This document shows positions 1 through 64,000 of a stretch of 64,000 nucleotides of DNA, one piece after another. Numbering within the stretch: the first letter of the stretch is position 1; the number at the start of each line of letters is the position of its first letter. The notes under the pieces are model-generated. The model ran no database searches and was not told where the DNA came from. It saw only the letters and a list, made by a program, of their open reading frames with translations. Made by a program: the position numbers and the translations under genes. The stretch is from Thiomargarita sp. (lineage in GTDB: Bacteria > Pseudomonadota > Gammaproteobacteria > Beggiatoales > Beggiatoaceae). Where the stretch lies: the NCBI GenBank assembly GCA_020721005.1, contig DYNP01000009.1:75105-139104 (forward strand). Direction: 5' to 3'.

Positions 1-255
1 GCTCCTGAGACCACAGAAACTGCTCCCAGCACTGAAGCTGCTCCTGAGACCACAGAAACTGCTCCCAGCACTGAAGCTGCTCCTGAGACCACAGCCACAG
101 AAACTGCTCCCAGCACTGAAACTGCTCCTGAGACCACAGCCACAGAAACTGCTCCCAGCACTGAAGCTGCTCCTGAGACCACAGCCACAGAAACTGCTCC
201 CAGCACTGAAGCCACCCCTGAGACCACAGGGAACGCTCCCAGCACTTCAAATTAG
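1..255 (+). CDS. C-terminal end of a Pro/Thr/Glu-repeat protein (partial)
   Basis: Only the 3' end is present; the reading frame is open from base 1 and stops with TAG at 253-255. The 84 visible residues are almost wholly a tandem repeat of about 13-15 residues built on the pattern ETAPSTEAAPETT(AT), roughly six copies, degenerating at the last copy into GNAPSTSN. The DNA is equally repetitive (39- and 45-bp units differing by an inserted GCCACA). Low-complexity P/T/E/A tails like this usually form extended linkers or cell-wall/periplasm-spanning stalks. Nothing of the functional N-terminal part can be seen, so no function is given. Copy number is probably unstable between strains. Confidence 0.75.
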   Translation, partial: APETTETAPSTEAAPETTETAPSTEAAPETTATETAPSTETAPETTATETAPSTEAAPETTATETAPSTEATPETTGNAPSTSN

Positions 256-273
256 GTAAATAGCTTATTTGAG

Positions 274-304
274 TTTACTTCCTTCTCTAAAAGGAGGAAG
301 TAAA
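274..304 (+). terminator. Hairpin after the repeat-protein gene
   Basis: A 13-bp stem (274-286 with 292-304, one G-T pair) closes a 5-base CTAAA loop, 18 bases after the stop codon. There is no clear U-tract beyond it, so it may be a weak intrinsic terminator or an mRNA 3'-end stabiliser. Confidence 0.5.
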
Positions 305-357
305 ATACACTGCTCCATAATTCCCTCAACTTAAGTTATCCCATCCCCAATCCCAAA

Positions 358-1371
358 ATGCAGATCCCACCTTTCCCATTTTGGGAAAAGATTGATAACA
401 AAATCATGAATTACCAACCCCATCAAGATCATCCCCTAGGTATCAGCACCCTAGATACCGGCTTTATGCGCCCCTATCTGGCTGCCAGTCACCTGTTGAT
501 CGAAAATCACCACGCCACCTTCATTGATGTAGGCACCAATCATGCTCAATCCCGCCTGCTGGCTGCCCTACAAGCCAAACAAATTCCCCTGGAGAACGTT
601 GATTATGTCATCGTTACCCACATACACCTGGATCATGCTGGAGGTGCCGGGTCCCTTCTTAAACTCCTACCCAATGCCCAACTGGTGGTACACCCTTTGG
701 GTGCTCGGCACCTCATCGATCCCAGTCGCCTAATAGCCAGCGCCACGGCTGTTTATGGAAAACAAGAATTCCAACAACACTATGGGAACATCGTCCCTAT
801 TCCCAGCAATCGAGTGCTGGAAATGATCGATGAAACTGTCTTAGACTTTCAAGGACGCTCCCTCGTATTCCTAGACACCCCAGGCCATGCCAGACACCAT
901 TTTTGTGTATACGATGAACGATCACAAAGCTTTTTCACTGGCGACACCTTTGGCATATCCTATCGAGAATTTGACACTGAACAAGGTCAATTCATCTTTG
1001 CAGCCGCCACCCCAATCCAATTTGAACCCCTAAGCCTGCACCGATCCATTGATCGCCTACTCTCCTATCATCCACACAATTTCTATCTGACCCACTACGG
1101 ACAACTCGCAAACCTCCAGCGACTCTCTGAACAACTGCACCAATCCATCGATCAAATGGTCAATTTAACCCAACGTTATGCCAATTGCGGTGCAGAACGT
1201 CACACCCTATTGTCCAATGCGCTATTTGAATATTTTTGGCAACAATTACAACAACTTAACTCTCAACTTTCCAAAGAACACTGTCGCTCACTGCTTGCCC
1301 TCGACGTTGAACTCAATACCCAAGGACTGACCATCTGGTGGGATAAAAAAATGAACAACCAACCCTCATGA
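358..1371 (+). CDS. Metallo-beta-lactamase-fold hydrolase
   Basis: A 337-residue cytoplasmic protein (no signal peptide) with the metallo-beta-lactamase zinc motif THIHLDHAGG (HxHxDH) near residues 87-96. Further conserved blocks are DTPGHARHH near 173-181, supplying the next metal-binding His, and FFTGDTFG near 192-199, supplying the bridging Asp. A C-terminal extension of about 100 residues rich in Gln and Leu follows. The family hydrolyses thioesters, lactones or similar substrates (glyoxalase II-like); the substrate here cannot be told. No good Shine-Dalgarno precedes the ATG at 358; an in-frame ATG at 406 is an alternative start. The stop overlaps the start of the next gene by 4 bases (ATGA), indicating translational coupling with the phosphoesterase. 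Confidence 0.8.
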   Translation: MQIPPFPFWEKIDNKIMNYQPHQDHPLGISTLDTGFMRPYLAASHLLIENHHATFIDVGTNHAQSRLLAALQAKQIPLENVDYVIVTHIHLDHAGGAGSLLKLLPNAQLVVHPLGARHLIDPSRLIASATAVYGKQEFQQHYGNIVPIPSNRVLEMIDETVLDFQGRSLVFLDTPGHARHHFCVYDERSQSFFTGDTFGISYREFDTEQGQFIFAAATPIQFEPLSLHRSIDRLLSYHPHNFYLTHYGQLANLQRLSEQLHQSIDQMVNLTQRYANCGAERHTLLSNALFEYFWQQLQQLNSQLSKEHCRSLLALDVELNTQGLTIWWDKKMNNQPS

Positions 1372-1889
1372 AGATTTGCATCCTTTCTGACAGCCATGAT
1401 CACAGTCCCTTGCTCTGCGCTGCAGTCACTGCAGCCCAACAACGAGGAGCACAAGCAATATTCCACTGCGGGGACATCGTGGCCCCCAGCACCTTACAAA
1501 AATTACAGTCTCATCAACTTCCAGTGCATGCAATTCATGGCAACAATACCGGCGATTTATACAGTCTCTCCAAACTGGCCCAACGTTCCCACGACCTCAT
1601 CCACTACTATGGACAAGATGCCGATTTCACCTTGGCTGGCAAACGCATTTTTCTGGTCCACTACCCCCACTACGCCCGAGGCATGGCCTCCACCGGAGAC
1701 TATGATCTGGTCTGCTGTGGACACACTCACCATTGCAGCATCGAAACAGTGCCTAACTTAAAAGGAACTCACACCTTAGTTTGCAATCCTGGCACCGTTG
1801 GAGGCGTGGGCGGTTTCCCCGCAACCTACCTATTTGGCGACCTAGAGACCTTACAATTTGAAATTCTGCCGGTCCCTCTAAAAAATTAA
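1368..1889 (+). CDS. YfcE/MJ0936-type metallophosphoesterase
   Basis: A 173-residue single-domain phosphodiesterase. The calcineurin-like metal motifs appear in order: SDSHDH near residues 7-12 (DxH), HCGD near 33-36 (GD), HGNNTG near 57-62 (GNHD-like, with N for the usual D/H), and CCGHTHH near 136-142 (GHTH). Length and motif order fit the YfcE/MJ0936 family of small phosphodiesterases, which split phosphodiester bonds in model substrates with divalent metals. The natural substrate is unknown. The start codon overlaps the stop of the upstream MBL-fold gene (ATGA), so the two are probably one transcription unit, and ilvD follows only 38 bases later. Confidence 0.85.
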   Translation: MKICILSDSHDHSPLLCAAVTAAQQRGAQAIFHCGDIVAPSTLQKLQSHQLPVHAIHGNNTGDLYSLSKLAQRSHDLIHYYGQDADFTLAGKRIFLVHYPHYARGMASTGDYDLVCCGHTHHCSIETVPNLKGTHTLVCNPGTVGGVGGFPATYLFGDLETLQFEILPVPLKN

Positions 1890-1927
1890 ATGACTTTTGA
1901 TGACTTAATGCAATTTCGGAGAAATTA

Positions 1928-3610
<1,683 letters not shown>

Positions 3611-3776
3611 TTAAACTGTTAGGAAATCAGGTTGAATATTATTTTGCAGTACTTTCCAGCTGGGAATGATATTCTAACCTTAAAGGAAAATTTTTAACGA
3701 ATAGAAGATCTTGATTACTTCCTAAACATAATTGGGTTAAATAATTGAATAATTTGCACTGGAAGTTGGGACAAAT

Positions 3777-4874
3777 ATGAAGAAATTAGCATTGGCATTG
3801 TGTTTAATTGGCATGACTTACAACACTTTTGGCGCTGGAGAAATGTCAGCCAGTCAATCTTCCCCGTTAAATGACGAACAATTTTTAGCCAATCAATCAG
3901 AATATGTTAGACGTCTAGACTTATCTGCCCAAATTCTAGAAAAAAGTTGGTTTATGTTAGAAACTTTTCTGCGAGAATATCACCGAAAAGTTAAAAAACA
4001 ATCCTTCTTTAACGAAGAATATATTCAAAAATTACAAGAAATTTCTGTCCAATTTAAATCCAACCCGATCCTAATACTGTCCTTAGCCAAATATTTTTCG
4101 GAAGGAGAATTGGAAAAATTAGCAGACTTTCTAGGCACTAAAGAAGCCAATTCCGTATTTCAAAACATGAATGATAAGTTGGCTTCTACCTCTACAAATG
4201 AAGAAATACGGATGGATTTTAATGCCTTCAAGGCCGAAATCAGGCAAATTTTTGTCCGATTAAATATCTATTTGGTCAAAAAACCAGTTTCTGCAGAAAC
4301 TGAGAAAGATCAGGGTAAAAAAGACTTGGTTTCTGAAAATCCAGAAAATCTGAAGAAATCGGACAAAAGCAATTCTGCCGCTCCTAAATCCTCGATTCAA
4401 AAATCAAAAGAAGATCCATCAAACCTGTTACTGGGCACACAAAATTTCACTGCCGACCCTCGAGAAATGAAAAAACGTTTGGGGGAAGCCTACCGAACTC
4501 TTAACTCATTTTTGCCATTAATTCAAGAATTTTTGAAAAGAAAACTACCCCGCACTTACCCTACTGTAGAAGGGTTAAAAATTTCCGCAGCCATCACTAA
4601 CACTCTAGATTCCTTTCGAGAAAATCCAGTGCTGGTGCTTTTGTTAGCCAAACATTTTACCTCTGAAGAATTAAATGTAGTTGCCATTTTCTTGGAAAGT
4701 TCCCAAGCCAAAAGTATTGTGGACAATATGAGTCGCCAATTTAGCCAAACCAAAACCAATGAGCAATTTCAATTGGATATGGCCCGTGGCACTTCAGAAA
4801 TCAGTCATTTGTGGGGAAAAATACAAGAATTTACTCAAGTAGACCGAATTCCTCTTTTTGCTTTTGCGGACTGA
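3777..4874 (+). CDS. Secreted protein with duplicated DUF2059-like domain
   Basis: A 365-residue protein with a signal peptide (MKKLALALCLIGMTYNTFGA, cleavage near residue 20). The mature part holds two related helical halves, near residues 35-170 and 228-350, joined by a charged Lys/Ser/Glu linker. The halves align around SNPILILSLAKYFSEGELEK and ENPVLVLLLAKHFTSEEL, each followed by FLxxxxAxSixxNM and a T(N/K)TNE block. The pattern 'FtxeEL..l..Fl.s..a....nM' resembles DUF2059 periplasmic proteins, normally single-copy; that assignment is tentative. No catalytic motif is seen. The last 44 bases overlap, tail to tail, the gspJ-like gene on the other strand. Confidence 0.75.
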   Translation: MKKLALALCLIGMTYNTFGAGEMSASQSSPLNDEQFLANQSEYVRRLDLSAQILEKSWFMLETFLREYHRKVKKQSFFNEEYIQKLQEISVQFKSNPILILSLAKYFSEGELEKLADFLGTKEANSVFQNMNDKLASTSTNEEIRMDFNAFKAEIRQIFVRLNIYLVKKPVSAETEKDQGKKDLVSENPENLKKSDKSNSAAPKSSIQKSKEDPSNLLLGTQNFTADPREMKKRLGEAYRTLNSFLPLIQEFLKRKLPRTYPTVEGLKISAAITNTLDSFRENPVLVLLLAKHFTSEELNVVAIFLESSQAKSIVDNMSRQFSQTKTNEQFQLDMARGTSEISHLWGKIQEFTQVDRIPLFAFAD

Positions 4875-5457
4875 GTTCGGGAATTTGAAATAAACGGATC
4901 AGTGTTCCCCAAGCACTGACCGTCATGCTCACTTCAACTGCCACCGGGGTTGCCAACTCAGTCTCAGGATTCGGTGGCCAATGATCATGCCAATGCAGAC
5001 TGGCATCCAAAAAACGAAAATTTACCTTCTCCACCCCCGTTAGCAAAGCGATTTCCTGAGCTTGGGAATCTTGGGCTCGATCCAAAACGGACCAATAAGC
5101 GCGCCACAAAGTCTGCCCTTTCAACTGGTAATGCACCCTCTGTAAAATACCTCTGGGATGGGCAGCGGGATTGCTCCAACCCGTCCTTGTTAATTCCAAA
5201 TGGGACTGACTTCCTTGCAAGGCAGGTTGCTCTTGATCATATTCGTCCCGGATAGGGCGGGGAATTGATTGCTCAATATCTCGTTTTAACCAGTTAAACG
5301 TGCGTTGTAGGTTAGCCAACTGACTGGATTGTTTGTCGACATGATCTTGTAAATCAATAACTGTTATCAAACTGTGATAACCTAAAACAGCTAAGATAGA
5401 GAATATGGACATGGCAACCAGCAATTCTATAAGAGTGAGCCCTGAGATTTTTGGCAT
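4831..5457 (-). CDS. GspJ-like type II secretion minor pseudopilin
   Basis: A 208-residue protein with a class III prepilin leader: MPKISG followed by LTLIELLVAMSIFSILAVLG, i.e. cleavage after Gly-6, Glu at +5 and a hydrophobic helix. Length, early position of a Gln/Leu-rich helix (LQRTFNWLKRDIEQSI) and the conserved pattern of the body match GspJ, the minor pseudopilin that caps the type II secretion pseudopilus with GspI and GspK. Other pseudopilin families share the leader, but the whole looks like GspJ. No other gsp gene is adjacent, so the gene is isolated. Its 3' end overlaps the 3' end of the opposite-strand secreted protein by 44 bases. Confidence 0.8.
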   Translation of the reverse strand: MPKISGLTLIELLVAMSIFSILAVLGYHSLITVIDLQDHVDKQSSQLANLQRTFNWLKRDIEQSIPRPIRDEYDQEQPALQGSQSHLELTRTGWSNPAAHPRGILQRVHYQLKGQTLWRAYWSVLDRAQDSQAQEIALLTGVEKVNFRFLDASLHWHDHWPPNPETELATPVAVEVSMTVSAWGTLIRLFQIPELSPQKQKEEFGLLE

Positions 5458-5794
5458 AAATTCAATACATTGTGACTTAATATTTCAGAAAAAGATAAGT
5501 TGGATTAACCTGGCGTAACCCAACAATTGATCTTCAGCACATGTAGGATGGGTTGACGACAAAAAGCCCATCCTACTAGGTCTAGGGGATAACACCCTTT
5601 AAAGGGGATATTATTCCTGTGTTTGAGACCTTTGCATAACTTCCTTTAAAGAGGGTAAAAATTTATTGCAGTTTAAAGACGTGATTTCGTTTCATACTTG
5701 GCAACAAATTCGCTTGGAAAAGTCAGTAATTTCTTAAACTGGGCTGCTGCCCCGATACCTATTAATTTGAAAATCCTACCAACTTGGAGATAAT
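5458..5794. other. Intergenic region with REP-like hairpin
   Basis: This 337-base gap between divergent genes (gspJ-like and thioredoxin) must hold both promoters. A 10-bp perfect inverted repeat, GTAGGATGGG at 5543-5552 and CCCATCCTAC at 5567-5576, is a REP-type element whose arm recurs at 18266-18275. A second imperfect palindrome lies around 5588-5618. No gene is seen. Confidence 0.6.
5543..5576. repeat. REP-like palindrome (GTAGGATGGG family)
   Basis: Ten-base perfect arms with a 14-base spacer. The right arm CCCATCCTAC is found again, with a GC-rich partner arm, at 18263-18275 downstream of groEL. Confidence 0.65.
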
Positions 5795-6160
5795 ATGGCA
5801 ACCATTGAACTTACCCAACAAAGTTTTGAGCAAACAGTCGGCAATAACGGCATTGTAATTATTGATTTTTGGGCACCCTGGTGTGGTCCCTGTCGCAATT
5901 TTGCTCCGGTGTACGAAAAGGTCTCAGAAAAACATGCAGATGTGACATTTTGTAAAGTGAATACCGATGAGCAACAAGCCCTCGCCCATCAATTTCAAAT
6001 TCGCTCTATTCCTACCCTAATGATATTTAGAGACCAGATTATTGTGTTCATGCAACCGGGGAGTTTGCCAGAATCCCAGTTGGAAAATATCATCGCTCAA
6101 ACCAAAGAATTAGACATGGATGTGGTGAGAGCAGAAGTTGCCAAACAGCAACAAAAATGA
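5795..6160 (+). CDS. Thioredoxin
   Basis: A 121-residue cytoplasmic thioredoxin. The active site WAPWCGPC lies near residues 28-35, the cis-Pro motif RSIPTLMIF near 71-79, and the hallmark KVNTDEQ near 54-60. It would reduce protein disulfides using thioredoxin reductase. The C-terminal tail, about 12 residues longer than E. coli TrxA, is Lys/Gln rich. A Shine-Dalgarno TTGGAG precedes the ATG by 6 bases. It stands alone, convergent with the sulfotransferase gene. Confidence 0.95.
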   Translation: MATIELTQQSFEQTVGNNGIVIIDFWAPWCGPCRNFAPVYEKVSEKHADVTFCKVNTDEQQALAHQFQIRSIPTLMIFRDQIIVFMQPGSLPESQLENIIAQTKELDMDVVRAEVAKQQQK

Positions 6161-6202
6161 TCTCTGCTTTCGGGAATGAAACTACCGACTGCTTAAAATC
6201 CA

Positions 6203-6221
6203 GAGGGGAATCATTCCCCTC
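6203..6221. terminator. Palindrome between convergent genes
   Basis: A perfect 9-bp palindrome, GAGGGGAAT-C-ATTCCCCTC, lies between the ends of the thioredoxin and sulfotransferase genes. It lacks a long U-tract on either strand and has only a 1-base centre, so terminator function is a suggestion only. Confidence 0.4.
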
Positions 6222-6227
6222 ATCAAG

Positions 6228-7007
6228 TCAAAATATCGCCTGGAGTTGGCCAACAGTTGAAGGGCTATAACCATAAAAAAGTAACCAACTCTTGGCTCGC
6301 CGTTCAATCACCTCCATTTGTTCAACCGTGAGACCAGCCAAACGTTTGGCATTTTGATTAATAATAGGTCCCTGGTTACCATGGATAACATACTGTTGCG
6401 ACAACACTTCTGGAGAAAACGGCGCCAATTCTAAGAATTGAAGAATTGTTGAGACCACCCGATCTGGGCAGTCCGTGAGATCTTCATAACGTATTTCCAA
6501 AAATCGTTGTAACTTTACCGCATCCTCAGACACCACCTCTAAACTGCGTGCCCACTGCTGAGCAGCCCTCTCCAATAAATCGTTCCCCTCATAACCTTGG
6601 GCCAACAATTTACTCTGAATACCCAAAGCCACTGCATACCCATTGCGAACAATGTGAATAAAATAAGCAGGCGGAAAATGCGTCTGCAACCACAAAGTCC
6701 TGGCAGTATTGGTTGGCGATTTTTCCAATGCAAACAAATAGTTAACCTTGTTAAGCTGTCGTTGCCAGTCCCTTTTAACCTGCTCCGCTTTTTCACTCAT
6801 TGCTGTGGCTTCAAATCGAAATGAAGTTTCCTTTTCTACCCACAATCTTGGTATTCCCAGGGACTTTGGCGTCACCAAAGCTGAAGTTAAAAATTGTCCC
6901 TCATCTGGCAGAGCCGCAATATCTGGATGTTGACGCAAAATTCTATCCAGCAACGTAGTTCCGGAATTGTAACAGCCAATGATAAAAATCCAACCGGGAG
7001 ATGTCAT
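6228..7007 (-). CDS. Sulfotransferase family protein
   Basis: A 259-residue protein with the PAPS-binding P-loop-like block IIGCYNSGTTLLDRIL near residues 9-24 (5'-phosphosulfate loop) and FIHIVRNGYAVALGIQSK near 135-152 (3'-phosphate region). A conserved RYEDL lies near 197-201, and the Sulfotransfer_3-type ending FLELAPF follows. It should transfer sulfuryl groups from PAPS to a hydroxyl or amine; the acceptor is not predictable, although a polysaccharide is plausible with GDP-fucose genes nearby. The start has AGGA 9 bases upstream. It is divergent from the monooxygenase-like gene with a 34-base gap. Confidence 0.85.
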   Translation of the reverse strand: MTSPGWIFIIGCYNSGTTLLDRILRQHPDIAALPDEGQFLTSALVTPKSLGIPRLWVEKETSFRFEATAMSEKAEQVKRDWQRQLNKVNYLFALEKSPTNTARTLWLQTHFPPAYFIHIVRNGYAVALGIQSKLLAQGYEGNDLLERAAQQWARSLEVVSEDAVKLQRFLEIRYEDLTDCPDRVVSTILQFLELAPFSPEVLSQQYVIHGNQGPIINQNAKRLAGLTVEQMEVIERRAKSWLLFYGYSPSTVGQLQAIF

Positions 7008-7041
7008 AATAAAAATTTTCCTATCTTTAAGGAGAACTTAA

Positions 7042-7338
7042 ATGCACGTAACTCTTGTTCATGTTTGGGTTAAACCTGATGCTATTCAAGACTTTATTCA
7101 AGCCACCCAAGCCAATCATCAAGCTTCCATTCAAGAAGCAGGCAATCGACGTTTTGATATTTTACAACTGGCCAGTGATCCTGGCCAATTTATTTTATAC
7201 GAAGCCTATGTGAATGCTCAAGCCGCAGAAGCTCACAAACAAACGGCCCACTATTTACAATGGCGAGAGACCGTGGCAAACATGATGGCTAAACCACGTC
7301 AAGGCATTTATTATCAAGGACTTTTTCCAAAAGAGTGA
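7042..7338 (+). CDS. ABM-domain (antibiotic biosynthesis monooxygenase-like) protein
   Basis: A 98-residue alpha/beta-barrel protein of the ABM/YgiN/LsrG superfamily. It opens with VTLVHVWVKPD and FIQATQANHQASIQEAGNRR and ends with a Tyr/Trp-containing second half (TAHYLQWRETVANMM). These proteins form dimers and act as cofactor-free monooxygenases, isomerases or small-molecule binders. A strong Shine-Dalgarno (AAGGAG) lies 7 bases before the ATG. The stop overlaps the GTG start of the Fe-alcohol dehydrogenase (GTGA), so the two are co-translated and probably act on the same substrate. Confidence 0.85.
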   Translation: MHVTLVHVWVKPDAIQDFIQATQANHQASIQEAGNRRFDILQLASDPGQFILYEAYVNAQAAEAHKQTAHYLQWRETVANMMAKPRQGIYYQGLFPKE

Positions 7339-8543
7339 CCATTATGCAACCCATTGCTCAATTTACCGTTGCCCGTTTGTCTCAAATTCTCTTTGGAGAA
7401 GGGCGCTTGGCTGAAGTGGCAAATCAAGTGGCAATCTATGGGCGCCGAGTTTTAATTGTCACTGGAGCACGATCTTTTCAAACCACTGCCAATTGGACTC
7501 AATTGCAAGCCCAGTTTCAAGCCCAACAATTAACTTGGTACCAGATCACTGTTTCTGGGGAACCTACTCCTGATTTGGTTGATGAAACAGTGAAACAGTA
7601 TAAAAATCAAGGGATTGAGGTGGTGTTGGGAATTGGAGGAGGCAGCGTTTTAGATGCGGCCAAAGCCATTGCCGGCTTATTGCCCTTTGGCAATTCAGTC
7701 ATGGATCATTTAGAAGGTGTGGGCCGTGGCCTTGCCTATTTGGGACCGGCTTTGCCTTTCATCGCAGTTCCCACCACCGCTGGTACTGGCAGTGAAGCCA
7801 CTAAAAATGCAGTTCTCAGTCAACAAGGAGCACAAGGGTTTAAAAAATCCTTTCGCCATGACAGTTTGGTGCCAAAAGTGGCCATTGTCGATCCCAACCT
7901 ATTGATATCTTGTCCCCCCGATTTATTGGCTGCCAATGGCATGGATGCTTTCACGCAACTGTTGGAATCTTACACTTCCACTCAAGCCAATCCCTTCACA
8001 GATGCTTTAGCCATTTCCGGCATGAGCGCTTTTCGAGACGGCTTTTTTCCAGCTTGGGAATGCCAGCATGAAGCAGCGGCTCGGGTGGGTCGTTCCCAAA
8101 TTGCTTACGCCTCCCTATTATCGGGCATCACCTTGGCCCAAACCGGTTTGGGAGTGGTCCATGGGCTGGCCGCTCCTTTAGGTGCTTTTTTCCCTGCTCC
8201 GCACGGAGTTGTCTGTGGCACTCTGTTGGCTGCAGCCACTGCCACCAATATCCATGCCCTACAGACCCGAATGCCTAATGATATTGCGCTTAGCAAATAT
8301 TCCCATATCGGTCGTTTACTGATTGGCAAGGACAGTTTATCCGATCAGCAAGCCTTAGAGCAACTGATTTCTACCTTACATCGTTGGACCCAACAACTCA
8401 ATCTGCCTCGTTTGGGAACTTATGGTATGCAACTTGAGCATGTTGACAAAGTGGTTGCAGCTTCCCAAGGCAATAGCATGAAAACCAATCCTATCAAATT
8501 GACCAATGAAGAATTATCCAAACTTTTAAAAGAGCGCTTATAA
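7335..8543 (+). CDS. Iron-containing alcohol dehydrogenase family protein
   Basis: A 402-residue group III metal-dependent alcohol dehydrogenase. It has a nucleotide-binding GIGGGSVLDAAKA near residues 95-107, a conserved PTTAGTGSEATKNA near 144-157, a metal-site block NGMDAFTQLLE near 197-207 and the His-rich VVHGLAAPLGAFFPAPHG near 272-289. Aligned with FucO-type enzymes, the metal Asp and two of the three metal His are kept, but the His of DAxTH is Gln (DAFTQ); this variant is, from recall, seen in a subfamily. Substrate unknown. Start is GTG at 7335 overlapping the upstream stop; an ATG at 7344 is possible. Confidence 0.9.
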   Translation: MTIMQPIAQFTVARLSQILFGEGRLAEVANQVAIYGRRVLIVTGARSFQTTANWTQLQAQFQAQQLTWYQITVSGEPTPDLVDETVKQYKNQGIEVVLGIGGGSVLDAAKAIAGLLPFGNSVMDHLEGVGRGLAYLGPALPFIAVPTTAGTGSEATKNAVLSQQGAQGFKKSFRHDSLVPKVAIVDPNLLISCPPDLLAANGMDAFTQLLESYTSTQANPFTDALAISGMSAFRDGFFPAWECQHEAAARVGRSQIAYASLLSGITLAQTGLGVVHGLAAPLGAFFPAPHGVVCGTLLAAATATNIHALQTRMPNDIALSKYSHIGRLLIGKDSLSDQQALEQLISTLHRWTQQLNLPRLGTYGMQLEHVDKVVAASQGNSMKTNPIKLTNEELSKLLKERL

Positions 8544-8588
8544 ATCATAGCCAACGAAAAACAGCAACCGCATATCCCACCTATTTCA

Positions 8589-8626
8589 GTAGGATGTGCT
8601 GAGTGTTTTTTGCGAAGCGCATCTGT
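8589..8626. repeat. Small dispersed repeat, copy 1
   Basis: A segment starting GTAGGATGTGCTGAGTG and ending GCGAAGCGCATCTGT is matched, inverted, by 17037-17074 with a few differences. Both copies lie between genes. Function unknown; it is probably a REP/MITE-like element. Confidence 0.65.
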
Positions 8627-8682
8627 TGCATTTATTCTGAAAATTCTAATTCAGACAACTGACCTTACCAGAGTACTTATTT

Positions 8683-9768
8683 ATGAAAAAAGCTTTGATC
8701 ACCGGTATCACTGGCCAAGATGGCGCCTATTTGGCCGAATTTTTACTCCACAAAGGTTATGAGGTGCATGGCATCAAACGCCGGGCTTCTTCTCTCAACA
8801 GCTATCGTATCGATCATCTGTACCAAGATCCCCATGTCAGCAACCGACATTTCATTTTACATTATGGCGATCTCACTGATTCCACTAATTTAATTCGCAT
8901 TATTCAACAAATTCGTCCTGATGAAATTTATAATTTGGCAGCCCAAAGCCATGTGGCAGTCTCTTTTGAAACTCCAGAATATACCGCCAATGCAGATGCC
9001 TTGGGAACATTGCGATTGTTAGAGGCCATTCGCATTTTGGGACTGGAGCACAGCACTCGCTTTTATCAAGCCTCTACTTCAGAACTGTTTGGGCAAGTGC
9101 AGCAAAATCCTCAAAAAGAAGATACTCCATTCTATCCTCGCTCCCCTTATGCAGTTGCTAAATTATATGCTTATTGGATCACAGTCAACTATCGGGAAGC
9201 TTATCGTATTTATGCTTGCAACGGTCTCTTATTCAATCATGAAAGTCCTTTAAGAGGAGAAACTTTTGTAACTCGCAAAATTACTCGAGGTTTGGCCCGC
9301 ATTCAATTGGGACTTCAAGACTGTTTATATTTGGGAAATTTGAATTCTAAACGGGACTGGGGACATGCCAAAGATTATGTCCAAGCCCAATGGTTGATGT
9401 TACAACAACCCAATCCGGATGATTATGTGATTGCCAGTGGCTTGCAATATTCGGTGCGAGAATTTGTAGAACTGTCTGCTCACCTGTTGGACATGGATAT
9501 CAGTTGGGAAGGAACAGGAATTACTGAAAAAGGTTATCGTAAAGATACGGGGGACTGTATTATTCAAGTTGATCCCAGATATTTTCGACCCACAGAAGTG
9601 GAGACTTTGTTAGGAGATGCCAGTAAGGCAAAGCAAGTATTGGGCTGGAGTCCCCAAATTTCTTTTGAGCAATTGGTGGCAGAAATGGTTGCAGAAGATC
9701 TGAAATTGGCGGAGCAAGATCATTTTTGTCAAAGTAAAGGGTTTAAAACTTTTCAATATCATGAATAA
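8683..9768 (+). CDS. gmd: GDP-mannose 4,6-dehydratase
   Basis: A 361-residue short-chain dehydrogenase-fold enzyme that converts GDP-D-mannose to GDP-4-keto-6-deoxymannose, first step of GDP-L-fucose synthesis. The N-terminal NADP-binding motif [15 protein letters not shown] lies near residues 8-22, the Gmd-specific [17 protein letters not shown] near 31-47, the catalytic Ser/Thr region [10 protein letters not shown] near 126-135, and YxxxK as [10 protein letters not shown] near 152-161. Length is normal. The last 8 bases overlap the start of fcl, so the two form an operon. Confidence 0.97.
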
Positions 9769-10711
9769 ATTACCTTTAAATTCCGTTATTTATATTGCAG
9801 GCCATCGTGGATTGGTGGGCTCTGCTTTGTTGAGGAAGTTGCAACATATGGGCTATTCCTCGTTGTTATTGCGCACGCATGTTGAATTGGATTTGACTCA
9901 ACAAAGTCAAGTGAGAGCTTTTTTTCAGAAATATCGGCCAGATTATGTGTTTTTGGCAGCAGCCAAGGTGGGAGGAATTCATGCCAATAACAGTTATCCT
10001 GTGGATTTTATTCAGAATAATTTACAGATTCAGACCAATGTTATTGAAGCGGCCTATCGGACTGAAGTTAAAAAATTATTGTTTTTGGGATCTTCGTGTA
10101 TTTATCCAAAGGCAGCGCCTCAACCGTTACAAGAACAAGCGTTGTTGACTGGACCTTTGGAAGAGACCAATGAATGGTATGCTGTGGCTAAAATCGCAGG
10201 CATTAAGTTATGTCAGGCTTATTATCGACAGTATGGTTTCCAAGCCATCTCTGCCATGCCTACTAATTTATATGGTCCCGAAGATAATTTTCACTTAGCA
10301 AATTCTCATGTGTTACCTGCTTTGATTCGCAAATTTCATGAGGCAAAACAACAGGATCAGCCCAAGGTCACTGTTTGGGGAACTGGCACTCCGACTCGGG
10401 AATTTTTGCATGTGGATGATTTGGCAGATGCGAGTCTCTTTTTGATGGAGAATTATCATTCTCCAGAAATTATCAACGTGGGTTATGGGGAAGAAATCAG
10501 TATTAGGGAATTGGCTCAGTTGGTCGGGAAGATCGTGGGTTATGTTGGGGAATTGGAGTTTGACCATTCTAAGCCAGATGGTGTTCCGAGAAAAATGGTG
10601 GATTGTTCCCGTTTGCAACAATTGGGTTGGATGCCCAAAATTTCGCTGCAAACTGGGATTGCTTCGGTTTATGAGTGGTTTTTAGCCCATCAGGATCGTT
10701 TTCGTCAGTGA
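9761..10711 (+). CDS. fcl: GDP-L-fucose synthase
   Basis: A 316-residue epimerase/reductase that converts GDP-4-keto-6-deoxymannose to GDP-L-fucose. Seen: the NADP motif [15 protein letters not shown] near residues 13-27, the family block [12 protein letters not shown] near 66-77, GSSCIYPK near 110-117, the catalytic [16 protein letters not shown] near 140-155 and [11 protein letters not shown] near 167-177. It overlaps gmd by 8 bases. The pair supplies activated fucose for capsule, LPS or exopolysaccharide; no glycosyltransferase is adjacent. Confidence 0.97.
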
Positions 10712-10730
10712 ATTTCGGATGGAAAATAGT

Positions 10731-11248
10731 GTCAATTTGAGTTTGTAATGAAGGAGTTATTGTTGCACTGGAGTGGAGGCTTTAGCCGGTCAGCCGTAGG
10801 CAACCCCTCCACGTACACAAATTGCAAGGGACTACCACTGGCCGGCTAAAGCCTCCACTCCAAAACTTCCACTCCAACACTGGCCGGCTAAAGCCTCCAC
10901 TCCAGAACTTCCACTCCAACACTGGCCGGCTAAAGCCTCCACTCCAGAATTTCCACTCCAAGGTATCTTAACTGAGGGGCAACTCTTATTTTTCCATGAT
11001 CGCATGCTTTTGCAAGAGGTCTAATGTCAATTTGAGTTTGTAATGAAAGAATTATCGTTGCACTGGAGTGGAGGCTTTAGCCGGTCAGCCGTAGGCAACC
11101 CCTCCACGTACACAAATTGCAAGGGACTACCACTGGCCGGTTAAAGCCTCCACTCCAAGGTATCTTAATTGAGGGGCAACTCTTATTTTTTCATGATCGC
11201 ATGCTTTTGCAAGAGGTCTAATATCAATTTGAGTTTGTAATGACAGGG
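10731..11248. repeat. Repeat block A1: duplicated unit with tandem hairpin repeats
   Basis: The gap between fcl and the convergent secreted-protein gene is built of repeats. A long inverted repeat begins at 10769 with TGGAGTGGAGGCTTTAGCCGG and closes near 10840-10861 with CCGGCTAAAGCCTCCACTCC. The CCGGCTAAAGCCTCCACTCC segment then recurs twice more in tandem (to about 10952). The whole unit is duplicated at 11026-11221, and a third partial unit from 11222 runs into the stop codon of the next gene. The same family occurs at 46515-46755 and 55083-55325. It could act as a bidirectional terminator. No gene is seen. Confidence 0.85.
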
Positions 11249-14200
11249 TTATTGTTGTATGGAGAGAGCCACCGGGTCGATAATTCGTCCATCTAATGGG
11301 GTGTTGTCGCCCAATTCTCCATCAGTCAAGGTGTAGACAGCTTTAACTACAGATTGCTCTCCCATTTTAACAAGTTCAAATCGGACATTGGGGAGAAGGA
11401 ACCAATCCAATGAGTTTTCATCTCCGGGAATGGTGGTGCCAAATTTTTGGAAGATGAAATTGCGTCTGAGGGAATGTACCGCGTGGTAATACAGGCTGAT
11501 TTGGGCTTGGGCGCAGTCCAATTCGAAGTAAATGACTCCTTGTGGGGAGGGTTTATTGCGATCGGGTTGACCATAGTTTTCTGGCAAATCAGTGTAAACG
11601 TTGCGAATGGGGCAAGATTCGGGTTGCACTTCGAGGGTTACATAGTTGCCTGTAACTTTGTCAGACAGACTGATAACATGGTCTTGGTAAGCGTCCAAGA
11701 TACCGTCTGCGTTCCCATCTCCAAAATTGGGACTTTCAAAGTCCAGTTCAAACAGGGCATGACATAATAGGTTGTCAGTGATTTGAACTTGGCCGGTTGA
11801 GTCACAACTCCATTGCCAGCCGCTATGACGCCATTTGGGTTTGGCTTGGGCTTCTAATTTGACATCGGTCCCATATAGGAAGGATTCGGTGCAGTCGGGT
11901 GGGCAATCAAGTCCGGGTCCCTGTACAGTACCTCGACCGACAGTACCAATGGTCAGTTGGTAGGTGTTGAGTTCAAAGTTGGCCCGGCATTGGGTGTCTT
12001 CTAGGATTAGAATTTTGCCTGCTTGGCAGGGTGTATCTTTTTCCCAACCGGTGAATCTGGAACCAGCCGCCGGGACTGCTTCTAAATAGACCCATTGTGG
12101 GGCATCAATTACGGGTTGTTGGCAGAGTCGGTCTTGGCAGGTCATGCCTGCCAGATTGCTATTGATGCTGCCTTGTCCAGTGCCGGTCAATTCTAGGTAT
12201 AAATTCTTGTAGGGAACGGCTTGGGCCAGTAGGTCCAGGCTGTAGTTCCCCAAAGTTAGGTCGTCATTGAATAGGGTTAGGCTGGCAGTTTTGGGACCTA
12301 GGTTAGAGGCTTGAAAATTCAAGGTAAATTGGGTTTTTGCGCCGGGGGGAATGGTGCTGTTGATCAGGCTGGTGTCGACAGTAAATCCATGGTCTTTGGC
12401 GCCAGTGATGGAGACTGGAGGGTCACCTACCAGATGAAGTTCGGTATTGCCACTGTTTTCAATGGTAAAAGGGTAGGAGACTTGATGTTGTACAGCCACT
12501 TCTCCAAGGTTAAATTCATGTCCATTGGGAATTTCGGTAACGGCTTGAGAAATCTTGAGTAGGGGAGTAAGTCCTTGTCCTTGCAGATTGAGTATGTAGG
12601 GAGATTCATTGCCATCATTGTTGGGAATGCTTATGGTGATTGCTTTTGATCCCAAACTGGTGGGGGCAAAGGTGACGGTAAATTCAGTTTGTGCTCCGGA
12701 GGCAATGCTGCTTAAAGTGGGACCGCTGATTCTAAAGTCGTCTGGGTTGGGACCAGAGACAGTGAGTTTGGGATTGCCAGTCAGAAGTAGGTTGTAGGTG
12801 CCAAGGTTGGCGAGGGTGAAGGTTGTGCTGAGAGGGGATCGGCCGAGCAATAGGGTGCCAAAATCATGGGTGCTTCCAGTGTTTAGAAGGGTGGTCCCTT
12901 GTTTAAGGGAGGCTTCGGGCACATCGAGAACGACATTTACGGTAATTGTGTCGGTGCCATCTGCATCGGCAACTTGCACTATAAAATTGTCAATGCCGCT
13001 GGCATCTGGGTTGGGAACGTAGGTGATGGTAGGAGAGGCGCCGGTTCCAGATACAGTGGCTGTGCCCAAGGTGGCTGGGGTGTGGAGAGTCCAAGTTAGA
13101 GGATCATTGTTTCCATCAGTGGCCGTGATTGTGGGAGATGCCCAAGGGATGAGAGTCCCATTTTGACTCATGTTGACTGAAATGGGATCGGTTTGATTGA
13201 TGACGGGAATGTATCGAGTGACAAAGGAAAGGTTTCCAGTGTAAGCGCTAATGCTGCCGCTGTAACTGTAGTTGGTGCCGGTGGAGTTGGTGGCATAGGC
13301 TCGGGTATAGTATGTGGTGCCTTGAGGAGTTAAGTTGCTCAGAGTTGTGGTGTAGGTACCTACCCCGCTGCCATCGGTGGTGCAAGGAGCAGTGGGACTG
13401 GTGGTGGTGGCATAACATATTCCTCGAGCGGTGACTGGAGAGGTGCCTTCGTCTATCACTGTGCCGGCAAGGATGGCGGTGGTGGGAGTGATTCCTGATG
13501 CCGAATCAGTGGTCACATAGGGATAGCCATATTTCCAAGTGGCTGAGGTTCGTGTTGCCCCAAAAAGAGCGCCGTTATAGCCATGTCCAGTCCTATCCGA
13601 GACGCCGCCAGAAGTCTCGTCAAAGTTGTAATAAGCAAGCAGTCCCGCTTCATTGCCAATTAAGGTTTTGTGCAGGTTACTTTGAATTTGAGCCTGAGTG
13701 CGGGCGACATTCCAGATGCGAAATTCATCGATTTGTCCGTTATACCAGGCACTTGTGTAGTCGACGTAGCCGACCCACCCACCAAAAGAAGTATGAGGTG
13801 TGCTAAGAACTCGTAAACTGGCATTGTCTGAAACTTGGCCATCTTGAATACCATTTATATAAAAGGTAAAAGTGGTTGAATTTCTGACGACTGCAATGTG
13901 ATACCAATTTCCTGCCGAAAGGGTAGAGTTAGCTAAAACTACCCTATAGCCGCCACCATTACAAGCAGCTAATTCCAGAGATAATTTGTTTGAGTAAAGT
14001 TGAAGAGCGAACCAGGAACCATCACCTGCTCCTTCGCTGGAACGAGTCGTAAAAACATAGCCCCCTAAAACACTTGGTTTTATCCAACCCTCGATGGTGA
14101 AATCGGCAGAGCCAAAGTGAATGCCTGGTATTTGTACGTAAGCTCCACCCCCATTGAATGAGGCTGCATTGCCCGGCGGGGCTGCATAGAGTGGTGGGGA

Positions 14201-14296
14201 ATTGAGTAAGCATAAGAGGGGAATTAACCAGTGAAATTTATTCATTTTCAATGAGCCAAGTAATTCCCATAGTGGTTTTAAATGCTGGGTGTCCAT
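11249..14296 (-). CDS. Large secreted multidomain protein, LamG plus choice-of-anchor D/U
   Basis: A 1,015-residue exported protein. After a signal peptide (hydrophobic LIPLLCLLNSPPLYAA near residues 24-39) come, in order: a LamG/concanavalin-like domain (about 43-235), an FN3-like segment (about 260-345), a cadherin-like Ig module (about 370-455), two choice-of-anchor D domains (about 465-690), two divergent InlB B-repeat-like domains ending in GW motifs (about 695-835), and a C-terminal block starting GDGNADGILDAYQ that resembles the choice-of-anchor U domain (about 840-1015). A Shine-Dalgarno (AGGAG) supports the ATG at 14296, although Met-18 would give a more typical signal peptide. The C-terminal half is shared with the neighbouring gene and with the gene at 44430. 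Likely a surface adhesin or matrix protein. Confidence 0.85.
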   Translation of the reverse strand: MDTQHLKPLWELLGSLKMNKFHWLIPLLCLLNSPPLYAAPPGNAASFNGGGAYVQIPGIHFGSADFTIEGWIKPSVLGGYVFTTRSSEGAGDGSWFALQLYSNKLSLELAACNGGGYRVVLANSTLSAGNWYHIAVVRNSTTFTFYINGIQDGQVSDNASLRVLSTPHTSFGGWVGYVDYTSAWYNGQIDEFRIWNVARTQAQIQSNLHKTLIGNEAGLLAYYNFDETSGGVSDRTGHGYNGALFGATRTSATWKYGYPYVTTDSASGITPTTAILAGTVIDEGTSPVTARGICYATTTSPTAPCTTDGSGVGTYTTTLSNLTPQGTTYYTRAYATNSTGTNYSYSGSISAYTGNLSFVTRYIPVINQTDPISVNMSQNGTLIPWASPTITATDGNNDPLTWTLHTPATLGTATVSGTGASPTITYVPNPDASGIDNFIVQVADADGTDTITVNVVLDVPEASLKQGTTLLNTGSTHDFGTLLLGRSPLSTTFTLANLGTYNLLLTGNPKLTVSGPNPDDFRISGPTLSSIASGAQTEFTVTFAPTSLGSKAITISIPNNDGNESPYILNLQGQGLTPLLKISQAVTEIPNGHEFNLGEVAVQHQVSYPFTIENSGNTELHLVGDPPVSITGAKDHGFTVDTSLINSTIPPGAKTQFTLNFQASNLGPKTASLTLFNDDLTLGNYSLDLLAQAVPYKNLYLELTGTGQGSINSNLAGMTCQDRLCQQPVIDAPQWVYLEAVPAAGSRFTGWEKDTPCQAGKILILEDTQCRANFELNTYQLTIGTVGRGTVQGPGLDCPPDCTESFLYGTDVKLEAQAKPKWRHSGWQWSCDSTGQVQITDNLLCHALFELDFESPNFGDGNADGILDAYQDHVISLSDKVTGNYVTLEVQPESCPIRNVYTDLPENYGQPDRNKPSPQGVIYFELDCAQAQISLYYHAVHSLRRNFIFQKFGTTIPGDENSLDWFLLPNVRFELVKMGEQSVVKAVYTLTDGELGDNTPLDGRIIDPVALSIQQ

Positions 14297-14393
14297 AAGG
14301 ACTCCTTATTCATAGGTTTTGGGTTTCAGAGGTGAGAGCCAAGTGAAAAGGAAGATTATCAGGATTGATGCCTGTTCCTTTGTATTTTTGTGA

Positions 14394-16877
14394 TTACTGT
14401 AATTCTAGCATGATTCTTCCTGGATCGATGATTCTACCATCTACCCCAGTGCCATCTCCTTGTTTCCCATCCGTGAGTATGTAATTGGTTCTCACAACCG
14501 ATTTTTCGGCGATGGTCACAAGGTCAAATGTAACATTGGGAAGGCGATACCAGCCTATGGTTTGTTCATTTCCAGGAACTTGGGGACCGAATTTTTGAAA
14601 TATGAAATTGGGTTTCAGTTTGGAAAAACCATGAAAATAAATGCTGACTGTAGTTTGGGAACAGTTCAATTCAAAATAGATCAGTCCCTGTGGTAACCAA
14701 CGATTGGGGGGTAATTTTGGATATTTGGTGGGTAATTCTCCATAAGTATTGATGATTGGACACTGGGGTTCAACTTGTAGAGTTAAATATACTTTATTGA
14801 CCACATCTGGGAAACTGGCCACATGGGTTTGTTGAGCATCGGGAATGCCATCGCCATTGCCATCGCCGTTATTAGGAGCGGCGTTTTCAATGTCTGAGGG
14901 AATTTGATCCGAGTCTAGCTCTGGAATAAAGGTAACTTGACATTGTTTGGCATCGTTCATGAGAACTCGACCCTGTTCATCACAGTCTCCAGTTAGAGTT
15001 TGCAGTTGCCAGCCGGGGTTGGCTTCAATTTGGAGAGTGATTGGAGTGTTATAAGGGTAGTTGGCACTGCAGATGTTCGGACAGTCAAGGGGATCAGCAG
15101 TAACCGTACCCTTGCCTTGAATAAATACTGTCAAAGGGGATTCAAGGCGTCGAAAATGAGCCACACAGAATTTGTTGCCGTTCATCAGCAGTCGACTATC
15201 AAGGCAGTCTTCATGTCCTCCCCAACCAGCAAACACGGAGCCAGGGTCGGGAATGGCAGTTAGGGTGACTGAGCTGGCGGTTTGAACAATTTGGGAACAG
15301 ATTTTTTGGTCACAACTTACGGAATTGTCAGGCATTTTTTGGCAATCATTACTGTGACAGGACAGACTGGTATCAGTGGTGATGGTACCCGTCCCTGTGC
15401 CTCGCAGTTCTAAGGAAAAACTAAGTTGTTCGGGGAGAATGAAGCTGTTGGGAGGAGGAGGAGAAGGGGGTATTATTTTTTCAAATACTGCAGTGCATGT
15501 AATATCATTGGTGAGGAGAAATCCATCGACACAAGTATTGGGAGTCCAACCTATGAAAGTGGACTCAGGATCAGCAGTGGCGCTCAGGGTAATTGCAGTG
15601 TTGGCAAAGTAGCTGCCTTGGAGAGTACTTCCAGTCACAGTTCCGGTACCTGTGCCAGCAGTATTTAAAGTAAGAGTATAGATGAAGGGCGCTTCGTAGG
15701 CGCCGATATCACAAAAAATACTCTGAGGACGAGGGGTTCCTAACTGGTCAGTAGCCGGACAACCGGTATTGGTCCCTGTGTTTATGGCAGGACTTCCAAG
15801 AAGTAGAGGATGATATTGAGTACCATTGGCTGCAGTTGTTAATCCTCCCAGACCTGGATTGGGATTGATCAGATCGCCATTGACACCATGAGTAATTCCC
15901 GTGGTTGGGGTCCCAATCAAATTATAGCCTTGAGAATTGACTATAGCAGTATTGGGAGGAATATCCGCACCAATATCAGTATCAGCTATCATAGTGTTGT
16001 TTGCCCGGTTACCAGCTACAATGGTATTTTTAAGGGAAATGATGCTGAGTCCATGGTGAAAAATGGCGCTTCCCCATCCCGAAGTATCAAGGCTGACAAT
16101 GTTTGTTATGGTGCTGTTAAGAATGGTAAGATTATGATCGGTTTCAATGGCGCCTCCTTCATTGGGAACTGTATTGCCAGAAATTGTAACATTGGTTAAT
16201 GTTGTTGTACCGGGACCAAAACTGCTGATGGCGCCACCAGCACATCCCGAGTTGATGTAAGTGTTGTTAACAAATGAACTTTGACTGACATTAAGCGTAC
16301 CCAGATTGCGAATTGCTCCCCCCGCACAGTCGGATTGGTTATTTTCAAAAGTACTGTTAGTAATGGTAAGTGTTCCTGCAGCTACTCTTATTACTCCACC
16401 AGCACCAGTAGTGGCTCGATTTCCCTTAAACCGGCAATTATTGAACGTCACAGAAGCAGAATATGTCTCGACTGCTCCACCATTTCCTCCACTTCCATTT
16501 TGAAACGTCAAATTGTTGAAGATCAACGGGTTGGCTGGAAAATCGAGTATAAAAATACGATCAGTAGGAGAGTTGCCGTCAATAATTGTACTCATAGCTC
16601 CCGCTCCATTGAGGGTTAAAGCAGTTATAAAGTGAATTTGTGAGTTCAAAACATAGGTTCCGGCCGGTATATCGATGTTGTCTCCAGACGCTGATCCAAT
16701 GATGGCACCGCGCAAACTGCAGTCATTTGCAACGCTTGTGCAAGCATTGTCTGCAGTGTCATCGGTCCTATCCACCGTACGAGTGGCTGCAAATCCCATA
16801 TTTCCGGATAAGATGAGGACCAATAACAATAATAAGGTGTGAAAATTAGAGTGACGGCTCTTAAACATACTACTCAT
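14394..16877 (-). CDS. Secreted beta-helix protein, CSLREA type plus choice-of-anchor U
   Basis: An 827-residue protein with a signal peptide (LLLLLVLILSGNMGFA, ending near residue 30). A CSLREA-like start follows (DNACTSVANDCSLRGAI near 44-60), then a right-handed parallel beta-helix with repeated TLTNxxxxxN/GGA(I/V) turns (to about 340) and the choice-of-anchor Q-like ending CDIGAYE near 388-394. Three divergent InlB B-repeat-like domains with FxGW motifs and paired Cys come next. The C-terminal block starts GDGNGDGIPDAQQ near 670 and closely matches its downstream neighbour and the 44430 gene. It lies 97 bases upstream of its neighbour, in the same direction. A Shine-Dalgarno GGAG precedes the ATG by 8 bases. 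Probable extracellular structural or adhesive protein. Confidence 0.85.
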   Translation of the reverse strand: MSSMFKSRHSNFHTLLLLLVLILSGNMGFAATRTVDRTDDTADNACTSVANDCSLRGAIIGSASGDNIDIPAGTYVLNSQIHFITALTLNGAGAMSTIIDGNSPTDRIFILDFPANPLIFNNLTFQNGSGGNGGAVETYSASVTFNNCRFKGNRATTGAGGVIRVAAGTLTITNSTFENNQSDCAGGAIRNLGTLNVSQSSFVNNTYINSGCAGGAISSFGPGTTTLTNVTISGNTVPNEGGAIETDHNLTILNSTITNIVSLDTSGWGSAIFHHGLSIISLKNTIVAGNRANNTMIADTDIGADIPPNTAIVNSQGYNLIGTPTTGITHGVNGDLINPNPGLGGLTTAANGTQYHPLLLGSPAINTGTNTGCPATDQLGTPRPQSIFCDIGAYEAPFIYTLTLNTAGTGTGTVTGSTLQGSYFANTAITLSATADPESTFIGWTPNTCVDGFLLTNDITCTAVFEKIIPPSPPPPNSFILPEQLSFSLELRGTGTGTITTDTSLSCHSNDCQKMPDNSVSCDQKICSQIVQTASSVTLTAIPDPGSVFAGWGGHEDCLDSRLLMNGNKFCVAHFRRLESPLTVFIQGKGTVTADPLDCPNICSANYPYNTPITLQIEANPGWQLQTLTGDCDEQGRVLMNDAKQCQVTFIPELDSDQIPSDIENAAPNNGDGNGDGIPDAQQTHVASFPDVVNKVYLTLQVEPQCPIINTYGELPTKYPKLPPNRWLPQGLIYFELNCSQTTVSIYFHGFSKLKPNFIFQKFGPQVPGNEQTIGWYRLPNVTFDLVTIAEKSVVRTNYILTDGKQGDGTGVDGRIIDPGRIMLELQ

Positions 16878-16944
16878 GACAATGACTCCATACTTAAATT
16901 ATTAGTTTTACTATTCTAAAGTTTATCACATGAAAATAAAAAAG

Positions 16945-16983
16945 GATAAAAAAACCCGCCAGTTTTAAAAACAGGGCGGGTTT
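16945..16983 (-). terminator. Rho-independent terminator (minus strand)
   Basis: The stem AAACCCGCC (16952-16960) pairs with GGCGGGTTT (16975-16983). Read on the minus strand it is followed by a run of seven T. It would end transcripts coming from the antitoxin gene at 17112. Confidence 0.85.
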
Positions 16984-17036
16984 CTTGTGAATTTATGGAT
17001 TATGAATGATTGGCTCGCACAACTCCTCAGAAATGG

Positions 17037-17074
17037 ACAGATGCGCTTCGCAAAAGATGCTCAGCACACCCTAC
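17037..17074. repeat. Small dispersed repeat, copy 2
   Basis: Inverted copy of the 8589-8626 element: ACAGATGCGCTTCGC at one end and CAGCACACCCTAC at the other. Confidence 0.65.
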
Positions 17075-17111
17075 ACGGTCTATACTGGCCAGGGTAGGTA
17101 ATTAGAATTTT

Positions 17112-17381
17112 TTATAATTCATCCTGTCTTTCCACTATGACTGCCAGGCGCAGCCCGAGGCCACGCAACAGGCTGCTGACTTCCTGCCCCAATTGATGAA
17201 ATGGAACCTGGTAAGTTTGCGAATTTAAGGATTGTTCTAATTTTCCTTCTGATCTGCTGATATTTCGCAAGGCGGTCAAAAACAGATGTAAATCATTTTC
17301 TTCCAATGCCGCATTCAAATAAGCGGCACGTTCTTGTGGGGTTGTAAGGTAATCACTGCTTTGATAACTACGACTTGGCAT
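17112..17381 (-). CDS. Orphan addiction-module antidote (HI1420/HigA-like) protein
   Basis: A protein of about 89 residues from the internal ATG at 17381 (the frame extends to an ATG at 17423). The N-terminus SDYLTTPQERAAYLNAALEE and ALRNISRSEG match the 'probable addiction module antidote' family, which begins with a YL..pe..aaYL.aaLeegD pattern. The normal helix-turn-helix middle (GMTQLA..TGLSRESLY) is poorly kept: it reads KLEQSLNSQTYQVPFHQLGQ. The tail LLRGLGLRLAVIV is typical. No RelE/HigB-type toxin gene is adjacent, so this is an orphan, possibly degenerate antitoxin. Confidence 0.6.
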   Translation of the reverse strand: MPSRSYQSSDYLTTPQERAAYLNAALEENDLHLFLTALRNISRSEGKLEQSLNSQTYQVPFHQLGQEVSSLLRGLGLRLAVIVERQDEL

Positions 17382-17451
17382 AATAAATTTGTTCTTTCTG
17401 ACACGAATTTCGATATTCATCATTCATATAGTTAATCATACAATAGTAATG

Positions 17452-17484
17452 AAAAAACCGCCTGTGACATAAGCCACAAGCGGT
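17452..17484 (-). terminator. Rho-independent terminator of hicBA
   Basis: ACCGCCTGTG and CACAAGCGGT form a stem around ACATAAGC; the minus strand continues with six T. A second copy lies at 18077-18109. Confidence 0.8.
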
Positions 17485-17500
17485 CTTTTCGCTTTGAATG

Positions 17501-17734
17501 CTAATATTTCTGTAACAATTCAAAGAACTTTTCTTTGTCAATGCCAATATCTTGAATCATTCCCATGAGAGTACCTTGCTTTAGATCTTGTCCTGAATGA
17601 ATGGGAACTATTACTCTTTTTCCATCAATATTCTTGTAAATAGCATGACTACCTTTTTGCCGATCGAAATAAAATCCTAATTTTTCAATGACTTTAATAA
17701 ATTCTTTTGCTTTAACTTTAGGAAAGTTGCTCAT
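17501..17734 (-). CDS. hicA: HicA-family mRNA interferase toxin
   Basis: A 77-residue HicA toxin. Its dsRNA-binding-like fold carries the catalytic histidine in QKGSHAIYKN near residues 26-35, followed by RVIVPIHSGQDLKQGTL near 40-56, the most conserved stretch of the family. HicA cleaves mRNA and tmRNA and is neutralised by HicB. It lies 10 bases after hicB in the same operon, with the antitoxin first, the reverse of the E. coli order but common. A strong terminator follows. Confidence 0.92.
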   Translation of the reverse strand: MSNFPKVKAKEFIKVIEKLGFYFDRQKGSHAIYKNIDGKRVIVPIHSGQDLKQGTLMGMIQDIGIDKEKFFELLQKY

Positions 17735-17744
17735 CTTAAAATAG

Positions 17745-17975
17745 TTAATGAAATGATTTGAAAACTGGATCCTCTTTAGGTATAGGTTGACTATCCGCTT
17801 TTAAACTTTCAAGATATAATTCAATAGCTTCTGTAATATTATCAATTGTTTCTTCAAAAGTGTCTCCTTGAGAATGACAGCCTTTGAGAATAGGACAAAA
17901 AGCATGATAGCCTCCATCTTCTTCTTTTTCAAGAAGGACGGTGTAATTGTAAATTTGCTTGCTGTTATTGTTCAT
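17745..17975 (-). CDS. hicB: HicB-family antitoxin
   Basis: A 76-residue HicB-like antitoxin: YTVLLEKEEDGGYHAFCPILKGCHSQGDTFEETIDNI is the typical partial RNase H fold that binds and blocks HicA. It lacks the C-terminal DNA-binding domain found in longer HicB proteins, so autoregulation by this protein alone is uncertain. It is first in the hicBA operon. A 35-base internal piece is duplicated upstream at 18043-18077. Confidence 0.9.
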   Translation of the reverse strand: MNNNSKQIYNYTVLLEKEEDGGYHAFCPILKGCHSQGDTFEETIDNITEAIELYLESLKADSQPIPKEDPVFKSFH

Positions 17976-18007
17976 AATATATCAATGGTTCGGACAGTTT
18001 ATATTTT

Positions 18008-18036
18008 CTCGTTCCCAAGTGTCATTTGGGAACGAG
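18008..18036. repeat. Palindromic repeat CTCGTTCCCAA family
   Basis: Eleven-base perfect arms, CTCGTTCCCAA and TTGGGAACGAG, around GTGTCAT. From recall, this GTTCCCA-type hairpin is a very common interspersed repeat in cyanobacteria and large sulfur bacteria. It lies 33 bases upstream of hicB. Confidence 0.65.
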
Positions 18037-18042
18037 GCAACG

Positions 18043-18124
18043 AATAGCTTCTGTAATATTGTCAATTGTTTCTTCAACCGCCTGTGACATAAGCCACAAG
18101 CGGTCTTTTCGATTTGAATGCTAA
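18043..18124 (-). pseudogene. Scar of a deleted second hicBA copy
   Basis: Bases 18043-18077 copy an internal part of hicB (17823-17857, one difference). Bases 18077-18124 copy the hicBA terminator and the last few bases of hicA (17457-17504, one difference). The two pieces are joined directly, so this is what remains of a duplicate hicBA operon after an internal deletion. Confidence 0.8.
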
Positions 18125-18237
18125 AAGTAACTTAAATGCAAACAAAGGGCGAGTCACATCCTCAGTATAAGGCAAAAAAACCGCCTTGTCAAGGTTATGC
18201 TCTCAACTTTTTCCCACACAGTATGCACACCGCAACT

Positions 18238-18275
18238 GATGGGCCTCCCCTCCCGTGGGTCAGCCCATCCTACAT
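18238..18275. repeat. REP-like element downstream of groEL
   Basis: GATGGGC (18238-18244) pairs with GCCCATC (18263-18269), followed by CTAC, sharing the arm CCCATCCTAC with 5543-5576. It may stabilise or end the groESL transcript. Confidence 0.5.
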
Positions 18276-18299
18276 GCGTCTGTCTGGTTCAAGCTAAAA

Positions 18300-19949
<1,650 letters not shown>

Positions 19950-19960
19950 CTAAATTAAAG

Positions 19961-20248
19961 TTACTCAATAATACCCATGATATCTTCTTCACGCATGACC
20001 AATAATTCTTGGCCATCGACCTTGACCTCAGTCCCGGAATATTTGCCAAAAAACACATGATCATTCACTTTGACATCCAATGGACGAATCTCACCACTCT
20101 CTAACACCTTACCCTTGCCCACCGCAATCACTTTTCCACGGATAGGTTTTTCGGTAGCGGAATCAGGGATCAAGATACCACCGGCTGACTTTCTCTCTTC
20201 TTCTAACCGTTGAACGATGACTCTATCATATAAGGGACGAATCTGCAT
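19961..20248 (-). CDS. groS: Co-chaperonin GroES (10 kDa)
   Basis: A 95-residue GroES, the heptameric lid of GroEL. The start [15 protein letters not shown], the mobile loop [16 protein letters not shown] near residues 20-35 and the end [12 protein letters not shown] are typical. It is the first gene of the operon, behind a 5' leader of about 155 bases that begins at a sigma-32 promoter overlapping a CIRCE operator. Confidence 0.98.
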
Positions 20249-20387
20249 ATTAGAGGGTTCCTCTCAGTTTGGTGAAGTGAAATAAATAAGGCAGTCATAC
20301 CTGTGAAAACTCAAGTAAACCAAGATATCACTCGCAAAGAGTAAATATCTCCTGCCCCCCAGATCAATTTACGCTGGTGAAGCCAAA

Positions 20388-20414
20388 TTAGCACTCACCT
20401 TTGATGACTGCTAA
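20388..20414 (-). promoter_or_regulatory. CIRCE operator (HrcA site) of groESL
   Basis: TTAGCACTC at 20388-20396, nine bases, then GACTGCTAA at 20406-20414. It matches the CIRCE consensus TTAGCACTC-N9-GAGTGCTAA at 17 of 18 positions. It sits where transcription from the adjacent sigma-32 promoter should start, as expected for HrcA repression. An hrcA gene is predicted elsewhere in the genome. Confidence 0.92.
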
Positions 20415-20445
20415 TAATGGGGGTAGTCATTGCAGTTTCAAGGGG
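20415..20445 (-). promoter_or_regulatory. Sigma-32 (RpoH) heat-shock promoter of groESL
   Basis: Read on the minus strand: CCCCTTGAAA (20436-20445), 13 bases, then CCCCATTA (20415-20422). This fits the RpoH consensus CTTGAAA-N13-15-CCCCATNT. The -10 element abuts the CIRCE operator, so both heat-shock controls act on one promoter. Confidence 0.85.
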
Positions 20446-20782
20446 TCAATTGATAAATTTTGAACTCACTCCATTTCACTCACCGTCCTCCAGTTATCAT
20501 ACTGAATAGAAGCAAACAGCTGTCCAAAAACTGTCACTTAATTTACATACCCATAAAGAGGAATAAAAACATCCTCTCTTCGGTTAAACTCAATAAAAAT
20601 AACCCCTAAACTCCAATTTTCCCCCACTATTCCGCAATAAAAAAATTCCTAGCTCATTAATCAACAATTAAAACCAATTCCTATCTATTTGATTTCACAT
20701 AAATTTAATAGGAATAATTTTTGCATAAAACTTATATGCAACCCGCCCATTATTATTAAAAATATTTTTTAAGGAGTATAAC
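20446..20782. other. AT-rich divergent intergenic region
   Basis: This 337-base stretch holds no gene. It has an imperfect hairpin around 20557-20580 (AGAGGA with TCCTCT). A perfect inverted repeat, TTGCAT (20721-20726) and ATGCAA (20736-20741), lies about 40 bases before the cold-shock-domain gene and could be an operator. AT-rich sequence just before that gene suggests its promoter. Confidence 0.4.
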
Positions 20783-21079
20783 ATGAGAAACACAATCCTC
20801 ACTTGCCTACTGTTTAGCCTTTTAACGGTAGGATTTACCCCATTGGCTTATGCCAATGATCTTCAAAAAGGCGTAGTTAAATGGTTTGATCGAAAGGGAG
20901 GATTTGGATTTATCGTTCCTAACAACGGTGGCAAAGACTTATTTTTCCATTTCAGCGCCATAGTTGGGGAAAAAGGAGAAGAAGTTAAATTTTTACCGGC
21001 AGGTCAACAAGTGATCTATCAACTCAAAACTATTGACGGTAAAAAAAGAGTCAGTTGGGTAAAAGCCATCTCCTCCTAA
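20783..21079 (+). CDS. Exported cold-shock-domain protein
   Basis: A 98-residue protein joining a clear Sec signal peptide (MRNTILTCLLFSLLTVGF then TPLAYA, cleavage near residue 24) to one cold-shock domain. The nucleic-acid-binding motifs are intact: KGVVKWFDRKGGFGFI (RNP1, near 29-44) and DLFFHFSAI (RNP2, near 52-60), with the usual aromatic residues and the terminal strand VSWVKAIS. Normal Csp proteins bind RNA or ssDNA in the cytoplasm; here the leader predicts export to the periplasm or beyond. AAGGAG lies 7 bases before the ATG, so the start including the leader is well supported. It stands alone. Confidence 0.88.
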   Translation: MRNTILTCLLFSLLTVGFTPLAYANDLQKGVVKWFDRKGGFGFIVPNNGGKDLFFHFSAIVGEKGEEVKFLPAGQQVIYQLKTIDGKKRVSWVKAISS

Positions 21080-21283
21080 AAAAATCCATCCTAACCAATA
21101 ATACCCCCTCATTATGCCTACATAAACAATTCCGGTAGGATAGGCATAATTCCGAAAATAACAAGGGCCAGACCCGCCCCACCTAACTCAAAACCCTCAA
21201 CAATCATTGAGTTATGCCTGACCAGCCCGGCCCCTTAAGACCCCATACAACACTGTTTAAACTGTAACTTTATAATTTATCCT

Positions 21284-21793
21284 CTATCCTAACAATTTCC
21301 CCTGAATCTGCTCAACCCACTCAGCCACCCGTTCCTTAGTTTGATCCTTCTGATTATCCTGATCAATCACCAATCCCAAAAAACGCCCATTTATCACCGC
21401 TTTGGATTTCTCAAATTCATAACCCTCAATCGGCCAATCCCCCACAAAACTAACCCCTAACTTCTTAAATTTCTGATAAATAAACAACATGGCATCCACA
21501 AACTCATCTGCATAACCCACCTGATCGCCCAGACCAAAAATAGCCACCGTCTTCCCAGAAAAATCCATTCCATCCAACTTGGGCAACAAAGCTGCCCAAC
21601 TATTCTCCAATTCTCCATCTCCTAAAGTAGGTGTCCCTAAAATCAGGGAATCATAACGGGCAAGATCCTCGGGACTGCACTTGGCCACATTATAAACCTC
21701 CACCTCTTCCTCTCCCAACTGTTTGGCCAACAACTTTGCCACCTTTCGGGTATTCCCAGTCTCTGTGCCATAAAACAAACCTATCTTAGCCAT
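21284..21793 (-). CDS. Flavodoxin (nif-associated)
   Basis: A 169-residue long-chain flavodoxin. The FMN phosphate loop FYGTETGNTRKVA lies near residues 8-20, the FMN-stacking loops TPTLGDGELENSW near 54-66 and GLGDQVGYADEF near 97-108. Length and position at the end of the nif gene set suggest a NifF role, giving electrons to the nitrogenase Fe protein, but general flavodoxins look alike. It follows the DUF6129-like gene after 36 bases. Confidence 0.9.
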   Translation of the reverse strand: MAKIGLFYGTETGNTRKVAKLLAKQLGEEEVEVYNVAKCSPEDLARYDSLILGTPTLGDGELENSWAALLPKLDGMDFSGKTVAIFGLGDQVGYADEFVDAMLFIYQKFKKLGVSFVGDWPIEGYEFEKSKAVINGRFLGLVIDQDNQKDQTKERVAEWVEQIQGKLLG

Positions 21794-21829
21794 ATTTCAT
21801 ATTCTCCTATCAACACCTAACTTTGTTAC

Positions 21830-22105
21830 CTAACTTCTCTCAACCGTCTTCTCAGCCAACACCACACCTGTGGCCACCTCATAACTCTGAGTCAACTGCA
21901 AACAATGACCCTGTCCATCCACCAAATAGACATTAAAATCAGCACGTTCCAACACCGGCACCGTATCCACAATCTCATCCTCCAAACAATAAGTAAAATG
22001 ACACTGTGGATAATTTTGCCGCAACTGCTTCAACCAATCTGCACTGCCAATTCCTTGTCGCTCCAACCAATTGGCTACCTCCTCAATCCACTCGGGACTG
22101 ATCAT
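21830..22105 (-). CDS. DUF6129-like nif-cluster protein
   Basis: A 91-residue protein without catalytic motif. The arrangement of a short N-terminal helical part (ISPEWIEEVANWLERQGIG) followed by HFTYCLEDEIVDTVPV, FNVYLVDGQGHCLQLT and ATGVVLAE matches, from recall, a small family (DUF6129) found inside proteobacterial nif clusters. Its start overlaps the end of nafY by 4 bases, so it is co-translated with it. Function unknown, probably linked to nitrogenase cofactor handling. Confidence 0.65.
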   Translation of the reverse strand: MISPEWIEEVANWLERQGIGSADWLKQLRQNYPQCHFTYCLEDEIVDTVPVLERADFNVYLVDGQGHCLQLTQSYEVATGVVLAEKTVERS

Positions 22106-22794
22106 TCCTCATCCTCCTCATTATGGCAAATTCTCACCAAAGATCGACCCATGAGCTTAGCCAACCACGGAGGAGGCGAACTGGCCAACGTATTTTGCAA
22201 CTCAGCCAAAATCACACGCGCCTCCCCAGCTGCAGCCACTTTAACCGGATGAATGCCCTGTTTAACCACCTTAGCCGCCGGGGGACCTCCGATTGAAACC
22301 ACATACAATAAATGACAATCTCCAATCAATTGAGCCCGAGCCTCATTCCGATCATCCATCAACACGGCAGTCTCAACTTCCAAAGTTGAACGAATCTCAA
22401 CCAAACGCATCTCTGTTGCAGTTACTTGATAAATCAAAAACCGCACACAACTGCCAAAATGTCCATCCAACAATTCCCCTTGGTTTGAGGCACAAGCCAC
22501 CCGCACAAATTGTCCTTGAGACAACGGAGGTTGCACAGCCGGCAAGTTCTCATTCACCCCCTCTCCCTCTTTCAACTGCCGCAAAGCAACCTGTAAAAGA
22601 CCTGGCTCAACCTGGGTCAACTCTTCCATAGCCAACTTCAAATCTTTGACCTTCAACCCCTGCAACTTTTCTTCAGTCAATGGCAGTCCCAATTGCTCAA
22701 TCAAGGCCTGCAATAACTGAGCAGGAGCGACTTCTGGCAATGATCGAGCGGCCAAGCCAATTCTCAATGCAATATCTCGAGACAATTCACTCAT
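22102..22794 (-). CDS. nafY: NafY/NifY-type FeMo-cofactor carrier protein
   Basis: A 230-residue two-domain protein. The N-terminal ~95 residues are helical (IALRIGLAARSLPEV, LLQALIEQLGLPLTE), like the apodinitrogenase-binding domain of NafY. The C-terminal ~110 residues are a NifX/NifB-C-like cofactor-binding domain with LDGHFGSCVRFLIYQV near 122-137 (His likely involved in cofactor binding) and VVSIGGPPAAKVVKQGIHPV near 181-200. NafY keeps apo-NifDK open and delivers FeMo-co. It overlaps nifT by 4 bases upstream and the DUF6129-like gene by 4 downstream. Confidence 0.85.
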   Translation of the reverse strand: MSELSRDIALRIGLAARSLPEVAPAQLLQALIEQLGLPLTEEKLQGLKVKDLKLAMEELTQVEPGLLQVALRQLKEGEGVNENLPAVQPPLSQGQFVRVACASNQGELLDGHFGSCVRFLIYQVTATEMRLVEIRSTLEVETAVLMDDRNEARAQLIGDCHLLYVVSIGGPPAAKVVKQGIHPVKVAAAGEARVILAELQNTLASSPPPWLAKLMGRSLVRICHNEEDEE

Positions 22795-23012
22795 AAACGC
22801 TTGACCCTAAGCGTAAGTGGCAACTGTGGAGGCGCTTCCAATGGCTCAATATAGTACTTAGAACCATCCACCAACTGCACCTCTCCACCCCAAGCACTGG
22901 GACCATCATATTCAATCGAAACCACCATTTCTTCCAAATCCTTCTTGGGAACATAAAAACTCAACTGTCCTTGCTGGTTTTTTCTAATAATCACATTTGG
23001 CATGATAGACAT
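22791..23012 (-). CDS. nifT: NifT/FixU protein
   Basis: A small protein of about 73 residues, the NifT family size. After the start it reads PNVIIRKNQQGQLSFYVPKKDLEE, then GPSAWGGEVQLVDGSKYYIE and ends PLTLRVKRL. NifT's role is unknown, although it always sits with nifHDK. The frame is open further upstream to 23123, but family length and GAGG placed 10 bases before the ATG at 23012 favour a start at 23003-23012. It overlaps nafY by 4 bases. Confidence 0.88.
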   Translation of the reverse strand: MSIMPNVIIRKNQQGQLSFYVPKKDLEEMVVSIEYDGPSAWGGEVQLVDGSKYYIEPLEAPPQLPLTLRVKRL

Positions 23013-23243
23013 TCTCATATTCCCTCGGCAAGAAAGAAACAATACACCTCTCTCACCAAGGAAGGAAAAAAGACAATTCCATTTCGCTTCCCAATCTGCA
23101 GATTGCCCATGATCGTAAGCCATCTGTGAAAACCAGAAAACTGGAAAGAGATAAGGACCTATTCAACCTAAAAAAACCTCGTTTTAAAGTCAGAAAGTCC
23201 AATTACCTTCTCAACCCTAAAACGAGCGAAGGAGGGAGGAATG

Positions 23244-24815
23244 TTAACGAATCAAATCATAATTAAAATCAGTGACTCCCATAAGTCGAGTCTTCTGATC
23301 CAAATGGGACAAAATCGCATTCACAATGCTGGTCAACATGGTCATTGCACCTTCATAACCCAATGTAGTTTGCCGATGTAAATGATGCCGATCAAAAATG
23401 GGGAATCCAATTCGAATCAATGGCACTTCAAAATCCGGACTTTTCTTTAACGTGTCCAACTGAATAAATTTGCCATAGGAATTCCCGATCATAAAATCAG
23501 GGCGCTCAGTGAAAATTAAGGAACGCAAATGCCACAAATCCTTACCCAGATACACCTTACTCTGCTGTCCATAAGGGGAAGAAGCCAACAACTTTTCCAC
23601 CTCTTTAACCCATCGCTTATTGGCCCCACTTTGGCATAACACATGAATGGGCTCACCGCCCAATTCCATGACAAATTTCACCATCCCCAAGACAAAGTCC
23701 GAATCGCCCCAAATTGCAAACTTTTTACCGTGAATCCATTGGTGAGAATCTGCCATCATATCGATCAAACGACCCCGTTCCTTTTCCAAGCTGGCTGAGA
23801 TGGGTTTTCCTGTAATTTCAGATACTTTCATCAAAAATTCATCCGTCCAATCCAGCCCCATAGGAATGTTGATCTTAGGACAATTGTGCTTCCAAGTGGT
23901 TTCTACATATTTATGAGTTTTAGACAATTGCCAATGCTGCAATAACAAAGTGTCCAACGCATTCGGAGCATCTTTAACTTCAGCCTGACTGGTCCCTCCA
24001 GCATACATATGATATTCTCCAGTCGCTGGAGTGTCTAAAACCTCAGAAGGATCGCATAATAAAGTATGAGGCACTGCCATCTCATCCAACATGCGTTTTA
24101 TCACTCGATAATTGCCCAAATAGGTCTCAAACCCTGGAACAATATTAAGTTTGCCATTGCTGCCCACTTTTTTACCTTCCATTTCATTGAGCGTGAAATG
24201 GCGAATAATGCCCTCAAACATATTATCCCACCCATTGACATGGCTGCCCACAAAACTGGGAGTGTGAGCGAATGGCAGATGAAAATCTTCGGGAATGCGA
24301 CCATCTTTTTTGGCGTTTTGAATAAATGCATTCAAGTCATCTCCAATGACTTCAGCCATGCAGGTAGTTGAGACCGCCATCATACCCGGCTTGTTCAATG
24401 TATAAGCATTCTCCAAACCCACAAACATATTCTTTTGCCCACCGAATACCGCAGCATCTTCAGTCATCGAATCCGAAACACATTGGACTGGCTCTCGAAA
24501 ATGTCGATTCAAGTAAGTGCGAAAATAAGCAACACATCCTTGAGACCCATGCACATAGGGCAGGGTATTCTCAAATCCCAAGGCACATAACACTGCCCCT
24601 AAAGGTTGACACGCTTTAGCTGGATTGATAGTCAACGCTTGTCGGGAGAAATTCAACTCCTTGTATTCCTCCGTAGTGGTCCAATGAAAAATTTCCTCGA
24701 TTTTCTCCTGAGGATAAGCTTCCTCGAAAACCTTCTTGTTTCTCAAACTTTCTTGATAGTTCTCTTCTAAAAACAGGGGATAACTGGGTTTGATGTTTTC
24801 AACAGTTTGGCTCAT
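23244..24815 (-). CDS. nifK: Nitrogenase MoFe protein beta chain
   Basis: A 523-residue NifK from the ATG at 24815, chosen because AAGGAG lies 8 bases upstream and the length equals the usual one; an in-frame ATG at 24842 adds nine residues. P-cluster region NPAKACQPLGAVLCALGF near 64-81 and the conserved YVHGSQGCVAYFRTYLNRHF near 88-107 hold cysteine ligands and the serine/tyrosine neighbours. It pairs with NifD as the N2-reducing MoFe protein. The Mo-type is implied by NifD. It follows nifD by 107 bases. Confidence 0.98.
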   Translation of the reverse strand: MSQTVENIKPSYPLFLEENYQESLRNKKVFEEAYPQEKIEEIFHWTTTEEYKELNFSRQALTINPAKACQPLGAVLCALGFENTLPYVHGSQGCVAYFRTYLNRHFREPVQCVSDSMTEDAAVFGGQKNMFVGLENAYTLNKPGMMAVSTTCMAEVIGDDLNAFIQNAKKDGRIPEDFHLPFAHTPSFVGSHVNGWDNMFEGIIRHFTLNEMEGKKVGSNGKLNIVPGFETYLGNYRVIKRMLDEMAVPHTLLCDPSEVLDTPATGEYHMYAGGTSQAEVKDAPNALDTLLLQHWQLSKTHKYVETTWKHNCPKINIPMGLDWTDEFLMKVSEITGKPISASLEKERGRLIDMMADSHQWIHGKKFAIWGDSDFVLGMVKFVMELGGEPIHVLCQSGANKRWVKEVEKLLASSPYGQQSKVYLGKDLWHLRSLIFTERPDFMIGNSYGKFIQLDTLKKSPDFEVPLIRIGFPIFDRHHLHRQTTLGYEGAMTMLTSIVNAILSHLDQKTRLMGVTDFNYDLIR

Positions 24816-24922
24816 GTTACCGTCTCCTTCCGCGTCACTCATCTGTGCCCTAACGGTTTGGAATGAAAAATGGGTTGGGAAAAGGAGCCTTATAAAACAA
24901 GTCAGGCTCCTAATAAGAATCT

Positions 24923-26398
24923 CTAAGCTGTGGCAGCCAGAGAGGATTTATCTGCTTGTTTCCAAGGCACGGGAATCTTACTCCAACAAGGATTATTAAT
25001 GGTCATATCCATATCCCGAGCGAAGATGGCAAATCCATCATAACCATGATAGGGACCAGAATAGTCCCAAGAATGCATTTGCCGGAAAGGCACGCCCATT
25101 TTTTGGAACCCATACTTTTCCTTAATGCCGGAACCCACCAAATCAGGTTTTAAAACCTTCACAAACTCGTCCAACTCATGGGCGCTGGCATCGTCATAAA
25201 TCAGGGTAGCATCTTTCATATCTTTCATGGTTCGATCATAATCATCGTTATGAGCAAACTCATACCCTGTTCCCACCACTTCCATGCCCAAATCTTCATA
25301 GGCACCGACAGTATGACGAGGACGTAACCCCCCCACATACAACAGGACTTTTTTACCCTGTAATCGCGGACGATATTTGGCAATAACGGCATCCATGGTT
25401 GGCTGATATTTGGCAATCACTCTTTCTGCACCCTCTTGAATTTTCGAGTCAAAATGAGAAGCAATCTTCCGCAGAGACTCAGCAATTTTGGTGGGACCAA
25501 AGAAATTGTATTCCAGCCAAGGAATACCGTACTTTTCTTCCATGTGACGTGAAATATAGTTCATGGAACGATAACAATGTAACAAATTCATTTTGACTTT
25601 GGGAGTCAATTCCATCTCGGACAGAGAACCATCTCCGGACCATTGTGCAACTACCCGCAGCCCCATCTCTTCTAACAGTACTCGAGAAGACCAAGCATCG
25701 CCCCCAATATTATAATCTCCCAAAATGGAGACATCGTAAGGAGTGGTCTCAAAACTATTGTCTTCATCCCGTTTACTCAATAGCCAGTCTCGAATCGAAT
25801 CGTTGGCAATATGATGACCCAATGATTGGGAAACTCCACGGAAGCCCTCACAACGGACTGGTACAATCGGCTTATTGATTTGCTTGGATTTTTTACGAGC
25901 CACCGCTTCAATATCATCGCCAATCAGTCCAATGGGGCATTCAGACAAGACACTGATTCCCTTATGCAAAGGGAATAACATTTCAACTTCATCAATCATT
26001 TTTTCCAACTTCTTATCTCCCCCAAACACAATATCTTTCTCTTGATAATCGGAAGTGAAGTTGATGGTGACAAAATTATTAACGCCCGTAAAACCAGAAT
26101 AATAGTTGCGTCGACCCGCCCGAGTGTAGGCGCCACATCCTACTGGCCCATGGGAGATATGGACCATATCTTTGATCGGTCCCCATACCACCCCTTTAGC
26201 ACCGGCATAGGCACACCCTCGCATAGTGGTCACCCCAGGTTGGGACTTTTTATTGGAAATAATACACTTTTTGGACTTGTCAACGTTTTTATCATTGACC
26301 ATCAGATGCTTAGCCCGATCCTTCTTAGTCTGTTCCGGATAAGCTTTAAGCACCTCTTGAATTAAGGCCTCATTTTCAGTCCGCGTGCGTTCAGTCAT
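24923..26398 (-). CDS. nifD: Nitrogenase MoFe protein alpha chain
   Basis: A 491-residue NifD. P-cluster cysteines are at residues 62 (MRGCAYAG) and 88 (GPVGCGAYT), as in Azotobacter numbering; another lies in [12 protein letters not shown] near 154. FeMo-co ligands are the Cys of [11 protein letters not shown] near 275 and the His of [14 protein letters not shown] near 442. All ligands of Mo-nitrogenase are present, and no VnfD/AnfD signature is seen. It lies 60 bases after nifH in the same operon. Confidence 0.98.
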
Positions 26399-26458
26399 AG
26401 TAAAAAACTCCTCTTGAAAAAGGACATTGAGACAGACATCTCGTTTTTGATTGGGATA

Positions 26459-27394
<936 letters not shown>

Positions 27395-27427
27395 TTAGAA
27401 GTGATGAACTTCCATTACCCACCTCAC

Positions 27428-27442
27428 GGCAATACTTGTGCC
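27428..27442 (-). promoter_or_regulatory. Sigma-54 (-24/-12) promoter of nifH
   Basis: On the minus strand TGGCAC-AAGTA-TTGC: the invariant GG and GC are correctly spaced by ten bases. Transcription should start about 12 bases on, leaving a leader of about 65 bases before nifH. Confidence 0.92.
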
Positions 27443-27528
27443 ACTTGATTAACTATTTGTTTAGAAAGTATTTTTTAAAAAAAGGAAGGATTTTTTGACC
27501 GTTGTATAGATCACAAGGGAAGAGGAAA

Positions 27529-27544
27529 TGTAGGCTTGGCTACA
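27529..27544. promoter_or_regulatory. NifA upstream activator site
   Basis: TGT-N10-ACA exactly matching the NifA enhancer consensus, about 87 bases upstream of the -24 element, the normal range for loop-mediated activation. Confidence 0.8.
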
Positions 27545-27641
27545 ATGAATCAAAAGTGAATTAAGTGCATTAGGGAGACAATGATACTTCCAGAATAGAG
27601 GGGCAGTCATATCCCCATCTTTTTCCTTCTCAATGTGAGAA

Positions 27642-27681
27642 CGAAAAAAAACCTGACCGGTTTTTAAGACCGATCAGGTTT
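27642..27681 (-). terminator. Strong rho-independent terminator of the beta-propeller gene
   Basis: A 12-bp stem with one mismatch (27650-27661 with 27669-27680) and, on the minus strand, a run of eight T. It ends the transcript of the gene at 27755 and shields the nif regulatory region from read-through. Confidence 0.88.
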
Positions 27682-27754
27682 AAGTTTATTCAGGCTGATA
27701 TTCAACCCAACTCATTGGATAATACTCAAAAGGTATAATCCAACTGATTGAAAG

Positions 27755-30700
27755 TTAATATTTTACAAACTGAATGCCCGCAAATCCTTCCACTGACCAA
27801 ATTTGATCCTCGCCTAATACTGAGTTGGTCTCATAATAAGGACATTCTTCCAAATGCTTCAACAATTTAGGTTCATTCTGAGGCTGCAATTGATACACAT
27901 CACAACCACTTTCTCCATAATAAGGAGGCATGATGCTCATTTTTGCGGACATTCGGGAACCAGTCGATTGAGCGGATAATTGGGAATTGGCAACAACTGG
28001 CGCCGCTTTTCCTACCGCAGGCTTTGTACGGAAAGGACCGTAGTACCAATAATCATTGGCCAATAACACTTTATCTGAGGCAGCAATCTGCAAACGCTTA
28101 TTACCGGAGAATTCCCATTCTCCTACTTTAGCCAATTGCCCATTTAACTTTAACAATCGAGTAATTGCAAGAGTTTCCTCTTTCACCTCTTCAGACACCG
28201 AATTTTCAGACTCAGCTTTATCCGTGCTGGTCTCCACAACTTCTTCCTCATAAAGAATAGGTTGTATCCAATACTGTTGTTCCTCAATTTCACAATCAAT
28301 ATATAGACCATCACCTACCCACATCAGTTGGGAATGATTCCGACAATCCAAAGGTTGACTGCTGATCAAACGTGCATTCTCTGCTTCCAAAGCCAATAAA
28401 TTCAAACGTATAAATCCAGAATCAGTAGACTCTTGTGTGATCAGTTGCCCCTCAGTGTTAATAGCCAAAGGTCGACCGGGAATGGAACGAACAGTCTGCT
28501 CTTGCAAAACCATCCCTTGCAAAGCCCAACTCCGCAATTTCCATTCAGAGGAAGATTGGGACAACTCCAGATAAGGCACTGCAACACCCTCCAATAAACG
28601 CTGTTCTCCTAAATAAAACAATCCCTTATGCACCAAAGGTTGACTGCGTTCGTACCAAATTGGTGCCGTAAATCTTTCCGCAAGTTCCTCTTCAATAGCT
28701 TCTTCTCGAATCCCAGACTTGTCTTCACTTACTTCAGTTGCCTCCACCATGCCATCCGGGGTAACTTCCATATCGTCAGAAACAACTGACTCTGTATCTT
28801 CATACGCTGGTTCTGGATAACCAGAACTGGGATAACTGTTCTCAGGTTCCAAAGCCTGGGCCTCATAAAGTGTTCCAGTATCGGTCTCTAAAATTTGCAC
28901 AGTTAGAGGAGAATAACTGTTGTAAAAAAAGGCCAGATTCCCATCCAATCGCAAGCCTTCATATCCTTTTGGAAGTTGCCATTTTTGCTGAGGAGTTTCC
29001 ACATCAGTGGGTTGGTAACGATGCAAACGATTAAATCCTCCCTGACCCCCCCAGGCTGCTGCCCATAAATTGCCGTCTTTTTCCGCCAACCAACCTAAAT
29101 TAACTGCCAATTCCAATTGACCTAAAATTTTAGGTTGATCTGTTCCCCATTCAATAGTCAACAAAGCCTCATTCCCTAAAGCACCCAGTACATTTTCTTC
29201 CAAAATGAAACTGCGCTCTAATGACACCGGACTTTGTAATAAACCCAAATCTATCAAATGTTTGGGAGTCAGCGAAACAATTTGCAAATGATAATTGCCT
29301 GTTTCCTGCCAAGCTTCCATGGGGAAAGCAGTCAAATTTTCTTCCCAGTCCAACAGTAGAGCCTGCTCATCATACAGAGCCATAGAATAACTGTAATTGC
29401 TTTTTCCTGCCAATGGAGTGAGTTTACTTAACAAACTGGGATTGGTGGGATCAGAAACATCAAATAAACTTAACGATACCCGACTGACCCATTGATCCTG
29501 TTCACTGGGCAGAGGTTGATCGTCAATCCCAATCGCTAACAGTTGATTTTCATGGAAAAACAATTTTTCTGACCAGCCAGGAACATGCAATTCCCCAATG
29601 ATCTTAGGTGCTGTAGGATCAGCCAATTCAATGACCCACAAGGGATCTTTTTGTTCAAAAGTGACCACAAAAGCACGACTCTCATGAAAACGGGTGGCAT
29701 ACAAAGTTTCCCCCGGGGCAATGTTGCTGACCTGTCCCAATAAAGATAATTTGGGGGATAACAGATCATAAACCGCCAAAGTGCTGCCTTTCTCCAGATT
29801 TTCCGGCCCATAGACCACTCTAAATTGTTGATTTTGAACATTAAGATGAAATTCAGAAGGCACCTGTCCCGGCACTTCTAAGGTGGGTAAGGCAGAAAGT
29901 TTACCCGGGACTGTAGCCAAGTCAAATAAAGTGATCTGCGTAGTTATCCACTGTTCAGGATCATGATTGGCCACAACGAGATAATTGGGAAAAATTGCAA
30001 TTATAGGTGAATAACCTCTCAAATCCAATCGATCCGTGGCAGTCAGTTGCCCGGCCCCATCGATTTGAAAAGCATGGACTTGCAGAGCTGGTTGACCAAT
30101 CACACAATCCACACAATCAGTTGTATTCGCATCGACCGTTGTGAATTCCTCAATGACCACATAAATTCGATCATCTTGACGCCGAGATTCAATAAAACGT
30201 CCAGACAAAGTCAATTCCTGGGTCATTGTTAATTGTCCGGTCCCAGTTTTTTCAAAAACCGTGAGGTAAGTGCCAACTCCAGGCTGATAATCAGTTTGCA
30301 ACAACACATAATAGGCACCCACAACATACAACTCCAACGGCACACCTTTTAACGAGGCCCAATTGACCAGTTGAGGTTGCTTGGGATCTTTTAAATCAAT
30401 GATTTGAAAGCGTTTGGCTTGAGCATTTACATACAACAATTCCCGATCGATCAAACGGAAAATATCTGGTTTTTCAGTTTCAACACCACTGGCTTCGCCC
30501 TCATTATCTTTGTTGACCGTGGGAGATGCCGGCGCTTCTCCTTCAGCCGTGGCAGATTCTGCCATATCAACCGCATAAACCCGCTCTGCTTCCGAATTGG
30601 GAGGTAAAAAGAATTGCTGCCCGGGCAAGCGTTCCTGACCTGCCGTTACAGATAACGGCAATAAAGAAGAAGCTTGCCATTTTTCATTCAACAAGGGATC

Positions 30701-31069
30701 AGCGCCTGGAGAAGTAGCCACCAGTGCCAAAAAACAACGGTGTTCACCTGGACATTTTCTTGGTAAGGGACCGATGTCCAACTCAGGAAGTTTCGGTACA
30801 TCTATAGCGTGATCACTGATTGGAAGTAATCCTGCCTGCCAATCCCAGTCATCCATACGCCATGAAAAGAAAGTGGTTTGTGGATCTCGAGCATCCAAAT
30901 CCAACCACACCAAATAAACATCCACTTCAGCCAATTCCTGTTTATTTTCAACAGCAATCCGTGGCTTACCCGACCCTTCCTCATCCTCATGCATATACAC
31001 TTGCCAAGCACCAACTGACGTTGACAAAGTATAGCTGAATAAGCATATACTTAACCAGCTCAATTTCAT
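27755..31069 (-). CDS. Large secreted beta-propeller-domain protein
   Basis: A 1,104-residue protein with a signal peptide (MKLSWLSICLFSYTLSTSVG, cleavage near residue 21). A ~130-residue N-terminal part rich in Trp/Asp (YLVWLDLDARD, CPGEHRCFLALVATSPGADP) precedes an acidic linker. A long beta-rich region follows, with repeated LFDVSDPTNPSLLSKL, VIELADPTAPKIIGEL and IIDLKDPKQPQLVNW blades, the LVIVD/'beta propeller domain' (PF09826-like) pattern. A second acidic linker lies near 740-800. No catalytic motif is seen. It is flanked by a strong terminator and faces away from the giant kinase gene, 192 bases off. Probably periplasmic or surface-bound; role unknown. Confidence 0.75.
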   Translation of the reverse strand: MKLSWLSICLFSYTLSTSVGAWQVYMHEDEEGSGKPRIAVENKQELAEVDVYLVWLDLDARDPQTTFFSWRMDDWDWQAGLLPISDHAIDVPKLPELDIGPLPRKCPGEHRCFLALVATSPGADPLLNEKWQASSLLPLSVTAGQERLPGQQFFLPPNSEAERVYAVDMAESATAEGEAPASPTVNKDNEGEASGVETEKPDIFRLIDRELLYVNAQAKRFQIIDLKDPKQPQLVNWASLKGVPLELYVVGAYYVLLQTDYQPGVGTYLTVFEKTGTGQLTMTQELTLSGRFIESRRQDDRIYVVIEEFTTVDANTTDCVDCVIGQPALQVHAFQIDGAGQLTATDRLDLRGYSPIIAIFPNYLVVANHDPEQWITTQITLFDLATVPGKLSALPTLEVPGQVPSEFHLNVQNQQFRVVYGPENLEKGSTLAVYDLLSPKLSLLGQVSNIAPGETLYATRFHESRAFVVTFEQKDPLWVIELADPTAPKIIGELHVPGWSEKLFFHENQLLAIGIDDQPLPSEQDQWVSRVSLSLFDVSDPTNPSLLSKLTPLAGKSNYSYSMALYDEQALLLDWEENLTAFPMEAWQETGNYHLQIVSLTPKHLIDLGLLQSPVSLERSFILEENVLGALGNEALLTIEWGTDQPKILGQLELAVNLGWLAEKDGNLWAAAWGGQGGFNRLHRYQPTDVETPQQKWQLPKGYEGLRLDGNLAFFYNSYSPLTVQILETDTGTLYEAQALEPENSYPSSGYPEPAYEDTESVVSDDMEVTPDGMVEATEVSEDKSGIREEAIEEELAERFTAPIWYERSQPLVHKGLFYLGEQRLLEGVAVPYLELSQSSSEWKLRSWALQGMVLQEQTVRSIPGRPLAINTEGQLITQESTDSGFIRLNLLALEAENARLISSQPLDCRNHSQLMWVGDGLYIDCEIEEQQYWIQPILYEEEVVETSTDKAESENSVSEEVKEETLAITRLLKLNGQLAKVGEWEFSGNKRLQIAASDKVLLANDYWYYGPFRTKPAVGKAAPVVANSQLSAQSTGSRMSAKMSIMPPYYGESGCDVYQLQPQNEPKLLKHLEECPYYETNSVLGEDQIWSVEGFAGIQFVKY

Positions 31070-31261
31070 ACAAAAACTCCTTAAAGTGAATTTATAGCCA
31101 ATAATTAAAATTATAACAGCTTATTTTCAATTTTCCACGACCATCAAAAATTATTTTTAACCCAGTTTATCACTAAACACTTTACCAATTGTGGCAATTA
31201 AATCTCCCCAATGATATAATCCTCCTCTGATCATCATTCTTTAAAAAAGGAATTGTCCCCC

Positions 31262-34200
31262 ATGGCAATTATCATCCCTGGTTATCGTATTAAAGAACAC
31301 CTTAATGAAGGTGAACGTACCTCTGTTTACCGTGGCATTCGAGAACAAGATCAATGTCCGGTCATCCTCAAAATACTCAAAGAAACTTATCCCTCTCCCA
31401 AACGCATTGCCTGGTTCAAACGGGAATATGAAATCCTTAAGCGTTTAAATTTAAAGGGAATTATCCAAGCCTACGACTTTATCACCTACCAAAATCGCTT
31501 GGCCATGACCCTAGAAGACTTTGCAGGACAATCCCTATCCCAACTCATTAAGTTACGTCCTTTACGCATGAATGAATTCTTTCTGTGTGCATTGCAAGTC
31601 GTTGAAACTTTGGGAGAACTCAACCAATACCACATCATCCACAAAGACCTCAACCCCTCCAACATTGTCTTTAATCCCAAAACCAACCAAATCAAACTCA
31701 TTGACTTTGGCATCTCCACCGACCTGTCTCGCGAAAAATCAGCCCTCAATCTCTCCAAAGAACTTCGTGGCACCCTAGCCTACATTTCTCCTGAACAAAC
31801 TGGCCGCATGAATCGCATTGTCGATTACCGCAGCGATTTCTATTCCCTCGGTGCCACCTTCTACGAACTACTAACTGAACAACTGCCATTCCCCACCAAT
31901 GACACCATGGAACTGATCCATGCCCACATTGCCCTGGCCCCCCCCCCTCTTTATGAACGCAAACTCAGCATTCCACAGCCCCTTTCAGACATCGTTCTCA
32001 AATTGATGGCCAAAAATGCCGAAGACCGATACCAATCCTCCTATGGCTTAAAAACAGACTTAGAAGAATGTTGGCAACGTTGGAAAGCCACGGGGCGCAT
32101 TGACCCCTTTCCCATTGGCCATGCAGACATCCCCATTCGTTTCCAACTCCCTCAAAAACTCTATGGACGCCAAACTGAAATTACCACGCTTTTAAACACC
32201 TTTGAAACTGTATGTGCCACCGGGACCAGTCGCATGATATTAGTTGCTGGCTATTCGGGAATTGGTAAAACCATGCTGGTACAAGAAGTCCATAAACCCA
32301 TGACCAAACAACGGGGCTATTTCATTGCCGGTAAATTTGACCAATTGCAACGTGACATTCCCTATGCCTCTCTCACCCAAGCCTTCCAGTCCCTAATTCG
32401 ACAACTGCTCAGCGAAAATGAAGAGCACATCATCACTTGGAAGGAAAAACTACTGGAAGCTCTGGGACAAAATGCCCAAGTTATCATTGAAGTCATTCCC
32501 GATTTACAACGAATTCTTGGTCCCCAACTGCCAGTACCAACTTTGGGACCCGTTGAAAGCCAAAACCGTTTTAACCTTACTTTTCAAAACTTTATCCAGG
32601 TATTCACCCGCCCGGAACACCCACTGATTCTCTTCGTTGATGACCTACAATGGACAGACACTGCCTCCCTAAAACTATTGCAACAATTGATGACCAATCT
32701 CAAAAACCAAACCCTGTTGGTCATCGGCGCCTATCGTGACAATGAAGTTTGGGAAGGGCACCCGCTATTGATTACCCTCGCCGACATTCAAAAGGAAGGT
32801 GGGAACATTCAGACCATCACCCTAAACGCCCTCGATCTTCCAACTGTCAACCAAATTGTAGCCGACACTGTACACAGTTCCCTGGACAAAACGCTGTCAC
32901 TGACTCAACTGGTTTATGGAAAAACTCAAGGTAACCCATTCTTTTTCGGAGAATTTTTAAAATCACTCCATGATGACCACCTGATCACATTCAACTCCCA
33001 ACAAGGCCATTGGCAATGGAATTTGGAACAAATTCGCAACTATAATGTCACTGATAACGTAGTTGACCTGATGACCAAACGAGTGCAAAAAGTCACCCCG
33101 GAAACCCAACAAGTTTTAAAATTGGCCGCCTGCATTGGCAATCAATTTGACCTACAAACCTTAGTGGTTGTTGCTCAAAAACCCTATCAAGACCTTGCCA
33201 ATGACCTATGGCCTGCCCTATTTGATGGTCTCATTTTACCTTTGGATGAAGACTATAAAGTTTTCCAAGTCGAATTGCCAGATTTGGTTAATTTGACCGA
33301 ACTCACTGCCAATTATCGTTTTGCTCATGACCGCGTACAACAAGCAGTGTATAGCCTTATTCCCGCGGAACAACGAGAAAAAGTGCATCTACAAGTTGGG
33401 CAACTCCTGCTAGACAATGCCCGCAAAACTCAACAATTGGAACAGAAAATTTTTGATGTGGTTCAACAACTTAATGAAGGAAAATCCTTACTGACCCAAG
33501 ATTCAGATCGACAAGAATTGGCAGAATTAAATCTGATTGCTGGTCGCAAAGCCAAAGCCTCTGCCGCTTTTAAACCTGCCCACTTATACCTGCAAACTGG
33601 TGTTCATTTATTGGGTCCCCACGGTTGGCAAACTCACTACGACTTGGCTCTGCAACTCCATGAAGAAGCAGCAGAAACTGCTTATTTAAGCGGTGATTTT
33701 ACTGTCATGGAAGATCTAAAACAGATTGTTTTACAACAAGCCACGTCTAAATTAGACAAAATCCGAGTTTATCAAATTAAAGTCCAAGCTGAAATTGGTA
33801 AAAATCAACCCGTGGAAGGCATCAACGCTGCTCGAGAAGCTTTGGCCCTATTTGGCATTGACATTCCCCAACTTCCCACTCCACAGGCAGAAGCTGATCG
33901 CATGATGCAAGACACTCGGCAAAAATGGGAAAAACGTGGCATTGAAACCCTGGTTGATCTACCCAAAATGCATGATCCAGAAAAAATTGCCATTGCCCGC
34001 ATCTTGCAAAAACTTTATTTTGTCTCCTATGTGGTTGATCCCCGTCTCTATCAATATGTGGTCTCCACTTTGGTTTCTCTATCCATTGATCATGGTAATG
34101 ATCCCCCTTCCTCTCCAGAAGGCTATATCCAATATGCCTTGATTCTTTGCGGAATTGATGATATCGACAACGGGTATAAATCCGGTAAATTGGCGGAACA

Positions 34201-36673
34201 ATTGGTCCAGAAATTTGGTCCAGAAGCCATCACTTCGGCAGCCACAGTGGGATGTATTTTCAATGGAGCGGTCAGAGTGTGGGTAGAACATTTGAAAGAA
34301 ACTTTGAACCCCCTGTTGGAAACTTATCAAATTGGGCAAAATACAGGCAATTTGATGTTCTCAACCCTCAGTTTGTCTTTTTATGCCAACCATTTGTATT
34401 GGTTGGGTTTGGAATTGCCACAAGTGGAGCAAGAAATTGCCAAGTATAATGAGGTGTTACGAAATCTCAAGCAGGAAATGTTCATCGATATTTTGGATAT
34501 TTACCAACAATCTGCTTTAAATTGGATGGGCAAGGCAGCAGTTGACAATCCACATCTGTTCACAGGCACTGTGTATGATGAAGGGAATGAACAAGAAGGG
34601 CGTCGTAAAATCCATTTGAAAACCGGTAACTATTATTCCCTGGCCCATTTATATTTGAACAAAGTGGTGATGTCTTATGGCTTTGGACACTTTTTAATTG
34701 CCAAACAACATGCCGATACTGGAGAAAGAGAATACATTGGAAATGTCCAAGGTCAAGGTTCAGTCCCAGTGTTCAATTTCTACAGTTCCCTGTCTCAATT
34801 GGCAGCTTATCCAGATTTGCCAAGTTCTGATCAAGTCGCTGTTTTAGACAAAGTTCGGGCCAATCAGCAGAAAATGAAAATGTGGGCGGGTTATGCGCCC
34901 AGCAACTATCAGCATAAATATGAGTTGATCGAGGCAGAATTGTCCAAACTCCATGGAGCAACTTGGGAAACTCGAGACAAATATGATCAGGCGATTAACA
35001 GCGCAGTTGAGCATGGCTATTTGCAAGATGAAGCTTTGGGGAATGAGTTGGCCGCACGCTTTTACATTACCTGCAATCAGAAACGAGTGGCTCGTCACTA
35101 TTTACGAGATGCTTTATATGCTTACATTCGTTGGGGAGCCGTGGCCAAGGTCCAACAATTGGAAAAACAGTATCCAGATTTGTTGGCTCAAACGGCTTTA
35201 ATTTCTTCCTTGCCCAATCAGTTGAGCACTACTTTTACTGCCACTTTGATGACCACCACTCGCACTCATCATGGTGGATTTGGGACTTTGGATTTCATGA
35301 GTATTCTCAAAGCATTTCAAGCCTTGTCAGGCACCATTTTATTGGATAAATTGCTTTCAGATTTGATGCGAATTATCATAGAAAATGCAGGAGCGGAACG
35401 GGGTCTATTGCTGTTAGAGACCCGCGACAAATGGTTGATTGAAGCGGAAGGTCAAGCTGGTCAATCAACAGTTGCAGTGTTACAGTCCCAACCTATCAGT
35501 GCGGAAAAATTACCCTTGACGATTTTTCAATATGTGGTCAATTCCCGAGACAGTTTGGTACTGAATGATGCTTCTCATGAGGAAAATTTTGCCAAAGATA
35601 ACTATGTCTTACAGCAACAACCCAAATCTGTATTGTGCTTTCCACTGTTGAATCAAGGTAAGTTGCAAGGTATTGTTTATCTTGAGAATAATTTGACTGC
35701 CAATGCATTTACTCCAGATCGTATTCAAGTCTTGAGTTTGCTTTCTACGCAAGCTGCTATTTCTATTGAGAACGCCAGTTTGTATGGACATCAGGTTGAA
35801 TTGACGGATTCTTATGGTCGTTTTGTGCCGACTGAATATCTAAAATTCTTGCAGAAAGAGCGCATTATGGATGTGCAGTTGGGCGATCATGTCAGTAAGG
35901 ATATGGCTGTGTTGTTTTCGGATATTCGCTCCTTCACTTCATTGTCTGAGAATATGACTGCTCAGGAAAATTTTAATTTTGTCAATGCTTATTTGAAACG
36001 AGTCAGTCCCCAAATTCGTGATAATAATGGCTTTATTGTCAAGTACTTAGGAGATGGGATGATGGCCGTGTTCCCCAATGGTGCCGATGATGCTTTACGA
36101 GCTGCTTTGGGCAAGTTGCGCCAAGTTGAGCAGTATAATATCAAACGGGAACGAGAGGGCCGTCAAGCGATTAAGGTGGGAATTGGTATCCATGTGGGCC
36201 ATATGATGGTGGGCATGGTGGGTGAAGTGGCTCGTATGCAAGGTGATGCGTTTTCGGACAATGTGAATTTAACTGCCCGTTTGGAGGGACTGACTAAGTT
36301 TTATGGGGCTTCTTTGATCATCAGTGAGGAGACTTTGAGAAATTTTGAGGATCCGAGTCGTTATCAAATTCGCTTTTTGGATCGGGTTATCGTTAAAGGA
36401 CGCACAGAAGCAATTTCGGTTTATGAGGTGATAGAAGGAGAAAATGAGCAGGTGATGGGCTTCAAATTGGAGACCCAGGCTTGGTTTGAGAAAGGGGTAC
36501 GGTGTTACCAAGGAGGAGATTTAGCCAATGCCCAAGGTTATTTTGCGCAGGTTTTAGAGGTATATCCAAAGGATAAGGCCTGTTATTTGTATCTGGAACG
36601 GATTGAGAAGTTATTGCAGGCGGGTGAGTTGCCTGAGAATTGGGAGGGTGTTACGGTGTTGACCGAAAAGTAA
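31262..36673 (+). CDS. Ser/Thr kinase-STAND ATPase-GAF-adenylate cyclase fusion 1
   Basis: A 1,803-residue cytoplasmic protein from the ATG at 31262 (AAGGA 10 bases upstream; a TTG at 31253 is too near it). Domains: protein kinase (about 5-275; VILKILK, catalytic IIHKDLNPSNIVF, LIDFGIS, YISPEQTGRMNR); an AAA/STAND NTPase (about 300-560; Walker A VAGYSGIGKT, Walker B LILFVDDLQW); a long helical TPR-like region; GAF (about 1345-1515); a class III cyclase (about 1545-1690; metal Asp in LFSDIRSFTS and LGDGMMAVF, N/R in NVNLTARLEG); and a C-terminal TPR. Specificity positions read Lys (IVKYLGDG) and Asp (QGDAFSD), predicting ATP and cAMP production. The tandem neighbour is a paralogue. Confidence 0.88.
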   Translation: MAIIIPGYRIKEHLNEGERTSVYRGIREQDQCPVILKILKETYPSPKRIAWFKREYEILKRLNLKGIIQAYDFITYQNRLAMTLEDFAGQSLSQLIKLRPLRMNEFFLCALQVVETLGELNQYHIIHKDLNPSNIVFNPKTNQIKLIDFGISTDLSREKSALNLSKELRGTLAYISPEQTGRMNRIVDYRSDFYSLGATFYELLTEQLPFPTNDTMELIHAHIALAPPPLYERKLSIPQPLSDIVLKLMAKNAEDRYQSSYGLKTDLEECWQRWKATGRIDPFPIGHADIPIRFQLPQKLYGRQTEITTLLNTFETVCATGTSRMILVAGYSGIGKTMLVQEVHKPMTKQRGYFIAGKFDQLQRDIPYASLTQAFQSLIRQLLSENEEHIITWKEKLLEALGQNAQVIIEVIPDLQRILGPQLPVPTLGPVESQNRFNLTFQNFIQVFTRPEHPLILFVDDLQWTDTASLKLLQQLMTNLKNQTLLVIGAYRDNEVWEGHPLLITLADIQKEGGNIQTITLNALDLPTVNQIVADTVHSSLDKTLSLTQLVYGKTQGNPFFFGEFLKSLHDDHLITFNSQQGHWQWNLEQIRNYNVTDNVVDLMTKRVQKVTPETQQVLKLAACIGNQFDLQTLVVVAQKPYQDLANDLWPALFDGLILPLDEDYKVFQVELPDLVNLTELTANYRFAHDRVQQAVYSLIPAEQREKVHLQVGQLLLDNARKTQQLEQKIFDVVQQLNEGKSLLTQDSDRQELAELNLIAGRKAKASAAFKPAHLYLQTGVHLLGPHGWQTHYDLALQLHEEAAETAYLSGDFTVMEDLKQIVLQQATSKLDKIRVYQIKVQAEIGKNQPVEGINAAREALALFGIDIPQLPTPQAEADRMMQDTRQKWEKRGIETLVDLPKMHDPEKIAIARILQKLYFVSYVVDPRLYQYVVSTLVSLSIDHGNDPPSSPEGYIQYALILCGIDDIDNGYKSGKLAEQLVQKFGPEAITSAATVGCIFNGAVRVWVEHLKETLNPLLETYQIGQNTGNLMFSTLSLSFYANHLYWLGLELPQVEQEIAKYNEVLRNLKQEMFIDILDIYQQSALNWMGKAAVDNPHLFTGTVYDEGNEQEGRRKIHLKTGNYYSLAHLYLNKVVMSYGFGHFLIAKQHADTGEREYIGNVQGQGSVPVFNFYSSLSQLAAYPDLPSSDQVAVLDKVRANQQKMKMWAGYAPSNYQHKYELIEAELSKLHGATWETRDKYDQAINSAVEHGYLQDEALGNELAARFYITCNQKRVARHYLRDALYAYIRWGAVAKVQQLEKQYPDLLAQTALISSLPNQLSTTFTATLMTTTRTHHGGFGTLDFMSILKAFQALSGTILLDKLLSDLMRIIIENAGAERGLLLLETRDKWLIEAEGQAGQSTVAVLQSQPISAEKLPLTIFQYVVNSRDSLVLNDASHEENFAKDNYVLQQQPKSVLCFPLLNQGKLQGIVYLENNLTANAFTPDRIQVLSLLSTQAAISIENASLYGHQVELTDSYGRFVPTEYLKFLQKERIMDVQLGDHVSKDMAVLFSDIRSFTSLSENMTAQENFNFVNAYLKRVSPQIRDNNGFIVKYLGDGMMAVFPNGADDALRAALGKLRQVEQYNIKREREGRQAIKVGIGIHVGHMMVGMVGEVARMQGDAFSDNVNLTARLEGLTKFYGASLIISEETLRNFEDPSRYQIRFLDRVIVKGRTEAISVYEVIEGENEQVMGFKLETQAWFEKGVRCYQGGDLANAQGYFAQVLEVYPKDKACYLYLERIEKLLQAGELPENWEGVTVLTEK

Positions 36674-36707
36674 TTGTATTGACTGAGCAGCCGCTTGAAT
36701 ACTGTAA

Positions 36708-36733
36708 GGTGCGTTGGCGTAACGCACCATTTT
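36708..36733 (+). terminator. GGTGCGTT hairpin with U-tract
   Basis: GGTGCGTT-GGCGT-AACGCACC followed by ATTTTT, 35 bases after the stop of the first giant gene. It has the form of an intrinsic terminator and belongs to a GGTGCGTT repeat family (see 36786-36823). Confidence 0.7.
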
Positions 36734-36785
36734 TCCTCTTCCAAAAATATCATCCGAAGAGAACAGTAACTTGAAATTCCCGTAA

Positions 36786-36823
36786 AGGTGCGTTATGGCG
36801 CAGAAAACGCGCCTAACACACCC
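36786..36823. repeat. GGTGCGTT-family palindromic repeat
   Basis: GGTGCGTTATGGCGC and GCGCCTAACACACC form a long imperfect stem around AGAAAAC. Such GGTGCGTTAGGCGC elements are common in Thiotrichales genomes (recall). Confidence 0.6.
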
Positions 36824-36937
36824 TACAGTTGCTATCGAATCTATCCCCTCTTATTTATTATTAATTTGGTATGAGTTATGGAAATGAAAAAATTTTGTCC
36901 AATTTATATTATTGAGACCCTAGAGGAATTTTAAGTT

Positions 36938-39900
36938 ATGTTTTTTCTCCCCGGTTATCAAATTTTGAGTCGATTGTATGGAAGTGTCAAATCAGAAGTT
37001 TATCGGGCTCGTCGTCACAGCGATAATTTACCTGTCATTCTCAAAGTCCTCAAGCAAGATTATCCCATGCCCAGTGAATTTGTGCGGTATCAACAAGAAT
37101 ATGAATTAATTTGCAGTTTAAATTTATTAAACCTAGACAATGTAATTAAGGTCTATGGGCTGGAAAAACATCAGAATGCACTGATCTTGTTTATGGAAGA
37201 TTTTGGGGGTGAGTCTTTGAAAATGTTACAGAAAACTTATTCATTTTCATTGACTGAATTTCTTGCTGTTGCCATAAAAATTGCCACCGCACTCAGTCAG
37301 ATTCATACCGCAAATATTATCCATAAGGATATCAATCTTTCCAATTTGGTCTATTCTCCAAGCGCCGGGCAATTGAAAGTTATTGATTTTGGAATTTCTA
37401 CCCGATTGTCCCGAGAAGTGCCGATGTTAAAAAATCCCAATGTGATGGAAGGGACTCTGGCTTATATTTCCCCCGAGCAAACGGGACGTATGAATCGAAA
37501 TTTGGATTATCGCACTGATTTTTATTCATTGGGAGTGACATTTTATGAGTTGCTAACTCATCAATTGCCATTCCCTACTGAGGATGATTTGGAATTGATT
37601 CATTGTCACATTGCCAAATCCCCACCTCTTCCAACTAAGGTAAATCCTACTGTTTTGCCTATTCTTTCTGAAGTGGTGATGAAGTTAATGGCAAAGAATG
37701 CCGAAGATCGCTATCAATCAGCGTTGGGATTACAGCATGATTTACAACGCATTTTAGAGAGTCTTCAAAATTCAAATCGACTCAATATAACCCAGCCATT
37801 GTCCGAGAACGATTGCCCCTTTTTTGAGCTGGGTCAGCAGGATTTTTCCACTCATTTTCATCTGCCCCAAAAACTGTATGGGCGCGAAATTGAAATTCAA
37901 TGTATCTTATCTTCATTTGAAAGAGTGATGCAAGGTCATAGCCAATTGTTGTTGGTGGCTGGTTACTCCGGGGTGGGCAAATCGGTGTTGGTGCGCGAGG
38001 TGCATAAACCCATTACCAAAGAGCATGGTTATTTTATCGCAGGCAAATTTGACCAATTGCAACGCAATATTCCCTATTTTGCGGTGGTGCAAGCTTTTCG
38101 GGATTTGGTGCAACAATTGTTGATGGAACCTCAAGTTCGCCTGGACAGTTGGAAAAGTCAAATTTTGGCAGCAGTGGGGAATAATGCTCAAGTTGTGATT
38201 GATGTAATTCCCGAAGTAGAATTGATCTTAGGTCCCCAACCTGAAGTGCCCATGTTGCCGACTGTTGAGTCTCAAAATCGTTTTAAATTGGTATTTCAGG
38301 ATTTTATTAAAGTGTTTTGTCAAGTGGACCATCCCTTGGTCATTTTCCTAGATGACTTGCACTGGATCGACTCAGCCAGTTTAAAATTAATGACCCTGAT
38401 GATGACAGATATTCCCTATTTATTGTTGATCGGCGCCTATCGCGACAATGAGGTCAGTCCTGTCCATCCATTGATGATCACTTTGGAAGATCTGCAAAAA
38501 GAAGGTCACGAAGTGCAAACCATCAGTTTGACGCCCTTAACCTTGTCTCATCTGAATCAATTGGTCAGTGATGCCTTACATCTTCCCTTGGATAATACGT
38601 TGCCTTTGGCTGAATTGGTGTTGGAAAAAACGGGAGGGAATCCTTTTTTCATGGGTGAATTTTTAAGGACCTTGTATGTGGAACATTTGTTGGAGTTCAA
38701 TTCTCAAAATTGTGCATGGCAATGGGATTTGCATCAAATTCGGGACCGCAACATTACCGACAATGTAGTGGAATTGATGACCAACAAAATTCAACGGTTG
38801 TCTAAACCAGCCCAAACTATTTTGAAACTGGCGGCCAGCATTGGCAGTCAATTTGATTTGGCCACTTTGATTGTTATTTCTCTGCAAACTGAGGAGCAGG
38901 TAAAATCAGCATTGTGGGAAACCTTGATCGAAGGTTTAGTCATTCCAATGGAACAAGATTACAAATTTGTCCATGATCGCATTCAACAAGCCACTTATTC
39001 CTTAATTCCCGAGTTTGAAAAACCGGCATTGCATTGGCAAATCGGACAATTGTTGAAAAACTATTTGGGGGAAAATCTGGGGAAAAAGCTGTTTGCGGTG
39101 GTTGATCATCTCAATCAAGGTTGCGCATTGGCCAGCACGGTGGAAGAAAAAATGGACTTGATCCGTTTGAATTTGCAGGCCGGGCAACAGGCCAAATTGA
39201 CCACCGCCTATCAAATGGCAGCCGCCTATTTGCAAGCGGGCCGCCATTGGTTAACCGCCACTCATTGGCAAACTGATTATGAATTGACACTGACCTATCA
39301 TGTGGAATGGCTTGAAATTTTGAACTTAAATGGGGAATTTGCTGAATTAGAAGCGATTTCCAAAATTATTTTACAGCAGGCTCGCAATTCCTTGGACAAA
39401 GTGGCTGCTTATGAGACTCAAGTGCGAGCTTACACCAGACAAAGACAATTTCCCAAAGCCATTCACATTGCCCGAGAAGCCTTATTACTGTTTGAAGTTG
39501 TGTTGCCAGAAACACCGACTCAAGCCGATATTGTCCAGGCTTTGACTGAAACAGCGCTCAAGTGGCAAGGCAAATCAATTGAAGAATTGGTTAATTTACC
39601 TCGTATGACCGATGCTTATTCACTGGCCGCCCTACATTTATTGTCCACCACCATGTCCACTTGTTACTTGGGCATGCCACACTTGTTGCCACTGATCATC
39701 TCCAAAGCTGTGAATTTGTCTATCGACCATGGCCATGCTGAATTCTCTCCGTTTGCTTATGCGGCTTATGGCATGATTTTGTCCAATGCTTTGGAAATAG
39801 AAGGTGCTCATCAATTTGGACAGTTGACTATTCGAGTGTTGGAGCGACTGGATATTCAATTTCATCGCGCTGGAGCCTTGCATGTTGTCCACTCCGTAGT

Positions 39901-42466
39901 AACCCCTTGGAAAGAACATTTATCAGTCGCTATTCAACATTTGTTAGATACTTATCATTTGGGCAGAATGGAAGGCCATCTGGAATTTGCGGGCTATGCA
40001 GTTTTGAATTATTGTGTATTTATCTATTTCAGTGGACAACCTCTGCCCAAAGTCGCATTATTGATGAATTCCTACATTCAAGTCCTAAGTCAATTAAAAC
40101 AACAAGTGGCAGTCCATTACCTGACAATCTACTGGCAAACCGTGGCTCACTTACAACTGGAATCTGCTCATTGGAATTTGGCAGAAGATTTGGCCACGGA
40201 ATCTTCTCATTTGCTGCAAACCTCCCAACAAGCCAATGATTTTTTCGGCTTATTCCACTTTTATCTCAATCGCTTGTATCTCCATTATTTATTTTATGAA
40301 CCTCATCAAGCGCTGGAAAATGCCAAACTTGCCAAATCCTATTTAAGCGGTTCCGGCGGTCATTTTGCAGTGTCTCTATTCTACTTTTATGATTCCCTTA
40401 GCCAATTAGCCATCTACCCGGAGGCTGACTTTACCCAACAAACTGAGATTTTGCAACATATTTCTGAAAATCAAGAGAAAATGAAAATATGGTCCCATCA
40501 TGCTCCCATGAATTTTCAGCACAAATACGATCTGGTGGAAGCTGAAAAAGCTCGGGTATTAAATCAAAAGTGGTCAGCAGTTGAATATTATGAAGCAGCC
40601 ATCGCAGGTGCTTGCAAAAATACTTATTTACATGAGGAAGCATTGGCTTATGAATTGGCCGCTCAATTTTATCTTGAGCAGGGCATGAAAAGAGTTGCTC
40701 AACTGTATTTGCAAGAGGCTCTCTATCGTTATCAACACTGGGGAGCTGTCTCCAAAACTATGCAGTTGGAACAAAAATATCCGGAACTATTTGCTCTATT
40801 GGCAGCAGCAGACCGTTTAAAAAAAACCACCACTACCAATTTTCTCACTCGGGAACAAAAATTGGGGACCCGATTGGATTTGGCCACCGTAATGAAGGCC
40901 AGCCAAGCCATTTCCGGAGAAATTGAGTTGGCAAAATTATTAACCACCCTGATGAAAATCATCATTCAAAATGCAGGGGCTCAAATTGGTCACCTGATTT
41001 TAGCCACCCAAGAAAAATTAATTGTCGAGGCTTCCAGTACTTTGACAACTGAATTGATCACAGAATTGCATTCCCAGGCTTTAGAAAATTGTTCCTCTTT
41101 GTCTCAAACCATTGTCAACTACGTGGCTCGCAGCAAACAAATTGTAGTATTAGAAAATGCCATGGAGACCGGTCAATTTACCAATGATGCCTATGTGCAA
41201 CACCATCAATCTAAATCCATTCTCTGCACTCCCTTGATCAATCAAGGAAAATTGGTCAGCATTATTTATTTGGAAAATAATCTGATTATGGGGGCATTCA
41301 CTGCAGAGCGGGTAGAATTATTAAATCTGCTGTCTTCACAAACTGCTATTGCCATAGAAAATGCGCGTCTTTATGCTGAAGTGCGTAGCAATGAAAAGAC
41401 TTTGGCGCAATTTTTAGAGGCCATTCCTGTGGGTGTGCTGATTTTGGATGCCAATGGACAGCCTCATTATCTCAATCAAAGGGGTCAAGAGGTCCTTGGC
41501 CGTAAAATTCTCAAAACTGTCAATGATGAGCAATCCAATTTGACTTATGACTTATATTTAGCCAACAGTCAACAAGTGTGCCCACCGGAAAAATCCCCAG
41601 TTATCAGAGCTTTGAAAGGAGAATCCAGCAGTGCCGACTGCATCGAAGTGCATCAAGCCAATCGCACTATTCCCTTAGAAGCTTGGGGTACACCGATTTT
41701 CAACGACGAGGGCAAAGTTATCTATGCTTTGACTGCCTTCCAAGATATCAGTGAGCGCAAACAGGCCGAAGCCAATCAAATTCGTTTTATCCAAGAGCAG
41801 GCGGCCTTAAATCAGGCTTATCAACGTTTTGTGCCACGACAATTTTTACAACTTTTAGAAAAGTCCAGTATTTTAGATGTGGAATTAGGTGACCAAGTGC
41901 AATTGGAAATGTCAGTGCTATTTTCGGATATTCGAGAATTTACCACTTTGTCAGAAAAAATGACTCCCAAAGACAATTTTCAATTCATTAATACTTATTT
42001 TTCCCGCATGGAAACTGCTATTTTAGAAAATAATGGCTTTATTGACAAATATGTTGGAGATGGCATCATGGCACTTTTCAGTCGATCAGCCGATGATGCA
42101 GTGAATGCGGGCTTGGCCATGTTGCAACAATTACAGGTTTATAATCAGGAACGCATCAAGGTTGGAGATTCTCAAATTCACATAGGCATTGGGATCAACA
42201 CCGGGCATTTGATGCTTGGTACTGTAGGAGGACGCAGTCGTATGGATACCACAGTGATCAGTGATGCGGTTAATTTGGCTTCTCGAGTGGAAAATCTGAC
42301 TAAAAATTACAAAATTTCCTTGTTAATTACGCAATACACTTATGCTCGATTGCTTAATCCACAGAATTACTTTATTCAAGCGGTGGACACTGTACAAGTG
42401 AAAGGCAAATCGGAACAAGTGACTATCTATCAAGTTGTTAGCATATCTAGCGCTGGTCTAAGTTAA
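36938..42466 (+). CDS. Ser/Thr kinase-STAND ATPase-GAF-PAS-adenylate cyclase fusion 2
   Basis: A 1,842-residue paralogue of the upstream gene. Kinase (about 3-275; VILKVLK, IIHKDINLSNLVY, VIDFGIS), AAA/STAND NTPase (Walker A VAGYSGVGKS near 340; Walker B VIFLDDLHWID near 469), helical TPR-like region, GAF (about 1315-1475), an added PAS domain (about 1490-1610; FLEAIPVGVLILDANGQP to AFQDISERKQAE), then a class III cyclase (about 1655-1830; LFSDIREFTT, VGDGIMALF, DAVNLASRVENL). It lacks the C-terminal TPR of its neighbour. Specificity positions read Lys (IDKYVGDG) and Thr (RMDTTVISD), the class IIIb pattern. GAGGA precedes the ATG by 10 bases. Confidence 0.88.
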   Translation: MFFLPGYQILSRLYGSVKSEVYRARRHSDNLPVILKVLKQDYPMPSEFVRYQQEYELICSLNLLNLDNVIKVYGLEKHQNALILFMEDFGGESLKMLQKTYSFSLTEFLAVAIKIATALSQIHTANIIHKDINLSNLVYSPSAGQLKVIDFGISTRLSREVPMLKNPNVMEGTLAYISPEQTGRMNRNLDYRTDFYSLGVTFYELLTHQLPFPTEDDLELIHCHIAKSPPLPTKVNPTVLPILSEVVMKLMAKNAEDRYQSALGLQHDLQRILESLQNSNRLNITQPLSENDCPFFELGQQDFSTHFHLPQKLYGREIEIQCILSSFERVMQGHSQLLLVAGYSGVGKSVLVREVHKPITKEHGYFIAGKFDQLQRNIPYFAVVQAFRDLVQQLLMEPQVRLDSWKSQILAAVGNNAQVVIDVIPEVELILGPQPEVPMLPTVESQNRFKLVFQDFIKVFCQVDHPLVIFLDDLHWIDSASLKLMTLMMTDIPYLLLIGAYRDNEVSPVHPLMITLEDLQKEGHEVQTISLTPLTLSHLNQLVSDALHLPLDNTLPLAELVLEKTGGNPFFMGEFLRTLYVEHLLEFNSQNCAWQWDLHQIRDRNITDNVVELMTNKIQRLSKPAQTILKLAASIGSQFDLATLIVISLQTEEQVKSALWETLIEGLVIPMEQDYKFVHDRIQQATYSLIPEFEKPALHWQIGQLLKNYLGENLGKKLFAVVDHLNQGCALASTVEEKMDLIRLNLQAGQQAKLTTAYQMAAAYLQAGRHWLTATHWQTDYELTLTYHVEWLEILNLNGEFAELEAISKIILQQARNSLDKVAAYETQVRAYTRQRQFPKAIHIAREALLLFEVVLPETPTQADIVQALTETALKWQGKSIEELVNLPRMTDAYSLAALHLLSTTMSTCYLGMPHLLPLIISKAVNLSIDHGHAEFSPFAYAAYGMILSNALEIEGAHQFGQLTIRVLERLDIQFHRAGALHVVHSVVTPWKEHLSVAIQHLLDTYHLGRMEGHLEFAGYAVLNYCVFIYFSGQPLPKVALLMNSYIQVLSQLKQQVAVHYLTIYWQTVAHLQLESAHWNLAEDLATESSHLLQTSQQANDFFGLFHFYLNRLYLHYLFYEPHQALENAKLAKSYLSGSGGHFAVSLFYFYDSLSQLAIYPEADFTQQTEILQHISENQEKMKIWSHHAPMNFQHKYDLVEAEKARVLNQKWSAVEYYEAAIAGACKNTYLHEEALAYELAAQFYLEQGMKRVAQLYLQEALYRYQHWGAVSKTMQLEQKYPELFALLAAADRLKKTTTTNFLTREQKLGTRLDLATVMKASQAISGEIELAKLLTTLMKIIIQNAGAQIGHLILATQEKLIVEASSTLTTELITELHSQALENCSSLSQTIVNYVARSKQIVVLENAMETGQFTNDAYVQHHQSKSILCTPLINQGKLVSIIYLENNLIMGAFTAERVELLNLLSSQTAIAIENARLYAEVRSNEKTLAQFLEAIPVGVLILDANGQPHYLNQRGQEVLGRKILKTVNDEQSNLTYDLYLANSQQVCPPEKSPVIRALKGESSSADCIEVHQANRTIPLEAWGTPIFNDEGKVIYALTAFQDISERKQAEANQIRFIQEQAALNQAYQRFVPRQFLQLLEKSSILDVELGDQVQLEMSVLFSDIREFTTLSEKMTPKDNFQFINTYFSRMETAILENNGFIDKYVGDGIMALFSRSADDAVNAGLAMLQQLQVYNQERIKVGDSQIHIGIGINTGHLMLGTVGGRSRMDTTVISDAVNLASRVENLTKNYKISLLITQYTYARLLNPQNYFIQAVDTVQVKGKSEQVTIYQVVSISSAGLS

Positions 42467-42522
42467 AGATTAAGCGCCTAGTAGGGTGTAAAGTTACAAT
42501 ATATTTTAGGAAGTTAAATGTT

Positions 42523-44052
42523 TCATATTCGATCATAATTTTTCAAAAAATTGTAGCGTTTTTGTAGTTCCGCAATGAAAGTTTGACGCAAGTCTGGGCC
42601 TTCTATCAATATTTTAAGATCAGGGTGAGTGCGGTTGAAAAAATCCAGTCCCACTTCTTTGCCGGTCAATAGGAAATTGTTGACAGCAGCACGATAAATT
42701 CGATTGGGATCCAGTGGTTGATCATTGATCAACCATTGATTGTCAATCAAAGCTATCCCAGCTGTCTGCAAATAACCTCCATTGCCAGCATTAGCTTGTC
42801 CAATTTCCAAGACTTGTTTTAACAGATTGCCTTTGATATCGATAGCCACGATGATCCCCCCAAAAGGCAGAATTCGAATGATGTCGTATTGGGTCAATTT
42901 ACCAGGGAGCAATATGTCATCAATTCGAATGGCGCCGCTGTTAAAAAATGCAATTTCAGTGTCTGGAATAGCCAAACGCATGGTTTCTGCCAATAATTCA
43001 GTCAATTCCGTAGAATGATTGCGAACTTTTCTTTCTAAACCATTGAGTGAAATGGGAATTTCTGCTATCACTTTTTCTGGTTCAAAGCCTTCTTTATGAA
43101 AACCTTCATAGGCAATTTTAACCCACTCATTTACTGCTTGAGCCACCTGGGGATCGGGTGGAATATCGGCAGTCAAATGTTTCAACTCGGATTGAATTTC
43201 AATTTTTTGGGTGTCTAAATGATAGGTGATGCGATGAATATAGGCAGTGCGAGCATTGGCATCTGCTTTGTAAATTTTAGGCTGATTTTCACCGGTTTCC
43301 ACGGCCATATTCTGATGCTCATGTCCACCGAGAATTAAGTCTATTTCAGGTTGCTGATTGGCCAATTGGCAATCTTGATCAACTGATAAATGTGTAATGG
43401 CTATCGTCATATTTACTTGAGAATTGAGTTCAGCAGTTTGTTGAGCGGCCACTGTTAAGATATCTTGGTATTTGACATAGTTTCTGGGATTGCTGGGTAA
43501 AACCAGCCCAAATAGGCCAATTTTGGCAGTTTCTTGATCGGTATCAATGACAGTGAGAATGTGATTGGCAACGGTATTTGGGAATAATTTTCCTTGAGGA
43601 TCAGTGACATTGCTGATTACCCACAGAGCAGTGGATTCTTGCAGGCGTTGCTTAAATTCTTCTTCTTTCAGATCAAATTCATGATTGCCCAGGGTGGCAA
43701 AGTCCAAGCCAGCTCGATTGAGGGTGTCTATCATTTGTCGACCGTTTAGCTGTGCTCCATTTACTTTAGCTGTTCCCAATGCGGATGGGCTGAATGTATC
43801 TCCTGCTAATATCAGGTAAGTGTTTGGATTTTCAGCTAATAATTGTTTTTTAAGGGTGGCTAACCGGGCGATTCCACCTTCTTCACTGACAGGGGTAATT
43901 TCATAAATATCGTTGACTTGTAGTAGGATGAAATTGATCTTTTGATCCCCAGTGATTGGACTGGGAATAAGTATAGGTTGGGCAAAAAGAGGTTGAGACA
44001 ATTCCCCAAAGGTGAATATCAGTAGAGTGAGAATGATCGGAGTTATTCGCAT
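42523..44052 (-). CDS. 5'-nucleotidase/UshA-type exported metallophosphoesterase
   Basis: A 509-residue protein from the ATG at 44052 (AGGA 8 bases upstream, then a good signal peptide MRITPIILTLLIFTFGEL ending near QPLFAQ); the open frame back to 44160 gives no leader. Seen: LLQVNDIYEI (here N-D-I in place of the usual DxHG), LILAGDTFSPS, TLGNHEFD, AITHLSVDQD and GGHEHQ, the metal motifs of the UshA/CpdB family, then a C-terminal 5'-nucleotidase domain (ALxNxGAIR-like FFNSGAIRIDD, YRAAVNNFLLTG). It probably hydrolyses nucleotides or related phosphate esters in the periplasm. The first metal motif is altered (ND instead of D.H). Confidence 0.85.
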   Translation of the reverse strand: MRITPIILTLLIFTFGELSQPLFAQPILIPSPITGDQKINFILLQVNDIYEITPVSEEGGIARLATLKKQLLAENPNTYLILAGDTFSPSALGTAKVNGAQLNGRQMIDTLNRAGLDFATLGNHEFDLKEEEFKQRLQESTALWVISNVTDPQGKLFPNTVANHILTVIDTDQETAKIGLFGLVLPSNPRNYVKYQDILTVAAQQTAELNSQVNMTIAITHLSVDQDCQLANQQPEIDLILGGHEHQNMAVETGENQPKIYKADANARTAYIHRITYHLDTQKIEIQSELKHLTADIPPDPQVAQAVNEWVKIAYEGFHKEGFEPEKVIAEIPISLNGLERKVRNHSTELTELLAETMRLAIPDTEIAFFNSGAIRIDDILLPGKLTQYDIIRILPFGGIIVAIDIKGNLLKQVLEIGQANAGNGGYLQTAGIALIDNQWLINDQPLDPNRIYRAAVNNFLLTGKEVGLDFFNRTHPDLKILIEGPDLRQTFIAELQKRYNFLKNYDRI

Positions 44053-44160
44053 GATGGATGTCCTGTAAATAGGTACTTTAAAGTAAGAAATCGAGTTTGT
44101 CCATGGTCCAATTTTGATCAATTTTTGATCATAGCAAATTCGCTCTGATCCTGTAAACAA

Positions 44161-44429
44161 ATTTGTCGATACAGTTCATTTTTTCAGAAGTTGAGGTGTT
44201 AAACTGGGTATGATGTTTTGGAGGGATGTGTTTTTTGTGTTGTATACTGAGTTTCTGAAAGGAATGGGTATAAAAGTCGTTAATTTATTGCAAATGAAGC
44301 AAAAATAAGCGATGATTGCTGCTTGCCAGTTTCTTGTTGTAATATGGACTCTGATTTGTGTGAGTTAAAAATAGTTATTAGGAAACACGGTTTTTCTGCA
44401 ACGCTATTCTTTATTTTAGGAAAATTAGT
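44161..44429. other. Divergent intergenic region
   Basis: A 269-base gap, AT-rich, between the nucleotidase and the third anchor-U gene. It must hold both promoters, but no clear motif is seen. Confidence 0.3.
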
Positions 44430-46445
44430 ATGAATTTTTCATTTCTGCGTTATTTATTACTTGTATTCATTGTACTTTTGTCGCCGCCGTCTTTGGCAAT
44501 GGATGTATACTTTAACTACAATGAAGACAGTTCCCCAGTTAGCATTGACCTCAGCGGCTACTTTCTGACTACGCTCTTTAGCTGGTTTCATGAGAGTAAT
44601 AATAATTCCACTTTGCTACAAACGTCACTTTCCGATTGGCATGGTAAAGTCATCACGTTAACTTTTCAACCCAATCAGTCCGGCCAAGCTACTATTACAA
44701 CTTGGGCCGATACTACATTGGCTAATTGTGGCTTCCTGTGCTTTGACGATAAAGTTTATTTACGTATCACTGTCAATCCTGTTAATGATGCCCCGGTTGC
44801 CAATCCCATTGATCCCTTGATAACCAATGAAGATACTCCTGTTAGTGGCATGCTTTCTGCGACCGATATTGATAATTCTGTTCTCACTTATCGCTTGGTG
44901 AGAAATGGTTACTTGGGTCGGGTTACTATTATCAATCCCAATACAGGGGAATTCGTTTATAAACCTTACGCCGATGTCAATGGTACAGACAGTTTTAGTT
45001 TTAAGACCAATGATGGATCGTTGGATTCCAATGTGATAACGGTTGGTGTGACGGTCAACGCTGTCAATGATGCTCCCTTTTTCATAGCCAGCAGCCTACC
45101 TACTCGCCATGATAATTTTGGGGGTGCCATGATTTTTAAAAATTGGGCTATTTTTAATCCGGGCAAATCCAATGAAAAAAGTCAAACAGTGCTGACTTAT
45201 TCGGTCAGCAATCTCAGTGATCCCAGTTTATTTGTCATTCCACCTGCAGTAGATAACAACGGAACTTTGACTTATACATTAACCCCTGGCAAGTGGGGCT
45301 CGTCCACTTTTCAAGTGACTGTTCAAGACGATGGGGGGGTTGATTATAATGGCATCGATATTTCTTCTTCTGAGGAATTTACTATTTCTGTTATGTCCTA
45401 TCCCTTATATGAGCAAGTGAGCCTTTCTTTACAAATAGACGGTTCAGGTCGTGGTCAAGTCAGCACCAACACTGGTCTGACTTGCCAATCGGAAGATTGT
45501 CAAGATCAACCCGATGGGTCCCGCACTTGCAATCCACAAGCATGTTCTCAAATGGTCAAAACGGCTTCAGAGGTGAAACTCATGCCCCAAGCAGAAGAAG
45601 GTTCTGATTTTAGCGGTTGGGGTGGGCATCTTGGATGTGTTACTCAACCCTTATTTATGGGCGGCGCCAGATTATGTATTGCTCACTTTCGTTTGCTGGA
45701 AGAAAGTTTAACACTGCTGATAGAAGGTCAAGGGCATATCACTGCCCCTAATCTAAATTGCCTTACAAGTCCCTGTACCATTTCTAAACCTTATGGGACT
45801 GCCCTCGTTTTACAGGCTCAGCCTGCTCCAGGTTGGCAATTTGAGGCTTGGACTGGAGACTGTAGTGGCAAGGGTGAAGTGGTGATGACTGCCGCGAAAC
45901 GATGTGGAGCCATTTTTGTTGCTTATGATGAAGATCTGGACCACATTACTTCTGTTGTCGAAAATCAAGGTCCCAATAATGGGGATGGCAATGGAGATGG
46001 TATTTTGGACAGTCAGCAAGAAAATGTTACCAGTTTTCTCGATGCAATTAATGGAGTATATTTGACACTTCAGGCAGATGAAAATTGTCCAATTACAAAT
46101 GTTTATGGTGAATTGCCTGATAAATATCCAGGACGGGAACGTAATCATTTATTCCCTCAGGGACTCATTTACTTTGAATTGGGATGTTCCCAATCACAAG
46201 TGACATTGTATTATCATGCTTTTTCTGAAGTCAGGAAAAATTTAATTTTCTATAAATTTGGTCCAACGGTGCCCGGAGATATGGAAACTCTGGATTGGTA
46301 TCAATATCCCGCCACTTTTGCGATAAAAACTGTTGCTGGAAAACCGGTTGTCACTGCAAGTTATACTTTGACTGATGGAAAATTGGGGGACAGTACAGAA
46401 GTGGATGGCAAAATTGTGGACCCGGCAGGATTGGGATTAAAATAG
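44430..46445 (+). CDS. Secreted cadherin-like protein with InlB repeats and choice-of-anchor U
   Basis: A 671-residue exported protein. Signal peptide (YLLLVFIVLLSPPSLA near residues 8-23), then cadherin-like/Ig 'VNDAP' modules: an N-terminal one starting NEDSSPVSIDLSGYF, a second with ITNEDTPVSGMLSATDIDN ending VNAVNDAP near 213, and a third to about 320. Two divergent InlB B-repeat-like domains follow (FSGWGGHLGC, FEAWTGDCSG), then the C-terminal block starting GDGNGDGILDSQQ near 518. From the first B-repeat onward it matches the 14394-16877 product closely, including the paired Cys and the end DGKLGDSTEVDGKIVDP. Third paralogue in the window; it ends beside repeat block A2. Confidence 0.85.
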   Translation: MNFSFLRYLLLVFIVLLSPPSLAMDVYFNYNEDSSPVSIDLSGYFLTTLFSWFHESNNNSTLLQTSLSDWHGKVITLTFQPNQSGQATITTWADTTLANCGFLCFDDKVYLRITVNPVNDAPVANPIDPLITNEDTPVSGMLSATDIDNSVLTYRLVRNGYLGRVTIINPNTGEFVYKPYADVNGTDSFSFKTNDGSLDSNVITVGVTVNAVNDAPFFIASSLPTRHDNFGGAMIFKNWAIFNPGKSNEKSQTVLTYSVSNLSDPSLFVIPPAVDNNGTLTYTLTPGKWGSSTFQVTVQDDGGVDYNGIDISSSEEFTISVMSYPLYEQVSLSLQIDGSGRGQVSTNTGLTCQSEDCQDQPDGSRTCNPQACSQMVKTASEVKLMPQAEEGSDFSGWGGHLGCVTQPLFMGGARLCIAHFRLLEESLTLLIEGQGHITAPNLNCLTSPCTISKPYGTALVLQAQPAPGWQFEAWTGDCSGKGEVVMTAAKRCGAIFVAYDEDLDHITSVVENQGPNNGDGNGDGILDSQQENVTSFLDAINGVYLTLQADENCPITNVYGELPDKYPGRERNHLFPQGLIYFELGCSQSQVTLYYHAFSEVRKNLIFYKFGPTVPGDMETLDWYQYPATFAIKTVAGKPVVTASYTLTDGKLGDSTEVDGKIVDPAGLGLK

Positions 46446-46514
46446 CTCAATTCGCCACCGGTTGAATATCGTTATGTAAAGTATAAAGTTGTCAGTCTTT
46501 AATGTGAAATTGAG

Positions 46515-46755
46515 CCCTGTAGCAAGCGTAGGTCAGCCGTAGGCGCCTTGCAATTTGTGTAGGGTGATGCCTACCGCTGACCGGCTAAAGCCTCCATTCC
46601 AAAGATGCCTACCGCTGACCGGCTAAAGCCTCCATTCCAAAGATGCCTACCGCTGACCGGCTAAAGCCTCCATTCCAAAGATGCCTACCGCTGACCAGCT
46701 AAAGCCTCCATTCCAAAGATGCCTACCGCTGACCAGCTAAAGCCTCCATTCCAAA
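46515..46755. repeat. Repeat block A2: five tandem 38-bp units
   Basis: A leading copy of the GGTCAGCCGTAGGC...GCAATTTGTGTAGGG element (46515-46565) is followed by five exact-length 38-bp units from 46566 to 46755. Each reads GATGCCTACCGCTGACC then (G/A)GCTAAAGCCTCC and ATTCCAAA. The first three have CCGGC and the last two CCAGC. It lies between convergent genes. Confidence 0.93.
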
Positions 46756-46822
46756 GGAGATTTCCTTCATTGAATAGCATGGAAGGAGGGGCAGGGGGTG
46801 GTTCTACAGGAGGGTTATGGAG

Positions 46823-49330
46823 TTATTGGGACGAGTGCAACTGCCGCAAAGGAGGCTGTTTTAAACCCGTCAGCAATACAAGCGTTCCCAATAGGCTGAT
46901 ACTCAGCATACTGCTTAATCCGGTAATCAAAATGAGGGAGGGGGAAAATTGGGGGGTCATTTCCATCAGGGTAGTGGTAATACCGTAGCCAATGCCACTG
47001 GCCAGTAAAGCGCCGAGTATTCCCGCCAGTCCTCCAATAACGGCAAGTTCAACGATGAAACGAGATAGGACTTGAAAACGGGTGGCGCCCAAGGCTCGTA
47101 AAATCAGGGTTTCATGTAGACGAATGGGCTGCGTACTGGATAGAGCGGCCATGAGCACTGTGAGCCCCGCCAATAGGTTGAGCCAAAATAGGTATTGAAC
47201 CGCCAAACTCATTCTGTCTATGGTGTGTCGTAGCCGATTTAATAGGGCATTGACATCGATAAAAGTGATTCCAGGAAAGCGTTGAATCAATTGGGGAACT
47301 TGCCGAGCAGAGGCTGGTGTAAAATAGAAACTGGTGGCATAAGTTTGAGGGGATTGTTCCAAGACAATTGGGGAGGCCAACACAAAGAAATTGAGTTGAA
47401 ATGAGTCCCACTTGACGGTTCGGAGACTGGTGACCGGGGCGCTGAGGGTTTCTCCCGCAATGACAAATTCCAAGGTGTCGCCGAGTTGAATGTTCAAGTC
47501 GGCAGCCAATTCTTGTTCAATTGAAAATTCTGGAGTGGTTGGATGGGTCCAAAATTGTCCTGCAACAAGTTGATTGTGGGGGGGCAATTCCAGGCTGTAA
47601 GTGAGATTAAAGGTGCGTTCCGCCAAACGTTTGGCTCGGGCACTGCTGTATTCAAAGGTGGACAGGGGTCGACCGTTGATGGTAACCAATTGTCCCCGAA
47701 TCAATGGATAGATGGCTGGGACGGTGGCTGTAGAATCCTGAGCGGTCAATATTTTTTGTAAAACCGTTTTAAATTCAGGCAGTTGTGTGGATTGAATATT
47801 GGCAGCAAAATAGTTTGGAGTGTTGGCGGGCAAGTCTTGTTGCCAGGTTTCTAACAATTGGGTGCGGATGATGAACAATAATAGGATCGCCATGATGCCA
47901 ATTCCCAAAGCAGCGATTTGTAAGCTGGTTAACGAAACGTTGCGCACGATGTGAATGGCAGCCAAACGCCAAGTCAAGGGCCAGTGTTCATATCCTCGCA
48001 GCCCTTTCACTAATAACCAGGCGCCTCCCATAGACAGTGCAATGGTGAGCAAGGTGCCAAAAATCATCCAGCTGGCCAAATAACCATCTTGAGCTTGCCA
48101 GACAATGAGACTTCCCATGGCCAGGGTGGCTAACAGCATCACTTCCCATACTGCCGGGGACATGGGGGGCCATTGACCGCGTAACACTTGTAAAGGCGCC
48201 GCTTGTCTGATGCGCAATAAGGGGGGTAATCCAAATCCAAACAGGGCTACCATGCCTGTAATCAGTCCCACCCACAAAGATTGTAACGAGGGATTGGGTA
48301 AGGGTGAATTGGATAAATAATTGCCCAACAGCCAAGCCAATCCTTGTTGTAATATCCACCCAAATCCGGTCCCAATTATACTTGCTACGAGTCCTATCAC
48401 CATCAAACGTCCGAGATAAAAACGAGTAATGAGGGCTTGAGTGGCGCCCAAACAACGCATGATTGCGGCATCTGCCAATTGACGATGAGCAAATTGATAG
48501 AGTGCCATGGCGATGGCTGCTCCGGATAATAAAACCACTACCAAAGCTGAGAGTCCCAAAAATTGTTGAGCTTTGTCCAAAAGCGCCTGAGTTTCTGCGA
48601 CCCCTTGTTGCACTTCTTCTACTTTCAAACCAGGTTGAGATTGGGCGTTAACCCATTGAATATAACTGGCAATTTTTTCTGACGATTCCCCGGCTATCAG
48701 TCCATAATACTTGACCCGGCTGCCAACCCCCACCAATTGAGTTGCCGGCAAATCTTCTAGATTCATCAATACCCGCGGTGACAATTGAAACCACAAATTG
48801 CCTCGATCGGGTTCATACAGGAGGACTTTATCCACTGTGACTTGCAATTCCCCCAACTGTATGATTTCCCCAATCTTAATTCCCAATTGGTTTAACACAG
48901 TGGGATCGACCCAGATCTTACCCACTGGGGGAATTTCAGTGGTCAATACTGGCAATTCTTCTGTCCCTTCGGCAATCTGCAATTGCCCTCGCAATGGATA
49001 ATGCGCGCTGACCGCCTTGACTTCAGTAAGCACGGTATTTTCCCCAAATAACAATACATTGGAAAATACCCGAGTTTCGGCAGTTTGCAGTCCCAATTGT
49101 TGAGCTTGTTCGAGAAATGAAATGGGTAAAAGATAAGAGGCAGAAAGACGCACATCTGCGCCCAAAATTTCTGCACTTTGTTCCTGAATTAAACGTTGCA
49201 TCCGATCGGCAAAAAAGTCGACCATCGTCACTGCCGCCACCGCAATGATCAGAGCCACTGCCAAAATTTGCACATCCAAATGACGCCATTCTCGAACGCC
49301 ATGGGGAAAAATCAGTCTCAGAAGTTTCAT
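46823..49330 (-). CDS. FtsX/YbbP-like ABC transporter permease
   Basis: An 835-residue inner-membrane permease of the large MacB/FtsX-type (YbbP-like) class. It has an N-terminal membrane helix after the conserved LRxxLRExR-like start (VREWRHLDVQILAVALIIAV), a large periplasmic domain, two FtsX permease units (ALVVVLLSGAAIAMALYQF onward; NLLAGLTVLMAALSSTQPI onward) and in total about nine to ten membrane helices. Typical family members work with a YbbA-like ATPase in one operon and export lipids or handle lysophospholipid/toxin substrates. No ATPase gene is adjacent here. Confidence 0.85.
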   Translation of the reverse strand: MKLLRLIFPHGVREWRHLDVQILAVALIIAVAAVTMVDFFADRMQRLIQEQSAEILGADVRLSASYLLPISFLEQAQQLGLQTAETRVFSNVLLFGENTVLTEVKAVSAHYPLRGQLQIAEGTEELPVLTTEIPPVGKIWVDPTVLNQLGIKIGEIIQLGELQVTVDKVLLYEPDRGNLWFQLSPRVLMNLEDLPATQLVGVGSRVKYYGLIAGESSEKIASYIQWVNAQSQPGLKVEEVQQGVAETQALLDKAQQFLGLSALVVVLLSGAAIAMALYQFAHRQLADAAIMRCLGATQALITRFYLGRLMVIGLVASIIGTGFGWILQQGLAWLLGNYLSNSPLPNPSLQSLWVGLITGMVALFGFGLPPLLRIRQAAPLQVLRGQWPPMSPAVWEVMLLATLAMGSLIVWQAQDGYLASWMIFGTLLTIALSMGGAWLLVKGLRGYEHWPLTWRLAAIHIVRNVSLTSLQIAALGIGIMAILLLFIIRTQLLETWQQDLPANTPNYFAANIQSTQLPEFKTVLQKILTAQDSTATVPAIYPLIRGQLVTINGRPLSTFEYSSARAKRLAERTFNLTYSLELPPHNQLVAGQFWTHPTTPEFSIEQELAADLNIQLGDTLEFVIAGETLSAPVTSLRTVKWDSFQLNFFVLASPIVLEQSPQTYATSFYFTPASARQVPQLIQRFPGITFIDVNALLNRLRHTIDRMSLAVQYLFWLNLLAGLTVLMAALSSTQPIRLHETLILRALGATRFQVLSRFIVELAVIGGLAGILGALLASGIGYGITTTLMEMTPQFSPSLILITGLSSMLSISLLGTLVLLTGLKQPPLRQLHSSQ

Positions 49331-49498
49331 GGGGACCTCAGCTTGAATTGCTTAAATTGGGTTGGCAAATTGGTTTAAAAAACGGGTCATTGAAGGTTTA
49401 TATTCCTCTTCACCTCTGTCTAACATAGCTGCACATCAAAGCAAAATTTCAACGTCTTTCATACGGGTATGAAGAACATTTTTACCCATAATATTCCT

Positions 49499-49729
49499 TC
49501 ATCGAGGATCCAAATTTAACCAGGTTATGCTCTTCATGAAATCAGAGCGATAAAGACTGAATCTAATCTCTTTGGAACTTGAGGTAATCTCATAATTACT
49601 AAAGGAATAATCTTCCTCTTCTAGATCCTCTTCTTCAATATAATCTTCTTCTTGCGCTTGTTGCATAAGTTTATTCTCAATAACATCCAGTTGCTTAATC
49701 AATGACTGTGTTTTAAAAGAAAATAACAT
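49499..49729 (-). CDS. Small acidic hypothetical protein
   Basis: A 76-residue open frame 24 bases after the ferredoxin gene in the same direction. The middle is strongly acidic (EEDYIEEEDLEEEDY), the ends are helical/basic. No family recognised, no good Shine-Dalgarno. The position as a possible operon partner is the main support; it may be spurious. Confidence 0.4.
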   Translation of the reverse strand: MLFSFKTQSLIKQLDVIENKLMQQAQEEDYIEEEDLEEEDYSFSNYEITSSSKEIRFSLYRSDFMKSITWLNLDPR

Positions 49730-49753
49730 CTTATCAAACTCAAATTCATTCTA

Positions 49754-50818
49754 TTATTTAAGCACTTGAAACAAATTTCGATAATGATTAGTTTGACGAC
49801 AAATTGGACAAATCGGTTGGCTAAAGGAATAGGCAAGCGGTTGGTGAAAGGTAACTCCACAATGGCGACAACGTTGATCATGGAGCGCAATAGGCTCACT
49901 GGTTGGCACGATCCATTCCGTTACTGTGATTGCCTGGTGGGCACACAAGTCCATACAAATACTGCAACCCGTACAACGCTCTGCTTTAATCACGTAGGAA
50001 TTGCTGGGCTCATCCCATAACAACACTTCATTGGGACAAATTTTAAAGCAAGTGTCACAGCCGGTGCAGTGTTCAGCACTGATTTGTGGCACAAAAGGCA
50101 ATTCCTGAGGAGGATCGGTCACTGGCAACAAAGTGCCAGGAGGAGGAAAATGTTCAGTGTCTTGAGACAGGAGACTGCGTACTTTTAGACCTTCTTTTAA
50201 AGCACCTTGGAAGCTACGACGTAAGAAATTACGCCGACTGACTGGTTCCACTGTAGTCGGTGAGCGCAGAGTTTGGCGCTGAGTTTGCCAACTGTCAATG
50301 GGCAGTTCCCTGATCAAAAAAGTAGAATATTTTCGATGCGTAAGTGCCTGATTTAAGCGATGAAGCACCAATTGAATAGGCATGGAGGGATTGCGGGTAC
50401 AACTTCGACATTCAAAAGTTGCAACCAGCAAGGCGCGAATGCCTTGTCGATACAGTTTTAATAAATCATGTAAACTTAAAGCATGAATACATTGAACTAC
50501 ACCTTCTCCCAAGGATAACCCCGTTTTCTCGCAGGCGATAAGCGCCAGTTGATGATGTTCATCCAGTTGGCGCAGGGTGGGCTCATGGGCATGTAAAATA
50601 GCCCCCTGCCTACAAGCTGCGGCACAAAGACCACAACCATCACAGGTTTCCATATCAATTCCCAACCGTTCATCATCCAATTGCCAAGCCTGTTGTGGAC
50701 AACTGTTGACACAGGCTCGACAAGAGGCAGTCTCAATCATTGTATGGACACAACGTTCAGCTCGCACCTCAGGAATGCGGAGTTCCTGACTGACTTGATT
50801 ACGCAATTCTTCTAACAT
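49754..50818 (-). CDS. Multi-cluster 4Fe-4S protein with MvhD/FlpD-like middle
   Basis: A 354-residue Fe-S protein. Cysteines form CRACVNSCP (33-40, with Cys-23 possibly completing the set), CDGCGLCAAAC (59-69), CTGCDTCFKICP (about 248-259) and CTGCSICMDLC (about 278-288), so up to four 4Fe-4S clusters. A zinc-ribbon-like CRHC...CPIC pair ends the protein. Between the ferredoxin pairs, LALIACEKTGL to LLVATFECRSC resembles the MvhD/FlpD domain. An internal RRNFLRR near 195 mimics a Tat motif but is not N-terminal. From recall, similar proteins accompany formate-dehydrogenase accessory genes. Likely a soluble electron carrier; partner unknown. Confidence 0.75.
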   Translation of the reverse strand: MLEELRNQVSQELRIPEVRAERCVHTMIETASCRACVNSCPQQAWQLDDERLGIDMETCDGCGLCAAACRQGAILHAHEPTLRQLDEHHQLALIACEKTGLSLGEGVVQCIHALSLHDLLKLYRQGIRALLVATFECRSCTRNPSMPIQLVLHRLNQALTHRKYSTFLIRELPIDSWQTQRQTLRSPTTVEPVSRRNFLRRSFQGALKEGLKVRSLLSQDTEHFPPPGTLLPVTDPPQELPFVPQISAEHCTGCDTCFKICPNEVLLWDEPSNSYVIKAERCTGCSICMDLCAHQAITVTEWIVPTSEPIALHDQRCRHCGVTFHQPLAYSFSQPICPICRQTNHYRNLFQVLK

Positions 50819-50831
50819 GGGCTAATTAAAC

Positions 50832-51049
50832 CTAGGGTGTGTCATCAAATAAATAAATGAGGAAAAGGGCAGAAAAAAAATAGAGTGCACATTTGTCATA
50901 TCGAGTAGCAATGGCTCGGAATGGTTTGAGTTTAGCAAAGAAACTTTCAATGAGATGTCGGGCTCGATAAAGGAATTCGTCACGAGGTCTTTTTTTACGA
51001 TTACGCTTAGGAGGAATGACAACCGATTTGCCTTGAGCAAGCGCAGATG
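50832..51049 (-). pseudogene. C-terminal remnant of an IS5-family transposase
   Basis: Read on the minus strand, one frame gives VVIPPKRNRKKRPRDEFLY, RARHLIESFFAKLKPFRAI and ATRYDKCALYFFSALFL, ending with TAG at 50832-50834. This is the conserved C-terminus of IS5/IS427-group DDE transposases, including the Glu of the catalytic triad in HLIE. The N-terminal two thirds are gone. The edge at 50832 reads CTAGGGTGTGTCATC, possibly the old IS end at a CTAG target. It joins directly to a hicA-like start, so the insertion and deletion destroyed that gene. Confidence 0.82.
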
Positions 51050-51088
51050 TATTAGTTCTTGTCCAGAAAGGTCACGCGGCAGTCTCAT
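51050..51088 (-). pseudogene. hicA-like toxin gene, first 13 codons only
   Basis: The codons give MRLPRDLSGQELI, the classic N-terminus of HicA/YcfA-type toxins. The rest, with the catalytic GSH motif, is replaced by transposase sequence. The ATG overlaps the stop of the upstream hicB-like gene (ATGA), so the ancestral gene pair is clear. Confidence 0.78.
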
Positions 51089-51291
51089 ACTGCAATAACT
51101 TCCTCATGAACAAAATGTAAACGAATCATTTTAGGTTGCATTTCCTCATCAAAATGACATTGCACCGCGTCTCGCAACTGATTATGGAGTTCACCCACAT
51201 TATCGGCTTCGGTAAAAATGGATGCACCTAATGCTCTGGCAGTATACCCCCCTTCTGCTGCTTCCTCAATGAGGAAAATGATTTCGTTCAT
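51085..51291 (-). CDS. HicB-like antitoxin without its toxin
   Basis: A 68-residue protein: MNEIIFLIEEAAEGGYTARALG then SIFTEADNVGELHNQLRDAVQCHFDEE, ending IRLHFVHEEVIAV. This small HicB-like family (often misnamed '2-oxoisovalerate dehydrogenase') normally precedes a hicA gene by a 4-base overlap, exactly as here, but the toxin is truncated by an IS remnant. AAGGA precedes the ATG. It is an intact antitoxin left orphaned. Confidence 0.82.
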   Translation of the reverse strand: MNEIIFLIEEAAEGGYTARALGASIFTEADNVGELHNQLRDAVQCHFDEEMQPKMIRLHFVHEEVIAV

Positions 51292-51635
51292 AATTTATCC
51301 TTATTTGTTTCCGATACTTTTTTCTTAACGAATCAATATAAGTTAATAATCATTCACTGCCAATCCGAAGATTGGGGTATATCTCTACCAAGGACCGATG
51401 GTTAGTATCACCTATAAAGGTTTTTAGACTTTCGATTCAATCGGCATTTAATTCGTCCGCATTCAAGCGATAAATGGTGTACATGTTGATTTTCCTATGA
51501 TTTTAGGGATTTGGGGATTTACACCGCGCCACCTCCTCCAAAAAATACTGCTCCCGTTCCACACAGATCAGTCGCCAATTGGGGATGTTTGCGTCGCGGA
51601 GGTCTTCTGAAACTTGCGACTGGAGCATTTTTTAC
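51292..51635. other. Decayed intergenic region with gene fragments
   Basis: No intact gene. On the minus strand a 16-codon frame at 51437-51484 starts MYTIYRLNADELNAD, and a 41-codon frame at 51503-51628 reads MLQSQVSEDLRDANIPNW then RLICVEREQYFLEE. Both look protein-like (biased composition, sensible starts) and may be remnants of small paired genes, possibly another toxin-antitoxin set. Too short to name. Confidence 0.35.
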
Positions 51636-52076
51636 TCACTTTTGTATTTGCAATACTGCAAATCCCTCGTTCTGTGCCACATAGCATAATACACTATCCG
51701 CTGCGACGAACTGCCAACCCCTTTCTGCCAACAGCGAGAAACTTGCCAGGTGCAAAGCGTCAAGTATGTGCAAGCCTTCAGTTTTACCATATTTTCGCAA
51801 TAAGTGTTCCGCTTCTTCAGTTATTGGTGAGCCAAGTGCTTGCACCCGAAAATTCGCCAGAGTTTCGTCGAATCCATCCAAAGCTGTTGCCAGTTGTTGC
51901 TCGTCAATTTCCCTGGCGCGGAAACGCCGGAATAAAGCACTGCAAAACTCTACGCGGGCGAGTTCGGAAATCCAAACCTTATTGACTTCATCATGAATCA
52001 ATGCCGTCACTTGCTCCGTACCTATTTCTGGGTGAAAATACTTAACCAGCGCGGACGTATCGAAAAACAAGTTCAC
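51636..52076 (-). CDS. vapC: VapC-type PIN-domain toxin
   Basis: A 146-residue PIN ribonuclease. Acidic active-site residues are in FFDTSALVKYF (Asp near 6), ARVEFCSALFRR (Glu near 43), LHILDALHLA (Asp near 105) and VAADSVL (Asp near 127). Such toxins cut tRNA or rRNA and are held by VapB. It overlaps the upstream antitoxin gene by 4 bases. Confidence 0.9.
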   Translation of the reverse strand: MNLFFDTSALVKYFHPEIGTEQVTALIHDEVNKVWISELARVEFCSALFRRFRAREIDEQQLATALDGFDETLANFRVQALGSPITEEAEHLLRKYGKTEGLHILDALHLASFSLLAERGWQFVAADSVLCYVAQNEGFAVLQIQK

Positions 52077-52285
52077 AGGCGTTCTTCACGTTGCTGTAAA
52101 ATATCCCGTGCCCAACTGCCGCCACAGTTTTTCAATGCTTCTCTGGTTGCCAGATAAGCCTTTCTGTCAGTCTGGCGGGGAAGCGGTTTAGCCGCTTTCA
52201 AGGCGCGAATCATCTGTTGTATCACCAATAAATCATCGTTAGGCAATGATTCTAGCTCGTGAATAATGCGTTGTTTGAGTAACAT
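52073..52285 (-). CDS. VapB-like antitoxin
   Basis: A 70-residue protein from the ATG at 52285 with GGAG 6 bases upstream; a TTG at 52297 would add four residues but lies on the Shine-Dalgarno. It reads LLKQRIIHELESLPNDDLLVIQQMI, then a basic middle and an acidic end (DILQQREERL) likely to bind the toxin. It is an antitoxin by position, 4-base overlap with vapC, and helical composition. Confidence 0.75.
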   Translation of the reverse strand: MLLKQRIIHELESLPNDDLLVIQQMIRALKAAKPLPRQTDRKAYLATREALKNCGGSWARDILQQREERL

Positions 52286-52385
52286 GGTTTGCTCCAATCG
52301 CTTGTGTGTGGTAATAACTGCCAGTGCGTTTCAATTGTATCTGCTGATAAAATCGTTCTATGCTCACTGCTGCGCGCTCGCAAAA

Positions 52386-52733
52386 CCGCGCCCGTTCCGC
52401 ACGTTCACCATCAAAGTTGAAGCCGTTATCGAAGTGGTTGAGCCAGATCATCCTGTGGCTGTGAGCAATAGATTATTGGGAGATATTGAGCAGGCTTTAA
52501 TTATTAGTGACACGTCATTAGATGAATTAATCAATGATATTCAAGATGTTGCTGCCTATATCGATCAAACACCATTGCAACGCCATATCGGACTTATCAA
52601 TCCCGATTCCCCCACCTCATCGAACCCTCCTCCCGATATTATTCCTTTTCCTTAACGACGGGCTTTTGCTGTCGCCGCAATTAATTTTGAAATCATTTAC
52701 ACTACTGAATGGGGAAATCCTTATTTACAGTGA
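52386..52733 (+). pseudogene. Fragments of a phage-tail-like gene
   Basis: Frame one gives PRPFRTFTIKVEAVIEVVEP and SNRLLGDIEQALIISD; after its stop at 52653-52655 another frame (52656-52733) gives RRAFAVAAINFEIIYTTEWG and NPYLQ. The order 'xVEVxxxx...DIExAL...FExxYxT' resembles small phage tail-terminator/minor-tail proteins, split here by a frameshift and lacking a proper start. Assignment is tentative. Confidence 0.4.
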
Positions 52734-52924
52734 TAGGTACCAGTTATTTATGGTGCTTATTGTTTTGGATGACTCCGCTTATCATCAATTAATATGATCC
52801 TTTCCAAGCGCATCCCCTTTGATTTAAAACCTGACAATAAACCCAACACGCATAAACTCCCCATGCACCCAATTTTTTGGATTTGATCAGGGGCATGGGC
52901 ATGGGGTTGGTTGGGGTGGATGTA
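52734..52924. other. Non-coding gap
   Basis: No gene, repeat or regulatory motif is recognised in these 191 bases. Confidence 0.3.
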
Positions 52925-53343
52925 TTATCCTTGTTTTTCACCAAGCCAATTCATAGCAAGTTCTCTACATCGTTCATCTATTCCCTTATTTAGATCGGCA
53001 TCAAGTTTTTCAATAGCTACTTTTCGATAATAATCTTTGTTGGCGGTTGCCCACGATTTATCTAATGCTTTTCGGCCACCTAGACCTATTACTGGATTTG
53101 TAAATATTGATAACATAAGTGCAACTTCGCCGATGGCTAGTCCTGCTTTTTTACTTAAAACATAAAATTCAAAGTCATCTTTCAGGATAATCTCTTTCTC
53201 TCTCTCATACCAAGTGAAAAGATCAGAGCATTTTGGTTTAAATAATAGGCGTTACGCAAAAGCGTACAAAAAAATCCAACTATTCCTAATAAAATCAGTA
53301 AAATAGCTGGTACACACGTCAAACTTCGTCGTAGCATACTCAT
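52925..53343 (-). pseudogene. Frameshifted membrane-anchored hypothetical gene
   Basis: A start at 53343 with GAGAGG five bases upstream opens MSMLRRSLTCVPAILLILLG then IVGFFCTLLRNAYY, a membrane anchor. This frame stops after a (GA)n tract at about 53190-53206. The adjacent frame, open from about 53254, runs as LFKPKCSDLFTWYEREKEII then LKDDFEFYVLSKKAGLAIGE and on to the TAA at 52925-52927 (VIGLGGRKALDKSW, RELAMNWLGEKQG). One small indel near 53250 would join them into a protein of about 138 residues. No family recognised. It is either a real pseudogene or a sequencing error. Confidence 0.6.
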
Positions 53344-53412
53344 AATAACCTCTCTGTGTTCACTTCAATCAGTAAAAAATTAACACCACACCACAATTCT
53401 AACACCCCACCC

Positions 53413-53459
53413 AAAAAAAATCGGAAATTTAAACACAATTTAACGTTTAAATTTCCGAT
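53413..53459 (-). terminator. Perfect 15-bp-stem terminator
   Basis: Bases 53420-53434 pair perfectly with 53445-53459 around ACAATTTAAC; the minus strand continues with eight T. It ends the gene at 53494. Confidence 0.88.
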
Positions 53460-53493
53460 ACGTATCATAACAAGCGTTTTTGGAGAGTAGGAA

Positions 53494-54045
53494 TTAGTCG
53501 TCGGCGTGGAAGAAAAAATGTTTCCAAAAGACAATCATATCTCGAGCTATTTTTAATTTTTCTTCAGGCACACGTCCTTTTTCAACAATCTTAAATCTCA
53601 CATCCCCAACCACAATAAAGGTATGCGACAATTCGTCAAACCAGGTTGCTACTTTAACTGGATAATCAATAGGTTTATTAATTTGATAATTAGGGGGTTG
53701 ATAATATTGTTTTATCTCAATACAACCTGGTTTAACAATAATTTCACCGTAATCAATTCGCACTAAGTTAGCAATGGTAAAATTCATAATAAATTTAGCA
53801 TTTTCTACAGGTTCATCGGGAATTATCCAGAATTCAAAATAATAATTTTTGCCTTTTATTATATCATGTTCAAACACTTGAAAAAAGCCTTTTTTGGGCA
53901 AAAGCACAAAACTGACTCGTTGCATAAATAATTCAGCAACTTTACGATAAGCGTTGTGAAATAAGCCGGCTAAACCTGTTTTGTAAAGCCACCAAGCAAC
54001 ATGCAGTTTCTTGATGAAAAATGTATTCTTGTGGAATTTCCCCAT
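53494..54045 (-). CDS. Hypothetical protein
   Basis: A 183-residue frame; I do not recognise it. The first 45 residues are basic/aromatic (FHKNTFFIKKLHVAWWLYKT), and the rest is beta-rich with many aromatics (YYFEFWIIPDEP, FDELSHTFIVVGDVRFKIVE), ending in FFFHADD. An internal Met near residue 42 (MQRVSFVLLPKKGF) may be the true start, because the upstream part overlaps the remains of a CBS-domain gene in another frame. A perfect terminator follows 35 bases after the stop, which supports expression. Confidence 0.55.
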   Translation of the reverse strand: MGKFHKNTFFIKKLHVAWWLYKTGLAGLFHNAYRKVAELFMQRVSFVLLPKKGFFQVFEHDIIKGKNYYFEFWIIPDEPVENAKFIMNFTIANLVRIDYGEIIVKPGCIEIKQYYQPPNYQINKPIDYPVKVATWFDELSHTFIVVGDVRFKIVEKGRVPEEKLKIARDMIVFWKHFFFHADD

Positions 54046-54224
54046 TAAATAGGTCTTCTAAGCCAATTCCTAACAATTTGACAATTTCATCTCTGTAACA
54101 CAGGTAGGCAACCGTGTTTTTCATCCAACATAAATTGGGCAACATCCCTTAAATCAGTTTCCTCTTCTGCTACCATTAAATCCGTAGTCATGACCTCACT
54201 GATGGGAATTGCCGACTCCAGATT
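53942..54224 (-). pseudogene. Broken CBS-domain gene
   Basis: One frame reads PYNLESAIPISEVMTTDLMV then AEEETDLRDVAQFML, DEKHGCLPVLQR and stops at 54087. The pattern 'seVMttdl..v.eetdLrdvaqfMld.k.gclPVl' is the first half of a CBS domain. The next frame continues at once as YRDEIVKLLGIGLEDLFNGE. A small indel near 54095 therefore breaks the gene. Upstream the frame runs into a REP hairpin (54225-54259), which has replaced the 5' end. Confidence 0.68.
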
Positions 54225-54259
54225 ATAGGGCACAATAGCGTGAGCGTATTGCGCCCTAT
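54225..54259. repeat. REP hairpin (ATAGGGCACAATA)
   Basis: ATAGGGCACAATA pairs with TATTGCGCCCTAT (one mismatch) around GCGTGAGCG. The element seems to interrupt the 5' part of the broken CBS-domain gene. Confidence 0.75.
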
Positions 54260-54399
54260 ATTATTTTTTTCAACCTGTTCATTTTATGGTTCGTTAGTTA
54301 TATTGCCCGGTATTTTCAAGGGAAGGGTAAATTTCCTCCGTCTTTTAAAAAGTTTAAAAACCGCTTTTCTTTTTGAATAAGAAATGGGAAAAATAAGGG
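54260..54399. other. AT-rich gap
   Basis: No gene is seen. AT-rich with short A and T runs, between the HNH gene's stop and the REP hairpin. Confidence 0.3.
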
Positions 54400-54963
54400 T
54401 TAGTTTTTGGTTTTGAACTGTGCTTTATGCTCTTTCCAAAAATGGTCCGCAAAATTGATGATGGGATGCGATGGCGCTTTGGGTTTGTTGCACAAGGACA
54501 AGCCAGCTTGTTGGGGTGTACGGGCGCCTTTGCTGTTGTTGCAAGGTTCGCAGGCCACGACAACGTTATCCCATGTGTGTTTTCCTCCTTTTGAGAGGGG
54601 AATGACATGGTCTAAAGTGAGTTGTTTGGTACTTCCGCAGTACTGGCAGCTGTATTTGTCGCGTCTAAGTATTTCTCGGCGAGTTACTGAGGGGACTTTC
54701 CAAGATTTTTCAATATGGTTGATTTTAAGACGGATATGTTCGGGTACAAATAGTACCATATTAGGGGAATGAACGGCAATTTGGCGAGTATCAAAAAATT
54801 CCAAAGGTTCTGCTTTACCGGATACCAACAGAATAATAGCCCGTTTGATGTTGATTTGGTTGATGGGCAGGTAATTTTTGGAGAAAACGACTACCGATTG
54901 TTTTAAGATATCAGTTGTCACAGTACGTAGTTCCTTTGCTGTTGGGTAAACACAGGTGGACAT
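54400..54963 (-). CDS. HNH endonuclease family protein
   Basis: A 187-residue protein. A ~90-residue N-terminal part (SKNYLPINQINIKRAIILLV, SGKAEPLEF) is typical of stand-alone HNH_5-type proteins. The nuclease core follows: RRDKYSCQYCGSTKQLTLDH then VIPLSKGGKHTWDNVVVACE and PCNNSKGARTP. It holds the two CxxC zinc pairs (CQYC, CEPC), the catalytic DH and the N of the HNH motif. These housekeeping-type proteins are widespread but of unknown role. No Shine-Dalgarno is obvious at the first ATG, so the start is uncertain. Confidence 0.85.
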   Translation of the reverse strand: MSTCVYPTAKELRTVTTDILKQSVVVFSKNYLPINQINIKRAIILLVSGKAEPLEFFDTRQIAVHSPNMVLFVPEHIRLKINHIEKSWKVPSVTRREILRRDKYSCQYCGSTKQLTLDHVIPLSKGGKHTWDNVVVACEPCNNSKGARTPQQAGLSLCNKPKAPSHPIINFADHFWKEHKAQFKTKN

Positions 54964-55082
54964 CTACCGGTAATCAGTGACTGTTTGGCATGAGTTGGCA
55001 ATTTAGGGGGGGGAGCCAAGAGGTTACTGATTGACAATGAAGTAATTAAAAGTTAAAAGGGTTGCCCATGAGTTAAGATACG
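54964..55082. other. Gap upstream of the HNH gene
   Basis: Expected to hold the HNH-gene promoter; no clear motif seen. Repeat block A3 follows. Confidence 0.3.
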
Positions 55083-55325
55083 TTGGAATGGAGGCTTTAG
55101 CCGGGGAGTGGAGGCTTTAGCCGGTCCTTGGAGTAGAGGCTTTAGCCGGTCAGCCGTAGGCATCACCCCACATACACAAATTGCAAGGGCCTACCGCTGG
55201 CCGGCTAAAGCCTCCATTCCAGTGTACCTTCTAGAGCCTCCACTCCAATCTACCGGCTAAAGCCTCCACTCCAGTGTACCGGCTAAAGCCTCTACTCCAG
55301 TGTACCGGCTAAAGCCTCCACTCCA
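55083..55325. repeat. Repeat block A3 downstream of clpA
   Basis: Three left-arm copies of TGGAGTGGAGGCTTTAGCCGG type (55083-55150) and four right-arm copies of CCGGCTAAAGCCTCCACTCC type (about 55200-55325) flank the core CAGCCGTAGGCATCACC...CACAAATTGCAAGGGCCTACC. It can fold into a very long hairpin. Same family as blocks A1 and A2, and again just past a gene end (clpA). Confidence 0.88.
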
Positions 55326-55396
55326 ATTGCATCATTTGCTCTTGCAAGAGGTCTACTGTAAAGCTTGTTTGGTGTATGATTCCCCCCTAGCTTTAA

Positions 55397-57670
55397 TTAG
55401 GCGACTTCGGGTTCGATAATCTCCTCATCTTTTCCTTCAAATTCCAGTACTAATTCTTCATTCAGCATGCTGACTTTCAGTTGTCCTCCCTTTTCTAATT
55501 TGCCAAACAGGAGTTCTTCGGCCAAAGGTTTTTTAATTTTTTCCTGAATGAGGCGAGACATGGGACGCGCTCCCATCACTCGATCATATCCGCGTTTGGC
55601 TAACCAATTGCGGGCAGCTTCGTCCACTTCAAGGGCCACTTGTTTGCTCTCCAATACTCCTTCCAGTTCAATGATAAATTTGTCGACCACTTGACTGATG
55701 ATGCTGGGGGAAAGGGCAGAAAATTGAACAATGGCGTCTAGGCGATTGCGAAATTCCGGTGAAAAAGTACGTTTGATCGCTTCACTTCCATCGGTGGAAT
55801 GATCTTGGACGCTAAATCCAATTGAATTGCGGCTCATTTGCTCAGCTCCGGCATTCGTCGTCATCACGATCACGATGTTACGAAAATCCACTTTACGCCC
55901 ATTAGTATCAGTCAAAGTGCCATGATCCATAACCTGCAACAGCAGATTAAAAACATCAGGATGCGCTTTTTCGATTTCATCCAACAACAGCACTGCATGA
56001 GGCTGTTTATTGATAGCTTCGGTGAGCAATCCCCCTTGATCGTATCCAACATAACCTGGAGGAGCCCCAATCAAACGGGATACTGTATGACGTTCCATAT
56101 ATTCGGACATGTCAAAGCGGATCAGTTCAATGCCCATAATACGGGCCAGTTGTCGAGTCACTTCGGTTTTTCCCACTCCCGTAGGTCCTGCAAACAGGAA
56201 GGACCCCATGGGTTTTTCGGGATTGCCAAGGCCAGAGCGGGCCATTTTGATGCACGTAGAAAGCACGCCGATGGCTGCATCCTGCCCATAGACTACCATT
56301 TTGAGATCTCGTTCCAAACTGCGTAAGCTGTCTTTATCCGACAATGAAACATTTTTTGGGGGAATTCGGGCAATTTTGGCGACGATACTCTCAATATCTC
56401 CGACGTTGATGATTTTCTTGCGTTTGGAAGGTGTTTGAAGACGTTGCCGAGCACCGGCTTCATCGATAACGTCAATGGCTTTGTCAGGCAGATGTCGGTC
56501 ATTGATGTAACGGGCAGACAGTTCAGCGGCGGCTCTCAATGCCTGCCGAGCGTATTTGATGTCATGATGTTCTTCAAAACGGGATTTGAGCCCGTGTAGG
56601 ATCTGCACCGTTTCCTCTACAGAAGGTTCTTGGACATCAATTTTTTGGAAACGACGGGATAAGGCGCGATCTTTTTCAAAAATGCCGCGGTATTCTTGAT
56701 ACGTGGTCGAACCAATGCAACGCATTTCTCCAGAAGATAGAACAGGTTTGATCAGGTTGGAGGCATCCATTGATCCTCCAGAAGCCGCACCAGCGCCGAT
56801 AATTGTATGAATTTCATCGATAAAGAGAATGGCATTGTGTTCTTTACGCAATTGAACTAACACCATTTTCAATCGTTTTTCAAAATCCCCACGGTACTTA
56901 GTGCCAGCCAATAGAGCACCCATATCTAACGCATAAACCGTGCTGCCTGAAAGAACTTCAGGCACTTTACCTCCCACAATCAGGCGAGCCAAACCTTCCA
57001 CAATGGCGGTTTTACCCACCCCGGCTTCCCCCACGAACAGTGGATTGTTTTTGCGACGGCGGCAGAGAATTTGGAGGGTGCGTTCAATTTCTAAGGCGCG
57101 TCCAATCAACGGATCAATTTTGCCTTGTAAAGCTTGTTCATTAAGATTAACCGTATAGGCTTCCAAGGGTTTTTTGGCCGGTGCACTGTCCCCATCGTCG
57201 TCATCCGTGGCAGAAAAATCCATATTGTTGTCATTGTCTGCTTTAGAAATGCCATGAGAAATGTAATTGACCACATCCAAACGGGCAACGTTTTGTTTAT
57301 CTAAGAAAAACACCGCCTGAGATTCCCGTTCTCCAAAAACGGCCACCAACACATTGGCGCCAGTGACTTCCTTCTTACCCGAAGATTGTACGTGGAAAAC
57401 GGCTCTTTGCAGGACACGTTGAAACCCCAAAGTGGGTTGCGTGTCCTTATTATCCTTGCGCGGTAATTTTGGAGTACTGTCCTCTATAAAATCAGACAGT
57501 TCTTTTCTCAAAACCACGAGATCAGCACTGCAGGCTTGTAAAACTTCAACGGCTTCTGCATTGTCCAACAGAGCCAGTAAAAGGTGTTCCACAGTCATAA
57601 ATTCATGTCGTTTCAAACGAGCGGCTTGAAAAGCATTGGACAAAGTCATTTCTAAATCTTTGCTTAACAT
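55397..57670 (-). CDS. clpA: ATP-dependent Clp protease ATP-binding subunit ClpA
   Basis: A 757-residue two-AAA-domain unfoldase. A Clp N-domain (1-140; LSKDLEMTLSNAFQAARLKR), an acidic linker, D1 with Walker A GEAGVGKTAI near 213 and Walker B AILFIDEIHT near 280, and D2 with Walker A GPTGVGKTEV near 493 and Walker B VLLLDEIEKA near 557. There is no ClpB-type coiled-coil middle domain. It feeds unfolded proteins to ClpP. It lies 39 bases after clpS, the usual gammaproteobacterial clpS-clpA order. A GAGGTG Shine-Dalgarno precedes the ATG. Confidence 0.97.
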   Translation of the reverse strand: MLSKDLEMTLSNAFQAARLKRHEFMTVEHLLLALLDNAEAVEVLQACSADLVVLRKELSDFIEDSTPKLPRKDNKDTQPTLGFQRVLQRAVFHVQSSGKKEVTGANVLVAVFGERESQAVFFLDKQNVARLDVVNYISHGISKADNDNNMDFSATDDDDGDSAPAKKPLEAYTVNLNEQALQGKIDPLIGRALEIERTLQILCRRRKNNPLFVGEAGVGKTAIVEGLARLIVGGKVPEVLSGSTVYALDMGALLAGTKYRGDFEKRLKMVLVQLRKEHNAILFIDEIHTIIGAGAASGGSMDASNLIKPVLSSGEMRCIGSTTYQEYRGIFEKDRALSRRFQKIDVQEPSVEETVQILHGLKSRFEEHHDIKYARQALRAAAELSARYINDRHLPDKAIDVIDEAGARQRLQTPSKRKKIINVGDIESIVAKIARIPPKNVSLSDKDSLRSLERDLKMVVYGQDAAIGVLSTCIKMARSGLGNPEKPMGSFLFAGPTGVGKTEVTRQLARIMGIELIRFDMSEYMERHTVSRLIGAPPGYVGYDQGGLLTEAINKQPHAVLLLDEIEKAHPDVFNLLLQVMDHGTLTDTNGRKVDFRNIVIVMTTNAGAEQMSRNSIGFSVQDHSTDGSEAIKRTFSPEFRNRLDAIVQFSALSPSIISQVVDKFIIELEGVLESKQVALEVDEAARNWLAKRGYDRVMGARPMSRLIQEKIKKPLAEELLFGKLEKGGQLKVSMLNEELVLEFEGKDEEIIEPEVA

Positions 57671-57709
57671 AAAAACACCTCGTGATAATTTAATTGGGCG
57701 TAGGGAGAG

Positions 57710-58039
57710 TTAAACTTTTTCCATCGTGCATAACAGGGGATGATGATGTTCTCGAGCATAATTGTTGACTTGTGCGACCTTGGTTTCAGCAATCTCACGG
57801 GTAAATGTGCCACATTCACCTTTACCTTGAGTATGAATTTGTAGCATGATCCAAGTGGCTCGTTCTCGATTCATACTAAAAAAAGCCTCTAATACCTGTA
57901 CGACAAAATCCATTGGAGTATAGTCGTCATTCAGTAAAATTACCCTGTATAAGGGAGGGCGTTTCAACTTAGGTTTTGCTTCTTGAACAACGGATTCATC
58001 ATCATTCATGTGGCTGGGGAGAGAGGCCATATTTTCCAC
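57710..58039 (-). CDS. clpS: ClpA adaptor ClpS
   Basis: A 109-residue N-end-rule adaptor that brings substrates with Leu, Phe, Tyr or Trp N-termini to ClpAP. The core [20 protein letters not shown] near 28-47 includes the substrate-binding DD..PM, and [20 protein letters not shown] near 69-88 holds the conserved His/Lys region. It is the first gene of clpSA. Confidence 0.97.
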
Positions 58040-58073
58040 CTAAGGATAGGAATTCTGAGGATAAAATTAGGAT

Positions 58074-58101
58074 TTGACAATTCTTAAAAATAATTCATAC
58101 T
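58074..58101 (+). promoter_or_regulatory. Possible sigma-70 promoter of the RDD-uvrD unit
   Basis: TTGACA (58074-58079), 16 bases, CATACT (58096-58101). The -35 is perfect, the -10 matches 4 of 6. It lies 83 bases before the RDD gene, in the divergent gap with clpS. Confidence 0.4.
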
Positions 58102-58183
58102 CTTGATTCCTCATTGTAGCAACAATTAAGGAGTTCAAGAGGATGCAAATAAAACTTACTATAAAAAACTAGAGATTTCAAGC

Positions 58184-58618
58184 ATGGAAACCCTCAATCA
58201 TTCTGCCACAAACCCTCCTGAAAACGTCCATTTATTGCGTCGTTTGGCTGCCATATTATATGACAGTTTCCTACTTTTTTCCGTATTATTCGTAGCCACT
58301 GGCTTATTCATTGCCTTCTTCACCTTGGAACCTTTCTTATTACCCTTCTTTCAGATATACTTACTGATGATCAGTTTTTTCTACTTTGGTGGTTTCTGGA
58401 AATATGGCGGACAAACTTTAGGCATGCGAGCTTGGGGGATAGAAATTAAAGCCGCTCAAGGCACGGTAACCTGGGGGCAAGCTGCGCAACGTTTTATCCT
58501 GGCCCTGATTTCCCTACTCGTATTTGGACTGGGTTTTCTCTGGTCCTTGTGGGATAAACAACGCTGTTGCTGGCATGACTTGGCCTCTCACACTTACCTT
58601 ATTAAGGTGCAAAATTGA
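58184..58618 (+). CDS. RDD-family membrane protein
   Basis: A 144-residue inner-membrane protein of the RDD family. LLRRLAAILYDSFLLFSVLF near 18-37 carries the Arg and Asp of the RDD motif; three membrane helices follow (FVATGLFIAFFTL, FFQIYLLMISFFYFGGFW, FILALISLLVFGLGFLW), then WDKQRCCWHDLASHTYLI. Members are linked to transport or membrane homeostasis; the role here is unknown. Its stop shares a base with the uvrD start (TGATG), so the genes are coupled. Confidence 0.88.
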   Translation: METLNHSATNPPENVHLLRRLAAILYDSFLLFSVLFVATGLFIAFFTLEPFLLPFFQIYLLMISFFYFGGFWKYGGQTLGMRAWGIEIKAAQGTVTWGQAAQRFILALISLLVFGLGFLWSLWDKQRCCWHDLASHTYLIKVQN

Positions 58619-60816
58619 TGGATGCTTCAGACATACTGCATTCCCTAAATCAAGCCCAAGAGGCTGCAGTTACTACTCAAAGCCATCATGCCTTAGTTCT
58701 GGCGGGGGCTGGTACTGGTAAAACCAGAGTCTTAACTCAACGGATCTGTTGGCTAATAACCACCGGCCAAGCCCAGCCTCACCAAATCTTCGCCGTCACC
58801 TTTACCAACAAGGCTGCGGCAGAAATGCGCCATCGTATCGAAACGACCTTAAACGGGCGAAACATGAAAGGCATGTGGATAGGCACCTTTCATGGCATCA
58901 GTCACTGGTTACTGCGGCAACACTGGGAATTAGCCGAACTGCCGGAAACCTTTCAAATCCTAGACCAAGAAGAACAACTGCGTTGGATTAAACAACTGCT
59001 TAAAAAATTGAAACTGGATGACAAAATATGGTTGCCTGCCCAACTGCAAACCTTTATCAATCACCAAAAAGAACAGGGCTTACGAGCCCAAGCCTTAGAA
59101 GTTTCTTCTGATGACCGCTGGCTGACCCGTAAATTGGCAATTTATGCCGAATACGAAGCTGACTGCAAAAGTAGGGGCATGGTCGACTTTGCAGAATTGC
59201 TGTTACGAGCCTATGAAATTCTACAACAAACCCAATTACAACAACACTATCAACACCGTTTTCGCTATCTACTCGTTGATGAATTTCAAGACACCAATGT
59301 CATCCAATACGAACTCATCCGTTTGCTGTCCGGTGTCTCCTCAAACCTACCTTCCTCTCTCACTGACCCAAAAGACCCGCGCTCACCCGACAACTACACC
59401 TTTGCGGTCGGAGATGATGACCAAAGTATTTACAGTTGGCGCGGCGCCAAAGTTGCCAATCTTGAACAATACTTAAGGGACTTTCCTAACAGTCAATCCT
59501 ATCGCTTGGAACAAAATTACCGCTCCACCCAACCCATTCTCACTGTTGCCAATGAACTTATCGCCCACAATCAACAACGCCTGGGCAAAACCCTCTGGAC
59601 CCAATCTGTCAATGGCAGCCCTGTATTTCTTTACGATGCCAATGACGACAAGGACGAAGCCAATTTCATTGCCGAAAAAATCTCCGCCTGGCCTGGCAGA
59701 CTCCAAGATATTGCCATTCTATATCGCACCACTGCTCAATCTCGTTTGCTTGAAGAAACCCTGCGCCAGAAAAAATTATCTTACCGCGTCTACGGAGGAG
59801 CTCGCTTCTACGAACGGGCCGAAATTAGAGACATACTCGCCTATTTACGCCTTATTGCCCATTCAGAAGACGATGCCGCTTTTGAACGCATCATCAATAC
59901 TCCTAGACGTAGTATCGGAGAACGCACCCTCGAAAAAATACGCAGTCTCGCCCGCCATCACCAAGTATCATTATGGCAGGCCACCCAAAAATTCCTTCGC
60001 CAAGAAGACAACCAAAGCAAAACTCAAAAATCCCTGCATAATTTCACCCAACTTATTAAGCAATTGGAACAGGAATGCTCTACTTTACACCTAGACCAAC
60101 AAATTCAAAAAGTACTCGACACCACCAAATTAAAAGAACACTATGACAAAGAAGGTGTTGAAGAGGGACAAAAACGTTGGGAAAACTGTGCAGAATTGGT
60201 CAATGCTGCCCGAGACTTTCAACCCCTACTTATTGAAGACCTTGCTCCCCAATTCTCCTCACAAGACTCCGCCGGAAAAGCCGCTCTGCTCAACTTTTTA
60301 GCCTACACCAACTTGGAAAGTGACACCTCCCGCAGCGATCCTAATGCAGATTCAATACAACTCATGACCCTGCATTCCGCAAAAGGTTTAGAATTTTCCA
60401 TGGTCTTCATCTGCGGCTTAGAACAAAACTTATTCCCTCATGCAAACAGCCTACAAGAAGAAAAACTTGAAGAAGAGCGACGTCTATTCTATGTCGGTAT
60501 CACTCGAGCCCGCCAAATTCTCTACCTCTGTCACTGCGGTCGTCGACGCAATTATGGTCGCTACGAACCGGCTTATCCCTCCCGTTTCCTTCAAGAAATT
60601 CCCAGTGCCTTACTAGAGCCCATAAAATTCACTTTCAAAACTCACTATTTACGACCCTATTTGCCCAAATTGGGACAACCCGTTAAACACCCCCAATTTG
60701 GCAAAGGGACCGTCTTAGATCACGAAGGAACCGGCGAATATACTCGCTTGCTGGTACAATTTGCCGAAGGACAGAAATGGCTCATGTTTGCCTACACTGA
60801 CCTAGAACTTCTTTAA
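58618..60816 (+). CDS. uvrD: DNA helicase II (UvrD)
   Basis: A 732-residue superfamily 1A helicase from the ATG at 58618 (TGATG overlap with the RDD gene). Motifs in order: LNQAQEAAV (Q motif), LAGAGTGKTRVL (I, near 30), FAVTFTNKAAAEMRHRI (Ia), LLVDEFQDTN (II, near 220), GDDDQSIYSWRGA (III, near 268), QNYRST (IV), LMTLHSAKGLEFSMVFICGL (V, near 580) and EERRLFYVGITRAR (VI). The UvrD/PcrA C-terminal HPQFGKGTVLDHEGTGEY block with KWLMFAYTDLELL is present. It acts in mismatch and nucleotide-excision repair. Confidence 0.96.
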   Translation: MDASDILHSLNQAQEAAVTTQSHHALVLAGAGTGKTRVLTQRICWLITTGQAQPHQIFAVTFTNKAAAEMRHRIETTLNGRNMKGMWIGTFHGISHWLLRQHWELAELPETFQILDQEEQLRWIKQLLKKLKLDDKIWLPAQLQTFINHQKEQGLRAQALEVSSDDRWLTRKLAIYAEYEADCKSRGMVDFAELLLRAYEILQQTQLQQHYQHRFRYLLVDEFQDTNVIQYELIRLLSGVSSNLPSSLTDPKDPRSPDNYTFAVGDDDQSIYSWRGAKVANLEQYLRDFPNSQSYRLEQNYRSTQPILTVANELIAHNQQRLGKTLWTQSVNGSPVFLYDANDDKDEANFIAEKISAWPGRLQDIAILYRTTAQSRLLEETLRQKKLSYRVYGGARFYERAEIRDILAYLRLIAHSEDDAAFERIINTPRRSIGERTLEKIRSLARHHQVSLWQATQKFLRQEDNQSKTQKSLHNFTQLIKQLEQECSTLHLDQQIQKVLDTTKLKEHYDKEGVEEGQKRWENCAELVNAARDFQPLLIEDLAPQFSSQDSAGKAALLNFLAYTNLESDTSRSDPNADSIQLMTLHSAKGLEFSMVFICGLEQNLFPHANSLQEEKLEEERRLFYVGITRARQILYLCHCGRRRNYGRYEPAYPSRFLQEIPSALLEPIKFTFKTHYLRPYLPKLGQPVKHPQFGKGTVLDHEGTGEYTRLLVQFAEGQKWLMFAYTDLELL

Positions 60817-60862
60817 TCATTCCAACCCTCAACCATTTTCCCAATTACAAAAGGTAAGGACA

Positions 60863-61828
60863 GTGAACATCAATAAATCATTGCTCACACTCACGCTCAT
60901 CAACTGGCTAACTCTCATCAACTGGTTAACGGTCCCAATCCCTCTACTTGCCCAAGAATACACCTATGGACCCATCAAATCCGGTGAAATGCTCTGGGGA
61001 ATTGCAGGAAAAATTCGCCCGGACTCCACCATTTCACGCCACCAAATCATCATCGCCTTGGTCAAAGCCAATCCTCAAGCCTTTGGCGTCAGTTGCAATT
61101 TTAACTCACTGAAAGTTGGAGAAAAATTAAAAATTCCTTCCCTCCCAGAAATGCAAATCCTTAACCATAGCCAAGCCTTTGCCGAATTTCAAAAACAAAA
61201 TGAAGAATGGAAAAATCGCCAATCTACTCCCATCAAATGTCCAGCCGTACCAGAATCTTCCCCGGTCTCAGCGGAACTATCTCCTCCTGCTCCAACTCCG
61301 GAACCCACTGCTCCCTCTCCAGTCTCAACTCCGGCACCGGTAACCTCCCCCTTGGGCACAACAACAGAATCTACCCAACCGACCCCGACAATTGCCCCAA
61401 AAGAGACAGCGGCCGAAACTGTAATTTCAACCCCGGCGCCCCAAGAAATTCCCACTTCCCAGCCTCCGGTCATCACCCCCATCACTCCTATCTTGGGAGA
61501 AGAAGAAAATGAAACTCCCTATTTTTTGGTGATCTTGCTCAGTTTGGGAGGAATCGTGTCAGCCTTCATCCTCGGCAGTTTACTCTACGGACAACGTCTT
61601 TCTCTTGATGATGACCCCTCAGTTCCTGAACTGGATATCGATGAAGACAAAACCACTTCTGAACTTTCTGAAGAAGACAGTCCCATCAAAGACATGCCCT
61701 TACCTGCTGAAAAGCATGCTCCCATTGATGATATGCCTTTACACAGTCAAGGGAACACTCCCTCTTCAGACACATCTTCCCCCAAGAGCCACCTGTCTTC
61801 CTCCTTGGACTCAAGTGATTCTCTATGA
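60863..61828 (+). CDS. Short FimV/HubP-like LysM membrane protein
   Basis: A 321-residue protein starting with GTG (AAGGTAAGGA just upstream). Signal peptide, then a FimV N-terminal LysM-type domain (YGPIKSGEMLWGIAGKIRPD near 35-54; IIALVKANPQAF; LKVGEKLKIPSL). A ~100-residue Pro/Thr linker follows, then one membrane helix (PYFLVILLSLGGIVSAFILG near 214-233) and an acidic cytoplasmic tail rich in Asp/Glu/Ser. FimV/HubP organise cell poles and bind peptidoglycan, but usual members have 700-1,600 residues and a C-terminal TPR domain missing here. The leader holds a tandem duplication (LTLINWLTLINWLT). Confidence 0.8.
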   Translation: MNINKSLLTLTLINWLTLINWLTVPIPLLAQEYTYGPIKSGEMLWGIAGKIRPDSTISRHQIIIALVKANPQAFGVSCNFNSLKVGEKLKIPSLPEMQILNHSQAFAEFQKQNEEWKNRQSTPIKCPAVPESSPVSAELSPPAPTPEPTAPSPVSTPAPVTSPLGTTTESTQPTPTIAPKETAAETVISTPAPQEIPTSQPPVITPITPILGEEENETPYFLVILLSLGGIVSAFILGSLLYGQRLSLDDDPSVPELDIDEDKTTSELSEEDSPIKDMPLPAEKHAPIDDMPLHSQGNTPSSDTSSPKSHLSSSLDSSDSL

Positions 61829-61880
61829 CTTCCCCTAACTCTCCTGGCTCAACCCACTTTTCATCAAGGAATAAAATGGC

Positions 61881-62969
61881 ATGCCTTTAAAAAATGATCG
61901 TTTATTACGCGCCTTACAACGTCAACCAGTAGACGTCACTCCCGTTTGGATTATGCGTCAAGCAGGCAGATATTTACCCGAATACCGGGCAACCCGAACC
62001 AAAGCGGGCAATTTTCTCACCCTTTGCAAAACCCCGGAACTGGCTTGTGAAGTCACTTTACAGCCCCTGACCCGCTACCCATTAGATGCTGCCATCTTAT
62101 TCTCAGATATTCTCACTATTCCCGATGCTATGGGTTTGGGTCTTCACTTTAATGAAGGTGAAGGTCCCGTATTGACTCAACCCCTGAGAACAAAAGCCCA
62201 AATTGATCAACTGGGCATTCCTGACCCAAATATCGATCTCAAATATGTTATGGATGCTATTACTCTAATTCGACGCGAATTGGCAGAAACAGTGCCCCTC
62301 ATTGGTTTTGCAGGAAGCCCTTGGACTTTAGCCACCTACATGATAGAAGGAGGCTCTACTAAACATTTTCAACACACCAAAGCCTTACTATTTGAGCAAC
62401 CCCAACTCATGCACAATCTTCTGCATAAATTGGCTCAAGCCCTTGTTTTATATCTTAATGCTCAAGTGGCCGCCGGGGCTCAAGCCCTCATGCTGTTTGA
62501 CACTTGGGGAGGCGTTTTAACCACTCGAGACTATCTTGAATTCTCCTTGCGCTACCTAAAAGATATTCTCCAGGGACTGACTCGTCACCATCAGGGACAA
62601 CCCATTCCTATCATTCTCTTTACCAAAGATGGAAGTGAATGGTTGGAACATTTGGCAGCCACAGGCTGTGATGCCATTGGTTTAGATTGGAAAATACCCA
62701 TTGGACAAGCCAGGGCTCGGGTAGGTCGACAAGTTGCCTTACAAGGCAATATGGACCCTGGCATCCTGTATGCCTCTCCCGATCGCATTCGTCAAGAAGT
62801 GGCCACCATTTTAGACAGTTTTGGCCAAGGCAGCGGTCATGTTTTCAATTTGGGCCACGGTATTCATCCCCAAGTCGATCCAGAAAAAGTAGCGGTTCTC
62901 ATCAATGCCGTTCATGAACTCAGTGCAGGCTATCATCAACCTTTCAATAAACTAGATCCTCAATCTTAG
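61881..62969 (+). CDS. hemE: Uroporphyrinogen decarboxylase
   Basis: A 362-residue HemE, which removes four carboxyl groups from uroporphyrinogen III to give coproporphyrinogen III in heme synthesis. Seen: [20 protein letters not shown] near 20-39 (substrate-binding Arg), [13 protein letters not shown] near 73-85 (catalytic Asp), [17 protein letters not shown] near 137-153, [11 protein letters not shown] near 268 and NLGHGIHPQ near 322-330. Normal length. It stands 52 bases after the FimV-like gene. Confidence 0.97.
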
Positions 62970-63091
62970 GTTGGATTCAAAATACAGCCTGCTCAAAAAA
63001 CGACTCCCTTATCTTTCTAACAACTCCCAACGAAACAGAACATGACTATTCTATTTCCCCCATTTTCCCCTTAAATTGAATCAATCTCAAA

Positions 63092-63997
63092 ATGCGCGAC
63101 AAATTTATTCTTATCCTAAAAGGCTTCTGCATGGGTGGAGCCGATGTTGTTCCTGGAGTCAGTGGCGGCACCATGGCCTTTATCTTGGGTATTTATGCCC
63201 AACTGCTCGCTGCCATCCGTTCATTTGACAAAATTTGGCTAACTCACCTTTTCCGCCTGGAAATCAAAGCGTTCATCCAACGTCCCCACTTTGGATTCTT
63301 AATTCCCTTGGTATTTGGCCTCGGTTGTGCCCTACTTTTTTTCACTCGCATCATTCCTTTACCACAACTGCTTCACACTCATCCGGAACTGATCTATGGC
63401 CTGTTTTTTGGACTCATTGTGGGCTCTATTATTACTTTATTGCCTCAAATTGGTCAATACGATAAAAATGCCTGGTTTTTTCTCATTCTCGGCACTTTGC
63501 TTGGTTGGTTAATTGTCAACCTAGTTCCAGTCGATACCCCTAATGCTCCCTGGTTTATTTTCATCAGCGGCATGTTAGCCATCTCCGCCATGTTACTGCC
63601 GGGCATTTCCGGCTCCTTCATCTTACTAATTCTACGAAAATATGATACTGTTTTCAATGCCATAGCTCATTTTGACTTTTTAGTTCTCCTGCCATTTGGA
63701 TTGGGAATTATTGCTGGCCTGGTCCTATTCAGTCGTTTTTTAAGCTGGTTATTGGCACATTATCACCGCGCCACTTTGACCACCATCATTGGGATTTTGG
63801 TAGGCACGTTGTGGATTATTTGGCCCTTTCAAGTGCGCCATTATGAGCTTGTCCATAACAAAGAGCACCTGATCAACACAATTCCTTACTTTCCAGAAAC
63901 TCTTAATGACACGGTAATTTATACCATTCTGATGATGATCGTTGGACTGATTATAGTCTTAATCATTTCAACTTTAGCCAAACGGGCAGCAAAATAA
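63092..63997 (+). CDS. DUF368 polyprenyl-phosphate transporter
   Basis: A 301-residue membrane protein with about eight helices. It has the DUF368 signature near the N-terminus (KGFCMGGADVVPGVSGGTMA, 10-29) and the matching internal repeat (SGMLAISAMLLPGISGSFIL near 159-178). Members (PopT/UptA-type) recycle undecaprenyl phosphate across the inner membrane for cell-wall and surface-glycan synthesis; this is family knowledge, not shown for this protein. It ends 3 bases before the window edge, so its downstream context is unseen. Confidence 0.9.
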   Translation: MRDKFILILKGFCMGGADVVPGVSGGTMAFILGIYAQLLAAIRSFDKIWLTHLFRLEIKAFIQRPHFGFLIPLVFGLGCALLFFTRIIPLPQLLHTHPELIYGLFFGLIVGSIITLLPQIGQYDKNAWFFLILGTLLGWLIVNLVPVDTPNAPWFIFISGMLAISAMLLPGISGSFILLILRKYDTVFNAIAHFDFLVLLPFGLGIIAGLVLFSRFLSWLLAHYHRATLTTIIGILVGTLWIIWPFQVRHYELVHNKEHLINTIPYFPETLNDTVIYTILMMIVGLIIVLIISTLAKRAAK

Positions 63998-64000
63998 GAG

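Follow-up and report, generated by a model that had tools for sequence, protein, structure and literature searches.

A cold-shock domain behind a predicted Sec signal peptide in Thiomargarita and related Beggiatoaceae

In textbooks, Csp proteins are described as RNA chaperones of the cytoplasm, and their location is cytoplasmic by default. The window, a 64,000-nt stretch of a Thiomargarita sp. genome, contains a gene in which a Sec-type leader is fused to a cold-shock domain (CSD). This raises the question whether the product leaves the cytoplasm, and what it may bind there. In our preferred reading, to which a probability of about 0.6 is assigned, the gene encodes an exported cold-shock protein that leaves by the Sec route, is cut by signal peptidase I (SPI) after residue 24 and binds single strands of nucleic acid (or some other polyanion) outside the cytoplasm. 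A normally cytoplasmic, nucleic-acid-binding CSD here carries an apparent export signal, and proteins of the same kind with a changed binding loop are present in some related sulfur bacteria. If true, a conserved lineage of Sec-exported CSDs would provide a concrete example of a bacterial protein that handles nucleic acids outside the cytoplasm, in periplasm or matrix, a poorly known subject. If exported, such leader-CSDs would also constitute a natural experiment on a CSD binding loop freed from cytoplasmic RNA chaperoning.

Window gene, leader and upstream region

The window gene is the open reading frame at 20783–21079 (+), which codes for 98 aa plus stop. Its product is MRNTILTCLLFSLLTVGFTPLAYA|NDLQKGVVKWFDRKGGFGFIVPNNGGKDLFFHFSAIVGEKGEEVKFLPAGQQVIYQLKTIDGKKRVSWVKAISS, where the bar marks the predicted cut. 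A leader followed by a CSD had been placed here by the first-pass annotation, and reading frame and Pfam search bear this out. Of the three PF00313 matches in the host genome (G000; 4.05 Mb, 133 contigs), that of the window gene alone has this leader. The third CSD of the genome (L003, G000 C84:73989–74156) is part of a 226-aa frame; its tree branch is long and apart from the others, and it is possibly of the CSD-DUF membrane type.

The predicted Sec signal peptide comprises residues 1–24 (20783–20854, +) and ends in PLAYA|ND. It has a basic n-region with one Arg, a 12-residue core with a mean Kyte-Doolittle (KD) value of 2.57 and the cleavage motif A-Y-A|N (cut AYA|ND); lipobox and twin-Arg motif are absent. 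All three regions (n, h and c) expected in a Sec/SPI signal peptide were recognized by a home-made rule, in agreement with the typical Sec leader annotated before. The rule asks for a start codon with Shine-Dalgarno sequence, a basic n-region, a core KD of 2.2 or more and small residues at -3/-1. For the long start, a Shine-Dalgarno sequence had likewise been noted, and AAGGAG is indeed present at 20771–20776 (+), 6 nt before the ATG. The sole other start codon before the CSD is an in-frame TTG (codon 21; 20843–20845, +) with AGGA upstream, a possible leaderless start that could yield a cytoplasmic form. Taken as a sequence prediction, export of the window protein is supported.

The gene (+) is located between a divergent groES-groEL pair (groES, PF00166, 19961–20248, −; groEL, 18300–19937, −) and a converging flavodoxin gene, which is the most downstream gene of a nif cluster on the minus strand. 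By Pfam, this cluster at 21284–27391 (−) comprises flavodoxin, DUF6129, FeMo-cofactor protein, NifT and nitrogenase component 1; nifD- and nifH-like frames were recognized by eye beyond it. A pair of HicA toxin and HicB-like antitoxin is encoded at 17501–17975 (−) and adjoined by an HI1420-type antidote-like frame (17112–17423).

Upstream of the gene, the palindrome TTGCAT-N9-ATGCAA was found at 20721–20741, as annotated earlier. The control role then proposed for it was dropped: the palindrome occurs at one site in its own genome (control pattern 0), and none is present upstream of the other 11 leader-CSD genes. A sigma-70-like match, TTGATT-18-AATAAT at 20689–20718 (+), is no evidence by itself, because the region has three promoter-like sites where 2.8 are expected. 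The TAACTGA repeats of marine Beggiatoaceae (PMC4679880) were also discarded as an explanation, with 5 in the window versus 6.83 expected. An Rfam search of positions 20000–21400 gave no RNA element at E 1 or less. Repeats amounted to one 12-nt inverted pair, inside the ORF.

Distribution and descent of leader-CSDs

For the host family Beggiatoaceae, 42 genomes of 25 genera were sampled; 25 is also the number of Beggiatoaceae genera given for GTDB (PMC11172852). Leader-CSDs were identified by searches with the window protein, by inspection of reading frames and with a profile (A1) built from ten of them. At least 12 leader-CSD genes are present in 9 of the 42 genomes and in 7 genera, with one copy each in G000, G018, G010, G028, G002 and G026 and two each in G007, G014 and G024. 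The family search for CSDs with leaders that the first-pass annotation had recommended was thus productive, and its concern that homologues might consistently lack the N-terminal segment did not materialize. Twelve is a lower count, because the A1 matches of the family were examined in part; to this extent, no leader-CSD was seen in the other 33 genomes. Ordinary csp genes form clusters of about 2 kb each in two genomes of one genus, with eight matches in G010 (C2:4104653–4106642) and seven in G028 (C1:3814050–3815793); the matches in these clusters (L288, L298, L024) are closely related.

The home-made leader rule was passed by 11 of the 12 leader-CSDs, compared with 1 of the 252 remaining CSD frames, and shuffled leaders passed in 174 of 5500 cases; the single leader-CSD failing it is the G026 copy (L056). 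Because the 12 were chosen partly for their hydrophobic leaders and the rule is home-made, it serves as a guard against chance and not as an independent test. Across genera, the leaders are similar in make-up and divergent in sequence. An ATG or GTG lies within nine residues of the CSD in 251 of 264 distinct CSD frames (354 loci), including the leader-CSDs L007, L056 and L285, each with an inner ATG. Nine of the 13 frames without such a codon are leader-CSDs. Expressed by group, the codon is present in 248/252 other frames and absent from 9/12 leader frames. Between leader ATG and CSD, the G007 copy L049 contains no further start codon (ATG, GTG or TTG).

Within the family, the ten A1 seeds scored 109–127 bits and the next match 84, a gap that is partly circular because ten of the 12 are seeds; the non-seeds L285 and L057 scored 78.5 and 58.6. 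Nothing comparable was listed outside the family, neither in a draw of 369 genomes of the class (4 of the family; best listed score outside it 83.0 bits) nor in a draw of 398 genomes of the phylum (one of them the own genome, overlapping the class draw; best listed 81.0 bits). Twenty further class matches were also examined, the frames read being a minority of the class and phylum matches. At the examined loci from elsewhere than the family, a start codon (ATG or GTG) was found no more than nine residues from the CSD in all CSD frames but one, the viral L186, which is truncated by its contig end; frames with so near a start codon would not be leader-CSDs. Leader-CSDs of another kind could escape the class and phylum searches, because L285 and L057 score low on the ten-seed profile. 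Of the 586 loci confirmed in the contig search for relatives, the best 80 were covered, and genes closely related to the window gene may fall outside these. On viral contigs, of which the best 80 of 424 were covered, no leader-CSD was present among the frames found; one of these frames, L186, ends with its contig. Phages and plasmids were covered at the level of CSD matches, in 31 and 690 records. Among the genomes searched, the leader-CSDs appear as a paralogous group so far found only in Beggiatoaceae.

A CSD-only tree of 99 rows was calculated, with 30 of 193 other frames taken by random draw and without two family frames of <45 residues. The 12 leader-CSDs formed one group with support 80/47, present in 78% of bootstrap trees, and several of them were on long branches. 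A second tree was built with a masked RNP1 loop and without six long rows, among them two leader-CSDs; here, the remaining 10 leader-CSDs were again one group (SH-aLRT 93, quick method). One origin is favoured, not proven, because both trees have 62–64 columns, long branches and a long-branch warning.

The closest pair, G002/G026, had a dN/dS of 0.061/0.371 over the gene as a whole, 0.030/0.411 within the CSD and 0.135/0.297 within the leader, where 13 nt changes fall on 29 codons. By this one pair, with its few leader changes, the gene looks constrained and the leader faster-evolving. Three further pairs were saturated or nearly so: G018/G014 gave 0.455/1.881 for the gene, and in the other two, whole-gene dS was not computable. 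Leader, CSD and loop change can be read from the sequences, together with constraint in the one pair of sufficient closeness for measurement.

Between genera, synteny revealed groEL alone as a common neighbour, shared by the window and G007, and singled out none of the roles named in the first-pass annotation (matrix eDNA/eRNA, uptake or envelope attachment). The G007 copy in L050 is likely an orthologue of the window gene, because it shares this neighbour and is placed near the window protein on the 99-row tree. G002 and G026, which belong to one genus, have several neighbours in common. Single cases are T2SS-F next to the second copy of G024 and, next to the G010 copy, an AAA ATPase that we take to be HslU-like.

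Cold-shock domain, predicted fold and binding loop

The CSD covers residues 29–88 (20867–21046, +) and is the sole Pfam family found in the protein (PF00313, E 1.4e-16, 60.6 bits at a gathering cut-off of 27, profile positions 2–56 of 66). The last ten profile positions are unmatched, and a fifth strand is predicted by the model at residues 87–95. The scores against the eleven NCBIfam models listed were all below the cut-offs (best 60.4 versus 120 bits), so that the protein was assigned to none of the named Csp families of NCBIfam (CspA, CspC, CspD, CspE and others). An AlphaFold model from 30 sequences (the window protein's and 29 ordinary CSDs) has five strands with a block pLDDT of 79–94 over residues 31–98; overall, mean pLDDT was 78.3 and pTM 0.62, with the leader at low confidence. 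The best solved Foldseek matches were CspC (8h1i_B, TM 0.86) and CspA (1mjc, TM 0.84, both by target length). The window CSD is therefore predicted, from the model, to be a five-stranded OB barrel.

CSDs are defined by an RNP1 core [YF]GFI and an RNP2 motif [YF][YF]H (PMC7825780), which the window CSD matches with FGFI and FFH. The RNP1 region RKGGFGFI comprises residues 37–44 (20891–20914, +). The RNP2 region LFFHFSAI follows at residues 53–60 (20939–20962, +); F54 and H56 are identical in 12/12 leader-CSDs. RNP1 (KGGFGFI) had been described as intact, which holds for its FGFI core, but the Lys or Arg that precedes the RNP1 Gly in ordinary CSDs is replaced by Gly39. At this position (K13 in CspB numbering), 236 of the 252 ordinary frames have Lys and the other 16 have Arg. 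Among the 12 leader-CSDs it is Ala in five, Ser in four and Gly, Asn and Arg in one each, so that Lys/Arg is gone in 11/12; in Y-box CSDs this residue is not known to be Lys either. The position preceding it is Lys in five, Gln in four, Gly in two and His in one of the 12. The binding loop is mostly [S/A/T/E]-[K/R] in ordinary CSDs, in contrast to [K/Q/G/H]-[A/S/G/N/R] in the leader group.

Of the aromatic face, W8, F27 and H29 are kept in 12/12 leader-CSDs, and F15 is Phe or Tyr in 12/12. Further contact positions are changed: D25 is Asp in 4/12 leader frames versus 249/252 ordinary frames, N10 is Asp in 8/12 versus 29/252, Gln replaces F17 in two leader-CSDs, and Ile or Ala replaces F30 in two. 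Binding by leader-CSDs may therefore be altered or lost. The binding epitope of TmCsp, as mapped by NMR, includes W7, the loop between beta1 and beta2 that holds K11/K12, and residues of RNP1 (PMC7704496). By analogy with this epitope, the altered loop likely changes affinity or preference rather than the fold.

The calculated pI of the mature form, which depends on the assumed cut, is 9.1–9.8 in 8/12 leader-CSDs (window protein 9.8) and 8.3, 6.0, 5.3 and 4.8 in the others. A pI of 9 or more was obtained for 5/243 ordinary single-domain Csp and, within the family, for 3/53. Cys is absent from 12/12 mature leader-CSDs versus present in 42/243 ordinary single-domain Csp. RNP1 residue, aromatic face, pI, Cys and tree grouping are traits that were not used for choosing the 12. 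The window protein shares with CspA, CspC, CspE and CspB (PF00313) the CSD, the RNP1 core FGFI, RNP2, the aromatic face and the predicted fold, and differs from them by its leader, the replaced RNP1 Lys/Arg and its basic, Cys-free mature form. With a predicted leader and with Gly39 in place of Lys/Arg before the RNP1 Gly, it departs from the ordinary cytoplasmic Csp proteins in two traits.

Proposed export and alternative readings

For export, cleavage, ligand and role of the leader-CSDs, we infer the following course. Exported from the cytoplasm by the Sec machinery, the chain would be cut after AYA24 by signal peptidase I. The CSD would fold and mature in the periplasm, and might remain there or be released further. 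The mature window protein would be a cysteine-free, basic OB-fold CSD of 74 residues (calculated pI 9.8). It would bind short single-stranded nucleic-acid runs, or a different polyanion, by way of its retained aromatic face, with the loop changed. Nucleic-acid binding outside the cytoplasm is proposed because the aromatic face is kept, and the sequences suggest rather than establish it; the basic domain of most leader-CSDs would help polyanion binding. Three of the 12 mature forms, with a pI of 6.0 or less, weigh against this reading. Most simply, a cytoplasmic Csp would have acquired a leader once and given rise to the leader group. A more specific scenario is held tentatively, at somewhat less than even odds: Beggiatoaceae would have moved a CSD outside once, kept it as a dedicated binder of single-stranded nucleic acid and reshaped its RNP1 loop, for instance for capture or protection of DNA at an uptake channel or for RNA/DNA in the filament sheath.

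The alternatives considered are not all mutually exclusive. An exported domain could have been repurposed, with the OB fold binding polysaccharide, peptidoglycan, polyphosphate or protein in the envelope. OB folds bind many ligands, and such a change would agree with the loss of the RNP1 Lys/Arg in 11/12, with the substitutions at D25, F17 and F30 and with the long branches of several leader-CSDs. We nevertheless consider it unlikely in view of the retained W8, F27, H29 and aromatic F15 position in all 12 and of a mature pI of 9 or more in eight. Improbable, although compatible with nucleic-acid binding outside, is an uncut hydrophobic segment that anchors the CSD in the inner membrane with the domain facing the periplasm. 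In the closely related G002 and G026 copies the cleavage motifs are unusual, and that of G026 also has a weak core (KD 1.60), as such an anchor might show, but small residues are found at -3/-1 and at suitable distance in 11/12 copies, with A-Y-A in the window protein.

There is a distinctly small chance that the product is an ordinary cytoplasmic Csp, started at the internal TTG (codon 21) or carrying a leader that does not export. Besides the default location of Csp proteins, the AGGA upstream of this TTG and the ATG close to the CSD in L007, L056 and L285 point in that direction. However, AAGGAG serves the ATG of the long frame, L049 offers no other start codon before its CSD, the nearby ATG or GTG usual in other frames is missing from most leader frames, and the make-up of the leaders is similar across genera despite sequence divergence. 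A secreted, bacteriocin-like antimicrobial is very improbable. It would have a precedent in BtCspB, a Csp-like bacteriocin of Bacillus thuringiensis described as highly similar to CspB (PMC5071883), and mature leader-CSDs are small and mostly basic; against it, groEL (two copies) is the only common gene beside the leader-CSD genes across genera, and the group spans seven genera.

The exported Csp favoured here was also compared with other CSD proteins. BtCspB, compared by description only, resembles it as a Csp acting outside the producing cell (PMC5071883), and is the only bacterial Csp so described in the titles and abstract openings of the open-access papers covered, none of which mentions a signal peptide on a CSD protein of bacteria. 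The secreted animal Y-box proteins YBX1 and DbpA are likewise CSD proteins leaving the cell, but lack a bacterial signal peptide and form a separate case: YBX1 exits by a non-classical pathway (PMC7825780), and DbpA secretion is calcium- and inflammasome-dependent (PMC11506473). For the BOGUAY genome (Beggiatoaceae), CspA, CspE, CSD-Excalibur and CSD-DUF are reported as CSD proteins (PMC4679880). The latter two are other unusual Beggiatoaceae CSDs with extra C-terminal domains of their own, and no leader is described for any of the four in the portion of that paper covered.

If the role were DNA capture, ComEA-type periplasmic DNA-binding proteins, which are of the HhH type, would be functional analogues. 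ComEA-type matches were obtained in 41/42 family genomes (38 over cut-off), with or without leader-CSD, so that there is no sign of ComEA replacement, a reading that was rejected. The leader-CSD of G018 is located tail to tail with comEC (PF03772), an arrangement that fits DNA uptake in one case in twelve. Near this leader-CSD and comEC, a small protein without Pfam match and with a leader-like start is encoded at L051:4922–5305 (+).
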